Below, piece by piece: positions 1 to 64,000 of a DNA stretch of 64,000 bases. The notes beneath the pieces are model-generated. The model ran no database searches. It had not been told where the DNA came from and saw only the letters and a program-made list of their open reading frames with translations. A program made the translations under genes and the position numbers. This DNA is from Rugalucina vietnamica (Eukaryota > Mollusca > Bivalvia > Lucinida > Lucinidae), in NCBI GenBank assembly GCA_964017185.1, contig OZ024869.1, forward strand, positions 3,866,501 through 3,930,500. Direction: 5' to 3'. The stretch's first letter is position 1. Each line of letters opens with the position of its first letter.

Positions 1-560
1 TTTCGCCTTTTTGGCTTTCCGTCTTTCTGTCCTTCCGTCCTTACTATAGCAGTTTATACCTTGTGTGCACAACTCCTCCTACAGTTTTATTGTTTTATTC
101 CGGTTCTTTGAAACTTTACAGATGTGCTGACCATGGTTTAAAGATGTGCATGTGGTTTGGCTATATTCCTCATTTTTTTTTTTTTTTCGCATTTTGAATA
201 GTCATTTTTCGGGCATTTTGACAATGAAAGTGAATGGACAGTAGGTAACATGAGTGCGCAACTCCTGCTACAGTTTAATGCCAATTCTTTTGAAACTTTG
301 CACGTGTTATTGACATGGCCTGAAGATATGCATTTAATCCTAAACTTACATGTAGGTGCATTTAATCCAAAATTTAGGTGCATTTAACCCTAAACTTAGG
401 TTTTTAGCAATTTTTCTCAATTTTATTTAGTCATTTTTTCGGGCATTTTGACTCTGGTAATGGGTAATTTGTGTGTGCATTCTCTTCCTATAGATTTTAT
501 GTAGATATTATGGAAATAATCAGAAATAATCAGCATGTGGTTTGGATATACATTTTTCAC
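1..560. repeat. Degenerate tandem-array repeat, truncated by the window start
   Basis: Two to three diverged monomers of roughly 200-250 bp recur. Each contains a version of 'caactcct(c/g)ctacagttt', 'gaaactttgca/aca' and 'tcatttttcgggcattttgac'. The stretch begins with a pyrimidine-rich microsatellite (ttctgtccttccgtcc). That layout, microsatellite then monomers, matches the array elements at 57.2 and 60.6 kb. No gene is visible. Confidence 0.5.
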
Positions 561-1586
561 AGATAATCGTTATGTAACTAAAGAAAATTCTCTGAAATTG
601 CTTGTTAGCCTTTGTTAATAGGCGTGGACTGAACCCACAACCTCCGGACCAACCAAGAAATTCAAAGGGATGACATACCCTCCGAATAGGTACTCAAATG
701 ATCTATATGTGTACACCATAGGCGCTTGAAGTTACTAAAAACCACTAGTAAAATCATAAAATTATGCGCCGGTAGAAGTGTCGATCTGTTGACTATACAG
801 AAGTATTGCCATGTTACTGTATTGCCATGTACATGTACATACTTACCATTATTTTATGATTTATGGCCATGAATTCAAACGCTCGTGCGTACTCGAATCA
901 CCAAGCTCATGGGCGTTTTAGTGCCTATGACCACTTTTGCTAGAAGGCCCAGCTATTCCAAGCGTTTAACTAGTAATCAGGTGGTAGGTCAGTATGTTAT
1001 GAGATTAGCACGAAAGGACAAACAGTCCGTCTATCTCTCACGGTCACGATGGGCTGGTGCCGAAATTTCCACCGTCTACCCTTAAGCATTGAAAAAAAGG
1101 ATGATGGATTGATAAACACCGTGTAAGAATCGCAATGATGTAAGAAATACGTGGCCCAAACATGCACAATGTATATATAAAAAAAAAAATCAAACACCAA
1201 GTTTACAATCAAGTTTTAATATAAAACAGTTTGAGGAACCATAACATTAAACTCAGTCCTGGAAATTTGCGAAGTTTAACCCTGGCTCTGGAGGTAGCTC
1301 TGGAGCCTGAAAAGTAACAATAACGATAAGGGGTGTATCATAAACTGATACTGAAATCGAACACCTGATGAATATTTCAGGAACAATAGTTGTGCAGATC
1401 AGTGTGTTATTAGGATAAATCATCGTCAGCGAAAGCGTGTATCTGGCTTGAGAAGCAGGCTATGATCTATCAAGAATCCCTTTAGTATCTTTATAATACA
1501 GTAAACTTTGCCAGTCTAGACCAGATTTCTGAAAAATTGTCTGTTTTCGTGAAATGCATAGATAATTGTTAAATTATTTTAAAAAC
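561..1586. other. Stretch with no recognisable gene
   Basis: Only short chance reading frames are present. I see no splice-bordered coding segment, tRNA or repeat I can name. It lies 3' of the secreted-peptide gene and may include its 3' UTR and polyadenylation site just below 1587. Confidence 0.4.
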
Positions 1587-2440
1587 CTACTGGCTGCAAG
1601 CTGTTTTGCAAAGTCCAAAGTCCAGTCCGTGGCTGAGACCTTGGCAGACGTTCTCACATTGCTGCTCAGTGGCATCAGATCCCAAGATGGCGACAACCTG
1701 TCGGAGAATCTCGTCTGCAAAAATGAATATACAATTAAACGAATAAAATAATTGATATTTATACTGTGTACAAAAATGCCACTGCCGAATGATTTGTTCT
1801 GGTTGCTGACTAAACAACATTGTTTCAACCAGTTCAAATGCTATTCTTTAGTATACAGTACATGTACATGTGTTTCACGTGAACTGGAAATACATGAAAT
1901 AGCAAGCAGATAGGAAATAGATACCCCTAGATGTCAGTCTGTTAATTGTTTTGAGAAAAATGTTAAAATGTGATCAAATATCAATTTTTCCCTATGAAAT
2001 TTATACAGCTAAAAATCTGTCGGTGTATTGCATGAGCATGTTATCGTAATGGAAATCATTGTCAGCTAATTTAATAATAAACACGTATACGACAAAAAAT
2101 ATACGCCCCAATAACGTACAGATACGGTACACGCAAGAAAACAATTGGCCGCCAGCAGTAGATTGCATTCCTTTGGAAAAAGGGATGCCATTATTCTTCT
2201 TGGAAGAATTCATAAGACCGGGTAAAAGGGAATAAATGATAATATTTGATAAATGTTTGTTCTTCATAGACAACCTATGGTGTGGTTGCTCAGTGGAATG
2301 GAATTCGTTTTCTGGAAGAATGGTTCTTATGATTTACCTGTGCTCAGGTGGAAGCTGTCCAGAATGAAGCGCTTGTCGTCTACGATGGCGGCGCTGAACA
2401 CCACTGGCAGGAGAGCGAGGAGGCACAGAGCGAATTTCAT
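1587..2440 (-). CDS. Small secreted four-cysteine peptide, two coding exons
   Basis: Seen: on the minus strand an ATG at 2440-2438 opens exon 2338-2440, which ends at a CACAG|GTAAAT donor. Exon 1587-1714 follows a TTTTGCAG acceptor and ends in TAG. The exons join in frame (103 + 128 nt) to give 76 residues. Residues 1-17 look like a signal peptide (basic start, Leu-rich core, FSA cut site). The mature part has an acidic stretch and cysteines at 54, 58, 70 and 74, that is C-x3-C-x11-C-x3-C. Known: paired CX3C motifs occur in small disulfide-stabilised helical hairpins. Inferred: an extracellular peptide with two disulfides. I do not recognise the family, and the function (antimicrobial, signalling, inhibitor or other) is open. 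The gene model is well supported by splice sites and frame. Confidence 0.72.
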
Positions 2441-2463
2441 CTTGACTTGAATGTACAGATATA

Positions 2464-2790
2464 TCAGTAAATGGCTATATGAAATGGATCAGCGCGGCGC
2501 AGTGCAGGACAACACATTGCAGTAGAGCATAGTACAGTGCAGACCAGTGGAATAATGTACAGTATAGTGCAGTGCAGTACAATACAGCAATTCAGTTCAG
2601 TACATTGACGTAATGGTGCAGTAGAGTACAGCATAGTGCAGTGAAGCATAATGCAAAGCAGCACAGCACAGTACATCGTTGTGCAGTTCAGCACAACACG
2701 GTGCGGTAAAATACAGTAACGCACAGTACAGTACCGTTCAGTACATTATAGCATAGTACAGTATAGTGCAGTACAATTCACCATAGCAGA
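2464..2790. repeat. Degenerate short satellite (gtacagtgca-like)
   Basis: Dozens of overlapping variants of 'gcagtacagtgcagtatagt' fill this piece of the intron upstream of the peptide's ATG. The same texture continues at 3036-3125, so the MITE at 2802-3035 was inserted into the array. The reading frames in it are artefacts of low complexity. Confidence 0.6.
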
Positions 2791-2801
2791 AAGCACAAAA
2801 T

Positions 2802-3035
2802 GAGCCGCATCGTGAGAAAACCGGATTTTTGGCTAGGCGAAAACAAAGGCGCAGATCAGCTTCGCGGTAACCGCGAAGCTGATCAGCGCCTTTGTTTTCG
2901 CTACTCGGATAGTACAATTCCTCTTCTACTTAAATCCGAAATTTCAAGCTTCTAGCTCTTTTCTGAGCTTGTACAGGCCGGTTTGTGTCGGACCTGTTCG
3001 GAAACCCGAAGACCGGTTTTCTCGCGTCGCGGCTC
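2802..3035 (-). mobile_element. GAGCCGC MITE, copy 1 (TSD AAAT)
   Basis: The element runs GAGCCGC...GCGGCTC and has an internal hairpin around 'gatcagcttcgcggtaaccgcgaagctgatc'-type arms. AAAT lies on both sides (2798-2801 and 3036-3039). It is in the reverse orientation relative to the copy at 3128. Confidence 0.8.
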
Positions 3036-3127
3036 AAATAATACAGCACTGTGCACCGCAGTGCAATGTAGGGGAGTGCACGACGGTTTAGAACTGTTTG
3101 GAAGTACAGTATACCACAAAATAATAA

Positions 3128-3362
3128 GAGCCGCGACGCGAGAAAACCGGTCTTCGGGGTTTCCGACAAGGTCCGACACAAACCGGGCTGTACAGTCTCA
3201 GAAGCAGGCTAGAAGCTTGAAATTTCGGATTTAAGTAGAAGAGGAATTGTACTATCCGAGTAGCGAAAACAAAGGCGCTGATCAGCTTCGCGGTTACCGC
3301 GAAGCTGATCTGCGCCTTTGTTTTCGCATAGGCAAAAATCCGGTTTTCTCACGATGCGGCTC
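3128..3362 (+). mobile_element. GAGCCGC MITE, copy 2
   Basis: Full-length copy with terminal inverted repeats and the central hairpin. It is inverted relative to copy 1, and the 92-bp spacer between them holds the short satellite, so 2802-3362 can fold back on itself. No clean target duplication is seen here. Confidence 0.75.
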
Positions 3363-3529
3363 AATTTTTTATTAATGTGTCTTTCAGCTTTGTCCTGCCT
3401 TTTCTTGGATATATAGGCATAACGAATAGCATTCGATTAACGTGATTTGAACAGTTCGACGGTATTCAAAAGAATAAATAAAGACTAGTCCCTGGCATAG
3501 TATATTAGCTAACGTTCACTAAATCTTAC

Positions 3530-3565
3530 CTTAGTGTGTGGTCTGTTGTCCGCAAATCTTGGAAT
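3530..3565 (-). other. Probable noncoding first exon of the secreted-peptide gene
   Basis: The minus strand reads CACACTAAG|GTAAGATT, a near-consensus donor with its exon ending at 3530. The exon would start about 25-30 bp below the TATA box at 3588-3596. It would splice to an acceptor just upstream of the ATG at 2440 (polypyrimidine-like 'ctgtacattcaag'). The start coordinate is estimated. Confidence 0.5.
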
Positions 3566-3587
3566 GCTGTCCGATTCCATTTGAGGT

Positions 3588-3596
3588 CCTTTTATA
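3588..3596 (-). promoter_or_regulatory. TATA box of the secreted-peptide gene
   Basis: The minus strand reads TATAAAAGG, a consensus TATA element. It sits about 60 bp upstream of a strong splice donor and in the correct orientation for the gene at 2440-1587. A MITE starts only about 25 bp further upstream (3620). Confidence 0.55.
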
Positions 3597-3619
3597 CAAG
3601 TGTACTGTCCAGATGAGAT

Positions 3620-3854
3620 GAGCCGCGACGCGAAAAAAACGGTCTTTGGGGTTTCCTACCATGTCCGACATAAACCGACCTGTACAGTCACAGAAGCAGG
3701 CTAGAAGCTTGAAACTTTGGATTTAAGTAGAAGAGGAATTGTACTATCCGAGTAGCGAAAACAAAGGCACTGATCAGCTGTGCAGTTAATGCACAGCTGA
3801 TCTGCGCCTTTGTTTTCGCATAGGCGAAAATCCGGTTTTCTCATAACGCGGCTC
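3620..3854 (+). mobile_element. GAGCCGC MITE, copy 3 (TSD AGAT)
   Basis: Full-length copy flanked by AGAT at 3616-3619 and 3855-3858. Its central hairpin variant uses 'cagctgtgcag...' arms. It lies just upstream of the TATA box of the secreted-peptide gene. Confidence 0.8.
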
Positions 3855-4028
3855 AGATGATATAGCACTGAGGTCAATGGTCAAAGTCATGTCCAGTTAT
3901 GTTAAGGAATCATGAAAGTTGATAAGGTTGCACTCAGTGTCCATCAATAGGGCTGAAATATTGTACTCCATTGTAGTCCTCATTTTAATATTTCGTTCCA
4001 AAGTTGTTTGGTTCAATGTGATTTTAAT

Positions 4029-4385
4029 GTAAACCCGGTTTAAGCCCCCAGTAATTTTATATTACTGACCGTTTAAAGGCGGTACTTCGGTTGTGGTTCT
4101 AATTGTTTTATGTTTTGTTGTTGAAATTCTGTGCTGTTTGCACCTCATGTAAACCTTTATGTGCCTTATGTACGTTTTCATATACATATATATTTAGTTA
4201 AGTCCGGGTAACTGAGTGACCACCTTTTGGTAAAAAGCTGCTCACTCGACGGCTTACGATTTGTTCTCTTTGTATTAGTACGTGATTGTCAATTTTAATT
4301 CATTCCCACCCCGGTTTTTGGAATGGGACTTTCGTTATGAGTGCGCCATTTCCTGATCATTGCTTACTCTTACATTTTAAGTTAT
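4029..4385 (+). mobile_element. 3' fragment of a Naiad Penelope-like element
   Basis: Diverged copy of the sequence downstream of the RT in the element at 6390-9960. It begins 'aacccggtttaagccc' and includes 'taactgagtgaccacctttt', 'gctgctcactcg', 'cccaccccggtttttgg' and 'gcgccatttcctgatca'. It is 5' truncated and noncoding. Confidence 0.65.
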
Positions 4386-4574
4386 GATGACAAATAAGAA
4401 TATGAAAATACGCCACTGCCCACACCATGCACACGTCAAATATGGCTTGCAACAAAACTATCATTTATGGATTTCACAGACTTGAAAAAAAAAATCTTAA
4501 AACCTCAAACATAATTATTGCATTCATTGCAAGGTAGCCAAGAATCACAAGAAAATCATTGAAAAAATCAACCT

Positions 4575-4664
4575 TCTAGCTATTTTCTGTAGCTGCACAG
4601 ACCGGTTTATGTCGGACCTTGTCGGAAACCCCGAAGACCGGTTTTCTCGTGACGAGGCTCTATG
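4575..4664 (-). mobile_element. GAGCCGC MITE fragment (one end)
   Basis: Only the terminal third is present, from 'cttctagctattttctg' to 'gtgacgaggctc'. The hairpin and the other terminus are missing. Confidence 0.6.
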
Positions 4665-5072
4665 TTATACTTTTCCGGACAATGTCTTATCACCCATATT
4701 GCTGGAAAGGTTATTTTCGGTTTTCTCTGGTTTATTCAGTAAAATGTTTTGTTGATGCCGATTTCTTACTTGCCTGACTGTAATGCATCATTTTCAAATA
4801 ATCGCGGTTCGACAGAAATAAAGCTCGTGAAATCGAAAGTAACATATGTCAGGTATAAGAAAAGGTATCAGAGGAAAAAATAACGATTACTTTTTTGTAT
4901 ATAAAAAAGTCATTGGCTATTTTTCGTAATTAGAACTGTAAGTGCAAGTCAAGTTTGCTGTGGAGTAGGTCCACACAGGGGTCTAGAGTATAAAGTGGGA
5001 GCATTGCATATGCTGAATGTCTGAGCAAGGTCCTAGACCTATTTTATTTGTGTTAACGAACAGTTGAGATGC
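4665..5072. other. Intergenic stretch, nothing recognised
   Basis: AT-rich sequence with one short palindrome near 4885-4915 (acttttttgtatataaaaaagt). I see no coding segment, splice-bordered exon or named repeat. Confidence 0.35.
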
Positions 5073-5280
5073 TATTGTTTGTTTGTGTTGAGGTTTAACG
5101 TCCCAGTCAACAATTTTTCAGTCATGTCGGGACGGAGCCATCGCTTCCTGGGTTTAACCAGTACTGTAGGGAGTAGATGTGCCTTGCTCAAGGACACAAC
5201 ACGATGACGCTTGTGGGGTTCGAACCCAGGACCTCAAGATTCGGAGTCCGACGCTCTACCACTACGCCACCGCGCTCCCT
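5073..5280 (-). mobile_element. tRNA-derived SINE
   Basis: The minus strand starts AGGGAGCGCGGTGGCGTAG. It has an A-box-like TGGCGTAGTGGTAGAGC and a B-box GGTTCGAACCC, followed by a non-tRNA body ending 'gttgactgggacgttaa' and an AC-rich tail. A second copy lies at 56962-57150. The frame read across it on the plus strand is not a gene. Confidence 0.8.
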
Positions 5281-5605
5281 CTATTGAATTTCCGCACTAA
5301 GATTCACTGCACCGAAGTAGTGGTTGTAGATGTAAATGTTTTCTCATGCGCTTGCATGTAGATTTCATATCTTTAAGACATGATAACGAAACAAGCAAGT
5401 TTGCTGAATATTTTCTCATTCTCTTCATAACAACTTAAAAAATGCTGAAAACTTGCTTTTAGTCTGCCAACTTTCGAATTGCGTATTATTTCAGAAAAGA
5501 AAGCCCTAACAGGTGGCTATGCTGTTTTGACTATTCCGAGATCGAATAAAAAGTAAAACTCGGGGAAGGTAGACATGTATATTTGTCTTCATATAGGTTA
5601 GGATC

Positions 5606-5945
5606 CTGTAAACCCGGTTTAAGCCCGCCAGTAACTTTGTGTTACTGATCGTTCCAAGGCGATACTTCTGTGGTGGTTCTTTTTGTTTTATGTCTTGGTG
5701 TTTAAATTTTTGTTTGTGCTGTTGGCGCCTTATGTATGTTTTCATATTTTTAATTAAGTTAAGGTAACTGAGTGGCCACCTATTGGGAAAATAGCTGCTC
5801 ATTCGGCTTACGATATGTTTCATGGTATAAGTGCCTGATTGTTAGTTTGGTTTTTTCCCACCTCGGTTTTTGGAGTGGGAATCTCTTTCTGATTGCGCCT
5901 TTTCCTGATCTTTGCCTACTTGTACCTTTTCATAGTAACATCAGA
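5606..5945 (+). mobile_element. 3' fragment of a Naiad Penelope-like element
   Basis: Close match to the 3' noncoding end of the Naiad element (reverse complement of 6390-6710): 'gtaaacccggtttaagcccgcc' through 'ttgcctacttgtacctttt'. It is 5' truncated. Confidence 0.75.
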
Positions 5946-6059
5946 TACAGACTTTATCATTTCAAAAGTTCTTCACCATTTGTGAAGAATTATTATTAGA
6001 TCTGGTAACATCACTTACATAAGCCCTAGTGAAGAGACCTATATAGGTTACCTCTATAT

Positions 6060-6236
6060 GAGCAATGGAGCGAGAAAACCGGTCTTCGGGGTTATTAAAA
6101 CGATCAGGTCCGTCACAAACCGGTCTGTACAGTCACAGAGGAAAGCTAGAAAATAGAAATTTTATAAATAAGTCGAAGAAGAGTTTTACTGTCCGTGTAG
6201 TGAGAACAAAGGCGCTGATCAGCTGTGCGGTTAGTA
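6060..6236 (+). mobile_element. GAGCCGC MITE fragment (left part)
   Basis: It carries the long arm (gaaaaccggtcttcgggg, 'gtccgtcacaaaccggtctgtacag', 'gctagaa') and half of the central hairpin, then stops. It lies just beyond the Naiad 3' end. Confidence 0.6.
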
Positions 6237-6389
6237 ATTAATGAAAGGATGACCATTTTTGTAAGGCTGAAAATGGTGTCTTTATGATCACTATTTACAA
6301 AGTTACATCCTGATTTCATTCATTGTACATTTTAAAGTTTCGTGGTAAAGCGGTTGTTACAATCATAAAACTAAGCATGTCAGTGTTAT

Positions 6390-9300
6390 TTTGCAAGAAA
6401 AAAGGTACAAGTAGGCAAAGATCAGGAAAAGGCGCAATCAGAAAAAGATTCCCACTCCAAAAACCGAGGTGGGAAAAAAACCAAACTAACAATCAGGTAC
6501 TTATACATATCGTAAGCCGAATGAGCAGCTATTTTCCCAATAGGTGGCCACTCAGTTACCTTAACTTAACTAAAACTATGAAAACACACATAAGGCGCCA
6601 ACAGCACAAAAAATTTAAACACCAAGACATAAAACAAAAAGAACCACCACAGAAGTATCGATCAGTAACACAAAGTTACTGGCGGGCTTAAACCGGTTTT
6701 ACAGGCGCCTAACCTCACCCTCAGCTTCTGCAGTGGTTCATAACATTTAGTTAGTTCTTCGGTCCTCGTGGTGAATCTCTAACTAGTCAATGAATCATCA
6801 AGAACAAACATATAAATCAAGATAAACATCCTGATGAATCAAAAACCACGACTCACAGATTGAGTAAGCTGCCCGACGATGGAGATCCCTGGGCGCCGAA
6901 TAACCTACTAACTCCGGAGCAAAAGAAAAAACACCAGTTGGACCCCGGTGGGCCAAGCAACAGACAAGAAGCTCCGGCCCCAACCAACTAAAATGAATAG
7001 CTTTAAGTCGGGGCCATCATAGAGTCTGACGCCCGACCCACCGGCGTGCAATTAAAGAAGGCAGCATAGTTATCAACCATGATTGGGTTAAAAACTAAGC
7101 ATGCAGACTGACGCATAACATTCAAGTTATAACCTATACGTCTGTAACGTGTTATGATTTTTCTGAATTGAAAAGAAAAATCATTAATTCCTATAAGTTT
7201 CTTAAATTTGTAAACCAAGTCACCATAAAATTCAGGTTCCGAAAGGCCCTCACTTAAAAGCGTCTTTAACCCAACATTATATTTGGAAATCAATTCATAG
7301 TGTCTACGATAAAATTTAGAAAAGGTTTTTCGAAGTTTATGATACCGATAGCCCTGTTGGAGAAGTTTTGCCGATAAAAAATTTATTTCGAGCGTTGAAG
7401 TCTGTAACATGATTGCAGACTCTAGCAAACCTAATAAGTTGCGAAATGTATACACCATAAGAAGCACGACGAGGAACGTCACCATCCAAAAAAGGAAAAT
7501 TTACTATATCAAAATCAAAGTCATCGCGCTTATCATAAATTTTAGAAGAAACAAATCCATTTGCAACAGAAAGATGTAGATCTAAAAAGGGGGCTTCGGT
7601 ATCTGAGATATTGGCTTTGTTCAACTGTAGCTCAGGTGGATAAATCTGATTGACCATACCTTCAAAATAAGGGTTGTCAATGTTTAAAAGGTCATCGAGG
7701 TACCTAGATGTGGAATTGAAAGCCTCGATAACATCAGCTTGATTATCATGGTTAAGAGAATCCATGAAATCTCTTTCGTAACAGTATAAAAATAAATCAG
7801 CTACGAGAGATGCGCAATTTGTACCCATCGGAATTCCAACAATTCGTCTGTATAACTTGGTCCCAAATCTAATATAAATATTATCAAGGAGATAGGACAA
7901 GGCGTCGCACACATTCTGACATGACCAAAGTGTATACCGACTTTGGTCAGAGGAAGTGAAAAAACCTTTCTGTCATTACATGCCAAATAAAGTGAACCAT
8001 AGTTTTTAATGCCCTTTTGAACGTCCACTCTATCAAATCCAGAAGTTTTTCTTTTATTAGATTATGTGGTAATGTTGTATACAGAGTAGAAAAATCATAT
8101 GTCGACAAGCTTGTCGCACGGAACCCTCTACACTTCAATTTACTGAGCACCTCACCAGAATTTTTTATTGACCAAAACCAATTTTTATTTGAAGTTTCAC
8201 ACACTGTCTCACAGTATCTTATAACATGAGATTTGATAGCAGTAAGACTGGAAGTTAATAATTTAGAAAGTTCAGTGGTAGTACAAGAGCTAGAATTTGC
8301 AATAAATCTAGTTTTGTACGGTCTTTTGTGAAGCTTAGGTAACCAATACATCTTAGGAAGTTTGTCTTGGCCTTCATTGACACAAACAGAAAACTTAACA
8401 GGTAAATCGTTCAAGTGGTCATTAACTACAGACACTTCATCAGTATCTGTCTCCAGATAAGCCCTGGTACCATCAAGCTCCTGTTTTAAGGTGTTAATGT
8501 AGTGAAGCCTACAAACGACAACAACATTGTTTGCGGCTTTGTCTGCCGGAACCAAGACATACTTTCTATGAAATTCTTGGATACCCTGCTTCAATGCCTA
8601 AATGACGATTTGGGTTTAGGAGGTAAAAGATTAGTATTTTGTGAATAAAACTTAATAAGTTTATCCACGAAAGTGAAGATACTTCTTTTCCATTCTTTAA
8701 CAGCATTACTTTCAACACCCTCTCGTTTACACCATCGACTACTGAAATCATTTAATGCAGATGCAATCTCCTCTCTACATTTGTCGAAATTAATGTATGA
8801 TGGGAATCTATATTTCGGACCTTTAGAAACAATTTTGCGACTTCTAGAATCCGAAATTATTTTTAAATTTCCAGTAACTATATGTCCGGCTGGTTGATAA
8901 ACATATTTTGAATCTCTACAATCTCAAGACTTAGGAGTATTAGCATGGATATCAAGATCAGAAACAAGTTTATTGAAATTAAAAATAGTATTTCTGATTG
9001 GTTTGTTATATTTGTAACAAATAGTAGGAGGTTCTGAATTTTGGAAGTAGGTAGGTATAGACTGTATCACTGATTTATCCTGGAATATGCTTGGTAAATC
9101 AATAAAGTCAATTCCTTTATTAATGAAAGGAATTTTAATAAAACTTCTAATGTGATTAGATTCGGAATCGATAAATGGACGAAGAGCATGCTGAGTATAA
9201 CATCTTGTTAACAGTGCAGCCTCATACATTTGATGATTTCTATCGTAAAATCTATTAGCCTATGTGTCCAAGGAACGTAATACAGCAATAGGTAGAGAAC

Positions 9301-9960
9301 TTAGATAAGACAGCATTGGATGTCGACCGTGAATCCTCAGTTTAACAGCTAAATCATTAAGGGAAATGTTCAATTTCAATGCAGCGCACCGTTTACGTTT
9401 GTCATTACCCTTTTTCTGTATACCATGAGATCTAGATTTACGTTTACGGGACTCTGAAAGTGTAAGCACATCAAAATCGGGCATTTTGGAAATATTGCCT
9501 TCATGGTAAATGTTGTCGTTAAATCCCAGTGGAAAGGGTGTTTGCAGTAATTTTATCCATTTAAGTTCAGTTTCAAATCGTTTGATGTTTTTGAATCTAA
9601 CTGAAGAATTTTCATCATATGTGATTTTCTCCACTGGCTGAACTATAACATCATTGGGAGAATGACCAGTGCGCTTAAAATGCTGGTACAGAAAGGTATC
9701 GTTATTTTTGGGCTTTCTGATTCTACGATAGTGCTCACCAAATCGTTTTTGCAAAGTTCGACAAGTTTGTCCAACATATTGCGTCCTACAATTATTTGTA
9801 TTTCAAGTAAGAACATATACAAGATCCATTGATTTTCAGTCTAAATCAGAATCATTAACCACTGAAAATGTCCTACCATTCACAGATGAAGTGATAGTAG
9901 TAACTAATATTCTACCAGGTTTTTTTAAAGCTTGCTAGGGAGTTCCTTCATGGGGTAAAC
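6390..9960 (-). mobile_element. Near full-length Penelope-like retroelement, Naiad type (N-terminal endonuclease)
   Basis: Seen on the minus strand, 5' to 3': a GIY-YIG-like region (about 9830-9500), a basic linker, a segment with a UxC/CxC motif (8924), then a Penelope-type RT (about 8600-7003), then about 600 bp of noncoding 3' tail. The tail's last 350 bp or so is what recurs as short copies at 4029, 5606, 17791 and 19513. Known: canonical Penelope elements carry GIY-YIG after the RT. The clade with GIY-YIG before the RT, linked by a CxC segment, is called Naiad and is common in invertebrates. The 5' boundary is uncertain; similarity fades above about 9960 near A-rich sequence. Confidence 0.8.
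7003..9920 (-). pseudogene. Naiad PLE polyprotein (GIY-YIG + CxC + RT), broken, with three in-frame TGA codons
   Basis: One frame runs from about 9920 to 8590. The nuclease reads YVLT-U...QYVGQT (TGA at 9803-9805) and is preceded by another TGA at 9836-9838. RFGEHYRRI and HF-x3-GH follow. TAG stops interrupt near 9935 and at 9257-9259. At 8924-8926 a third TGA replaces the first Cys of the CxC motif (KS-U-DC). A one-base deletion near 8590 shifts into the RT (VPADKAANNVV, MYWLPKLHKRPYKTRFI, STYDFSTLYTTLP). Further shifts occur near 8020, 7960 and 7385. The catalytic motif is RYLDDLLN. Stop TAA at 7003-7005. In related clam elements TGA at these cysteines is read as selenocysteine. The TAG stops and frameshifts show that this copy itself is dead. 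Confidence 0.8.
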
Positions 9961-10309
9961 ATGTCTTAAAGCACTATGGAGTCACCCATGGCTTTGTACA
10001 TAACTACGTACATAACTCTTGTTCCTTGTGGAATCTTTGAAACTCGAAAACAAAAGCTACTTTTTGTTAAAAAAAATAAAAAAAAATAAAAAAAAAATCA
10101 AAAAAATCTGGGCTTCATATATTATGTAATCAAATAAGGCATAAAGTAACACAAGATCTAGAAGTTTTATATCAAAAGTAAATATTTATCCTCACAAAAT
10201 ATAATTATAAAGAAAAGTCTCCTTTCGTTTATTTCTTGCCCCTGACGATTGTTCTCAAACATGAACAGTTGTCAATTTATTTTTAAATATTGCAGGGGGA
10301 TATCAATAA

Positions 10310-10440
10310 CTGAACTCAGCTGTATATAGAAAGTAACTGCTCACTCGGGTTACCGATTGTTGTCTTTGTATCAGTACATAATTGCCATTTTGGTTGTATC
10401 ACACCTAGGTTTTATGGTGGTAAGTTGCTTCTGATTTCTA
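10310..10440 (+). mobile_element. Short diverged Naiad 3' fragment
   Basis: It contains 'aactgctcactcggg-ttaccgattg' and 'cacacctaggttttatgg', diverged forms of the Naiad tail. It follows an A-rich tract at 10070-10105. Confidence 0.4.
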
Positions 10441-10574
10441 AAAACAATAAGCTGATCTGGGTCTGTTTGAACATTTGGTGTATTATTTGCCCCTCATTAC
10501 GAAAACTTGCCCATGCAATATACAGAGATTTTTTCAGTTGTAAAAAATTAAAATTTCATCAGAAAAAGTTTGAT

Positions 10575-10690
10575 ATTTTTCTTATTTTTGCTCAAAACAT
10601 AGATTGTGGGTACAAGTTAGAACCACCTCGCCGAGGCGGTTCTAACGAGTACAAACAATCTATGTTTTGGAGCAAAATTAAGAAAAAAAG
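10575..10690. repeat. Long hairpin repeat (aaacatagattgtgggtac arms)
   Basis: 'ttttgctcaaaacatagat' followed by 'ggttctaac' pairs with 'gttagaacc...atctatgttttggagcaaaa'. The central loop is 'cgccgaggcgg'. Single-arm or decayed relatives occur at 44205-44265 and 48780-48870, so it is a dispersed hairpin family. Confidence 0.6.
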
Positions 10691-10744
10691 ATATACCCCT
10701 GCATATCCCAGTTTTGCTGTTTAAAAGTGTGGTTCAAGGGAATA

Positions 10745-11714
10745 TACATTACACGGACATGTTTTCCTGATGCTAAAGGAGCTTAAGTGGTACCACTGTA
10801 TTCCTATCTATTGAAAGTCGTTATGTTGATCACTGCTCAGGGACAGGACACTAGAAATTGTTGTGGTCTGACAACGACTCTGAATACAGGTAGTGGTAAA
10901 AAAAATCAGTAATGCTTTCAGAGGGAGACGGTTCCACTGACCAGGTTATCAGAGACCATAAACCAATAACCGGTGGTACCACAGTTACGGGTGTTATCAT
11001 TCAGAGATCCTCTTTATTACCCCCTGTAGAGCTCCTCCTCTTTATTACCCCCTGCAGAAAAAATAGTCATCTCGCAAACGTAAATCATTAAGCGGTTCAA
11101 GCATAGTCTAATTATCGTCCCAAGGTAGGAACAATTCCAAAATAACAAAACTCACTGATACAATTGGTCATTCGAAGGGCGAGCTCTTAGTTTTAATTGT
11201 TTGTTTGTTTGATTTGATGCTGTGCTTCCCAGTCAACAGCAATGGTATAAAAAAGGCAAACAACAACAAACAACAACAATATTTGTAATGTGGATAAACA
11301 ATTATAAACTGGATATTATATACTATAGTTGACAATGCCTTTTTGAAGTGAATTAAAAGATTATTTACGTCGCCAACACAGTGTTGGGTCTAGAGTCACT
11401 GTTGGATATATTTCATCAGCAAAGATTTCAAAATTACTTGTAAAGCGTGAGTTGTGGCATTTAGATACAAAATAAAAGTTATCGTAACTTTAAGTGACGT
11501 TATGAGATTAATTAAAAATGCCAGATGTTTTCTTGGGATGGTAGTATTTAACAGAAAATCATTTCTTTACATTTATGATAAAATATCAATTAACTCCATT
11601 TTAAAGAAGAGCCAGTGCTTGTGAAAATGGGTAATACCACAAAGAAAATGCCAACACAGCACATACCTGCACATACAATTATTTTGCCGATCTATTGACT
11701 GGACCGCTGAATAA
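10745..11714. other. Intergenic stretch, no gene seen
   Basis: It holds a short imperfect inverted pair ('aagtggtaccactgta' near 10785, 'ggtggtaccacagtt' near 10971) and duplicated 'cctctttattaccccctg' at about 11009 and 11037. Otherwise it is simple AT-rich sequence. Confidence 0.35.
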
Positions 11715-11724
11715 GCTGGCCCCA

Positions 11725-11915
11725 AGGTTATAAAACATTTTTCATGCTCAACTTAGCTGAGCATAAAATTTAAACTGCTCATAATTACTGACTGAAATAT
11801 CCCAAATGAATTGAAATTTCAGGTTTAGATCAACAAAACCTGTGATTTATGAGTAGGATAAATTTTAGTCTCAGCTGAGGTGAACATGAAATAAGTTTAT
11901 AAAATCGGGGCCAGG
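11725..11915. mobile_element. Palindromic MITE, 'ctcagctgagcatgaaat' family
   Basis: It begins 'aaggttataaaacatttttcatgctcaacttagctgagcat' and ends 'gtctcagctgaggtgaacatgaaataagtttataaaatcggggcc'. The two halves are near reverse complements. Better-preserved copies lie at 48000-48240 and 50088-50325. Confidence 0.65.
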
Positions 11916-12107
11916 TTACTCCGTTACCTTACACCCGTCAATGCATTTACATTTTTTGCAATTGCTATTTCTTCAAAAATTACCATTTTTAATGTTAAAC
12001 AGTATACAAATATCTAAATATGCGCGTTTGCTATAACATTTTCAATTGCTGTGAAATCTGCGAAAATGACCATTTTCAAATTAAACGTAAATATCTACAT
12101 ACTCATG

Positions 12108-12113
12108 CTTGTG
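12108..12113. repeat. Target-site duplication CTTGTG, left
   Basis: CTTGTG abuts the AGTAGTAATGG start of the Polinton-like element. The identical hexamer is at 22494-22499. Confidence 0.85.
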
Positions 12114-12539
12114 AGTAGTAATGGTGGCCACTATGGCGAGATTTTCTGAAAACTTATGGCAAGAAAACTTATAGCGAACAGAAGTGCTCGCTATAAGTTT
12201 CTCGCAATAAGTTTTTAGAAAATCTCGCCATAGGTGCGCACCCTGGGTCTCAGTTTAAAAATGAACTAGCTAAGTTGCATGTGTAGGTAAGTATCCTTGA
12301 GTTAAGACAAGTCTGCACATTTGAACATCTGCACATTTGCACTTCTGCACATCTGCACTTATGCACATCTGCACATTGCATATCTGCACATTTGCACATC
12401 TGCACTTCTGCACATCTGCACTTCTGCACATCTGCGCATCTACACATCTTTGGAGACTATGAGATAACTGACATAGTCAAGTTTTCTGTAGGTACGTTCC
12501 ATTAAGAAAGGGCCTTTTTCCTCTTGTGTTCCTGGGTAG
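12114..12539 (+). repeat. Left terminal inverted repeat of the Polinton-like element
   Basis: It contains an inner palindrome at about 12131-12232 (ctatggcgagattttctgaa ... its complement) and then a unique segment. A minisatellite of tgcaca-tctgcacatttgcac type follows at about 12312-12447. It ends near 'cctgggtag'. It pairs with 21974-22493. Confidence 0.85.
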
Positions 12540-12658
12540 AATTATTTGATTTTGCATTAGCATCCACATCTACACAAACATAGAAACTTCAAATAAAATG
12601 CCCCTTTGTTTTATTATTATTCACAGATAAGTACAGGAGATTAAAACTTTACATTACC

Positions 12659-13030
12659 ACTGGGTGCTTCCTTGGTCCCGATATAAAAAAGTTTTGTTTG
12701 ACTTTTTGGTAACGGATTTTGTTATACTTCTTTAACACAGTAAATTTCCACAAAATAGAGTCGATTATAACATAAATTGCTTAAATTACTTCATTTTTTA
12801 ACGAATCAAATGGAATCTTATTATAAAATTGCATTCAAAGCACTATATTGTGATTTGAAATTCTTTCAATGACGTCATAAATAAGAATCAAATCAAATCT
12901 TTGACCAAATTCTAGGAATTATTGTAGAAAAAAATCTGATACCGGAATCAAACAAAACCAAATCCTATCGGGACCTATAGAAAAAGTCAAACAAAACCTT
13001 TTTTATATCGGGACGAAGGAAGCACCCAGT
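12659..13030. mobile_element. MITE inside the Polinton-like element
   Basis: About 50-bp inverted repeats start actgggtgcttcctt and end in its complement (13016-13030). They include 'cccgatataaaaaagttttg' and its match. The 270-bp AT-rich core has no coding capacity. A short attac-like flank duplication is possible but not clean. Confidence 0.7.
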
Positions 13031-14068
13031 AATTACTGACGTTTTCAAATATGATCAAAATTTGTGAATGGAAAAATTTGCATATGGAAATCCATTTTCA
13101 TATCAAAAGTAAGAAAAGTGTTGCAATTATATTATTGAATGTAATATTATTTACTTAAATATCACATTTTTTAATTAAAAAGAAATAAATAAACACATTT
13201 TTGCTTGAATATTTACATGTACAGAAAATACAAGTTTTATTGTCTACGCGCCAGCGCGTAGACTACTCTAAAGTTTGAGATCGACCTACTTACAAGACAA
13301 CTCATACACCTCTCTACAACTGCAACTGAACGTTTGAGTCTAGTGGCTTGACCATCGTGTTAGTAGGATTCCGGATCGTTTCGCCAAGGACCGTGTAAAC
13401 ATGCAAACCTCCCTTTGGTTGGTAACATTTGTACCTATGGTGCAGTAGGTACCAAAAAATGGGACAAATCGTCAAATTCGTGGAACTGGTGCATGATTGC
13501 ATTCTATCTAAGCAACAACGGAATGAAACGAACCGACGGTATTGTGACGCTATATGGTCACTATATGAAAGCTTTGACCGCGCCCCACCTACCGTGTAGC
13601 CAATTACATTCTATCCAAGCCACAACGGAATGAAATGAACCGACAGTATTGTGACGGTCGATTGTCAGGTATGAATGCTTTGACTGCGCAGCGTTTTATT
13701 TCCGTTCAGTCACATGAACCACGATTAAATGATTCTTTGACATTCTAGTTTATATATGCGAAGCGTAGACCAAGCTTTTTGTTAAAGCTTATACTTGTCA
13801 ATTTTATAGTTGATATATTTGTACGTTCAAGGGGAACTATCGATATTGATTTTTCTGAGAAAAACAAAAGTAGGTTAGCATTTTCAGAAAATTCTAAAAC
13901 TGAAAGTAGATAATTTTCGGAAAACGACGCATGAATGGAAATCGGCAAAAGGTTTTGTGTTGAAATAGTTGTGTTTCACCTTGTAAATCAAACTGATATA
14001 TAGCATTTTCAAGAGCTAAATTATTCATTCACTCAAGTAATACTGACACATTCTGTACTTCTTCAAAC
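13031..14068. other. Noncoding left interior of the Polinton-like element
   Basis: A near-repeat of about 48 bp occurs twice ('cattctatc-aagc-aacaacggaatgaaa...cgac-gtattgtgacg' near 13500 and 13608). There is also a palindrome 'gtctacgcgc-cagcgcgtagac' near 13241. Short coding-like traces near 13750-13920 are too broken to call. Confidence 0.4.
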
Positions 14069-15312
14069 ATGAAAGATTTTTACATTACATTACTAAGTGA
14101 CAGTTCTATGAACATGTTCCCATCAAATAAACAGTCTGAATTTACTGTAAGATTGAATCATCCTATCAAAATTGACGTGGAAAGCTGGGAGGTTGCCTTG
14201 GTTGAAATTGCAACACCACCTGAAGTTCTCAACATAACAGAAGAAAACAACTATTTCTTTTTGACTTTTCTAGACCAATCCTGTTTACGCAGAGTTGGAA
14301 ATCGAAACATCACAGACATATGTAGCAGTGAAAACGGCTGCTATAACTTCAAACTAACAATTCCAACTGGAAATTATGAGTCACATGAATCACACTGGTA
14401 AACGTAAACGCACTGGCTAAGGCACGAACGTATAGGCTAAGGCTATTTCAACGCTATGGCTAAGAAAGAAAATGGCGGATAGAGAGACACATGTGCAGGT
14501 TTGTTGTTGTTTTACAGTTTCACTTTCCGGTTATCAATGATAACAGCTACTGGCTTGGCGGCGCGGGACCCACAAATGAGTCACAAACTTACGTTCGATG
14601 GTCCGATGTCGCCAGCTGCAGCCAGTAAAAGTGTAACCTCGACAAAGTGGAGACACTGAACCTCGAAAACTCATGATTTTTCATGAAACACTGTTTTTCT
14701 TTGATATCGTACGCTGTCTTGTAGTTTATACATGTGCAAATGATAAATCGGACGCCTTTGAGCACGATTTATGAAACAAATGAAATTGAAAGGCCCCCAG
14801 CGTGTGACAATACTTGAAGTTTCATTACAACGCTATTGGCTAAGGAACTGGAAACAACGTAGTGGCTAAGACCCCACAGTTTCTCGGTGGGAAAATGTTA
14901 TAATATGGTCGTAAGACACGTAAGTGTCTTTCTCAAAGTAGGTTTTGAGGTCTAAATTATTGTTCGAACATGGTTTAGAGCTTCGTTAGTTAAATTCAAA
15001 CAAATATATCGTATTTATGTACCTATCAATGTTTTCTTCGGGGGTGCTGGGGTTGCTTACAGGGGGAATTAGACAACCCAATCCCTGGGAATTAGACAGA
15101 GTACCATGACCCAGGGATGGTTAATTAGATGCTTTACTAGGAAATTGTACATAAAAATATACAGCGAAATTGATGACCCACCAGGGGATTTAGGACATCG
15201 CAATGCGATCATTGATTGGGGAATAAAACCTTTTTTTTTTTTTCAAAATTGTTTAATAATAAATTCCCAATGGAAATCCCGCCGCCCCCTCCCCTCTCCA
15301 TGAAAACATCAA

Positions 15313-18300
15313 AATGATCATGTAGATGAGCAAATTGTTGATTTTCCTAGCAAACCATCTGATCAACCTGTTATTCGGTCAGATGATTATATTCATAATG
15401 CAGAGACTATCTCTGAGATTACTGAGGGAAACGACTCCTCCACGAACAGTACTGTGCAAAACTCAGCTGATACGCTTTTGTCTAATGTATCCAATGATGG
15501 GGAGGCTACTGAATTTACTTTTATGAAAAAAGGTCTACATGTTGCAAACCTTAATGTCAGACATTTACTCTCTAAGTTAGATGACGTTAGTATGGTTTTA
15601 GCTTCTGAAAATGGTCCTGATATATTAGGACTATGTGAAACATTTTTAGATTCAACTACACCTGATAATCTGATATCTGTTTCTGATTTTGAAATTTTGC
15701 GGAAAGATAGAGGTTGCATCATTAATAAATCTGGAGGTGGGGTATTATTGTATTTCAGAAATACGATTAACTGTAGGCGCAAAACAGAACTGGAGATTTC
15801 TAACATTGAAACTCTTTGGTCCGAGGTAGCATTTCCAAATTCAAAGCCATTTCTGTTGTGCACAGTATACCGCCCACCTGATGCAAAATGTGACTGGATA
15901 GAGCTTTTTGAAGCAGAACTATCCATTGCGCAAACTACAGGGTATGAAATAATTCTCATGGGAGATTTTAACATAAATTATTTAAATTGTTCAAATAAAA
16001 AATGGCTTCACTTGGTAGAACTGTTTGACCTGAAACAAATGATTACAACCCCCACGAGAATTACACAAACTACCAGTTCTATAATTGATCACCTCTACAC
16101 TTCAACTTCTGAACATATATCAGAATGTTTCGTACCCCACTACTCAATCAGCGATCATTTCCCTATATGCTTTACGAGGAAAATCAACTACAAAATAAAA
16201 AGGTCTGCCCATATAAATACAAACTATAGATGTTTTAAGGATTTAAATGAAGAATTATTTTTGGCCGATTTGTCCGAAGATTTAAGTCTGTTTTCTGTCA
16301 GTGAATCGGATATTGAAACGGACCTTACCACATGGTATGATATTTTATTAAGACGGCTCGACCAACATGCACCGTTTAAAAGTAAGAGGGTTAAAACAAA
16401 ACGAATGCCCCCGTGGTACAATCCTGATATTGCACAAGCCCGTAAAAATCGAGATAAGAACAAAAAATTGCGAAACTGGGTCCAGTATAGAAAATACAGG
16501 AATTTAACTAAATCACTTATCAGGAAAGCCAAAAGAAATCATTTTACTTCCGCTGTTACAAATAATAAAGACACAAAAATTTTATGGCAGCAAATAAAGT
16601 CATTTCAAAATGGTGATAACAAAACTGCAAAATTATTACCTGATCAATTGAACATTGATGGTGCATTAGTAACAAATCCAAACGAAATCGCATGTAAGCT
16701 TAATAAATTTTTTACTAACATTTCTATACGACTTAATTCTTTCAACACGACAGCAAAAGCGGATGACCAAACCAAGCTCATTAACCATGTCAGCAACAAA
16801 GTGCCTTCAGAAACTTTTTTCCATATCCCACTCATCACACCATCACAGGTTGCGACTCTCATCCGTAAACTAGATCCCGGAAAATCAACTGGCCTGGACG
16901 GCATCGGCCCCAGGATTATTAAACTATCATGTGATGTTATAGCACCCAGCATCGCAGATTTGATAAATAAAAGCATCACTAGTGGGCGTTTTCCAAATCA
17001 GCTTAAACAAGCAAAGGTGTATCCAATTTTTAAAAATGGTGCAAAAGATGACCCATCAAACTACCGCCCAATTTCTATTTTGCCCACCATCTCAAAATTT
17101 TTTGAAAAACATGTCAATATCCACCTTATGCGATTTCTAAATAAACACAAATTGATACATGAATGCCAATCTGGTTTCAGACAAAAACACAGCTGTAATA
17201 CTGCACTTATTAAACTGATAGATCAGTGGATGGAAAGTATCGATAAGGGAGACATAATTGGTTCTTTGTTTATTGATTTCAGAAAGGCCTTTGACATGGT
17301 CGACCATCCGCTTCTTCTTAAAAAGCTGACACACTATAAGCTGAGCAATGCATCCTTAAACTGGTTCCAGTCTTACCTAAGTAATCGCGTTCAATGCATA
17401 AAGAGCGACGACGGTATGTCTGAATTCTCTGAGATGTTATCGGGTGTGCCCCAGGGCTCTATTCTGGGGCCCACATTATTTTTATTATTTATCAATGACC
17501 TGCCTCTCTATCTGAAACATTGTCTCGCTGATCTATATGCAGACGATAGTACTGTTCACGTATCGGGGAAAAACAAGCCCGAAATTGAACATAAATTGCA
17601 AACGGATGCAAATGAAACAGATGACTGGAGTATAAGAAATAAACTGCCAATTCATTATGGTAAATCAACTACTATGACCCTTGGTACTATATATAAACTT
17701 CAACAGGCAGGTCAATTGAATATAACTATCGGTAATACTCCTCTAAACTCAGTCAGTTCTCAAAAATTATTAGGCTTACATATTGATGAAACCGAGGACC
17801 GAAGAACTAACTAAATGTTGTGAACCACTGCAGAAGCTGAGGGTGAGGTTAGGTACCTGTAAAACCGGTTTAAGCCCGCCAGTAACTTTGTGTTACTGAT
17901 CGTTCCAAGTCGATACTTCTGTAGTGGTTCTTTTTGTTTTATGTCTTGGTGTTTAGGATTTTTTGTGCTGTTGGCGCCTTATGTGTGTTTTCGTATTTTT
18001 AGTTGAGTTAAGGTAACTGGGTGGCCACCTATTGGGAAAATAGCTGCTCATTCGGCTTACGATATGTTTCATGGTATAAGTACCTGATTGTTAGTTTGTT
18101 TTTTTCCCACCTCGGTTTTTGGAGTTGGAATCTTTTTCTGATTGCGCCTTTTCCTGATCTTTGCCTACTTGTACCTTCTTACTTGGAACAAACATATTGA
18201 TTACTTATGTTCCGTCATTTCCTCTAGGATATCACTTCTAAAACATCTTTCTTATTATGTTCCACAAAATGTCCAAAAAATGTATTATCAAAGTTACATT

Positions 18301-18750
18301 CTCCCTATGATTGATTACGGTTCGATTTCTTGGGGATCCACATCAAAACAGAACATTGAACGTATAAATAAGATGCAAAAACGAGCGGCACGTATCATTT
18401 TAAACGCAGACTATATTACTCCATCAGAGGAAATGTTTCAACGATTAGATTGGATGCCAGTATCAAATCGAATTAAATATAATAAAGCCATTCTGACATA
18501 CAAGGCCTTGAACAATCTTACGCCGTCATACATATCCGATTTGCTGACACCAACAGCTTTAGTATATAACAGAACTTTGAGATCAACTGAAAATGGCGCA
18601 CTAGTAATACCAAAGACCAATACATCTTTTTACACAGGCTCATTTACATGCTCAGCCCCCAAACTATGGAATACGTTCCCGACATCAATCAGACAAGCAC
18701 CGTCCTTGAACACATTCAAAAGAACTTTGAAAGAGCATATAGCATCTTAA
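15313..18750 (+). pseudogene. LINE ORF2: endonuclease-reverse transcriptase, split by an insertion
   Basis: The frame is open to 17814. The endonuclease comes first (LHVANLNVRHL; ILGLCETFLD; CTVYRPP; ILMGDFNINY; SDHFPICF). The RT follows (DPGKSTGLDGI; NYRPISILPTISK; FIDFRKAFDMVDH; GVPQGSILGP; DLYADDSTV with the catalytic YADD). The frame then runs into inserted Naiad 3' sequence and stops at 17814. The C-terminal part resumes at about 18178 (LTWNKHIDYLC ... APKLWNTFP ... stop at 18750). Catalytic residues look intact on either side, so the insertion is the main lesion. First-ATG choice is uncertain because the 5' end may be truncated. Confidence 0.85.
17791..18177 (+). mobile_element. Naiad 3' fragment inserted in the LINE ORF
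   Basis: It begins 'accgaggaccgaagaactaa' and continues through 'gtaaaaccggtttaagcccg' to 'cttgtacctt'. It matches the reverse complement of 6390-6770, including the bases just below the RT stop region. The LINE reading is continuous across the site if this piece is left out. Confidence 0.8.
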
Positions 18751-19101
18751 CTTACTATGCTTTTATACTTTTAAATACGTCTTTTTACCTTATTTTAATG
18801 AGCCAAATAACAATTTTATATGCCCGTCCGAAACTAAACCGATGTACATTTTATGTAAGTCAATGTGATGCAAATGATAAGTTTTAGGTGTTTTTACTTA
18901 TTACTACATTGATTATCCATTGGTTTTACGAATGTCTGACTTGTTTGTAAATTTGTATATATTTCTGTTTGTTTATTTCCATGTTTGATATGTTGTATTT
19001 ATTGTCTATGTTTGGAGGGCCATATGGTAGACTGGCCTTTGGGCTAAATATGTTACCCTCTTGAAATATTGTATAAATAAATAATAATAAAAATAAATAA
19101 A

Positions 19102-19512
19102 ACATCCGTTGCGAACAGTGGCAGTAATTTTGCAATGCGATAATCAAAGATAGTATACTTATTCAAACCTCAACAAACATGATTTGAAAGTAGTGTTAAT
19201 GAACGTAGCATTGAACTATACAAATAACATGTAACTACGGTTCAGATGGTTTTGAATAGAGGATAAAATACAAAATTCAAATCTTACGTTTTGGCCATCC
19301 ACGTTGAAAAACGTCTGACTCTCTTATCAGAGAGCCTGGCAATAAGCACTAGTTTTGACATATAGTGCGTATAATTAATATCCGTTAATCAGTAAAAGGG
19401 TTTTAGACAAATTGATTGATATGAAATTCTTAAATAACCTTATTCATAGAGAATTAGCATTAAATTGATACATCTTAACCAACCCTCTGTGAATAAAACT
19501 AAGCTAGATGTT
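19102..19512. other. Unassigned sequence inside the large inverted-repeat element
   Basis: AT-rich, with no open coding segment, and not inverted relative to the left side. It may be original core sequence of the inverted-repeat element or older insertion debris. Confidence 0.3.
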
Positions 19513-19864
19513 GGAAACGAACTTGTTTTGTGTTTTGGAGTTGAAATTTTGTACTGTTTTGTCGTTTGAGCCTTATGTACGTTTTCACATTTTTAAGTCA
19601 AATCAAATCAAATAATTTATTGGCATAGAATTCAAGGACAGGATTGTAACCATACATACAAATACAAATACATTTTTAGTTAAGTTCGGTAACTGAGTAG
19701 TCGCCTATTGGGGAATAGCTGCTCACTCGGCTTACGGTATGTTTTCTTGGCATAAGTACCTAAATGTCATTTTGGCTTTTTCCCACCCCTCGGTTTGTGG
19801 AGTGGGACTTTCTCTCTGATTGCGCCATTTCCTGATCATTGCCTACTTTTTACCTTTTCAAATT
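19513..19864 (+). mobile_element. Naiad 3' fragment, itself interrupted by a LINE tail
   Basis: A diverged copy of the Naiad 3' end. At about 19596-19672 it carries an insert which, read on the minus strand, ends 'ccaataaattatttgatttg...', a typical short LINE 3' end. After it the Naiad sequence resumes ('agttaagttcggtaactgag'). Confidence 0.6.
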
Positions 19865-20940
19865 ATTTAACGAAGCTCTAAACCATGTTTGAATAATAAT
19901 TTAGACCTCAAAACCTACTTTGAGAAAGACACTTACGAGTCCTACGACCATATTATAACATTTTCCCACTGAAAAACTTTGGTTTCTTAGCCACTACGTT
20001 GTTTCCAGTTCCTTAGCAAATAGCGTTGTAATGAAACTTCAAGTATTGTCACACACTGGGGGCCCTTCAATTTCTTTTTTATGAATCATGCTCAAAGGTG
20101 TCCGATTTATCATTTGCATATGTATAAACTACAAGACAGCGTACTATATCATAGAAAAACAGTGTTTCATGAAAAATCATGAGTGTTCGTGGTTCATTGT
20201 CTCCACTTTGTCGAGGTTACACTTTTACTGGCTGCAGCTGGCGACATCGGACCATCGAACATAAGTTTGTGACTCATTTGTGGGTCCCGCGCCGCCAAGC
20301 CAGTAACTGTCATCATTGATAACCGGAAAATGAAACTGTAAAACAACAACAAACCTGCACATGTGTCTATCTATCCGCCATTTTCTTTCTTAGCCATAGC
20401 GTTGAAATTGCCTTAGCCTATACGTTCGTGCCTTAGCCAGTGCGTTTACGTTTACCAGTGTGATAAATATCTAGCTGAAGAAAATGCAGAACTCCATTGA
20501 CAACTTTGAAAAAGGCATACTGAAAAAAGGATTAGATTCATCATTGGTCGAAAAGCCTATAGGAAATGAAGAAAATGTGTATAAGTTCAATGCAAAGTTG
20601 AATTAGAATTTTAGCAACGTTTATGTTTATTCTGACATTGCAAGTTTCACTTTTATTGGTGATACTGTAGCACCTATTTTACGAGTTGTTCCATTTCAAA
20701 GTAAACCAGATTCATATTTCTTCTATAAAGAATTTATTATATAAACTCTGCACTATGTTTCTGTGTCAAAATCTATTGTAGACCAAGTGCACATTACATT
20801 AAAAACAGAAAATGGTATGATTGTTCCTTTTGTAACAGGCAAAACGATTTTAAAATTACACTTTCGTAGAAAGAAAAACTAGTATAAATATAATCTAAGA
20901 GTTTGTAAATTATCAATTTTGTACAAAACGCTAAAGAGAT

Positions 20941-21262
20941 GACTTCCTTAGAAGAACAGACAAAACAATCCTGCAAGGCTATGGAAGAATCTAAGAAAAT
21001 GCCAGTGACACAGAAACCGAGTTGATCTCATGCAGCTTATGCACAGATCAGATACGTTATGAAACGGCTGAATACAGCTTTGAATAAAAGGCCTAGAGAG
21101 GGCAGACCATCGAAGTATTGCAGAGTGTGTCGGGCTGAACTGCTTTCTATCAGTAAAGAACTGTAAGAGAAAAAGAAGAAAACAACAGCTAAACGTCAGC
21201 GGATTACAAAGAAACCAAATCTGAGAAGAACTAGAACAAAACCAACTCCAGCGATGGTATAA
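20941..21262 (+). pseudogene. Small basic protein gene, degenerate
   Basis: Starting at ATG 20938-20940, the frame has a TGA after 28 codons, then continues in frame with YAQIRYVMKRLNTALNKRP and KYCRVCRAELLSI, a further TAA, then a very basic run of KKK/RITKKPNLRRTRTK, stopping at about 21262. The K/R-rich tail suggests nucleic-acid binding. It lies between the uncharacterised Polinton-type gene and the acidic zinc-finger gene. I do not recognise the family. Confidence 0.45.
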
Positions 21263-21276
21263 AAAGACAGACTTAG

Positions 21277-21855
21277 GATGAATCTCAGTATTCTTCGACT
21301 AACCAGCAGTGCCATCAGTGCGATCGTGAATTTTCCAGATCATACAGCTTGAGAAGACACAAGGACAGTGGTATCTGCAGAGGTACTCAGGCTAACATGT
21401 TAGACAGTGATGAAGAAAGTGTTTTATCTGAAAGAAGATCATTGGACGATGGAAAAGACATCTTCAGAAAACCTGATCTTGATGATGTAGAAGAAGTCGA
21501 TGAGGAAGAAGAGGACGAAACTGAAGAAAGTGAGGAAGATGAGAATGAAGAAGAAGAGGAAGAAGAAGATGATGATGATGACGATGATATTGATGATGAT
21601 GAGGAGGAGGAGGAGGAGGAGAAGGAGGAGGAGGAGGAGGAAGAGGAACCTCAGAAAATTAAACCACGGGATGTTTTGATGGACATAACGTCAGATAAGA
21701 TGCAAGACACTTTCAACGAAACAGTTGAAAAAGCCCTGCATGAAAATCCGGGCAAAGACGTACAAGAGGCTGAAGAGATAGCATATGATGAACTAAAGCC
21801 AAAGTATCTGTCAGAGTTCGTATCCCGCTACAAGTATCTGACCGATCTCTCTTGA
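21277..21855 (+). pseudogene. Zinc-finger / acidic-region protein gene of the Polinton-like element, start lost
   Basis: The frame 21277-21855 has one finger, CHQC-x12-H-x5-C (C2HC; about residues 12-35). Then comes a long Glu/Asp run encoded by GAA/GAG/GAT repeats, and a folded-looking tail (KPRDVLMDITSDKM ... EAEEIAYDELKPKY ... RYKYLTDLS) before TGA. No ATG precedes the finger in frame: a TAG lies at 21274. The start is therefore lost or in a missing exon. From memory, proteins with an N-terminal finger and this kind of EAxxxAYxxLxPxY tail occur with Polinton-like elements. The function is unknown. The acidic run may be expanded. Confidence 0.55.
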
Positions 21856-21973
21856 GATACAAGACTAAGGGACTCTTCAGACGCATTCAGCTGTATAGCA
21901 ACAGAAACTACTACATACCCACACAACCGTCCCCATCCTAGACAAGTCCAGCAAGTGTCACAATGTGACAAAT

Positions 21974-22493
21974 CTACCCAGGAGCACAAGAGGAGAAAGG
22001 CCATTTCTTAATGGAACTTACCTACAGAAAACTTGACTATGTCAATTATCTCATAGTCTCCAAAGATGTGTAGATGCGCAGGCGTGTAGATGTGCAGATA
22101 TGTAGTTGCGCAGATGTGCAGAAGTGCAGATGTGCAAATGTGCAGATGTGCAAATGTGCAGATGTGTATAAGTGCAGATGTGCAAATGTGCAATGTGCAA
22201 ATGTGCAGATGTGCATAAGTGCAGATGTGCAGAAGTGCAGATGTGCAAATGTGCAGATGTGTAAATGTGCAAATGTGCAGATGTGCAAATGTGCAGACTT
22301 GTCTTAACTCAAGGATACTTACCTACACATGCAACTTAGCTAGTTCATTTTTAAACTGAGACCCAGGGTGCGCACCTATGGCGAGATTTTCTGAAAACTT
22401 ATAGCGAGAAACTTATAGCGAGGGACTGCTCGCTATACGTTTTCTCGCTATAAGTTTTCAGAAAATCTCGCCATAGTTGCCACCATTACTACT
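21974..22493 (-). repeat. Right terminal inverted repeat of the Polinton-like element
   Basis: Reverse complement of 12114-12539, with the same inner palindrome at 22376-22475. Its minisatellite (tgtgcagatgtgcaaa units, about 22066-22300) is longer, so the arms differ in array size. The CADVQKC-type frames across it are artefacts. Confidence 0.85.
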
Positions 22494-22499
22494 CTTGTG
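22494..22499. repeat. Target-site duplication CTTGTG, right
   Basis: Identical to 12108-12113 and directly abuts the final CCATTACTACT of the element. Confidence 0.85.
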
Positions 22500-23060
22500 T
22501 GTCCAACCTGAAAAAGTTGGTTCCATGGAGTAGAATTATTCTACCCGTTCCGGATCAAGTTCATGAAAATTGCTGCGCATGCGCATATGGATGATTTGAG
22601 TATTATAAACTTAGTATTATCTTAAAGCCAATTTAGTTCCTCATCAACTGTAATGGTTTTCATTTTTGATCAAGCACGCGACTGTAACCACTGGACTGTG
22701 AAAGCCTATGCATGATCGAAGTCAAAGCGAATCAGTTGGAGGTATTCCGAATCATTGACTATTTATCACCACCGATGGGTTTATTCTTCAAATTCTTTGC
22801 ATGTAGTCATACAGTGAACCTTATGAAATGTTCCTACGACCAAAACATGTGCATTTTTCGGCGACATTTTCCCACAGCTATGTTTGCCAATCCCACCCCC
22901 ACAGAAGACACGATGTTCCATGGGTGATCTGAATAGAGTCGGCCTGTATATGATGCTTGTTAAAAACGCATATTATTTAATTGTTTACACTTAATTTTAT
23001 AATATAAACACCCAGAATGTAAAAATATACCTTCAGTTACAAACATCAAACAGTCCCAGC
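22500..23060. other. Intergenic stretch, nothing recognised
   Basis: No splice-bordered coding segment or known repeat is visible. Confidence 0.3.
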
Positions 23061-23065
23061 AGGCA

Positions 23066-23163
23066 CATGACGTCATAATGACGTCAGATCGACGTCGATT
23101 CGACGTCATGACGTCGCATCCACGTTGATATGACGTCATTATGACGTCATTTGCCCGCTGGGG
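23066..23163. mobile_element. Tiny inverted-repeat element made of CRE palindromes
   Basis: The ends are CCCAGCAGGCA and TGCCCGCTGGG. The roughly 100-bp interior holds several TGACGTCA or GACGTC sites in alternating arrangement. It is noncoding. TGACGTCA is the consensus CREB/ATF site. Confidence 0.6.
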
Positions 23164-23948
23164 TCCAAGTCCTTTGAGAGCATAAAATGACAGTATGCGG
23201 TTAAACGTGATCCGGAGTAACTACAATGCCACCGTTTCAAAGTTTCTAATTAAATATGTCGCAATATTCGATTTAAGGACGGAAACTTCGTCAAAATGAC
23301 AGAAAATAATTGGAAAACATATTAGCAACAAAAATCGAAAGATAACTGGTACCTTTCATTTTCGGGAAATTCGGCGAACCGCCGTGTGTAAAAGTACGTT
23401 TTTTCCATCGTGTTTCTGTTTCTGTATATGAGCCGGGAACCATTGACGTGAACAAGATGTTGACGTCATTATCCACGATCATTGACCATGGAATGAAACA
23501 TGTTTGAATCAAGAGTCAAGTGGCCAAGTCCGTTTAAAAAAATCTTGTTTCATATTGATCCGGATCATCTACAGATCCGCTATGGCTACAACGAGTGTAT
23601 ACGCAATATTAAATTGAACAATGTCCCATAAAACGCCAGTTGGATACAAAAGCTGTTATTGTGTCTGATTTATGTAACGTTACATAAATCTATACTCATA
23701 ATAACAGATCCCTTTATCTGTATCTATATAACTTTCATTTTATATCAATTATGATTTCATATTTGAATTAGAATACACTGACAACATTAATATAACATCT
23801 ACAATCTGACATAATATCTAATGTCTCGTACCAACGAAGTGTCCATTGGTCCATAGAAAGACTGGGCCATAGGATACCTAACATTCTTTGAGATGCCCGG
23901 GCATGCTATCTCGGGGGGAGGGGGGGGGATGAGAAAACACAGAAAAAT

Positions 23949-24182
23949 GAGCCGCCTCATGAGAAAACCAACAATGTGGTTTTTAAACAGGTCCGACACA
24001 AACCGGCCTGTACAAGCACAGAAAAGATCTAGAAGCTTGAAATTTCTGATTTAAGTAGAATAGTAATTGTACTTTCCGAGTAGCGAAAATAAAGGCGCTG
24101 ATCAGCTTCGCGGTTACCGCGAAGCTGATCTGCGTCTTTGTTTTCGCCTATGCAAATTGTTGGTTTTCTCATGAGGCGGCTC
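23949..24182 (+). mobile_element. GAGCCGC MITE
   Basis: Full-length copy with both termini and the central hairpin; flanks are AT-rich with no perfect 4-bp duplication. It is preceded by a G tract (23914-23928). Confidence 0.8.
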
Positions 24183-25085
24183 ATTTATAGAAAACACCAT
24201 CTGTTTACTAGGGATCAGCATTTTAAAGAAAACAATTTCTAAACGTTTAAATGCTTCAATTAACGCCCAGAAAAGATGTTACTTTCTTTTCTAGAGCCAG
24301 CTCTCGAGAAAATGGATAACATTAGGCAGAATCACGAGTAACACGTGTTTAAGTAGCGTTCCAGAGCACAGTAAGTCTATTAGTACTTACAGAATGATCA
24401 GATCCAATCAAAGACAAATCACGGTACTTGTACATTTGCCGAAAAGTCTATTTTGCGGTACCAATACTCGAACATACTTGTTTGATTCTCGTGTTACAGC
24501 ATGCAATTAAAATCACACCGGTTTCAGCCGGTAAGTTCAATATTTTCAAACTTGTGTTCCATACAACTTATTCTGTGGGAAAATGAAACATGTGTTGGTT
24601 TGACGTAAACACCTACGCATGTATGGAGTAAACACAGGTACATGTGTACACGTATGACAGGTTATGACGCCCAAATTAACTTACCTAGATGAGATGTCAG
24701 TTACTTTCACGATCAACAGCACGTGTAGTACAAAGTGCAACTGAACCAATGGGACCCTGTGAACAGAAGGCTGAAATTTCTAAAATTAATGCCCAAAACA
24801 TTGAAGACAGTAGTTTATAATGACAATGGATGTTCCTCGCAACTTGTCAACTTTCTCCACCTTTTTGCCAGATTTATAGGGTCACCGATGAGGCTTGTGT
24901 AGCCGAAACCGGTGCGGATCAAGCTCGTCCCCTTTTTCCTTAGATGAGTGGTAGACTTGTCAGTATATACTAAGTAAACTAAACTTTCACGAAAGTTTTC
25001 GTGGTATATTAAGTTAGAAGACAACAGATAGTAATTAAAGAAAGTTTGTTCGCTGCTATCATTTGTTCTTGCATTAAACGTAATA
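24183..25085. other. Intergenic stretch, no gene called
   Basis: A strong donor-like TCTAG|GTAAGT on the minus strand at about 24683 stands alone without coding support. A LINE-like 'ccggtttcggctacacaagc' (minus) lies near 24895. Confidence 0.3.
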
Positions 25086-25089
25086 TAAT

Positions 25090-26160
25090 CTCATGTATCA
25101 AAGAGGGACGAGTTTTATATGATGTCTAATGTATCAAAGAGGGAAGAGTTTTATATTATGCATAATGTATCAAAAGAGGGAAGAATTTAATATGATGTAT
25201 AATGTTTCAAAAAGGGAAGAGTTTTATATGATGTATATAATGTATCAAAGAGGAAAGAATTTTATATGATGTATAATGTATCAAAGAGGAAAGAGTTTTA
25301 TATGATGTATATGATGTATCAAAGAGGAAATAATTTTATATGATGTTTAATGTATCAAAGAGGAAAGAGTTTTATATGATGTATAATGTATCAAAGAGGG
25401 AAGAGTTTTATATGATGTATAATGTTTCAAAAAGGGAAGAGTTTTATATGATGTATAATGTATCAAAGAGGGAAGAATTTTGTATGATGTATAATGTATC
25501 AAAGAGGGAAGAATTATGTATATGTAGTAGTGCTAAGTATAATACACACTTGTATCGCCTTGCGGTACAAGCCGGCTTTTACAGCGACGCAATAGAGTGT
25601 TGGATTAGCACGCAGGAGACCCTGGTTCGATCCTCGGTCGGGGCGAAAAGATTATTTGCATCTTTTTCACCTGTTACATTTGGCGCCCAACGTAAAATGA
25701 CCCATCCAATGGCTCGGAGCACATCCGTGTCGAATTTAGGTTCGTGAATGTCTAATTGAGATTCAGGGACGAATCTAAAATGGAGGGGGAATATGTAGTA
25801 GTGCTAGGTATAATACACACTTGTATCGCCTTGCGGTACAAGCCGGCTTTTACAGCGACGCAATAGAGTGTTGGATTAGCACGCAGGAGACCCTGGTTCG
25901 ATCCTCGGTCGGGGCGAAAAGATTATTTGCATCTTTTTCACCTGTTACATATAATGTATCAAAGAGGGGAGAATTTTATATCATGTATAAATGTATCAAA
26001 GAGGGAAGAGTTTTATATGATGTATAATGTATCAAAGAGGAAAGAATTTTATATGGTGTATAATGTATCAAAGAGGGAAGACTTTTATATGATGTATAAT
26101 GTATCAAAGAGGAAAGAATTTTATATGATGTATAAATGTATCAAAGAGGGAAGAATTTCG
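25090..26160 (+). repeat. 36-bp tandem array
   Basis: About 20 copies of a 36-bp unit (aatgtatcaaagagggaaga + gttttatatgatgtat) run through the region. Because 36 is a multiple of 3, they read as a repeated 12-residue peptide. This is a tandem repeat, not a gene. The array is interrupted at 25526-25949 by two copies of a SINE-like segment. Confidence 0.85.
25526..25949 (+). mobile_element. tRNA-derived SINE-like segment, duplicated within the 36-bp array
   Basis: The segment 25526-25677 recurs at 25795-25949 with about one difference. It contains a tRNA-like stretch with a B-box 'ggttcgatcctc' and 'tagagtgttggattagc'. The 117 bp between the copies is unique. The near identity implies a recent duplication. 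Confidence 0.65.
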
Positions 26161-26249
26161 ATACGATCACTTCTTACCTCAGCATAATTTTATTAAAACA
26201 CAAAAAAATCTAGCTCCAAAGATGCCGAGTGTGTGATTAACAGGTGAAT

Positions 26250-27435
26250 CTTCTACTGTCCATGCAGTATAAATCAATGATGAACAAAGTTGCCCTGCTG
26301 CAGAGGTTGCAAACCAGAAAGATAAACGTTAGCACATTTGCTTGTCGACAGTGGTGTTATTTTACAAGTTTGTCCAGACTTTATAATAAACATATTGACA
26401 GTCTCGTAGACTTGCTTCATTATCATAGAAGCTATAGAAACTTTCCTAAACAACAGCAAGGTGAATGAAGCCATCAGACCTGACCGGATCCCTATCATCA
26501 TCTTGAAAAGCTGTGCACGCCAAATCGCCTCTACCATGCGCTCCATCTCCCAAATATCTATAGACACCGGCAAACTCCCCAAAGATTGGTTAAATGCAAA
26601 CGTGTCTCCTTTCATCAAGAAAGGCGATGTCCATCTGCCAGAGAACTTTCGCCCGGTCTCCCTGACGTGTCTCCTGCAAACTACTAGAACAAATGATCTG
26701 CAGGCATATATCTTTGATCACCTGAAAAATAAAGAACAAAAATTTGACATCCCTTAACCACAGCTTCAGTTCTGGATATTCCCGCGAGACGCAATTTGTC
26801 ACGACAATTCACGACCAACTTGGAAAGTTTGATGTTGGCACCCAGATCGATATGCTGATCCTCTCATAGGTCTTTGATGCCGTCCCTTACAGGAAGCCTT
26901 TTTACAACGCGGATGGAACAGTACGGTGTCATTGGCATTTATCATAGTCAACTCATGGCTATGCGACTTTATGACTAACAGACAAATGAAGGTTGTTTTG
27001 GATGGCGAAGAGTCAAAAGCTGTTCATCTTGACTCTGGAGTACTACAGAGAACAGTCCTATAGGTCTGTCCTTACGCCACATAACGACCTGCCAGATGCC
27101 ATAAAGCCCACAGTCCGTCTGTCTACTGTATGATCCCATTAATAGTATGAAATACCATCTCACACTCCGACAGGACCAACAGAATCTTGAGATCTGGGCA
27201 AAAAGTGGGGTATGAAATTCAATGCCAAGAAGTGCTACATCATGAGCATCAACAGCATGTCCTTCCAATTCTATGACCTGGATGAAAACATACTACCGCA
27301 GGTTCCAGAAAATCCGTATTTAGGCATCACACTCTTCGGAAACCTCAAGTGGACTCTCCATATCAACAAAACCACAAGAAAAGCCAATTCGACCTTATGC
27401 TTCCTCAGAAGAAACTTAAAGCTCTGTCCTAAAAA

Positions 27436-27486
<51 letters not shown>

Positions 27487-27715
27487 ATTCCTTGCTCTGA
27501 TTCGATTATCGTTGGAATATAGTTCAGTAGTTTGGGATCCACACCTTCAAAAAGACATAGAAGAACTAGGAGAAACAATCAAAGACAATCAGCAAGATTT
27601 ATAACGGGAGACTACAGTTCCAGAGACCAAGGCTGTATGACCCATATGCTCAAAGACCTGGCCATCCCACTACTACAGGACAGAAGGAAAGCGAAAAGAC
27701 TGGTACCGGTGTAGT
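26250..27715 (+). pseudogene. Decayed LINE reverse transcriptase
   Basis: Pieces of one RT appear in shifting frames: RPDRIPIIILKSC, FRPVSLTCLLQ, LDSGVL, KFNAKKCYIMSI, YLGITLFGNLKW and FLALIRLSLEYSSVVWDPH. Multiple stops separate them. Lys codons before FLALIRL have expanded into a poly-A run of about 46 bp (about 27439-27485). It is 5' truncated; no endonuclease is visible. Confidence 0.7.
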
Positions 27716-27804
27716 TCTATAAGGTGGTCAAGGCGCAGGTGTCAACTTTGCCATATCATGACTATTTGAGTCAGCCCAGAATGATTCCAGGTCTGGACAA
27801 CTGG

Positions 27805-28085
27805 TCAGGTCAGGGGGAAGATTATTCCAGAGTCTTGCTGTTCTTGGAAAAATGAATACAGATGGGTGTTAATTCGTGAGTATGGAATGGAGAGCCTGTT
27901 ACGCGTTGTGGAAGTGATGTAAGATGGGAGAGGAATTGTGACTAGGCCTGATTGAAATTTGTAGAATATAACCAGGGACGATATTTTTCTGCGGGTTTCT
28001 GAAGCTGGGAGACTTAACTTTTTTAACATTTTAGTGACGCTGCTGGTTCTTGCGTAGCCATTTAAGATGTATCGTACTGTCATGT
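27805..28085 (-). pseudogene. LINE ORF2 C-terminal fragment
   Basis: The minus-strand frame has the RRKISSLVIFYKFQSGLV and IPYSRINTHLYSFFQ pattern of the LINE ORF2 C-terminus. It stands opposite to the decayed LINE at 26250-27715. No RT core. Confidence 0.55.
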
Positions 28086-28159
28086 GTTAAACCATCTCGA
28101 CCTTCTCTACATTGTGTGGGCATTTTTATGCTCTGGAATACTTAATTTTAACAGTTTTA

Positions 28160-28330
28160 AATGTGGGGCGGACTGGCACTGACTTGGTAGAGTGTAGAAC
28201 TCTGGTGCTAGCGGACCCATGTTCGATCCTCAGTCGGGGTGCAGTTTGTTGTGGCCTTAAGAAAAGTAGGAAGGATAGTAGACTTATACTGCTATACAAA
28301 GGTCTAAAGGGTAAAAGCCAGAATACCCAC
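28160..28330 (+). mobile_element. tRNA-derived SINE-like fragment
   Basis: 'ggtagagtgtagaactctgg' and B-box-like 'tgttcgatcctc' sit at tRNA spacing; the body is short and diverged. Confidence 0.45.
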
Positions 28331-28369
28331 AGATGACCTTATCCCAAAGAATAGGCGTTGTAGAAATCA

Positions 28370-28690
28370 ACACTCTTTGGCTTTTCAGATACCTTCAGCT
28401 AGCAAAGAAGCGTACAAAAGTAGTTTCTTTCCACAGACTATCTGGGACTGGAATGACCTCCCTGATTCACTTGTCTCCTCTGCTGAAATGTCTGATGACT
28501 GTGTGTCCAAGTTCGCTTCACTCGTGCGTTCAAGGGACTAATTTCTCCCCCATCCGAACCCCCTGGTGAAATAATGTCATTTGGCGTGTCACCAGTAAAC
28601 TATTCAGATTCAGATTCAGATTGAGAAAGTCATATTTCCACAGCTCCTGAGGTCAGCAATGGTCAGAAATTGATCGACTCATTACACATT
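28370..28690 (+). pseudogene. LINE ORF2 C-terminus and 3' end fragment
   Basis: Frames give SFFPQTIWDWNDLPDSLVSS, the usual C-terminal motif of such ORF2s. A 3' end with 'gattcagattcagatt' repeats and 'tcagaaattgatcgactc' follows, which also ends the LINE piece at 31800-32200. Confidence 0.55.
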
Positions 28691-28769
28691 AAAAACAACA
28701 ACTTAATTTAAGATTATTTTTATTGGTTCTAGCTAGTGTGCCTATAAAGGCGGAATATATACGATAGAA

Positions 28770-28937
28770 GATGGGGTGTTTTGACGGACCTTTATTCGGA
28801 AGTCCGTTATACTTTTCCATTCGGTTCGGCGAAGTACGATTCGGTTTTGCGTATGTCAAAACTCTAAAACGAGGCGAAAAATGGTTGGAAGTGAAATTAC
28901 TTTCTCCGTTTAGAATTTTCCCTGCTTATTTGTCAAA
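28770..28937 (+). promoter_or_regulatory. CDC27 5' UTR / promoter-proximal region
   Basis: CpG-containing sequence (ttcggttcggcgaagtacgattcgg) just upstream of the CDC27 ATG. A uORF starts at ATG 28889 and ends at TAG 28919-28921 (10 codons), 16 nt before the main ATG. No TATA box is obvious. The transcription start is not determined. Confidence 0.45.
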
Positions 28938-28961
28938 ATGATAATTCAAGAGCCAGTCCAG
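28938..28961 (+). CDS. CDC27: CDC27 exon 1 (start codon)
   Basis: ATG followed by codons for IIQEPVQ, then a GTACCC donor. The vertebrate protein starts similarly and its exon 2 also begins AAIW, which supports this distant first exon. Intron 1 is 8.6 kb. The donor is weak. Confidence 0.85.
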
Positions 28962-31900
28962 GTACCCTGCCTCCTAACACAAACAGTCTGCGTATTTATA
29001 GTCCTATTAAGTTCATTTTTGTACCTGAAATTCTTGCAAATTTCATTCAACAGTCCATCATCAGCTTTTTTTCTTCCATCACCAAACAGTTACATCCCTA
29101 TCATGAAACTCAGATTGAGAAGGTGTAGAGGACTGCTGCCCGGTGGACCTGCAGGCGATGGAGGAACACCGGTAGCGTCGGTGAAATGCTAGACGATCTT
29201 GAGTGGCCATCCCTGGAGTCTCGCAGGGAGCGGTCCTCCACTATCAGTATTACTGTAGAGATAGAAATACAGCTACACGCGAATGTAGGAGAGCTAGACA
29301 AGAATTTGAAAACCGAATATCAGAGGACAATAATCCCAAAGCTTTTTACAAGTATGTAAATTCCAGAAGGAAAGTTAGTACAGGTATTTCTAATTTGAAA
29401 CGAGATGACGGGACATTTGCAGAATCTGATTCTGAAAAAGCTGAAGATCTTAACTCCTTCTTTAAAGATGTGTTTGTGAAAGAAAATATTAGTAATATTG
29501 CAAACTTTCCTGATAGAAGTGGTGGAATTACCAGTCAGGGACAAAACCTAAACAGGTTATAAAAAAAATAACTGAAACAAGTTATTAATACACTTTAAAT
29601 GATCTCCCTTTCCAAGATGTTAGAGTTAACTTTTCTTGGATATTTTTTTCAGGTCAAAAAACCACTTTTATAAGTTATGCTTTAATTAGTAATTATGACA
29701 ATATTAACTTGAATAGGTTATTAGTATCATTACCCCACTTGTCTTTGAAGTACCTGCGTACTACTTTTTAGCCTATGCGTACGAAGAAATTCTTTTGTAG
29801 TAGCTACATTAAAGTTACATCATCCTGGGAAAATTGTCTAGACATGTGCCAAAATTCTGGTAAGGTGGGAACAGATGTTTTAAAATCAGGGATTTTGCCA
29901 TTCTGATGCCCAAAAATTGCATAAAAAACTGAAATTTTCAAAATCTGAATGGTATATACTAACTTTCAGCCATGTGAGTATAAAGCTCTCATCTTGCTGC
30001 ATCTCCCATTAACATTTTAATTATGTAAAACCCTGCATATTTCAATTAAATTAAGAGAAACTTCACAGATTTTGACTGATGCAGGGAAACTGAAAAATAA
30101 CTTGTTTCAGTTATTTTTTTTATAACCTGTTTAGGTTTTGTCCCTGACTGATTACAGTATACAATATCATTATTAATGAAGAAATAGTGATGAAACTCAT
30201 GAAAAATTTGAATGTAAATAAATCACCTGGACCTGACCTTATTCACCCAAGAGTACTCAAAGAACTATGTGGAAGTTTGATTAACCCAATGACACTAATA
30301 TTTCAAAAATCTTTTCAATATGGAGAACTGGTTGATGATTGGAAAACAGCGAATGTAAAAGCACTTTTCAAGAAAGGCTCAAGAGATAATCCTAGTAACT
30401 ACCGTCCTATCTCATTGACTTGTATTCCATGTAAATTGATGGAAAAGTTGGTACGAGACGCTATTGTTAATCATATGACATCAAATAAACTGTTTTCAGA
30501 TTCACAGTATGGATTTCGATCTTTACGTTCTTGTGCTCTACAACTTTTAGATGTAATGGAGAAATGGACAGAATGGTTAGATGAAGGTTCAAGTTTTGAC
30601 TGTATATATTATGACTTTGCAAAAGCGTTTGATAGCGTGCCGCATGCACGCTTATTAGTCAAATTAGAAGCCTATGGAATTAAAGGACAATTACTTGAAT
30701 GGGTGAAAGCATTTTTAAATCAGAGAAAACAAAGAGTGGTTGTAAACTCGAGTAAATCTTCATGGGCTGATGTGACATCTGGAGTCCCCCAAGGCAGTGT
30801 CTTGGGGCCTATACTATTCTTAGTATATATTAATGATATTGAAGACGCTATCAGGAAAACCCTTCGATTGTTTGCTGATGATACAAAGTTGTTCGGTTGT
30901 ACTAACACAGACTCAGATATAGAGGAACTACAATTAGACAATGATGAACTTGACGATTGGAGTGATAAATGGCTTTTGCGATTTAACGTTGGAAAATGTT
31001 GTGCTTTACATTATGGACATAACAATCCAAATCACACATATTTAATGTATGAAAATGGTGTACAGAAGGAAATAGTAAACAGTAACTCGGTGAAAGACCT
31101 TGGTATCACCTTTGACACGGACATGAAGTTTAGGAAACATATTAGTGACTGTATAAATAAAGCAAATCGGATAACAGGCCTTCTTAGACGTTCCTTTCTA
31201 CATATTAACTGTAAATCATTTAGTAAACTGTTCAAAACACTCATCAGACCTGTGTTAGAATATGGCAATATTATATGGAGTCCCAGATTTAAGAAAGATA
31301 TTGAAGCCATTGAAAGAGTACTGAAAAGAGCAACTAAGTTAGTATATAATGTCAGGAATATGAGTTATATTGATAGACTAAGAGTCTTGAAAATTCCCTC
31401 ATTAACATACAGAAGGTTCCGTGGTGACATGATCCAAGTGTACAAGCTTCTACACAATCTTGAAGATATTCCATTCACACGGTTTTTTGAATTAAATGAA
31501 AATCCAACAAGAGGTCATGCCTACAAGTTAAAGAAAAAATCTTGTAAAAAGGATATCTGCAAGAATTTCTTCTCAGTGAGAGTAATTTCTTCATGGAATG
31601 GATTGCCTGACCAAGTTGTTACTGCACCGACCTTAAACACCTTTAAGAACCGACTAGACAAATTCATCGGAGATAAGAAGTACACAGTATTTCCGGAAAA
31701 TCCCTGGGTATTCAACCGAGAGGGGGATATATAAGTTGATCAACTTGCGTCCCCAAACAGATAAAGTAAAGTAAAGTAAAGTAAAGTAAAGTACAAGATA
31801 CACTCTGGTACAGTGTCTCTTGATAAAGACAAATACCTGACCCCGGCACCCAATCTAAGGCATACTCGGGCATCACATGAATCACAATACACAAGACCAT

Positions 31901-34900
31901 TTGCCTATAGTGATTCCCTGAAAAATTCCTTTTTCCCCAGAACTATTCCGGTTTGGAATAGTCTCCCTTCTTCAGTGGTCCTATCTAAGACCATTGAGGA
32001 ATTTAAGGCTTCTATTTAAATCATTAGCCCAGAGGCATGCGTTTTAGTATGCCTCTCATCTATATCTTGTAAATAGTTTTAATGGTCCACCCCAAATGTT
32101 TTATTTTCCCCTGACTAAATTCTAAATTTAGCCACCCACCCCACACCTGAGGTGATGATCAGAAATTGATCGACTCAGTATCAGAAGAAAGATAGATAGT
32201 TATAATAATTGTAAGTGGAGCGGACTGGTGCAGAGTTAAGAGTGTAGGATTCTCATTCGATCCTATAGGGCAGGTCCGCTAGTAGACTCGTACAACTCTC
32301 TGTGGAAATGATTTTACAACTCAGTTGATGTGTACAATCTCCATGTGTCGAAGTGACTTGTCATCAATTCCGAATGTACTCTCAGCATTGTGTCCATCCG
32401 TAAAACAAGATTTTAACAGATTCATTTTACAGCTGTTTGTCAGTCGTGTTTACTCGTGTGGGGTTGTTTCCAGAACGAGCCGAACACATATGCCGACATT
32501 ACGGAAACATGATGTCAAACATTTATTTATTCCAGTTGAAGGGTCAACATTTGGCCTTGTCCAATGATATGCACTTATTTCTTAAATGATGTCAATCAGG
32601 TCAGCCATTTTGATGACGCCGTGTGACCAATGACGACAACGAACTCAATTTGACTAAAACAAACATGGCGGCACCCGATGAGTGACAGCAATAAAAACGG
32701 GCCTTGAAATTTAGGCTGAAAATAAAATTTTGTTTGTTTGTCCTTTACCTACCTACCCACATTTTAGCCCCCTACTCAAAAAATTATATTGCAGTTTCCT
32801 GAAGAAAAATATTTTTATCTTTCTATGGTGAAATGAACAATTTGGGTTTTATTAAATCATTCAAATGCTTGAATACAAACTTGTTAAACTCACCTTTCCT
32901 GGAAATTTTGTGCACTTTCTGTGAAATATCTATTCATTTAATTCATATGCACCTATATTACATGTACATGTAACATTTAATGCAAAATAAAAGCTGACTA
33001 GACTAAAATGTTGAATGTTAATTTTCTATTTTCTACTGAAAGCAAAATATAATAAAATACTTTTCCTACCTACCTACCCAAGGTTAAAATGCTGGGTAGG
33101 TAAAGGACAAACAAACAATTTTTTAATTCAGGCCTTAGTGATTTTAGGAGTCTTAGATTGATTTTAGTCCCAAAAATATAAGGCGAGTTGCCATAGGGAA
33201 AACAAGAAGTTAAACTGCTAAGTAAAAACGATATAGTGCATGATTTTATGATTACTTTTTTTCGGCTATATGGCGATGTTCTTACACTCGCCATATCCTT
33301 ATATTGCTACGTGAGGTTGCAACACGCGCTGCATTATACTAATTGATCAATTAAATATTAATTGATCAATTAACTTTCCATATATAGAAATGGGCGAAGT
33401 CCATTCTCGGCATAAACCATCGAACATAAACGGCGATTTAGTGCACTGAAAGAATGACAGCCAGAAGTTTTTAAACGAGAATAAAACCGCTAAAAATGGA
33501 CAAAATAGGTTGATTATTTTTTCTATAAGCATATTAAACACGCTAGTAATGCATCGGTGAGGTCTATTCTTCTTGATTTATATTGAAATAGTTGCAATTA
33601 TTGACAGTTACCGTAGTTCCACCTTTGATCAACCAACTGGGATCGCAATGAAGAGATATGGAACGTGTGTAATATAGCGTAGTGAGATTTTGCAACTAGT
33701 CGGCTAGGTACTCTTCCGTGAAAAGAAATTAATATCGGTCACCTTTACTGCTATTTTCCTCATTCGGTGGGGGTGGTAACCTTGGTCATTATCGTTATCT
33801 TACTGTTCTTACTGTTGTCGAAGTTGTAATCAAGCATATCTGCCTCTTCCAGACGCATTTTGATAAATTCTGTAGTTTCTGGTTGGTTGGCCAGGAACAT
33901 AACATGTCGAACTTGTGTGGATGATCATGCCACCACGTGTTTAGCCTACTTTTGAAACAATTTAGAGAAGGAGCCTGCACTACTTGTTCTGGTAGACTAT
34001 TCCAGGTGTCAATGACTGTTGCCGAAACTGTTTCCACAGATTTTCAATCTTGGTCTTTTTTTTAAGTTTTAGCTGGTGCCCTCTTGTTGCTGTATACTCA
34101 GAGGGGGTAAAGAGCTTGCTTTTGTCCACTTTGTCGATGTCGTGGAGGATTTTATAAATTCGTATAACATCCGTCCTTTCCCGTCTGTATTCTAGGTTTG
34201 GTAATCCTAATTTACGAAGTCTGTCAACGTATGAGAGATGAGCAATGCTTTTGACAAGCTTCGTGGCAGGTCTTTGTATATTTTCCAGTGCAATCATGTC
34301 CTTTTTAAAAAGTGGTGACCATACTGAAGATGCATACTCGATGTGCGGAGGGACAATTGACTTGAAAAGATTTAAAAATGCATCCTTATCTAGATATGTA
34401 AATGTCTGAAATATGAGGCCCAAGTTTCTGTTTGCCACTGTAATCTTAGTGATATGGTTTGAGACACCAAGGTCTTTCTCTGCCTCTACTTTGAGACACC
34501 AAGGTCTTTCTCTGCCTATACTTTTTCAATAGGTACCTGATCATTAGTCTAAGTTTGATTCATATCATGGATCCCTTAATGCATATGTTTGCACCTTTTG
34601 AAATTAAAGAACATTCTCCAAACTAGAGCCTAGTCTACTGAATTGTCCAGAACATCTTGTAACTGTGCGACTTCGGCCATAATTGACACTATTTGATATA
34701 TTTTTGCATCATCGATGAAAAGTTTTATGAATGCTTGGATTACCAGAGGAAAGTCATTTATAAAGATCAAGAATAATATTGGCCCCAGTACACTACCCTG
34801 GGGGATTCCACTTGAAATATCGGCTGTAGTTGAGGTTTTACCGTCCACTTTTACTTTTTGTTTTCTATCTGAGAGAAAGTTTTTTATCCAGTTATAAATT

Positions 34901-37900
34901 TGACCACAGATTCCATAGGCCCATAATTTTTCAGAAGTCTCCTGTGAGGCACTTTATCAAAAGCCTTACACAGGTCTAGGTAAATCACATCTACATCTTT
35001 TGCCTCGTCTAATATTTCTGTAAGGCTGGAAAAAAATAATATCTGTGTTTCCGCTAACCCGACCGACCCTTATTTTTTGTGCCAACCCTGCAGTTTTTAT
35101 TGCCATTTTGAAAGAAAATAAAAAGATTTTCATTCCTTATACCCTTGAAATTTTCAGATAAATGGACATATGACTTAAAATAAGTCAAAACTGCAAAAAT
35201 AATATTTAAAATCACTTTATTTAACTTTATGTTTTAAACCTCAACATGCTCAATGTCTGTCATTTTCTATTGTATTTGAGAAGAATTAAGTAGCATATTA
35301 TCAATTTTTACCTGTTTTCAACAAATAAAAATCAGAGCAAAAAAATAAAAAAAAAGTGCCTACCTACCGACCCTGATTTTTTTTTTTGGCGAAAACAGGT
35401 TGTTTTTTTTTACGCCTAAGGTCTTCTAGAAACTCTAACTATTGTGTAGTACCGGATTTACCCTTTCTGAATCCATGTTGTTCAGAAGAGAGAAAGTTAT
35501 TTCTTGTCATATGTTCTACTAATTGGTCCCTTATAAGTCTCTCCATTATTTTTCCAGGTACTGAGGTCAAACTAATGGGTCTATAATTTGCGGCTTTTGA
35601 TCTTGGCCCACTTTTATGGATTGCTGAAACATGACCGATTAACATGATTAATGTGTTACTATTTTTAGACACTAACAAAATCATGTTATGTCCAAAATAT
35701 TACAAATTTTTATCTTGGAATAAATATTATGCATTAATCTAAATGAATATGCAATGTTTTGATGAAAATATTCATTCTGATTTCATATTTTGTGCGCCAA
35801 ATTTTGAAAGGGCATAGATAAACACCAAGTAATGTACCTCCAGTCCTCCACCGAATGAGCAAAATTACCTGTATGACGTCATCCCTTCAGTTCCTATCTG
35901 GGACTTCTTTTATGACAGTAAATAGCTATTTTCCGATGGTTGTGACGATAATGCCACTTTTTGGACGGCCGTCATGCCGATGTTAATTGCTCAGGGAATT
36001 TTACTGTAATAGTTGATATTAAGCTATATGCATTTTACATATGAGATCATTTACCATGGTTAATTAATCTTCAGCAATAGAAATCTTTAAGAGGATATTT
36101 TATATACACCCACACTCATATACCCACATATATAGACATACATACACATTTACATATACTTTTTGTACACATATGATAGTCAATGATTTCATTAGCTCTC
36201 TACCTGGATCCATGACATTTCGTCTAAAACCATTTCGTCTAAAAGCCATTTTGTCTAAAGGACATTTCGTCTAAAGGACATTTTGTCTAAAAGACATTTC
36301 GTCTAAAGGACATTTCGTCTAAATGACATTTCGTCTAATGGACATTTCGTCTAATGGACATTTCGTCTAATACGACATTTCGTCTAAAATTCGTCAAAAA
36401 ATGTCTAAAATCGTCTAAAATTCGTCTAAAACTCGTCTAAAACATAAATGATAAGGAAAATATTTTTGAACAACATTTTATTGGATATCGATTTCATGAC
36501 ATTTATTAATAGCTCAAGTTGTAGTCAATCCCATAGACAATCCATGTATTTCATACTTAAATATTTAAAATGGTATAATAAAATTTAACAGTCAAAGGCA
36601 GATAGTATGGGTCATATTGTACAATTCCATGCATACTGTGCAAGGTCAAATAATAAAAAAACAATGTTTAGAATATGTTTTAAATATTCGGAATGATCTA
36701 ACAGGACCGAAGGAAAAATATGATTTGCACTAATATCTGTGTAAAAAGAAATGATTTAAACAAATATAGACCTACCACATTGTTTAATATTGATTTAAAG
36801 TGGGGTGCAACATTTGGTCTAAAAAATCTTAATTTTTCTTAACTTTTTTTTAGACCAAATGTCGCACCTGCTTGATTTTTTAGACGAATTGTCCATTAGA
36901 TGAAATGTCCTTTAGACGAAATGTCATTTAGACAAATTGTCCATTAGACGAAATGTCCTTTAGACGAAATGGCATTTAGACGAAATGGCATTTAGACGAA
37001 ATGGTTTTAAACGAAATGTCCTGCACCCCTCTACCTAGCTGGTTACCCCCAGATCGGCATTGTCTTGTCTTTTTGAAACAAACCAATCACGTTCTCACTG
37101 GTTCCTACATTACAAATCTGTGCATCACTGGGGTGTTCGATAACAGTAGTAGAGAAAGTTAAGGAAGACTTCATCCTGTGATTCCCCAAGAATGGCCACT
37201 AAAGATTGTCCATCATGTCGCCAATGTAGGTCCACCTCTAAAATAAAATACCTCTAATTTTTACTTAGGGTTGCATATAATTGAGCCGCCCCATGGAAAA
37301 ACCAACAATCTGCATACGCAGAAAATACGTAGGCGAAAACAAAGGCGCAGATCAGCTTCGCAGTAACTGCGAAACTGATCAGCGCCTTTGTTTTCGCTAC
37401 ACGGATAGTACATTTCCTATTCTTCTTAAATTCGAAATTTCAAGCTTCTAGCCTGCTTCTGTAAGTGCACAGACTGGTTTGTGTTGGCCTGTTCGGAAAC
37501 CACATTGTTGGTTTTCCCACGAGGGGGCTCAATTGTTAGTGTTTTGTTTTGTAGGCTGCTATCTGGGACTGTTTGAACCACTACGCCTTCTCTGATGCCA
37601 CCTTCTTGGCTGAGAGATTATTTGCTGAAGGTATGTTTGTATTTATTTGTTTGAGTTGATGCTTATTGTTCCAGTCAACAGCCATGATCATGTCGGGACA
37701 TTGCCTCCATTTTATAGGACTTTTATCCAACATTAGGATGTCATGACATCCAAAAAGTTTTTCAAATATAACCATCCAAGTAAGCCACTAAGGCTTATAG
37801 ATATGTATGGATGGTTTGACTCGAGACCACTTTTCCTGGGCAGGCTGAGACCTGAGGGGTTAACCATTGAGACAATCTATTTATTTAGGCTTCAAATGGG

Positions 37901-40900
37901 TGGGGGTCTGGTATGTTTGTTAATGAACCTTGATCCTTGGCACCCCTGGTGTGGTATTGTCAGTTTGACATTTCACCAGTAAACTATTCTGATTCTGATA
38001 GTAAGTTGCAACATACATGTATGATGATGTTTCTTGGTGAGGAACAGAAATATTTTTTCCATTTTTTTTAGCTCGCCTGCACGAAGTGCATAGAGCTATT
38101 GTAGTCACCTCGGTCGTGCGCGTTTACGTTTACGTTTACGTTTACGTGTGCGTCCGCGTCACACTTTCGGTTAAAGTTTTTTAAAAGTCTATATCTCTTG
38201 ACCATGTTGATGGATCAAGTTGATACTTTGCATGTTGTTAGATATTGGTCTGAAGTTTTACGCAGTACCATCATGACCCACCCTGGGTGACCTTGAGGTC
38301 AAGGTCACAGACTTAGAAATTTTGTGTTTAAGTTTTTGGTTAAAGTTTTTTAAAAGTCTATATCTCTTGACCATGTTGATGGATCAAGTTGATACTTTGC
38401 ATGTTGCTAGATATTGGTCTGAAGTTTTACTCAGTACCATCATGACCCACCCTGGGTGACCTTGAGGTCAAGGTCACAGACTTAGAAATTTTGTGTTTAA
38501 GTTTTTGGTTAAAGTTTTTAAAAAGTCTATATCTCTTGACCATGTTGATGGATCAAGTTGATACTTTGCATGATGCTAGATATTGGTCTGAAGTTTTACG
38601 CAGTTCCATCATGACCCACCCTGGGTGACCTTGAGGTCAAGGTCACGGACTTAGAAATTTTGTGTTTAAGTTTTTGGTTAATGTTTTTGTAAGTCTATAT
38701 CTCTTGACCGTATTGATGGATTGAGTTGATACTTTGCATGTTGCTAGATATTGGTCTGAAGTTTTACGCAGTACCATCATGACCCACCCTGGGTGACCTT
38801 TAGGTCAAGGTCACAGACTTAGAAATTTTGTGTTTAAGTTTTTGGTTAATGTTTTTGTAAGTCTATATCTCTTGACCATATTGATGGATGGAGTTGATAC
38901 TTTGCATGTTGCTAGATGTTGGTCTGAAGTTTTACGCAGTACCATCATGACCCACCCTGGATGACCTTGAGGTCAAGGTCACAGACTTAAAAATTTTGTG
39001 TTTAAGTTTTTGGTAAATGTTTTTGTAAGTCTATATCTCTTGACCATATTGATGGATTGAGTTGATACTTTGCATTTTGCTAGATATTGGTCTGAAGTTT
39101 TACGCAGTACCATCATGACCCACCTGAGTGACCTTGAGGTCAAGGTCATGGGTCATAGATTTTAACAGATGTAGTGGCAAAGCACAAGTCAGGCGAGCTA
39201 CGCTGTCCTGCGACAGCTCTTATTCATGTATGGTGCCACCAATCGAAGATAGTCCATTTGAGTACTCACAAATTGAGAGGTACTCATATGGACCGTCTTG
39301 GTGGTATTGTTACACATGTAAATGAGTACCCATAACTTTTATAGGGCTGACATGCGAAATATGGAAATTATGAGTCAGTTGCCGCCAAACAAACATCTTT
39401 GTCTAGCTTAAAATTGCAAAATTATCCATTTCACATTTGAGCCACCTCATAAAAAAACCAACAACAACCTGATTAAAAAAACAACAACATGCATAGACAA
39501 AAAAAAAGTCGCAGGACAGCTTTGTAGTAACTGCACAGCTGATCAAAGTCTTTGTTTTCACTGCACAGATCTGTGCAGCGATAAAGACCCTGATCAGCTG
39601 TGCAATTTCTAATCTTCTTAAATCTGAAATTTCAAGCTTCTAGCCTGTATCTGTGGCTGTATAGACCGCTTTATGTCAGACCTGGTCAGGTACCTAAAAT
39701 TGTTGGTTTACTCCTGCGAAGGCTCATGTTTTAACAAAGTACACATAGATGAGAACAGTAAGTGACTCACTGATTGGCTTTGATGATCTTAGCCTGAGAT
39801 TTTCATTGTATACATACTTATTTTCATAGTGTTCAGGCTACAGAGATACATGTATAATCAGGGTTCGCACAGGCTTGAAAAGTACTTGAAAATGAAAAGC
39901 AGACTTGAAAAGTCCTTGAAAACAAAATTTGCCTTGAAAAGTGCTTGGAAACTGAGCATAGACCTTGAAAAGTACTTGATTTTACTTTTTCTCGTGTTCC
40001 AGACAGCTGCCAGACAGCTGGAAACAATCTTAAAGTCATATTTGGACTTTTCAAAACAAAATTGGCATGTTTTAACATAATTTGAAAGAAGTTAACAGAT
40101 TTTAAAACAAAAGTGATTCACAGTCTGCAAATACTGCTGAATAACATTGCAAGAATTTACAAATATGTGTAAGTATTATCCATCAACTAGTCCTTGAAAA
40201 TCTGAAGACTTGTCCTTGAAAAGTCTATCTATCTTCTGATACTGAGTCGATCAATTTCTGATCATCACCTCAGGTGTGGGGTGGGTGGCTAAATTTAGAA
40301 TTTAGTCAGGGGAAAATAAAACATTTGGGGTGGACCATTAAAACTATTTACAAGATATAGATGAGAGGCATACTATATCCTTGAGAAGTCCTTGAAATTT
40401 ACTTGTCCTTGCCTGTATGAACCCTGAATTAATTTATTTTCTACCCATTTGAGCTTTGCAATGATCACAATTACATGATTACTTTCCCTTTTCCCTGAAA
40501 AAAAAAGCCTTGAAAAGCCTCTGACAGTATTGAATGAGCTATATTAATATTTTTCAGTGTCCAGTGATGAAGCCCAGTATCTACTGGCCACTTGCTACTA
40601 CCGGGCTGGGAAGCCATTTCAGACTTATTCGCTACTCCAGAGGCGAGGCTGTCAGTCTGCAGAGTGCAAATTCTTGCTGGCAAGATGTTGCTTCGATATA
40701 GGAAAGTAAGTGGCCAGTTGCCCTTCCCGTTTTGGAAAAAATGACCACAATAGAATGATTGCACTCATGTACCTATACAGTACCCAGTTTTGATTCCATG
40801 GTGGATATAATAATGCAATGTAATATAAAAAAATACAAACTCATATGATGATAAAATTTCTTAGTAAAGGGCAAGTCAATAAGTTTGAGCTTCAGAAAAC

Positions 40901-43900
40901 TGTCAAGGCAGCAATGGGTAACGTACAGTTGCTCAATACTAGTTTTCTGATGCCACAATTTCAAAAGAACATCTTTTAAAACTGTGAATTTCAATGCATT
41001 TGTCATATGGCTCTGTTATGTGCTTTCCATTTATTCATTCCAAATAAATTATTATATGCTGTGTGTTTTTTTATGCACATTGAAAGTGAGCAGCTGCATA
41101 AGAAACCATCAACATGCATGGAAAGTCCTTGAAAAGTCCTTGAAAACAAAATTTGCCTTGAAAAGTGCTTGGAAACTGAGCATAGACCTTGAAAAGTACA
41201 TGTACTTGATTTTACTTTTTTTTGTGTTCCAGACAGCTGCCAGATCGATTACAAAGGTGCAGGTCAGCTCTGCAGTAACTTCACGGTTGATCCGTACCTT
41301 TGTTTTCCCTCCATAGATACATGTAGTTTGATGCCTCTTCCTTCTAAATCTGAAATTTCCAGCTTCTATCTATTTTCGGGCTTCAGCCTGGTTTGCGTGG
41401 AACCTGGTCGTAAACCCAGATTTTGATGGTTCCATTTTGAAATAAAATGTTTGATTTCCTTACAGGTTTTCTGAAGCAGAGGTGATACTGGCCGGTAACA
41501 TCCTCAGTAAAGTGAAAAGTCACGAGGAAATAGAGATGGAATTTGGAAATCTTTCTAGTCATGTGTTTTCATTGCTCGGTGCTATATATAGTCGGACAGA
41601 ACGGCCACAAAAAGCCATTGACTGTTATAAGAAGAGTTTAAAATTAAATCCTTTATTGTGGACTGCATATGAAAGATTATGTCAGTTAGGTAAGATGGCA
41701 AAAATACTACTGTAAATTCGGAAATTTTCGTGTGACTTTTATTTTGCAAATTTTCTATTTCCGAATTATTAGCGAGTTCTTGAATTCACAAGTGAATGTA
41801 CATATATTCTAAAATGTTTAAAGTGACTATTTATTAGCGAGAACTTTGGATTCGCGAGGCAACCAATTTGCGAATAGTAGCGAAAATTAAGTTCTCGCGA
41901 AGATTTTCGGATTTACAGTATTTGCATGCAATTCCAGACTTGTCATTCAAATACCCTATTTGTTATATTTAGCGCTAAGTTTTCAAAGTTGCCTCAGAAA
42001 TGCTCAATAAAGTCACATTCTAATAAGCGCACACAAAATCTGAAGAGAACATGGGAATCACTGAAGTAAGCTAGTCTAAAACGTTGATGTTGATGCATTC
42101 TACGTATTAAAACCGTTGCAAAATGTTTTGGATTATATCTTAGTACACCTACTAGAATATGAGAAAACCAACAATCTGCATATGCGAAAACAAAGACGCA
42201 GATCAGCTTCGCGGTAACCGCGAAGCTGATCAGCGCCTTTGTTTTCGCTACACGGATAGTACACTTCCTCTTCTTCCTAGTCTAAAATGTTGATGTTGAT
42301 GCATTCTACGTATTAAAATTTAAAACCGTTGCAAAATGTTTTGGATTAAATCTTAGTACACCTACTAGACTATTCTAGTGGCAAAACTGGTGTACAGGAT
42401 ACTCACTGTTGGTTCATGCATTTCATTGCTTTACTCTGCAGTTAAACCTTTTCGTTCAAATTATGGACTACCTGCATCAAATATTTGAGCTGTGCCATGA
42501 GAAAACCAGCAATTTGCATATGCAAAAACAAAGATACAGATTAGTTTCGCAGTAGCCGCGAAGCTGATCAGCACCATTGTTTTTGCTACAGGGATAGTGC
42601 AGTCTTCTGTTTTCGTTATCCAAAATTTCCAGCCTCTAGCCATCCTCGGTGCTTGTACAGCTTGGTTTGTGTCAGACCTGTTCGGAAACCATATTGTTGG
42701 TTTGCTCATGGTTTGCTCAAATATTTAGGAGAAAACTATTGTGATATGTATGCAAAATTGAGAAATTAAAACAAATTATTTGCAGGTGAAAAAATAGACC
42801 CAGCGACAGTTTTTAATGTTCCCAATGCCAACCAAGTGAACCTACTCCTACAGAACACAAGACAGCCCACCGTTGTGATACAACAACCTCAAGCCCCTCC
42901 CCCTCAAGTCCAGGCCCCTCCCACTGTCACAGTGTCCGAGACCCATGTGACTGAAGCTCCTTCTCCACAACCACCACGGACTGAAGAACAGTCAACTCAG
43001 GTAACTAGATATACAAGAATGACAAGGGCCTCGGGCGCACACCCACATCCAAACACACAAAAATATATGGCTCGATTTGTTTGTTTGTTTTGGTGCTTCA
43101 CATCTATGGTGAACAGCTAGGGTTATGTCAGGATGGTCAGTTATTCCTCGGCTAGCCTTCCAGAGGCAGAGTTCCATTACTTAGGAAAAAAGAAAAATGA
43201 CTGTTGATATATTTTTGTGACAAAAAGATGACTGAATGCTTGAATGTTTGGTTAAAATGCAGTAAAATATGAGCCGCCTCGTGGAAAAACCAACAATGTG
43301 GTTTCAGAACAGGTCCGACACAAACCGAGCTTTACACGCACAGAAGCATGCTAGAAGCTTGAAATTTTGGATTTATTAAGTAGAGGAATTGTACTATCCA
43401 TGTAGCGAAAACAAAGGCGCTGATCAGCTTCGCGGTTACCGCGAAGCTGATCTGCGTCTTTGTTTTCGCCTATGCAGATTGTTGGTTTTCCCATGAGGCG
43501 GTTCATATGTTTATGTGAGTTATATCTGGGAGCTTATTGCTTTGATATGCAAAACTCAAATTCAATTAGAGCAGCTGATACCAAGGTTTGAAATTTCTAT
43601 CGAAAACAAAGTAGAAAACATGACATTGAACAGTCATGGTAAATTATGAGGAAAATATTCTTAGCGGGATATTAATTGAGCCGTGTCATGAGAAAACCAA
43701 CAATGAAGTTTTTAACAGGTCCCACACAAACTGAGCTGTACAAGCACAGAAGAAGGCTAGAAGCTTGAAATTTATAGATTTAGAAAGTAGAGGAATTGTT
43801 TATTGAAAACATTTCGCTGATCAGCTTCGCGGTTTTCGCATATGCAGATTATTTGTTTTCTCATGATGCGGTTGATATCCTTAGTGGGATGTTAATTAAC

Positions 43901-46900
43901 TTCCCATGATGTTAATTGGCATCCCAGGTGGCTCAGCATGTTAAAGTTTAACAGCTGTAACTTAACCACTGTAAACAAGTTTCTCTTGTAAATTACATTG
44001 AAAACATGCTTTTTCGTTCTTTGAAAAATTCATAAAGATGTCAAGGTCACGATGCAGGTGAAATTACTTTCATGGCTTGTTCCTTACAAAAGAAAGTGCA
44101 TCATGACAACATGTCTGTAAAAAGTATACTCCCTTGAATCCCACTTTTATGTAGTGAAAACGGGGTTTACAGGAGTTTCCTTTATTCTTTTTTTTTTTTT
44201 CTCGATCAAAAGCATAGATTGTGGGTACTGGTTAGAATCGCCTGATTTCAGTAAAGTCAGTCCAAACGAATCTCCATTCTGAATCTTTGCATATGTATGT
44301 TTCAGTTTTAATGTCAGGCTTTGTGAAATTGCTACAGTAGAAGCAGTTCTGCTTATGATTGAACTACAGCTCTTCAGGGCCCAATTGTTTAAGATTAACA
44401 ACTTCGTTAGTTAGTGATTCGTTAAAATTTCAAACATGAATGTTACAAATACACTGTTATTTTTTGTTGATAAAATGTGAGAATCGTTTGCAATGCAAAG
44501 GATTCTCACATTTTATTTACAAAAAATAAGATGGTATTTGCTTATGTAGTCGGCATGTATTTAACGAGTTGGGGTGTTAACGATAACGTTAAGCTAACAA
44601 AGTTTTGAACAACCGGCCCCTGGGTTCTTTAGATTCCTGCGTAGTCCAGAAGTTGTGAAGTTAGGCAATACTGAGACATAGCATTCTTAACTTACATAAG
44701 TCTGGCCTCCTTTTTATGAGACAGAGGCAAACAGTATAGCCCCAGATGTGACGCCGCAAAACCCGGCGTCCCATCTGGGGCTATCTTGTTTGCTAAAGAG
44801 GAATTTCATTGAAACAATGGAATAAAAATTCAAAATCACAACTGATGTTCCTGAAATTGACAGAAGACACACCCAAATGATGATAATAATGGGAAAGTCC
44901 ATTCATCAATAATGGGTTACATTAACCTGTTGATGTTTTTTCAGCTTTTAACAACGCCCAACCCTCCAAGTGTGGACTTGTCCTCTCAGCACACCCCAGA
45001 AAACACAGGAACCATTCATGATAAAATCATGCTGAGTGTATCTGGAGCTCCTAAGACTACTAGAAAACGTTGTGTAACTGGCGTACCATTGAACTTGTCG
45101 AAGAACGCTTGTAATTTGAATAATCTGTTTAATAATGTACAAGACAGTGATACTGAAATGGTGATAGGTTCTCAAACTATAGCAATGAGGGGTGTTACGA
45201 AAGCAGGAATTGGAAAAGGTCTTTTGTCAGAGACATTAATTCTTAGTCCTTTATCACCTAGGTAGGTTTATTATGTGTATTATATAATTATGTAAGGATC
45301 ATTAAGGATTAAGGTGTATGACTTAACTCAATTTTATTTGCAAATCATATAACATTTAACAATGAATACATGAAATGCGCCCATAAAAGGCAGAATTTAT
45401 GACAAAAGAATAAAAATAAACAAATTCCCATTCCACCCCCACCCCCCCAATAAGTGCAGAAGTACCCAGTCATGTCCGGAAATCATCGGCCAAGTTCGTA
45501 GTTCGACACAAAAGGTACTGACCGGGCACTTCCATACATACTCCAAAATCTAGAAAAGTTAGACTCAGTGCCATCTTCGCCAGATCATGGAGTACACCAG
45601 TCGCTTGTATCCACAGATATTTACTAAACTGTTGTTTTGCCAATATACTTGTTACCTGATAGATATCAATGTTAAAGAATTTGCGAAGACACACTGAACC
45701 AGACTACCACATGTTTAAAGTAATTATATTCATATTTTTCATATGACAATAAGAAAAATCCAAGCATTGTTTTTGCTACTTGGATAGTAGAATTCCTATG
45801 TTACTTAAATCCTAAATTTCAAGCTTCTAGTCTTTTTCTATGACTCTACAGACCGGTTTGTGTCAGACCTGGTTAGAATCAGCTGAGCATGAAATTTCAA
45901 CTGCTCATAATATTGAAATAGTTAAAAATTGTGGAAAATTCAGGTTCAAAACACAAAAACTGATCATTTATCCTCATAAATATTAAAATGCCAACAGTTG
46001 TTGATAAAATGAGCAGGGGAAATTTTAGTCTCAGCTGAGTTGAGCATGGAAAAAGTTTTATAATGTCGGGACGCTGATATGTATTTCGGTGTCTGTTTTC
46101 AGTTTTGGAATTTTACCATTGGAAACCCCAAGTCCAAATGAGGCCAAACAACAAAGTATTCCTTTTATAACACCAATAGGTTTGTCAGAAGCTAATGTAG
46201 AAAGCAAGGCACCTAGGAAGGTAAGAATTCTGAGAAATGTAAAACAGGGCCCTGCTCATTGGGGCTGTGAGAAAAAGATGGGCTGCTTGTGCTCCCTGAC
46301 AAAGCTTATTACATACTGACTGACCATCTGAATGCTGGTTAACATTATTTGAGCCGCCTCGTGGGAAAACCAACAATGTGGTTTCCGAACAGGTCCGACA
46401 CAAACCAGCCTGTACAGCTACAGAAGCAGGCTAGAAGCTTGAAATTTTGGAGTTAAGTAGAGGAGGAATTGTACTATCCGAGTAGCGAAAACAAAGGCGC
46501 TGATCAGCTTCGCGGTTACCCGCGAAGCTGATCTGCGTCTTTGTTTTCGCCTATGCAGATTGTTGGTTTTCCCATGAGGCGGCTCATTTATAGAAGGGTC
46601 TGAGCCTGCCTTGGAAATGTGGTTATGTCTATAAGCTTAAGTTGTTTGAAGTACATACAGTTCTTGTTTAAACTTAGACGAAAGACATCTTATGCATGGT
46701 ATGCATATAAGGTGATAAGTTCTACATAGTTTTGATATTTCAGTTTACCAGTTTTAAAGAGGTAGCAAAATTGCAATATCTTTGAAGCAAAAACAAGGGA
46801 ATGATCAGACACCATATCACTGATCTGAGCCCTTGTTTTGTATATGTTCCATTCAGGTTTTCCAAAGACCAAATTGATAATAGAGTGATGACAAACATAT

Positions 46901-49900
46901 CTGGTTACCCAAATAGAAATTTATTGTGAATTGTTGTCGTTGTAGCCTATGACCCGACATGCTCAGAAACAAACCCTGATGCCAAAGAATCCAGTTTTAA
47001 ATCAGACAGGCAATACTCGAGACAACAATTCTAACCTCAAGTAAGTAGGCTTTCTACAAGTTTGCTTTTTGAAGATATTTCAAATTTCACAGTTGATACC
47101 ATTAGCATTTATGTTGACCACTATCAAAGATGCAGATTGCCTTGGTTGATTCTGCTTTGACAACCAAAATTTGCTCTAGTTTTGAGTACTTTTTGCATGA
47201 ACATGTTAAGCTTCATTTAAAACACCCAACCCTACAGACTTGAATTACTGAAGGGAGATGAAGGGATGTGTGTCCCTTTTTCAGTTTGTTCAGTCTTGGC
47301 TTTTATTTTTTCTTTTGATACAGTTTTATCCAATGGTCCTCTCCTTATGCCTATTCAGGAAACAAGATAGGCTGGTTTGCTGTCATCAGTAACTTATAAA
47401 ATGTATGCTGTTTACAATAGCTGACTCATGTATTACATGTAAAGCGATGATACATTCCAACAATAATACAAACTTTCTTCCCCATTTTTCAGTACACAGA
47501 ATAACCCTCCTAACGTTAGACGTAGCTCTAGATTATTTGGTAACTCAAACTCCAGTTCTGTTAAGGTAAGTTTGGAACATTTTTTTCAAGGACGATAGTA
47601 TTGAGCTTTTAAACGTTGGTTGTTTTGTGAAAAAAAAAAAAAAAGTAATTCATTTTCGCTTTCAGTATTTGTTTTGCCATTGACATTTACTTGAGGAGTA
47701 GACGTCCTCATTATTGTATGGCTAAATTTGCTTTTAAAAGTCTCTGTAATGCAGTACTTCATGTTCTGGCTTTGTTAGGCTGGGTCCGTAGTTCAATCCT
47801 GTACTTCTTCAGTCTTTCAAAGGAGCCTTTAACCAAGCTCCTGTCTCTGTTTAACCTCACTGCATTGTATACAAACACAAGGACAACATAATATGCTTTG
47901 AATAGTTGACTTAAGTTTTAAATTGAAAAAAAAATAAAAAAATCGAGACTTAATGTTTTATCTGATAGACATTGCAGTGAAATCATGCCAGGATTACCAG
48001 GCCTCGAGGTTATAAAACTTTTTTCAAGCTCCGCTCAGCTGAGCATGAAATTTAAACTGCTCATAAATAACAAAATAGCCGAAGTAAATTGAAATTTCAA
48101 CTTTAGGTCATCAAAGCCTGTAATTTATCCTGCTCATAAATGTTAAAATGCCAACAATTGTTGGCATTTTAACATTTATGAGCAGGATAAATTTTAGTCT
48201 CAGCTCAGTTGAGCATGAAAAAAGTTTTATAACCTCCGTGCCAGGCCAGCTTTTGCATAGACATTCTTTATTGCATCTTTACAGGAAAACAATAAAAGTC
48301 AAAGCAAGTCGAGATTTACCAGTCCTAAAGCTGTGAGTCGGAAATCTAAGACAAGAATGAGTAAATCTAAACAGGAACTGAACGAGATCAATAAAGGGGA
48401 GATAATTCTCGACTCTAAGCCAGCGCCACAAGAAACTCAGCCACAGGTGCAGATAGCTCAGATGCAGCACCAGTCCTTAGGTGAGTTAACCCGTTAATGA
48501 CAAACAAGACTTTACCATTGTTATCATATGGGTGAGTCCACTTTCATTTTAGCATCGGGAATGATTTTGAATTTTATTCCATTTTTTGACAAAATTCTCC
48601 TAAGCAAACAGAATAAGCTCAGATGGGATGCCACGTTCTGCGGCATCACAACCGGGACTATACTGTTTGCCTATGTCCCATAAAAAGTATGCCAGGCTAT
48701 TTGAGTTAATGAACAAAAACACATCCATGTAATACACAGATTGTTCTTACGTCTGTCAAAACTGTAAATTTTCAGTTTATAAGTTATTTTTTGAGTATGG
48801 CTCAAAACATAAATTGTGGGTACAAATTAGAAGCGCTGTGTTTTAAACGAGTGCCCATAATCTATGTAAGAAGAAAATGTATGTCATTTTACATTCCTGT
48901 TTTACAATATAAAAGTAGAAAAAGTGTAAGGGAATATATATCACATATACAGGTTATTCTGATGATAAAATAATTGCAAGGCGGCATATCTATTTTGTTT
49001 GTTGAGTGATCATTCAAATATTCTGGTAAAAAAAACTCTTCCGTGTGTTACATTCATTCTACTTGCGAAGGTCAAAAGTAGTTCTAGTTAGTTTTTTTTT
49101 TCTAGTTAGTTTTGTTTAATTTCTGTTTGCGGCCCCTGTGGCCAAGCGGTTAAGAGCGCTGTTTCTTAATCACTCGATCATCTCAATGCTGTGTCTGGTG
49201 TAGGTTTGAGCCCCGCACTGGCCACATGTGAGACAAGCCAAGTTCTGCTTGCGGGTGTGCCAGGTGGTTTTTCTCGGGGTTCTCCCGTTTTCGCCCACCT
49301 ACTGATTGGCCCGTCTCATATGAGCTGAAATAATCTTGAAAGGGACGTAAAACTGAATTTAAAAAAAAACAAATAAAAAAAACTATGTCACACAAGGTTG
49401 AACTTGCCCTTTTAGTATAGCCTGGGTGCATTCTGTGAGATTTTAAGGCTTCAGAAACAAAATATTTGAACAGTCTTATGAGAAAACCAATAATCTGGGT
49501 TTCTGAACATGTCTGACAAACCAAGCTGCACATGCACAGAAGGTGGCTAGAGGCTGGAAATTTAGAAAGTAGAGGAATTGTACTAGCGGTCCTTATAGCG
49601 AAAACACAGATGCTGATCAGCTTCATGGTTTATGTGAAGCTGATCTGCGTCTTTGTTTTCGCCAAAGCAAAATGTTGGTTCTCTCATGACGCGGCTCAAA
49701 TATTTAAAAGTGGCCACTTAGAACTTTGGCAGAGAGTATGTTTACACATACATGCAAGCTCAGATCATCATCTCAATTCTTATCTCATCAGTTCCTTTCT
49801 TTTTTATTTCTGTGGAACTGTATGATAGGCCGTACCTTTCATTGTACAAAATTATTTTTTTTTCTTCTATTCCAGTTGGTATTTTAGCCCTACTCCAGGC

Positions 49901-52900
49901 GTTGGGCAAGGCGTACCAAGCACTGTCACAGTACAACTGTCAGAGCGCTATCAACTATTTCTCTGATCTCCCTCAGCACCAGTACAACACCGGCTGGGTT
50001 CTCTGCCAGGTCGGCAGAGCATACTTTGAAATGCAGGAACATCATCAGGTGAGCTGCACAGCAAGAGAAACGGTCAACAGGGTTTCTGACCTATAAAACT
50101 TTTTTCAAGCTCAGCTCAGCTGAGCATGAAATTTCAACTGCTCATAAATGACAAAATAGCCTAAATAAATTGAAATTTCCAAAGATCACCAAAGCCTGTA
50201 ATTTATCCTGCTAATAAATGTTAAAATGCCAACAATTGTTGGCATTTTAACATTTTTGAGCAGGATAAATTTTAGTCTCGGCTGAGCTGAGCATAAAAAA
50301 TTTTTTTATAACCTCGGGGCCTGGTCTGACACAAACTGGCCTGTTACAGTCAAAGAAGAAGGCTAGAAGCTTGAAATTTTAGATTTAAAAAGCAGAGGAA
50401 TTGTACTATCCGTGTAGCAAAAACGTAGGCGCTGATCAAATGTGCAGTTACTGTTGAAATGCAAGAACACCATCAGATGAGCCGCCTCGTGGGAAAACCA
50501 ACAATGTGGTTTCCGAACAGGTCCAACACAAACCGGCCTATACAAGCACCGGAAAGAGCTAGAAGCTTGAAATTTCGGATTTAAGTTGAAGAGGAATTGT
50601 ACTATCCGAGTAGCGAAAACAAAGGCGCTGATCAGCTTCGCGGTTAGCTTCGCGGTTACCGCGAAGCTGATCTGCGCCTTTGTTTTCGCATATGCAGATT
50701 GTTGGTTTTCCCATGAGGCGGCTCAGGTATAGTTGTATTGAGATGTAAAGTATCCTGTCAGATCTATCATCTGGTCTCGAGGTTAAAAAACTTTTTTCAT
50801 GCTCACTTCAGTGGAGACTGAAATTTCAACTGCTCATAAATATTGCAATTGCCTTACTAAAATGCAGATTATTTAAGAAATAGATCAGCTCTAGCAGTGA
50901 ATTGTTGAGTAATAATTCACTGTTTGGAGGTCAGTTGTAAAGAAGATCAAATCACGAGCGCGTAGCGCGAGTGATTTATCTTCTTACAACTGACCGACAA
51001 ACAGTGAATTATTACTCAACAATTCACGCACTTGAGCTGATCTATTTCGATTCTAACACACAATAAACGGAATAAATGTCACTGAAACCGTCGATATCGT
51101 TCAGCTTTCCGCCATTGCAAATGCAGATATCCCGCCAAATATTTGACTGTAATGCTGGTATTTACACACACTTATTACGTTTGTTGTGCGCTAAAACGAC
51201 GTTTCACCGTCTAACGCTGCTTTGTGGGATAGCTGACGTCACAAATGCCGCAAAGTAACGTCACGCTTATTCGCCCAGTGAAATTGTTGCACAATATAAC
51301 ACGTTTTTTACCATTGGCTATATAGGCGAGCTGTGTTAGAATGGATATTGAAGCTTAAAAATAATGAAAAAAGACAAGGACACCAACAGTTAGAAAATGA
51401 AGGTATAAGCTTGGACTTTGAAGTAAGCTTTTTGGCTGTCATAGAAACATTAGTAATGCAGTTGCTAAGTGAAAATATATCAAACAAGAAAAAGTGCCTT
51501 GAGAGGCACGTATACCCCTGGCTGGTAGCTCCCCCCACCGCCCCCACCCCTCAGCCCACCGCCCCCAATCCAGACATGCTCACTGACAGTGACACATTAA
51601 ACCTCAATTCCTGATGAAAGAGAGCGCCCTCAACAAGTAAATCTTATAAATTTGTATTTGCAAAAAGCACTGACTAAAACCATGGGGGGAGGGGGTGTAG
51701 TAGAATGACAGATCTATTTTAGAGCAGTATACAGAGCTGACTTGTATACTCAATCTAGGACTTGATCGCTGACATTGAGGGTCAGGTCCTTGGTCCTAGA
51801 TGTAAAGTAGAATGTCATTCTTCAATAATATTAAAAAAAAAATAATAATAAAAATAAAAAAAAAAATTAAATGTCCTAGATCTTGACCTCTAGCCCCACC
51901 CTCAGGGCATGGACCCTAGAGTCTTATGTCATTAGGAACAAGGCAAGCCTTATAGAGTACCTTTGGTGCAAGTAAGAATCATTTCTAAACATGGTGGTAA
52001 AGAAAAGTAAAGAAATACATTTTTTAAAGAAGTTCTAGATTTTGACCTCTAGCCCCACCCCCCGCACATGGACCCTAGTGTCTGAATCTTACATGGTACC
52101 TATGGTCTAAGTATGAATGCTTTCTGATAAGACTTTGTGGATGTCAAGAAAATAAACTTAGAGAAAATTTATCATGAAATTTTATCATATTATAAATAAG
52201 GCCTAGATTTTGACCTCTAGCCCCACCCCCTGGAGATGGTACCGAGCATGGAGTATGAAAGCAAACCTTATAGGGTATCTATGAACTAAATAAGAATACA
52301 TCCCTATGATTGTTTGTTAAGATATTGACTTATAGAAGAGACATTAAAATTGTACACAGCATACTTTAAAGGTGACCTAGATTTTGACCTCCAGCCTTAC
52401 CCCCGGGCATGGGCCCTGGGGTTCGAACTCATGGAAACAAAGCAAACCCTATAGGGTACCTATGGTCCAAATATGAATGGTTTCTGACCATTGGATCATG
52501 AGATATACACCTCTAGAAAAACTTTAACCAAAACTTTGACGTAAATTCCACGAACGTTCCGGAATTACGAACGAAGAAACAAACTAACTAACTAACAGAC
52601 GAACGGAAAAGCGAATGCTATATACTCGTCGGCTTAAATGCCGGGGGTATAAACAGTTTAACTCATATAAGCCCGGCATCCTTTTTATGGGACATAGGTA
52701 AACAGTATTGGGAAGAGTTTCATCACTTACTTAAACTTTCAAAATAATATGAGCCGGCTCATGGGAAAACCAACAATCTGCATAGGCGAAAACAAAGGTG
52801 CAGATCAGCTTCACAGTAACTGCGAAGCTGATCACGCCATTGTTTTCACTACTCATATAGTACAGTTCCTCTTCTACTTAAATTCGAAATTTCAAGATTT

Positions 52901-55900
52901 TAGCTCTTTTCTGTGCTTGTACAGGCCGGTTTGTGTCAGACTTGTTCAAAAACCACATTGTTGGTTTTCCCACGAGGCGGCTCATTTCTTTCTTAATGAT
53001 TAATAGGCTGAGAAAGTGTTCAGCGAAGTGCGTCGTGACGAGCCCTACCATATAGAAGGCATGGAAATCTACAGCACGGCACTCTGGCATCTACAGAAAG
53101 AAGTAGAGTTATCTGCCCTTGCTCAAGAACTCACGGAAATGGATAAGGATTCACCAGAGGTTAGAAAACTATACTGTTGTGTAGACCACACAATATTATG
53201 CAAAATGGAGAATGTGGTGGTTTAGTTTTAATAGTTTGGGGCTGGGTATCAAGCAGGCAGTGGGTAGATCCCTACTGTTACTGTGTTGTGTCCTTGAGCA
53301 AGACATTTACTCGCTGTTGCAATGGTTGATAAATGAGTTGTTAAACAATAAGAATTTCACTGTGAAAATTTCTTGTTTCAGGCGTGGTGCGCTACGGGTA
53401 ATTGCTTCAGCAATCAGAAGGAGCATGACACTGCCATCAAGTTCTTTCAAAGAGCCATTCAGGTATTCAGTTTAAATACTTTTCTTATGCATGATGACTT
53501 TTTTTTTTTTTTTTTTTTTGTTTCATTTAGATGAAATTTCTGTAAGTAAACAAATAGCCCCCGATTGGATGCTGCATCAGATGGTGTCACATCTGGGCCT
53601 ATACTGTTTGCCAATAGGATTCCAGGCTTAAATGAGTAGTAGTTTTTATTTGATTATTTGAATTATAAAATTTCTGTAAAACTTGGAAAAACACCTTGCT
53701 GTTCATCAAATTCTTCAAGCCTGCAGTACAGGTGCACAAGTTACATACATGTTGTGAATTTATGAACACTTATGCTTGGATGTTAGATTTTAATAGCCAA
53801 TTCTTTTGTCAGAGCACTATTAGTCTAAAACTTCATATGCAATTATGTAAATTTAATCATTTTGTGTGATGAGCAATTTTTCAGTACCTGTTTGAATAGC
53901 TTAGTACACATACTAAATGGCCTAAAATACTTGATTCACACTTCTGATTGATTTTTCATTTTTTCATTTCAGATAAGTCCCAACTTTGCCTACGCGTACA
54001 CTCTGCTAGGGCATGAATACATTTACACAGAAGAGCTGGATAAAGCCATGGCTTGCTTCAGAAATGCTATACGGGTTGATCCTAGGCATTATAATGCTTG
54101 GTAAGGAACACCAATCAAGACAACATTTGAGCCGCCTCATGGGAAAACCAACAATCTGCATAGGCGAAAACAAAGGCGCAGATCAGCTTCGCGGTAACCG
54201 CGAAGCTGATCAGCGCCTTTGTTTTCGCTACTCGGATAGTACTATTCCTCCTCTACTTAAATCCGAAATTTCAAGCTTCTAGCTCTTTTCTGAGCTTGTA
54301 CAGGTTTGTGTCGGACCTGTTCGGAAACCACATTGTTGGTTTTCCCACGAGGCGGCTCATTTACAGACATTAAAATTACTATTACATATTTCCTAGACTT
54401 GGGGACCATTTATTCAAAATCTAGATAGTATCTTCTTACAAACGATCAATTCAGTTCCAAATCTGGACCCAGTTGTTCAAAATTAACGACATCGTTAGTT
54501 TAATGATTCATTAAAATTTCAAACATGAATATTACAAATACACTGTTAATTTGTGTTCATAAAATGTAAGAATCCTTTGCAATGCAATGCAAAGGATTTT
54601 CATATTTTATCAACAAAAAATAACAGTGTATTCGCTTATATAGTCGGCATTTACTTAATGAGTTGAGGTCTTAATGATGTTAAGATAACGAAGTTTTGAA
54701 CAGTCAACTCCTTACATCTAGAAAACATAGAACCACAATAGTAGTGTACTGGCTTAGTGAGTAAGGCTAAGACTTTGAGTCGGAGAGACCCTGTTTCGAA
54801 CCTCAGCTGTGGCATCATTTGTTTTGCCCTTGAGCATATCACATTTTCACAACTCCTTAGGTAATTGATTAACAGTAAAATGTAGAATCACATTAAAATT
54901 GTCAATAAACTCTAAGGAGGCTTAAAATGTTTGTTTATTTCTGCTGTGTTAAAAATTTCAGTTAGATTTAGATTTCCATGATAACATCAAAGCTCCAGTG
55001 AAACAGCTCAATAAAGCTAGTATCTCACTGGCATGCGAATTTCTCGTGACTGTTTTGCGAATTTTGTCGCGGGACTTTCGCACGACATTCATGCGAGTGT
55101 CGTGAGAATTTCTTGTGTCGCGAACTGGTCGCGAAGTTTTTCAACATGTTGAAAAGTTTTATGTGAATTTTTTCTCCAAAATATTTCGCAAGACTGTCGT
55201 GCGACGGTCGCGCGACGTTCGTGCGAGTGTCGCGAACTTGTCGCCGCGAAATTTTGGCGAATTTACAATGCAAAGTTTTCGCGACACTCGTACGAATGTC
55301 GCGCGAGTGTCGCACGACGGTCGAGTGTCGCACGACGGTCGTGCGACAGTCTTGCAAAAACCTTGCGACTATCTGGCAAGAAAATAAAACTAAGCGACAT
55401 TCGTACGAATGTCTCGCGACACTCGCACGAATGTCGCGTGACTGTCGTACGAATTTAAATGAAAATAAGTTACATTCGCGGGAAAGTCGTGAGACACTCT
55501 CACGAATGTCGCGCGACTATCGTGCGACAGTCGAGCGATATATTTTCAAAATTAGACCGAAATTCGCGAATTTGTCGCAAAAATGTATATTCAATGAGAC
55601 TGCAGCGTGAAAATTGTGTTTATATCGTTTATCTTTGTCGCGAAATAGTCGCGAACTATTCGCGAACTAGTCTCCAGTTGTCGCATTCCAGTGAGATAGG
55701 GGCTTAAGAAAGCATTGTAAAATATAAAATAATTTTGTTTTCCTACAGGTATGGAGTGGGCTTGATCTACTACAAGCAGGAAAAATTCAGCCTGGCCGAG
55801 GTTCACTTCAGAAAAGCATTAACAATTAACCCCCAGAGTTCAGCATTATTGTGCCATATTGGAGTTGTAAGTAACATTTTGCAATACATTAAAGGTTCAG

Positions 55901-58900
55901 ACTGGTCTATAGCTGGTTTGTGATGATAAATGAGCCACGTCATGAGAAAACCAACATTTTGCATTTGCGAAAACAAAGGCGCAGATCAGCTTAGCAGTTA
56001 CTGCCTTTGTTTGCAACACACACATAGTACAATTCCTCTTCTTTCTTAATCGAAAATTCCAAGCTTCTGGCCTTTTTAGCTCGCCTGTACGAAAGTACAG
56101 GAAGAGCTATTGCAGTCACCCCGGCGTCGGTGTTAGCGTCGGCGTTGCTCAAAATGTTAAAGTTTTTCGTTAAAGTTTTTATGAGTCTATATCTCTTGAA
56201 GTTGTGGATGGATCAAGTTGAAACTTTGCATGTTGGTAGATATTGGTCTGAAGTTTTATGCTGTACCATCATGACCCACCTGGGTGACCTTGAGGTCAAG
56301 GTCATGGACTTAGAAATTTTTGTTTAAGTTTTTGGTTAAAGTTTTTATAAGTCTATATCTCTTGAAATTGTTGATGGATCAAGTTGATACTTTGCATGTT
56401 GGTAGATATTGGTTTGACATTTTATGATGTACCATCATGACCCACCTGAGTGACCTTGAGGTCAAGGTTACGGACTTAGAAATTTTGTGTTAAAGTTTTT
56501 GGTTAAAGTTTTTATAAGTCTATAGCTCTTGGATATGTTGATGGATCAAAGTTGATACTTTGCATGTTGGTAGATATTGGTCTGAAGTTTTATGCTGTAC
56601 CAACATGACCCACCTGGGTGACCTTGAGTTCAAGGTCACAGACTTTGAAATTTATAAGTCTGTTTCAAATTGTAGATGGATCAAGTTGAACTTAGCATGT
56701 TGGTATATATTGGTCTGAAGTTTTATGCTGTACCATCACGACCCACCTGAGTGACATTGAGGTCAATGTCTTTGGTCATAGATTTTAATAGATTTAGTGG
56801 CAAAGCACAAGTCAGCGAGCTACGCTGTCCGGCGACAGCTCTTATTCTGTGTACAAGCTGAATTGTGTCAGACCTTGTCGGAAACCCATTTTGTTGGTTT
56901 TCTCACGCGAATGCTCAGATGTGATAAACCAGAGGTTCACTTCATGATAAAAAGGAAAATAGGGAGCGCGGTGGCATAGTGGTAGAGCGTCGGACTTGGA
57001 ATTGAGAGGTCCAGGGTTCGATCCCCACAGGCGTCACCATGTTGTGTCCTTTAGCAAGACATATTAACTCCCTACAGTACTGGTTAAACCCAGGAAGCGA
57101 CATGACTGAAAAATTGTTGACTGGGACGTTAAGCCTTAATACAAACAAAAAAACAAACTAAAAAGAAAATAAAGTTCAGCATTCCCATGCCATATTGCAG
57201 TTGTAAGTAATGCTTCATCATATTAAGATTTTCATGGGTTTAGTTATGTCTCCCTCCGACAGGGTCGGGAGACATATTGTTTTTCCCCGTGCGTCTGTCC
57301 GTCCGTCTGTCTGTCTGTCTGTCCGTCACAAATCGTGTCCGCTCTATAACTTGAAAACCGTTACAGATTTTTCAATGAAACTTTGTACACTTGTAAACCA
57401 CGACGAGACGATGTGTCATGCACAAGAACCATAACTCTAGCTTGAGTATTTTTGGAGTTATTTCCCTTTGATTATTTTCGAAACAATTTTGTGTCCGCTG
57501 TATAACTTGAAATCGTTAAAGATTTTTCAATGAAACTTGGTACACTTGCAGACCACGACCAGACGATGTGTCATGCACAAGAACCATAACTCTGGCTTGA
57601 GTATTTTTGGAGTTATTTCCCTTTGATTATTTTCGATACAATTTCGTGTCCGTTGTATAACTTGAAAACCGTTTAAGATTTTTCAATAAAACTTGGTACA
57701 CTTATTGAGCATGATCAGACGATGTGTCATGCACAAGAACCATAACTCTGGCTTGAGTATTTTATGAGTTATTTCCCTTTGATTATTTTCCATACAATTT
57801 CGTGTCCGCTTTATAACTCGAAAATCGTAAGAGTTATTTCAATGAAACTTGGTACACTTATAAAGCACGATGAGATTACGTGTAGTGCTTAAGAACCATA
57901 ACTCTTGCTTGCATATCTTTGGAGTAATTTCCCTTTGATTATTTTCCATACAATTTCGTGTCCACCCTATAACTTGAAAACCGTAAGAGAAATTTCAGTG
58001 AAACTTGGTACACTTATAAAGCATGATGAGACGATGTGTCATGCACAAGAATTATAACTCTTGCTTTCATATCTTTGGAGTTATTTCCCTTTGATTATTT
58101 TTCCATACAATTTCATGTCCACTCTATAACTTGAAAACCATAAGAAATATTTCAATGAAACTTGGTACACTTATAAAGCACGATGAGATGATGTGTCATG
58201 CTAAAGAACCATAACTCTTGCTTGCATATCTTTGGAGTTATTTCCCTTTGATTATTTTTCATTCAATTTCGTGTCTGCTCTATAACTCAAAAACCATTAG
58301 AGATTTTTCAATGAAGCATGGTACACTTATAAAGCATGATGCACAAGAATCATTACTCTTGCTTTCATATCTTTGGAGTTATTTCCCTTTGATTATTTTC
58401 CAAACACTTTCGTGCCCCCTCTATAACTTGAAAACCGTAAGAGATATTTCAATGAAACTTGGTACACTTATAAAACAGAATGACAGGATATGTGATGCAC
58501 AAGAACTATAACTCTTGCTTGCATATTTTGGACATGCACGTAGAAAGGGGGGAGACATCAGTTTTCACATAGAAAACAAATTCTAGTTTTTGTTTACTTT
58601 GAGTTAAAGAGTGAGTATCTTTCATCCTTAGAGGACAAAATTTAATGTGTAAGATCTGAAAACTGGGCAAGTCCCTAAAACTTCAACTCATTGCCACAAA
58701 GGGGCCAACCCCATAAACTTGGTGAAGCTATTATGTCCTTCCCACAAATTGTGCCAGATTTATTTGCTATTTTACATTAATTATGTTCACACTAATTGAG
58801 ACATCAGTTATAGTATGAGCTGCAGATCAGCAGTAACTGCACAGCTGATCAGCGTCTTTGTTTTAACATGACGGATAGTACAAACCCTCTTCTTCTAATA

Positions 58901-59766
58901 TTTGAAATTTGAAGCTCCTAACCTGCATCTGTGACTGCTTTATCAGGTCTGGATCATCTCGGAAAATCGCCAACGAAATTATCGCGTATATACGTTACAT
59001 TAATTCTCCTTATCAAGGGGAATAACTCCAAACCACTATTTCTGACTAAATAATGAAACGAATTGACGAATTGGTACTAGAGAATAAAACGTATCGGATA
59101 TGACTGATCGCGCATTCACGCGATCTGCGATACTTGAGGTGTGGGCTCCAGCAGTAAGGTCCCTCTCTTCAAGAAAGATTACAACCCAGAAATAAAAGAT
59201 GTCAAACAAATATTTAACTATCTGAAACTTTTTCAAAGATCAGAGATCAAAATGATGTAAAAATTGTAAGTAGAAAAATTCTGTGATTCTGTTGGCAGAT
59301 GATTGAAATCCTCGTTCGTTTTGCAAAATTTTCGTCTGCTTACCTCTGTAGTTACTCTCCACGTGGTCCGAAAAAACCTGAGCAGAATCATCGAAAACCA
59401 GGCTACATGATAGCAATCGTATAAGTTTTCTATCGCGCATAACCGCGATAAAATTGTCTCATTTCTATTGAGATATGGAACCTCCTGTACTGCCGGTAAA
59501 TAATGGAGCAGTTGAGCATCTGCGCGATAATTTTGATAGCGATTTTCCGAGATGATCCAGACCTGTTTATGGTTCAGAAACCCAGATTGTTGGTTTTCTC
59601 TTGAGTAGGTTTATATTGTATGCACAAACTATTCCAGGTTCAGCACGCTCAGCAGAAGTCGGAGAATGCCCTGGTGACACTGAACAAAGCCATAGCAGCA
59701 GATCCTAAGAACCCGCTCTGCAAGTTCCACAGGGCTTCTATACTGTTTGCCAATGATAGGCATAAA
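28938..59766 (+). CDS. CDC27: CDC27/APC3, TPR subunit of the anaphase-promoting complex (16 exons, 3' end missing)
   Basis: CDC27 is a TPR scaffold of the APC/C ubiquitin ligase. Its homodimer binds the C-terminal IR tails of CDC20/CDH1 and APC10 to drive degradation of cyclin B and securin. Exons: 28938-28961, 37555-37630, 40558-40705, 41466-41689, 42786-43000, 44945-45261, 46103-46220, 46946-47040, 47493-47565, 48285-48480, 49876-50048, 53007-53159, 53382-53462, 53973-54100, 55749-55866, 59638-59766. All junctions are GT-AG and in frame, giving 756 residues. N-terminal TPRs occupy about 9-158. A long low-complexity linker spans 158-495 with the conserved SPSFGILPLETPSP (about 334-347) and RRSSRLF. 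C-terminal TPRs start at about 496. The vertebrate protein is about 824 residues, so the final TPRs and acidic tail should lie beyond 59.8 kb or outside the window. Confidence 0.95.
29075..29245 (+). pseudogene. LINE ORF2 C-terminal scrap in CDC27 intron 1
   Basis: Shifted frames give KVQRTAARWTCRRW and LDDLEWPSLESRRE, a common LINE ORF2 C-terminal pattern. It abuts the next LINE. Confidence 0.6.
29246..31734 (+). pseudogene. LINE reverse transcriptase (5'-truncated, MITE-interrupted)
   Basis: The part before the MITE has RDRNTATRECRRARQEFENR and FFKDVFVKEN. After the MITE the frame continues intact for over 515 codons: VNKSPGPDLIHPRVLKEL, NYRPISLTCIPCKLMEKLV, YDFAKAFDSVPHARLL, GVPQGSVLGPILF, LFADDTKLFG (catalytic FADD), VKDLGITFDTDMKF and SSWNGLPDQVV, then a stop at 31732-31734. 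No endonuclease is present. If the MITE is left out, the frame is continuous across the ATTAC duplication, so the RT was intact when the MITE landed. Confidence 0.85.
29532..30150. mobile_element. Inverted-repeat DNA element (CAGTCAGGG...CCCTGACTG), TSD ATTAC
   Basis: Inverted repeats of about 55 bp begin CAGTCAGGGACAAAACC and end in its complement. ATTAC is duplicated at 29527-29531 and 30151-30155. The core is AT-rich and noncoding. The CAG...CTG ends suggest a hAT-like group, but the duplication is 5 bp, not 8. Confidence 0.8.
31798..32205 (+). pseudogene. 3' end of another LINE (ORF2 C-terminus and tail)
   Basis: Frame with RHTRASHESQYTRPFAYSD and FFPRTIPVWNSLPSSVV, stop near 32019, then a 3' UTR ending 'tcagaaattgatcgactcag' and an 'agatagatag' tail. 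The same 3' end recurs inverted at 40223-40378 and partly at 28640-28690. Confidence 0.7.
32206..32310 (+). mobile_element. Decayed tRNA-derived SINE-like fragment
   Basis: 'ggtgcagagttaagagtgtagg' and 'cattcgatcct' at approximate A- and B-box spacing. Confidence 0.35.
32311..32732. other. Intron 1 stretch, nothing recognised
   Basis: No repeat or coding segment is named here; the short open frame is not conserved-looking. Confidence 0.3.
32733..33118. mobile_element. MITE with ttgtttgtttgtcctttacc ends
   Basis: Left end ttgtttgtttgtccttta plus 'cctacctaccca'; right end 'tgggtaggtaaaggacaaac' and 'aaacaa'. The AT-rich 330-bp core is noncoding. Confidence 0.7.
33119..33794. other. Intron 1 stretch, nothing firm
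   Basis: It includes a doubled 'attaattgatcaatta' (33341-33371) and AT-rich unique sequence. No coding support. Confidence 0.3.
33795..35690 (-). pseudogene. Antisense LINE reverse transcriptase in CDC27 intron 1, broken
   Basis: On the minus strand, from 35690 down: HKSGPRSKAANYRPISLTSV and EQHGFRKGKS. Then comes an inserted AT-rich element (35030-35430). Then VIYLDLCKAFDKVPHRRLL (about 34990-34930), GIPQGSVLGPILFLIFINDF and LFIDDAKIYQI (FIDD at the catalytic site, altered from the usual FADD). A gap follows, then VWSPLFKKDMIALENIQRPA and DTWNSLPEQVVQAPSLNCF. Several frameshifts and stops. It is transcribed antisense relative to CDC27. Confidence 0.8.
35030..35430. mobile_element. AT-rich insertion in the antisense LINE
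   Basis: It splits the RT reading. One end has 'gtttccgctaacccgaccgaccct' and the other 'cctacctaccgaccctg...ggcgaaaacaggttg', with A/T runs between. The ends are roughly inverted but imperfect. Confidence 0.45.
35691..36213. other. Intron 1 stretch, nothing recognised
   Basis: AT-rich, with a short (ca/ta)-rich microsatellite around 36105-36165. Confidence 0.3.
36214..37020. mobile_element. Inverted-repeat element with terminal GACATTTCGTCTAAA arrays
   Basis: The left side carries about ten tandem 15-18-bp units (gacatttcgtctaaa). The right side (36880-37020) carries the same array in reverse complement. An internal palindrome lies at about 36790-36870. The AT-rich core is noncoding. It is therefore an inverted-repeat element whose arms are minisatellites. 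Confidence 0.75.
37021..37282. other. Intron 1 stretch, nothing recognised
   Basis: Unique-looking sequence between two mobile elements. Confidence 0.3.
37283..37530 (-). mobile_element. GAGCCGC MITE 24 bp upstream of CDC27 exon 2 (TSD AATT)
   Basis: Full-length copy, hairpin first, with AATT at 37279-37282 and 37531-37534. Only 'aattgttagtgttttgttttgtag' lies between it and exon 2, so the branch point probably lies within the element or in that short remainder. Confidence 0.85.
37555..37630 (+). CDS. CDC27: CDC27 exon 2
   Basis: TTTTGTAG acceptor, GAAG|GTATGT donor. Encodes AAIWDCLNHYAFSDATFLAE and on to AEG/V, the first helices of the N-terminal TPR domain used in dimerisation. A MITE ends 24 bp upstream. 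Confidence 0.95.
38070..39222 (+). mobile_element. Hairpin-headed tandem-array element (six 169-bp monomers)
   Basis: It starts AGCTCGCCTG, then a small hairpin 'gcacgaagtgc', a (gtttac)n microsatellite and six monomers of about 169 bp. Each monomer contains 'gtctatatctcttgacc' and TGACCTTGAGGTCAAGGTCA. It ends '...caggcgagctacgctgtcc-tgcgacagctctta'. It is flanked by T on each side. Terminal inverted AGCTCGCCTG plus a 3' hairpin resembles non-autonomous Helentron/pearl-type elements. Noncoding. Confidence 0.75.
39439..39725 (-). mobile_element. GAGCCGC MITE, diverged
   Basis: Both termini are recognisable (gagccacctcat, gaaggctc), as is the hairpin with 'cagctgatca', but with many changes and extra A-rich sequence. 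Confidence 0.55.
39859..40426. mobile_element. DNA element with CAGGGTTCGCACAGGC / GCCTGTATGAACCCTG ends
   Basis: Inverted ends enclose many 'cttgaaaagt(c/a)cttg' units. A LINE 3' fragment is inserted near its right side (40223-40378). A 120-bp part of the interior recurs at 41118-41245. Noncoding; CAG...CTG ends are hAT-like. Confidence 0.65.
40223..40378 (-). mobile_element. LINE 3' end fragment
   Basis: Reverse complement of about 32030-32200, including 'atagatgagaggcatacta', the 'ctgaggtgatgatcagaaat'-type end and an 'agatagataga' tail. Only the 3' UTR is present. Confidence 0.7.
40558..40705 (+). CDS. CDC27: CDC27 exon 3
   Basis: TTTTCAG acceptor, GGAAA|GTAAGT donor. Encodes SSDEAQYLLATCYYRAGK and KFLLARCCFDIGK, the classic CDC27 N-terminal TPR pattern. 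Confidence 0.96.
41118..41245 (+). repeat. Partial copy of the CAGGGTTC element interior
   Basis: It matches 39895-40015 closely ('aagtccttgaaaacaaaattt' through 'gtgttccagacagctgccag'). Neither terminus is present. Confidence 0.65.
41245..41440 (-). mobile_element. GAGCCGC MITE remnant, diverged
   Basis: 'acaaaggtgcaggtcagctc', 'ctaaatctgaaatttcc-agcttcta' and 'ggtcgtaaacccagattttgatggtt' follow the order of the MITE. The left terminus is replaced by the adjoining repeat. It ends 25 bp before CDC27 exon 4. Confidence 0.5.
41466..41689 (+). CDS. CDC27: CDC27 exon 4
   Basis: CCTTACAG acceptor, TTAG|GTAAGA donor. Encodes FSEAEVILAG, SLLGAIYSRTERPQKAIDCY and SLKLNPLLWTAYERLCQLG, completing the N-terminal TPR block. 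Confidence 0.96.
41700..42064. repeat. Intron 4 segment with palindromic 'cgaattattagcgagtt' texture
   Basis: 'gtaaattcggaaattttcg' (41713) and 'cgcgaagattttcggatttac' (41897) are inverted counterparts that bound about 200 bp, with 'agcgagaac' repeats inside. Likely a small MITE; boundaries are not firm. Confidence 0.45.
42070..42375. repeat. 90-bp direct duplication flanking a truncated MITE
   Basis: 'gtctaaaacgttgatgttga...cacctactaga' at 42072-42155 recurs at 42283-42370 with few changes. Between them is a truncated GAGCCGC MITE (about 42157-42282: 'atgagaaaaccaacaatctg' to 'cacttcctcttcttcct'). Confidence 0.7.
42487..42719 (-). mobile_element. GAGCCGC MITE, diverged
   Basis: 'gagctgtgccatgagaaaac' at one end and 'ttgttggtttgctcatgg' near the other, with the hairpin reduced to 'cgcagtagccgcgaagctgatc'. 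Confidence 0.6.
42786..43000 (+). CDS. CDC27: CDC27 exon 5 (linker)
   Basis: TTTGCAG acceptor, ACTCAG|GTAACT donor. Encodes GEKIDPATVFNVPNANQVNL, then a Pro/Gln/Thr-rich stretch. The EKxDP start matches the vertebrate junction; the rest is a fast-evolving linker. Confidence 0.9.
43271..43504 (+). mobile_element. GAGCCGC MITE (TSD ATAT)
   Basis: Full length. ATAT lies at 43267-43270 and 43505-43508. Central hairpin intact. Confidence 0.85.
43677..43873 (+). mobile_element. GAGCCGC MITE, internally deleted
   Basis: Both ends are present (gagccgtgtcatgag, catgatgcggttga), but half of the hairpin is missing ('gcttcgcggttttcgcat'). Confidence 0.65.
44205..44265 (+). repeat. One arm of the 'catagattgtgggtac' hairpin family
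   Basis: 'gatcaaaagcatagattgtg' plus 'ggtactggttagaa', related to 10590-10640. Confidence 0.4.
44370..44628. mobile_element. MITE with 'ggcccaattgttt / aacaaccggcccc' ends
   Basis: The ends are inverted ('ttgtttaagattaacaacttcgttag' against 'aacgttaagctaacaaagtt-ttgaacaacc'). The core is palindromic ('aaaatgtgagaatcgtttgc' / 'aaaggattctcacatttt'). A second copy is at 54467-54712. Confidence 0.7.
44720..44800. repeat. Short hairpin repeat 'gtatagccccagatgtgacgccg'
   Basis: 'gcaaacagtatagccccagat' pairs with 'atctggggctatcttgtttgc'. Diverged relatives lie near 48615-48690, 52660-52715 and 53560-53630 ('cctatactgtttgcc'). Confidence 0.55.
44945..45261 (+). CDS. CDC27: CDC27 exon 6 (linker)
   Basis: TTTTTTCAG acceptor, CCTAG|GTAGG donor. 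Open throughout; ends LILSPLSP at the conserved SPLxPSFGILP junction. Ser/Thr/Asn-rich and likely disordered. Confidence 0.9.
45270..45740. other. Intron 6 stretch, nothing firm
   Basis: Unique-looking; contains a C-rich run (45437-45449). Confidence 0.3.
45745..45875 (-). mobile_element. GAGCCGC MITE fragment
   Basis: 'ttgtttttgctacttggata', 'tttcaagcttctagtctttt' and 'gaccggtttgtgtcagacct' are in MITE order; both termini are absent. Confidence 0.55.
45876..46068. mobile_element. 'ctcagctgagcatgaaat' palindromic MITE
   Basis: 'agctgagcatgaaatttcaa' to 'gtctcagctgagttgagcat', with 'atgccaacagttgttgat' in the middle. The left end is truncated. Confidence 0.6.
46103..46220 (+). CDS. CDC27: CDC27 exon 7
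   Basis: TTTTCAG acceptor, AGGAAG|GTAAGA donor. Encodes SFGILPLETPSPNEAKQQ, the best-conserved part of the linker, with TP/SP sites of the type phosphorylated by CDK1 in vertebrate APC3. Confidence 0.95.
46351..46585 (+). mobile_element. GAGCCGC MITE (TSD ATTT)
   Basis: Full length; ATTT at 46347-46350 and 46586-46589. It lies about 130 bp downstream of CDC27 exon 7. Confidence 0.85.
46700..46945. repeat. Diverged inverted repeat in intron 7
   Basis: 'aaaacaagggaatgatcaga' and 'ctgatctgagcccttgtttt' form a hairpin resembling the MITE core, but the outer parts are unrecognisable. Confidence 0.35.
46946..47040 (+). CDS. CDC27: CDC27 exon 8 (linker)
   Basis: TTGTAG acceptor, CTCAA|GTAAGT donor; 95 bp, in frame with its neighbours (PMTRHAQKQTLMPKN...). 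No motif is recognisable. Confidence 0.85.
47493..47565 (+). CDS. CDC27: CDC27 exon 9
   Basis: TTTTTCAG acceptor, GTTAAG|GTAAGT donor. Encodes PPNVRRSSRLFGN, matching the conserved (L)PRRSSRLF motif of the linker. Confidence 0.93.
48000..48240. mobile_element. 'ctcagctgagcatgaaat' MITE, best copy
   Basis: From 'cctcgaggttataaaacttt' to 'aagttttataacctccgtgc'. The central perfect palindrome is 'gctcataaatgttaaaatgc' and its complement. Almost wholly self-complementary. Confidence 0.75.
48285..48480 (+). CDS. CDC27: CDC27 exon 10 (linker, basic)
   Basis: CTTTACAG acceptor, TTAG|GTGAGT donor. Lys/Ser-rich (ENNKSQSKSRF, VSRKSKTRMSKSK), then a Gln-rich end. Occupies the position of the basic segment of vertebrate CDC27 before the C-terminal TPRs. 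Confidence 0.9.
48780..48880 (+). repeat. 'catagattgtgggtac' hairpin family, diverged
   Basis: 'ggctcaaaacataaattgtg' is followed by 'gagtgcccataatctatgta', a weak inverted pair. Confidence 0.45.
49127..49370 (+). mobile_element. SINE with a tRNA-Leu-like head
   Basis: 'ggcccctgtggccaagcggt-taagagc' (A-box) and 'aggtttgagccccgc' (B-box) have an extended variable region between. A 3' body ('ttctcggggttctcccgttt', 'tcttgaaagggacgtaaaac') and an A-rich tail follow. It is not a functional tRNA: the acceptor stem does not close and a SINE body follows. Confidence 0.7.
49468..49697 (+). mobile_element. GAGCCGC MITE, diverged
   Basis: The right terminus (tcatgacgcggctc) is intact and the left is decayed (gaacagtcttatgagaaaac). 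Hairpin arms read 'gatgctgatcagcttcatgg' and the matching 'gaagctgatctgcgtc'. Confidence 0.65.
49876..50048 (+). CDS. CDC27: CDC27 exon 11
   Basis: ATTCCAG acceptor, CATCAG|GTGAGC donor. Encodes GKAYQALSQYNCQSAINYF and HQYNTGWVLCQVGRAYFEM, the first C-terminal TPR. Confidence 0.97.
50088..50325. mobile_element. 'ctcagctgagcatgaaat' palindromic MITE
   Basis: Full copy from 'acctataaaacttttttcaa' to 'tttttataacctcggggcc', with the same central palindrome as 48000-48240. It starts about 40 bp after CDC27 exon 11. Confidence 0.7.
50327..50445 (+). mobile_element. GAGCCGC MITE fragment
   Basis: 'tctgacacaaactggcctgt' through 'ggcgctgatcaaatgtgcag'; terminus and half of the hairpin are missing. 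Confidence 0.55.
50479..50724 (+). mobile_element. GAGCCGC MITE with enlarged hairpin loop
   Basis: Full length. The loop has a duplicated 'gcttcgcggtta'. Flanks AGAT / AGGT differ by one base from a 4-bp duplication. Confidence 0.8.
50850..51060. mobile_element. Palindromic MITE ('gatcagctctag-cagtgaattg')
   Basis: 'atagatcagctctagcagtg-aattgttgagtaataattcac' pairs with 'gtgaattattactcaacaat-tcacgcacttgagctgatctat'. The centre is 'cgagcgcgtagcgcgag'. A partial relative is at 62950-63055. Confidence 0.7.
51240..51500. other. Intron 11 stretch, nothing firm
   Basis: An open frame of about 90 codons (51333-51614) runs from here into the array element below. Its Pro-rich end comes from the repeat's left terminus and I do not regard it as a gene. 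Confidence 0.3.
51505..52652 (+). mobile_element. Tandem-array element with 'tataccccc/gggggtata' ends
   Basis: The left end has 'cgtatacccctggc' and the right end 'gccgggggtataaa'. Between are about four diverged monomers of about 170-190 bp, each with '(c)tagattttgacctctagcc-ccaccc', 'tatggt/accta-tggt(c)aagta' and '...ttaaagaa(aa)'. Before the right end comes 'aactaactaactaacagacg'. Noncoding. Confidence 0.6.
52751..52983 (-). mobile_element. GAGCCGC MITE 23 bp upstream of CDC27 exon 12
   Basis: Full-length copy ending 'cacgaggcggctc'. Only 'atttctttcttaatgattaatag' separates it from exon 12. Flanks ATAT / ATTT differ by one base from a duplication. Confidence 0.8.
53007..53159 (+). CDS. 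CDC27: CDC27 exon 12
   Basis: Acceptor 'gattaatag', weak in pyrimidines; a MITE ends 24 bp upstream. Donor GAG|GTTAGA. Encodes AEKVFSEVRR, HIEGMEIYSTALWHLQKEVE and MDKDSPE, highly conserved. Confidence 0.96.
53382..53462 (+). CDS. CDC27: CDC27 exon 13
   Basis: TTGTTTCAG acceptor, ATTCAG|GTATTC donor. Encodes AWCATGNCFSNQKEHDTAIK and FFQRAIQ, a canonical TPR helix pair. Confidence 0.97.
53463..53972. other. CDC27 intron 13
   Basis: Contains a T(23) tract at about 53498-53519 and a weak 'ctgcatcagatggtgtcaca...actgtttgcc' repeat remnant. Nothing else is recognised. Confidence 0.4.
53973..54100 (+). CDS. CDC27: CDC27 exon 14
   Basis: CATTTCAG acceptor, GCTTG|GTAAGG donor. Encodes NFAYAYTLLGHEYIYTEELD and FRNAIRVDPRHYNAW. 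A MITE begins 28 bp after the donor. Confidence 0.97.
54129..54358 (-). mobile_element. GAGCCGC MITE 28 bp after CDC27 exon 14 (TSD ATTT)
   Basis: Full length, well preserved; ATTT at 54125-54128 and 54359-54362. Confidence 0.85.
54467..54712. mobile_element. Second copy of the 'gttgttcaaaatt' MITE
   Basis: Same structure as 44370-44628: 'cagttgttcaaaattaacga' to 'gataacgaagttttgaacag', core 'aatcctttgcaatgcaatgc'. Confidence 0.7.
54745..54870 (+). mobile_element. tRNA-derived SINE-like fragment
   Basis: 'tggcttagtgagtaaggcta' and 'tgtttcgaacctcagc' at A/B-box spacing, then 'ttgcccttgagca', which is typical of SINE bodies in this window. Confidence 0.5.
55021..55698. mobile_element. CpG-rich tandem array bounded by TATCTCACTGG inverted ends
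   Basis: The ends are TATCTCACTGGCATGCGAA and TCGCATTCCAGTGAGATA. The interior is a degenerate array of about 20-bp 'cgtgcgacagtcgcgcgacac' variants in both orientations, with AT-rich islands. Open frames of up to 129 codons on both strands are by-products of the array. Confidence 0.7.
55749..55866 (+). CDS. CDC27: CDC27 exon 15
   Basis: TCCTACAG acceptor, GGAGTT|GTAAGT donor. Encodes YGVGLIYYKQEKFSLAEVHF and INPQSSALLCHIGV, near identical to vertebrate CDC27. Confidence 0.97.
55932..56916 (-). mobile_element. GAGCCGC MITE split by a tandem-array element
   Basis: Left part 55932-56077 and right part 56845-56916 ('ctgtgtacaagctg...ctcacgcgaatgctc') together make one MITE. Between them is the array element 56078-56844. 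Confidence 0.75.
56078..56844 (+). mobile_element. Hairpin-headed tandem-array element (about four monomers of 165 bp)
   Basis: Same family as 38070-39222: starts AGCTCGCCTG then hairpin 'tacgaaagta', monomers with 'gtctatatctcttga' and TGAGGTCAAGGTCA-like motifs, end 'gcgagctacgctgtccggcg-acagctctta'. Inserted between T and T of the MITE, which fixes both of its ends. Confidence 0.8.
56962..57150 (+). mobile_element. tRNA-derived SINE
   Basis: 'agggagcgcggtggcatagt-ggtagagcg' and 'gggttcgatccccac', then the body 'aaaaattgttgactgggacg' and an (aaac)n tail. Same family as 5073-5280. Confidence 0.8.
57244..58558 (+). mobile_element. Hairpin-headed tandem-array element (eight monomers of 156 bp)
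   Basis: It starts TATGTCTCCC, continues through the hairpin 'ctccgacagggtcggga' and a (gtct)n microsatellite. Eight monomers of about 156 bp follow ('tcgtgtccgctctataactt', 'tttcaatgaaacttggtaca', 'ttatttccctttgattattt'). It ends GGGAGACATC. Noncoding. Confidence 0.75.
58600..58815. other. Intron 15 stretch, nothing recognised
   Basis: No repeat or coding segment assigned. Confidence 0.3.
58817..59609 (-). mobile_element. GAGCCGC MITE remnant split by another MITE
   Basis: Left part 58817-58944 (shortened hairpin, 'ctgcatctgtgactg') and right part 59565-59609 ('gttcagaaacccagattgtt' to 'ggttttctcttgag'). The right remnant ends 28 bp before CDC27 exon 16. Confidence 0.6.
58945..59564. mobile_element. 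MITE with AGGTCTGGATCATCTCGG ends
   Basis: Inverted repeats AGGTCTGGATCATCTCGGAA ... TTCCGAGATGATCCAGACCT enclose about 570 bp with no coding capacity. Nested inside the MITE remnant above. Confidence 0.75.
59638..59766 (+). CDS. CDC27: CDC27 exon 16 (last in window)
   Basis: ATTCCAG acceptor, CATAAA|GTGAGT donor. Encodes SENALVTLNKAIAADPKNPL and CKFHRASILFANDRHK. The next conserved segment (helices after FANEKYK in vertebrates) is not found up to 64000. Confidence 0.96.
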
Positions 59767-59821
59767 GTGAGTATAAGTGAAACTGTTCATTCTGGAGTCT
59801 GATTTCAGTATTCAGACAAAT

Positions 59822-60055
59822 GAGCCGCCTTGTGGGAAAACCAACAATGTGGTTTCCGAACAGGTCCGACAAAAACCGGCCTGTACAAGCACAGAAAAGA
59901 GCTAGAAGCTTGAAATTTCGGATGTAAGTAGAAGAGGAATTGTACTTTCCGAGTAGCGAAAACAAAGGCGCTGATCAGCTTCGCAGTTACTGCGAAGCTG
60001 ATCTGCGCCTTTGTTTTCGCATATGCAGATTGTTGGTTTTCCCATGTGGTGGCTC
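59822..60055 (+). mobile_element. GAGCCGC MITE (TSD AAAT)
   Basis: Full length; AAAT at 59818-59821 and 60056-60059. It lies 55 bp after CDC27 exon 16, in the opposite orientation to the remnant upstream of the exon. Confidence 0.85.
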
Positions 60056-60061
60056 AAATTG

Positions 60062-60235
60062 TGTACAGACCAGAGCAGAAGGTAAGGGGTTTGAATCCCA
60101 CCACTGCTGAGTTGTGTTATTGAGTAAGACATTTATTCCCCATACTATTGGTTATGTACCGACGAAGGGAAGACATCCCAACATGACTGTCATGTTATTG
60201 ACTAGGATGTTAAATTACAAAACAAATGTTACCTA
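60062..60235 (+). mobile_element. SINE-like fragment
   Basis: 'aggggtttgaatcccacc' (B-box) then 'gtgttattgagtaagacatt-tat', '...ccaacatgactgtcatgtta' and 'gactaggatgttaaatt', a diverged form of the SINE body seen at 56962. Confidence 0.55.
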
Positions 60236-60239
60236 ACAA

Positions 60240-60626
60240 AAGACTAGTGGAGAACAGAATTAGAATTCTTAGAAACCAATAGCCAAGAAGCGTATTTTCA
60301 AACTTTTGTACTGATAGAAAACGATGTATAGATTAGACACAGATTTAGTATGAATTTCTTGTCAGTATATTTGTTGCGGTGCTTAACATCCCAGTCAACA
60401 GCTGAATTTGAGTTACTGGCAGTGAAATTTATGAAGGCGACCAAATTCAGTCATTTGTAACCATGGCCCTACTATAAGCTCCACTCTGTGGAGATGAAGG
60501 TCAAACTCCTGATCTTTGTCCTGCTCTTCATAATATAAAATCTAATCTAACCCACCTCTCCTCTATAGCCAATGTTTGAAACTTGTTATATTGTGCAACA
60601 ATTCACTGGGCGAAGTAGCATGACCT
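60240..60626. other. Stretch after CDC27 exon 16, no exon found
   Basis: A second diverged SINE body ('gcttaacatcccagtcaaca', 60383) is visible. I looked for the next CDC27 segment here and did not find it. Confidence 0.35.
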
Positions 60627-60628
60627 TT

Positions 60629-62740
60629 TTTAGCTCACCTGAGCCGAAGGCTCACAGGTGAGCTTATAGTATACTCATGCATCGGCGTCCGTCCATCAGT
60701 TGTCCGTCGTCCACAATTTCAAAGATCTTCTTCTCTGAAACCCCTTGGCCGATCAGTTGAAATTTTATGTGTAGCCTCCTTGGGTAGTGGCATTTCAAGT
60801 TTGATCGCGAAGTCCGGGTCACATGACCAAGATGGCAGCCACGCCCATATATGGTAAAAACCACTCAAAAATCTTCTTCTCCAGAACCGATGGGCCGATT
60901 TCCACGAAACTTGGTATGTAGCATCCGGGACTTTAGCCCATCATAGTTTGATAAAATGATGACCCTGGGTTGACCTTGACCTATTTTACGACAAGGTCAA
61001 TTTTGGAAATATAGGCTTTTACATGGGAAAAAGTGAAAACTATGGATTTTTTTGAAAACTTTTGCAGCCAGTGGTAGATGCAAACAACTAATGGAGTAGA
61101 TGAAGGTATGCGATTAATTTAGGTCAAGGTCATCTCTTTCTGTCATCCATACACACTTTTCAAAGATCTTCTTCTCTAAAACCGCTTGGCCAATCAAAGT
61201 GAAATTTTATGTGGAGCATCCCTGGGTAATGGGGACGAAAATTTGATCGGGAAATCTGGGTCACATGACCAAGATGGCCGCCACGCCCATATACGGTAAA
61301 AACCACTTAAAAATCTTCTTCTCCAGAACGGGCAGGCCGATTTTCACGAAACTTGGTATGTAGCATTTGGGACTCCAGCCCATCATAGTTTGATCAAATG
61401 ATGACCATAGGATGACCTTGACCTATTTTACGGCAATGTCAATTATGGAAACATAGGCTTTTACATGGGAAAAGTGAAAACTATGGATTTTTTGAAAACT
61501 ATTGCAGCCTGAGGCCTGAAAAGTGGTAGATGCAAACAACCAATGGAGTAGATGAAGGTATATGATTAATTTAGGTCAAGGTCATCTCTTGACCTTGGCC
61601 TGTCTGTCATCCATACACACTTTTCAAAGATCTTCTTCTCTGAAACTGCTTGGCCAATCAAAGTGAAATTTTATGTGGAGCATCCATGGGTAGGTGAGAC
61701 GAAAGTTTGATCGCTAAATCCGGGTCACATGACCAAGATGGCCGCCACGCTCATATATGGCAAAAACCACTCAAAAATCTTCTTCTCCAGAACCAGCAGG
61801 TCGATTTTCATGCTACTTGGTGTGTAGCATTTGGGATTCCAGCCCATCATAGTTTGATCAGATGATGACCCTAGGATGACCTTGACCTATTTTACAGCAA
61901 GGTCAATTTTGGAAACATAGGCTTTTACATGTGAAGAGTGAAAACTAAGAATTTTTTGAAAACTGTTGCAGCCTGAGACCTGAAAAGTGGTAGATGCAAA
62001 CAACTAATGGAGTAGATGAAGGTATGTGAATGATTTAGGTCAAGGTCATCTCTTGACCTTGGCCAGTTTGTCATCCATACACACTTTTCAAAGATCTTCT
62101 TCTCTAAACCTGCTTGGCCAATCAAAGTGAAATTTTATGTGAAACGTCTATGGGTAGGGGGAATGAAAGTTTGTTCGCAAATTCGGGTCACATGACCAAG
62201 ATGGCCACCATGCCCAACTATGGTAAAAACCACTCAAAAATCTTCTTCTCCAGAACCGGCTGGTCGATTTACGCAAAATTTGGTATGTAGCATTTTGGAC
62301 TCCAGCCCATCATATTTTGTTGAAATGATGACCCTAGGATGACCTTGACCTATTTTACGGTCAATTTTGGAAACATAGGCTTTTACATGGGAAAAGGAGA
62401 AAACAATGGATATTTTGGAAACTGTTGCAGCCTGAGACCTGAAAGTTGCTAGATGCAGACAACTAATGGAGTCAATGAAGGTAAGTAATTAATGAAGGCC
62501 AAGGTCATTTCTTGACCTTGACCCAAGGTCATTTAAATATCAAAATTAAAATCATGGTTTTCTCAGAAATCGCTGGGTTTGGAAACTATTGCAGCCTGAG
62601 ACCTGAAACTTTGCAGATGCAGACAACTTATGAAGTTAATAAAGATGTGTGAGTATTCAAGGTCAAGGTAATTTCATGATGACTTAATACTCCAAGATCA
62701 GGCTTCAGGTGATCGTTCTCAGGACCAATGGTCCTCTGGT
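60629..62740 (+). mobile_element. Hairpin-headed tandem-array element (four-plus monomers of about 440-465 bp)
   Basis: It starts 'agctcacctgagccgaaggc-tcacaggtgagct' (a perfect hairpin). Monomers follow starting at about 60727, 61168, 61629 and 62094, each with 'aagatcttcttctctgaaac', 'gggtcacatgaccaagatgg' and 'gatgaccttgacctatttta'. It ends 'caggtgatcg...aggaccaatggtcctctggtt'. Noncoding; typical bivalve intronic repeat layout. Confidence 0.75.
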
Positions 62741-62949
62741 TGCCCTTTCAATGTCATTTGTGATGGATTTTATATACTATCCCATCAAGCTATGTAATCT
62801 TGACCTTAGACGGCGTTTTGTCATATAAGCTCATAACAAATGTAAGAAATGTGTGTAAATATCTGCATTACAGTCAAACATTTGGTGGGATATCTACAAT
62901 GCAATGGCAGAAAGCTGAACAATATTAAGGGTTTCAGCAACTTTTATTT

Positions 62950-63055
62950 TGTTTATTGTGTGTTGGTCCGCGCTCATGATTTAATTTTCTTTACAACTGA
63001 CCTACAAACAGTGAAATATTACATGTACTCAACAAATCATTGCTAGAGCTGATCT
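62950..63055. repeat. Partial copy of the palindromic MITE of 50850-51060
   Basis: 'ttacaactgacctacaaaca-gtgaaatatta', 'ctcaacaaatcattgc' and 'agagctgatctt' match one arm. Confidence 0.55.
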
Positions 63056-64000
63056 TACGAGGGACGATTGGAAAGTTCGTAGTATGGTATCATAATTTCC
63101 TAATGCGTTGCTAAATATATCAAAGTAATACATGTATAGAAAGTAGAATTTCTCTTCTTCAAGATGATGCATTGATTTTTGTAGAGCGACTAGTCATGCA
63201 CGTGCCTCGCACGCTCAACATGAAGGCATGTTTATATACTGGCGGATATTTTCGAAAAAAATATTGTGAAAAATCAACAGAAAATCAGTGACCTAATTCG
63301 ATATCACATTATAACAAATAAGCGATATCTCTTGGAATTCTATTTCTGTAGATGTCTTTTGCGGTTATTGCTTGCACGGCTAGTATAATTAGATGCGAAA
63401 AATATTGATTACTATAAAAGCTGTACCGTTTCAAACATAACATTTTTGCGCGTTTTCTTCATATTTGTTTTGAGATTAAGGCTTATACTGCAGCAAGATT
63501 TGTGACATCTGAGTATATTTTCTGCGTTATTCATTGTGATCATTGCACAAAGGGAATTTCGTCATGCAAATATGTCGTCTCATCTTACTCGGTTCCTATA
63601 AAAATGAATCTTAATGACACTACCCCCTATTTTCAAGAAGTGGGTGGGGTAACTAACCCCCTCATATCTTATAAACTATAGGAAGTTTCTTCAAGATAAC
63701 TTGTCAGTCATCACTCTAGTAATTGGTTTTAACTCACAATTCTTTTTTACCATTCTATTTGCCACAGTTCTCAATTTATACAAACAAAACTATTCCTCCT
63801 AGCTAAAATCACCCATACCCATGACCAGTTTTAAACAGTTATCTACCATTTGTTGTGCTCTGAATATTTTTTTGGTTGTCTTGTTACGAAGCAGGGAAAC
63901 AGTGCTTGGTATGAAACTAAACTTAAAATAAATTCAAACAAATGCTGATTTTATATTTCAAATTAAAATCATTGTGAAGGGCGCGTTTTGACATAGAAAA
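63056..64000. other. Terminal stretch, nothing recognised
   Basis: AT-rich, with no splice-bordered coding piece related to CDC27 and no repeat I can name. Presumably still CDC27 intron 16 or downstream sequence. Confidence 0.3.

Follow-up and report, generated by a model that had tools for sequence, protein, structure and literature searches.

Predicted selenoproteins of a Naiad-type Penelope-like element in Rugalucina vietnamica, with a stop codon inside the SECIS element

The question raised by this locus is whether three in-frame TGA codons in a broken transposon copy descend from selenocysteine (Sec) codons or arose by decay. The window (i.e., the whole 64,000-nucleotide stretch of the Rugalucina vietnamica genome analysed here) contains a Naiad-type Penelope-like element (PLE) on its minus strand (Table 1). 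An earlier note on this DNA had placed TGA codons at 9836-9838, 9803-9805, and 8924-8926 in one reading frame, at positions where Cys would be expected (two in the Cys cluster of the nuclease and one as the first Cys of the CxC motif), and had taken the copy to descend from a selenoprotein-coding Naiad. The three codons lie exactly where claimed, at residues 33, 44, and 337 of the minus-strand frame that starts at 9934, and the proposed descent is borne out by the TGA codons of other genomic copies and by the presence of a SECIS element. We consider it very likely that the locus is a dead, 5'-truncated Naiad-type copy whose unbroken family members are predicted selenoproteins. Sec-encoding Naiads of clams and spiders have reportedly been described already, by Craig and colleagues in 2021; they reportedly resemble the present family in the permuted nuclease-CxC-reverse transcriptase (RT) order and in carrying several Sec codons at conserved Cys positions. 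The limited literature collection that we searched contained no paper pairing Naiads or PLEs with Sec and no listed title naming a Sec-encoding transposon.

Homology to full-length copies sets the 5' limit of the window copy at 9901 and its 3' end at approximately 6391 to 6399, and the absent 5' part includes the start codon. Besides the three TGAs, the sole stop upstream of the frame break near 8597 is a TAG (9262-9260), in agreement with the earlier statement that the other stops of the 5' frame are TAG only. A fourth in-frame TGA (8593-8591) lies just beyond this break and aligns with Leu in relatives. Because it is 5' truncated and carries a TAG and frame breaks, the window copy is dead and cannot be active. 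The RT half had no Pfam match in the window pieces; its main pieces show 92 to 98% identity to the relative P0066.

Several features mark the element as Naiad-type. A GIY-YIG endonuclease lies N-terminal to the RT in one open reading frame (ORF), a CxC motif (UxC in the window) is located between the two, and the window frame aligns to the relative P0009 in nuclease-then-RT order. Pfam recovered the order GIY-YIG then RVT_1 in three of the eight proteins given (L001, P0009, and P0024), with RVT_1 in L001 and P0024 and GIY-YIG in P0009 falling below the cut-off; P0010 had GIY-YIG only, and the other four had no Pfam match. For a structural model of P0009, a Cys-type Naiad (pLDDT 82.4, pTM 0.67), the top 16 PDB matches in Foldseek were all telomerase structures (E values from 1e-10 to 7e-06); the telomerase-like RT is thus seen in the model of a relative. 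The similarity to telomerase RT is partial (TM-score on the query, 0.25 to 0.35), and telomerase differs from the Naiads, which carry a GIY-YIG nuclease. The family unit measures 4226 nt with a 1077-amino-acid (aa) ORF. Head-to-tail Naiad arrays with a spacing of 4223 to 4227 nt occur at G000:C11:53185202, C15:40645545, C1:83952368, and C3:25764843, and a direct copy of the 3' tail precedes the 5' end in four of the five copies examined (L016, L020, L026, and L038); this pseudo-LTR and tandem arrangement is a Naiad feature. No hammerhead family was found among the Rfam matches of the window and the copies given. Naiads are not known to carry a hammerhead ribozyme.

Table 1. Features of the Naiad copy in the window (positions refer to the whole stretch)
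Feature	Positions	Strand	Evidence
5'-truncated Naiad copy	6399..9901	minus	96.6-96.7% nt identity over 3.5 kb to L016, L020, L026, L038
Predicted Sec site 1, TGA; first Cys of cluster before nuclease	9836..9838	minus	Cys in 10/10 Cys-type Naiads
Predicted Sec site 2, TGA; Cys of YLITC motif	9803..9805	minus	Cys in 10/10 Cys-type Naiads
GIY-YIG endonuclease	9656..9823	minus	Pfam PF01541, 26.5 bits (cut-off 22.6), 8.3e-06
TAG nonsense codon of the window copy	9260..9262	minus	frame reading
CxC motif with predicted Sec site 3, TGA at 8926-8924	8918..8926	minus	Cys in 10/10 Cys-type Naiads
RT region, frame breaks near 8597-8594, 8019-7960, 7377-7352	7352..8597	minus	tblastn pieces of P0066/P0023
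Site 4, TGT in the window copy	8511..8513	minus	TGT in 37/37 readable of 40 genomic copies
SECIS element; AUGA 7020-7017, AAR 7004-7002	6961..7028	minus	Rfam RF00031 (SECIS_1)
TAA stop in SECIS bulge, AA shared with AAR motif	7003..7005	minus	sequence and predicted fold
3'UTR tail	6391..6768	minus	repeated elsewhere in the window

The expectation of Cys at the three sites held in an alignment of ten Cys-type Naiads (P0009 to P0013, P0022, P0024, P0060, P0063, and L001), all of which have Cys at each of them; within the UxC (8926-8918), both Cys columns are Cys in all ten. In the first alignment, Cys stood in for the TGA codons, which could draw them onto Cys columns. After realignment with TGA as X, and with the Trp-bearing relatives left out, Cys was again found in 10/10 at each site. 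Mostly-Cys columns number 8 of 431 in the realignment and 6 of 433 in the first alignment, giving chances of approximately 4e-6 and 1.5e-6, respectively, that all three TGAs fall on them, as simple hypergeometric figures for a finding picked for its striking look. The window frame now holds 59 sense codons one step from TGA, of which 8 are Cys codons. Site 2 and the next Cys presumably represent the two Cys of the CCHH motif found in PLE nucleases. Judged from the sequence, Sec probably replaces a metal- or thiol-binding Cys at sites 2 and 3, since site 2 would be the first Cys of CCHH and site 3 starts the CxC.

The same codons were read in other copies of the host genome (1.09 Gb in 47 contigs). 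A search with the relative P0023 gave 34,212 first-look candidates, not all of them verified; none of the 72 copies that were scored has a stop inside the match. Forty of these, i.e., best matches of the search, were analysed codon by codon, as the earlier note had proposed in asking for TGA to be compared with TGT/TGC. TGA was found in every readable case (15/15 at site 1, 14/14 at site 2, and 36/36 at site 3), so that the TGT/TGC which the note had named as refuting its reading did not appear, and all 40 copies terminate with TAA. Truncation is common, and the frame does not include site 1 in 25 of the 40. A single open frame spans sites 1 and 2 in 14 copies (10 distinct ORF sequences), each with exactly three TGAs, no other stop after the chosen Met, and then TAA; 12 of them encode 1077 aa with TGA at 133, 144, and 437, and the remaining 2 are without the chosen Met and were read from another. 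No TGA occurs in the last 640 codons of the copies read. These 14 copies differ by only 0.53% on average, and the family is therefore young and its copies represent few independent events. A second sample came from a search with P0002, in which 58 copies were scored. Within the match, 55 have exactly one TGA, 2 have two, and 1 has a TAA; this count (at least one TGA in 57/58) covers any TGA within the match. At site 3, the copy with the TAA carries TGG. For sites 1 and 2, short pieces taken from all 58 have TGA at both in 37/37 readable cases; in the other 21, the element is not in the expected place, and 3 of these keep the site 2 context, each with TGA. Since TGA occupies all readable sites in unbroken genomic copies, the TGAs are inherited and not a product of decay.

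The earlier note had also expected a SECIS element in the 3' region, and one is present, scoring 39 bits in Rfam (cut-off 35; E value of 2.5e-4 over 64 kb), but at 7028-6961 it extends 26 bases outside the interval proposed for it (6390-7002). It is the sole Rfam match above its cut-off in the 64-kb window; the remaining matches, each under its own cut-off, were set aside as chance. The segment 7060-6930 folds at -65.5 kcal/mol, compared with a mean of -41.6 for shuffled sequences (z of -6.4), and none of 200 shuffles was as good. Among 12 of the 40 genomic copies that were given to Rfam, 11 reach the SECIS cut-off; the exception (L047) has a changed base in its SECIS arm. Absence of the structure from the copies, the outcome that the note had named as counting against Sec, was thus not what we found. 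The unbroken genes combine the features of a eukaryotic selenoprotein gene, namely, an in-frame TGA at a Cys column, a downstream SECIS, and a non-TGA terminator. Running the SECIS model over the whole genome yielded 42,234 candidates, of which 150 were scored. Sixteen reached the cut-off, and all 16 share the SECIS core of this Naiad, as judged by eye. Naiad coding sequence is present in the 0.6 to 0.9 kb fetched around 15 of them, in the opposite orientation to the SECIS match in two (L052 and L066), and none is present around L053. Host selenoprotein SECIS elements presumably exist, and none was among the scored candidates above the cut-off.

The SECIS straddles the end of the ORF: its 5' arm is coding sequence for the tail of the protein, and its 3' arm is 3'UTR. 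In the window copy, the predicted fold makes the TAA (7005-7003) exactly the three-base bulge; in L016, which has an A for T directly before the stop, the unpaired part is longer. The TAA stop and AAR motif are the same in all 40 genomic copies, each of which reads ATG ATG GCC C(C/T)G ACA TAA A. A TAA inside a SECIS that shares the AAR adenines is new to us, and the limited literature collection searched yielded no description of a stop codon within a SECIS. The GPX4 gene of fowlpox virus has its SECIS within the ORF, and this SECIS is reported to be functional in mammalian cell lines (PMC6769590). The SECIS thus overlaps coding sequence in both cases; in fowlpox GPX4, the element lies inside the ORF, whereas the Naiad SECIS straddles the ORF end with the stop in the AAR bulge. 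Among 170 relative proteins, 80 have the tail, which is immediately followed by the protein end in 73. A Met stands at the first position of the MM pair, the one spelling AUGA, in 75 of the 80. The tail, which encodes the SECIS arm, occurs in 0 of 11 Cys-type proteins checked. Its conservation may also be due to a role in the protein, and a few subfamilies contribute most of the clusters. In P0028 and P0049, the reading of a tail Trp as a UGA stop that forms the SECIS AUGA is compatible with the sequences, but 38 of 1284 control segments also pass, and it was discarded.

How else might the TGAs be explained? Random mutation of Cys codons after the copy had died is suggested by the state of the window copy, which is truncated and broken, and by TGT and TGC being a single step from TGA. 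However, the three codons are TGA in unbroken copies wherever they can be read, a SECIS is present, and a fall of all three TGAs on Cys columns is hardly expected by chance; we regard this explanation as already refuted and leave it next to no probability. Selenium-independent readthrough of the UGAs, with Trp or Cys inserted, is also very improbable. Predicted relatives do show Trp at the sites, and a gene caller treating TGA as Trp would write the same, but such readthrough would not call for a SECIS that passes Rfam and folds far better than shuffled sequences, and the residue aligned with the TGAs in Cys-type relatives is Cys.

A small probability goes to fossil recoding, by which Sec was used formerly and the UGAs now end translation, leaving the RT past site 3 as the sole product, or with the nuclease provided in trans. 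The lack of TGA from the last 640 codons would fit this, and copies only 0.53% apart are so young that relaxed selection would not show. Against it stand the nuclease half, which is open in 14 of the 40 copies, the SECIS kept in nearly all copies given to Rfam, and the like arrangement seen in the proteins of relatives. The reading of the family as selenoprotein coding is preferred over all of these.

If the family does encode selenoproteins, the SECIS-binding protein and Sec elongation factor of the host would decode the three UGAs as Sec, yielding the full-length nuclease-CxC-RT enzyme, which would nick DNA and reverse transcribe its own RNA. Production of the full-length enzyme would then be expected to require a supply of selenium. 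The role of Sec may be to adjust metal binding or redox sensing, or simply to tie output to selenium. A ribosome terminating at the TAA would have to melt the SECIS, and, because of this, termination would be coupled to Sec decoding by the ribosomes that follow. We propose tentatively, at less than even confidence, that the stop is built into the SECIS and that the tail CTPVGRASDSMMAPT is kept largely as its codons form the 5' arm; with every terminating ribosome the SECIS would come unfolded, and the Naiad would thereby meter Sec decoding, and hence the full-length nuclease-RT, by ribosome traffic and selenium supply. The unbroken genomic copies show that the predicted product of a many-copied element is a multi-Sec protein, and all SECIS matches detected in the genome (16 among the 150 scored candidates) come from a transposon. 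Sec would here sit at a likely metal-binding Cys of a nuclease and not at a redox active site, which is open to direct test; a SECIS containing the stop codon is likewise directly testable.

Cys-type Naiads have the same conserved positions and, where Pfam sees both domains, the same domain order; they differ in having Cys for Sec, in the lack of a SECIS match in L001, and in the lack of the tail. L001 is an unbroken Cys-type Naiad of 1013 aa with Cys at the three sites and no TGA in frame, and Rfam gave no SECIS match to it at an E value of ≤1. Its contig is filed as a Flavobacteriales metagenome-assembled genome (MAG), a public bacterial genome that is probably contaminated with eukaryotic DNA. 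At site 4, Cys is found in a fragment in L002. Eighty-five of the 170 relatives, P0003 included, were aligned to P0003. At site 4, 42 have Cys and 12 an apparent Trp; 22 proteins stop immediately ahead of this site, and it is not covered in 9. Among those covering the other sites, Cys, Trp, and another residue are found at site 3 in 29, 9, and 5, respectively (at least one of the last five, P0024, being an alignment slip, with Cys in the ten-Naiad alignment); site 1 is Cys in 10 and Trp in 3; and site 2 is Cys in 6 and Trp in 3. A gene caller reading TGA as Trp could explain the Trp residues, and TGG is also possible; the other subfamilies were examined as proteins, and one genomic copy does carry TGG at site 3. 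On these alignments, other subfamilies probably use site 4 as a fourth Sec position, whereas the present one has Cys there.

No related DNA was found in viral contigs, phages, or plasmids. The genome-contig collection returned nothing for P0002 and two loci for query A2, both with Cys where readable. The named matches to relatives are six Pinctada imbricata gene models and, among 120 listed of 1671, two Thiodiazotropha MAG proteins; we take the latter as presumable contamination from lucinid clams.

The window also contains other repeats. The Naiad 3' tail recurs at 17793-18188, 5595-5930, 4028-4378, and 19674-19858 (70 to 92% identity). The tail at 17793-18188, 92% identical to 6391-6768, splits an apparently single CR1-like LINE frame (15304-17814 plus 18142-18750; family name by eye) and looks like a nested insertion. 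Long inverted repeats with a common centre at approximately 17.3 kb (14389-15000/19856-20464 and 12187-12554/21959-22422; 87 to 96% identity) perhaps represent a 10-kb element (12187-15000/19856-22422) that contains the LINE between long terminal inverted repeats. A palindromic MITE-like family has approximately 10 copies (2797-3367, 23940-24183, 43262-43505, 59813-60056, and others). Finally, a long hairpin at 10569-10693 resembles the microRNA precursor family MIR841, far below the cut-off, and is probably a short inverted-repeat element.
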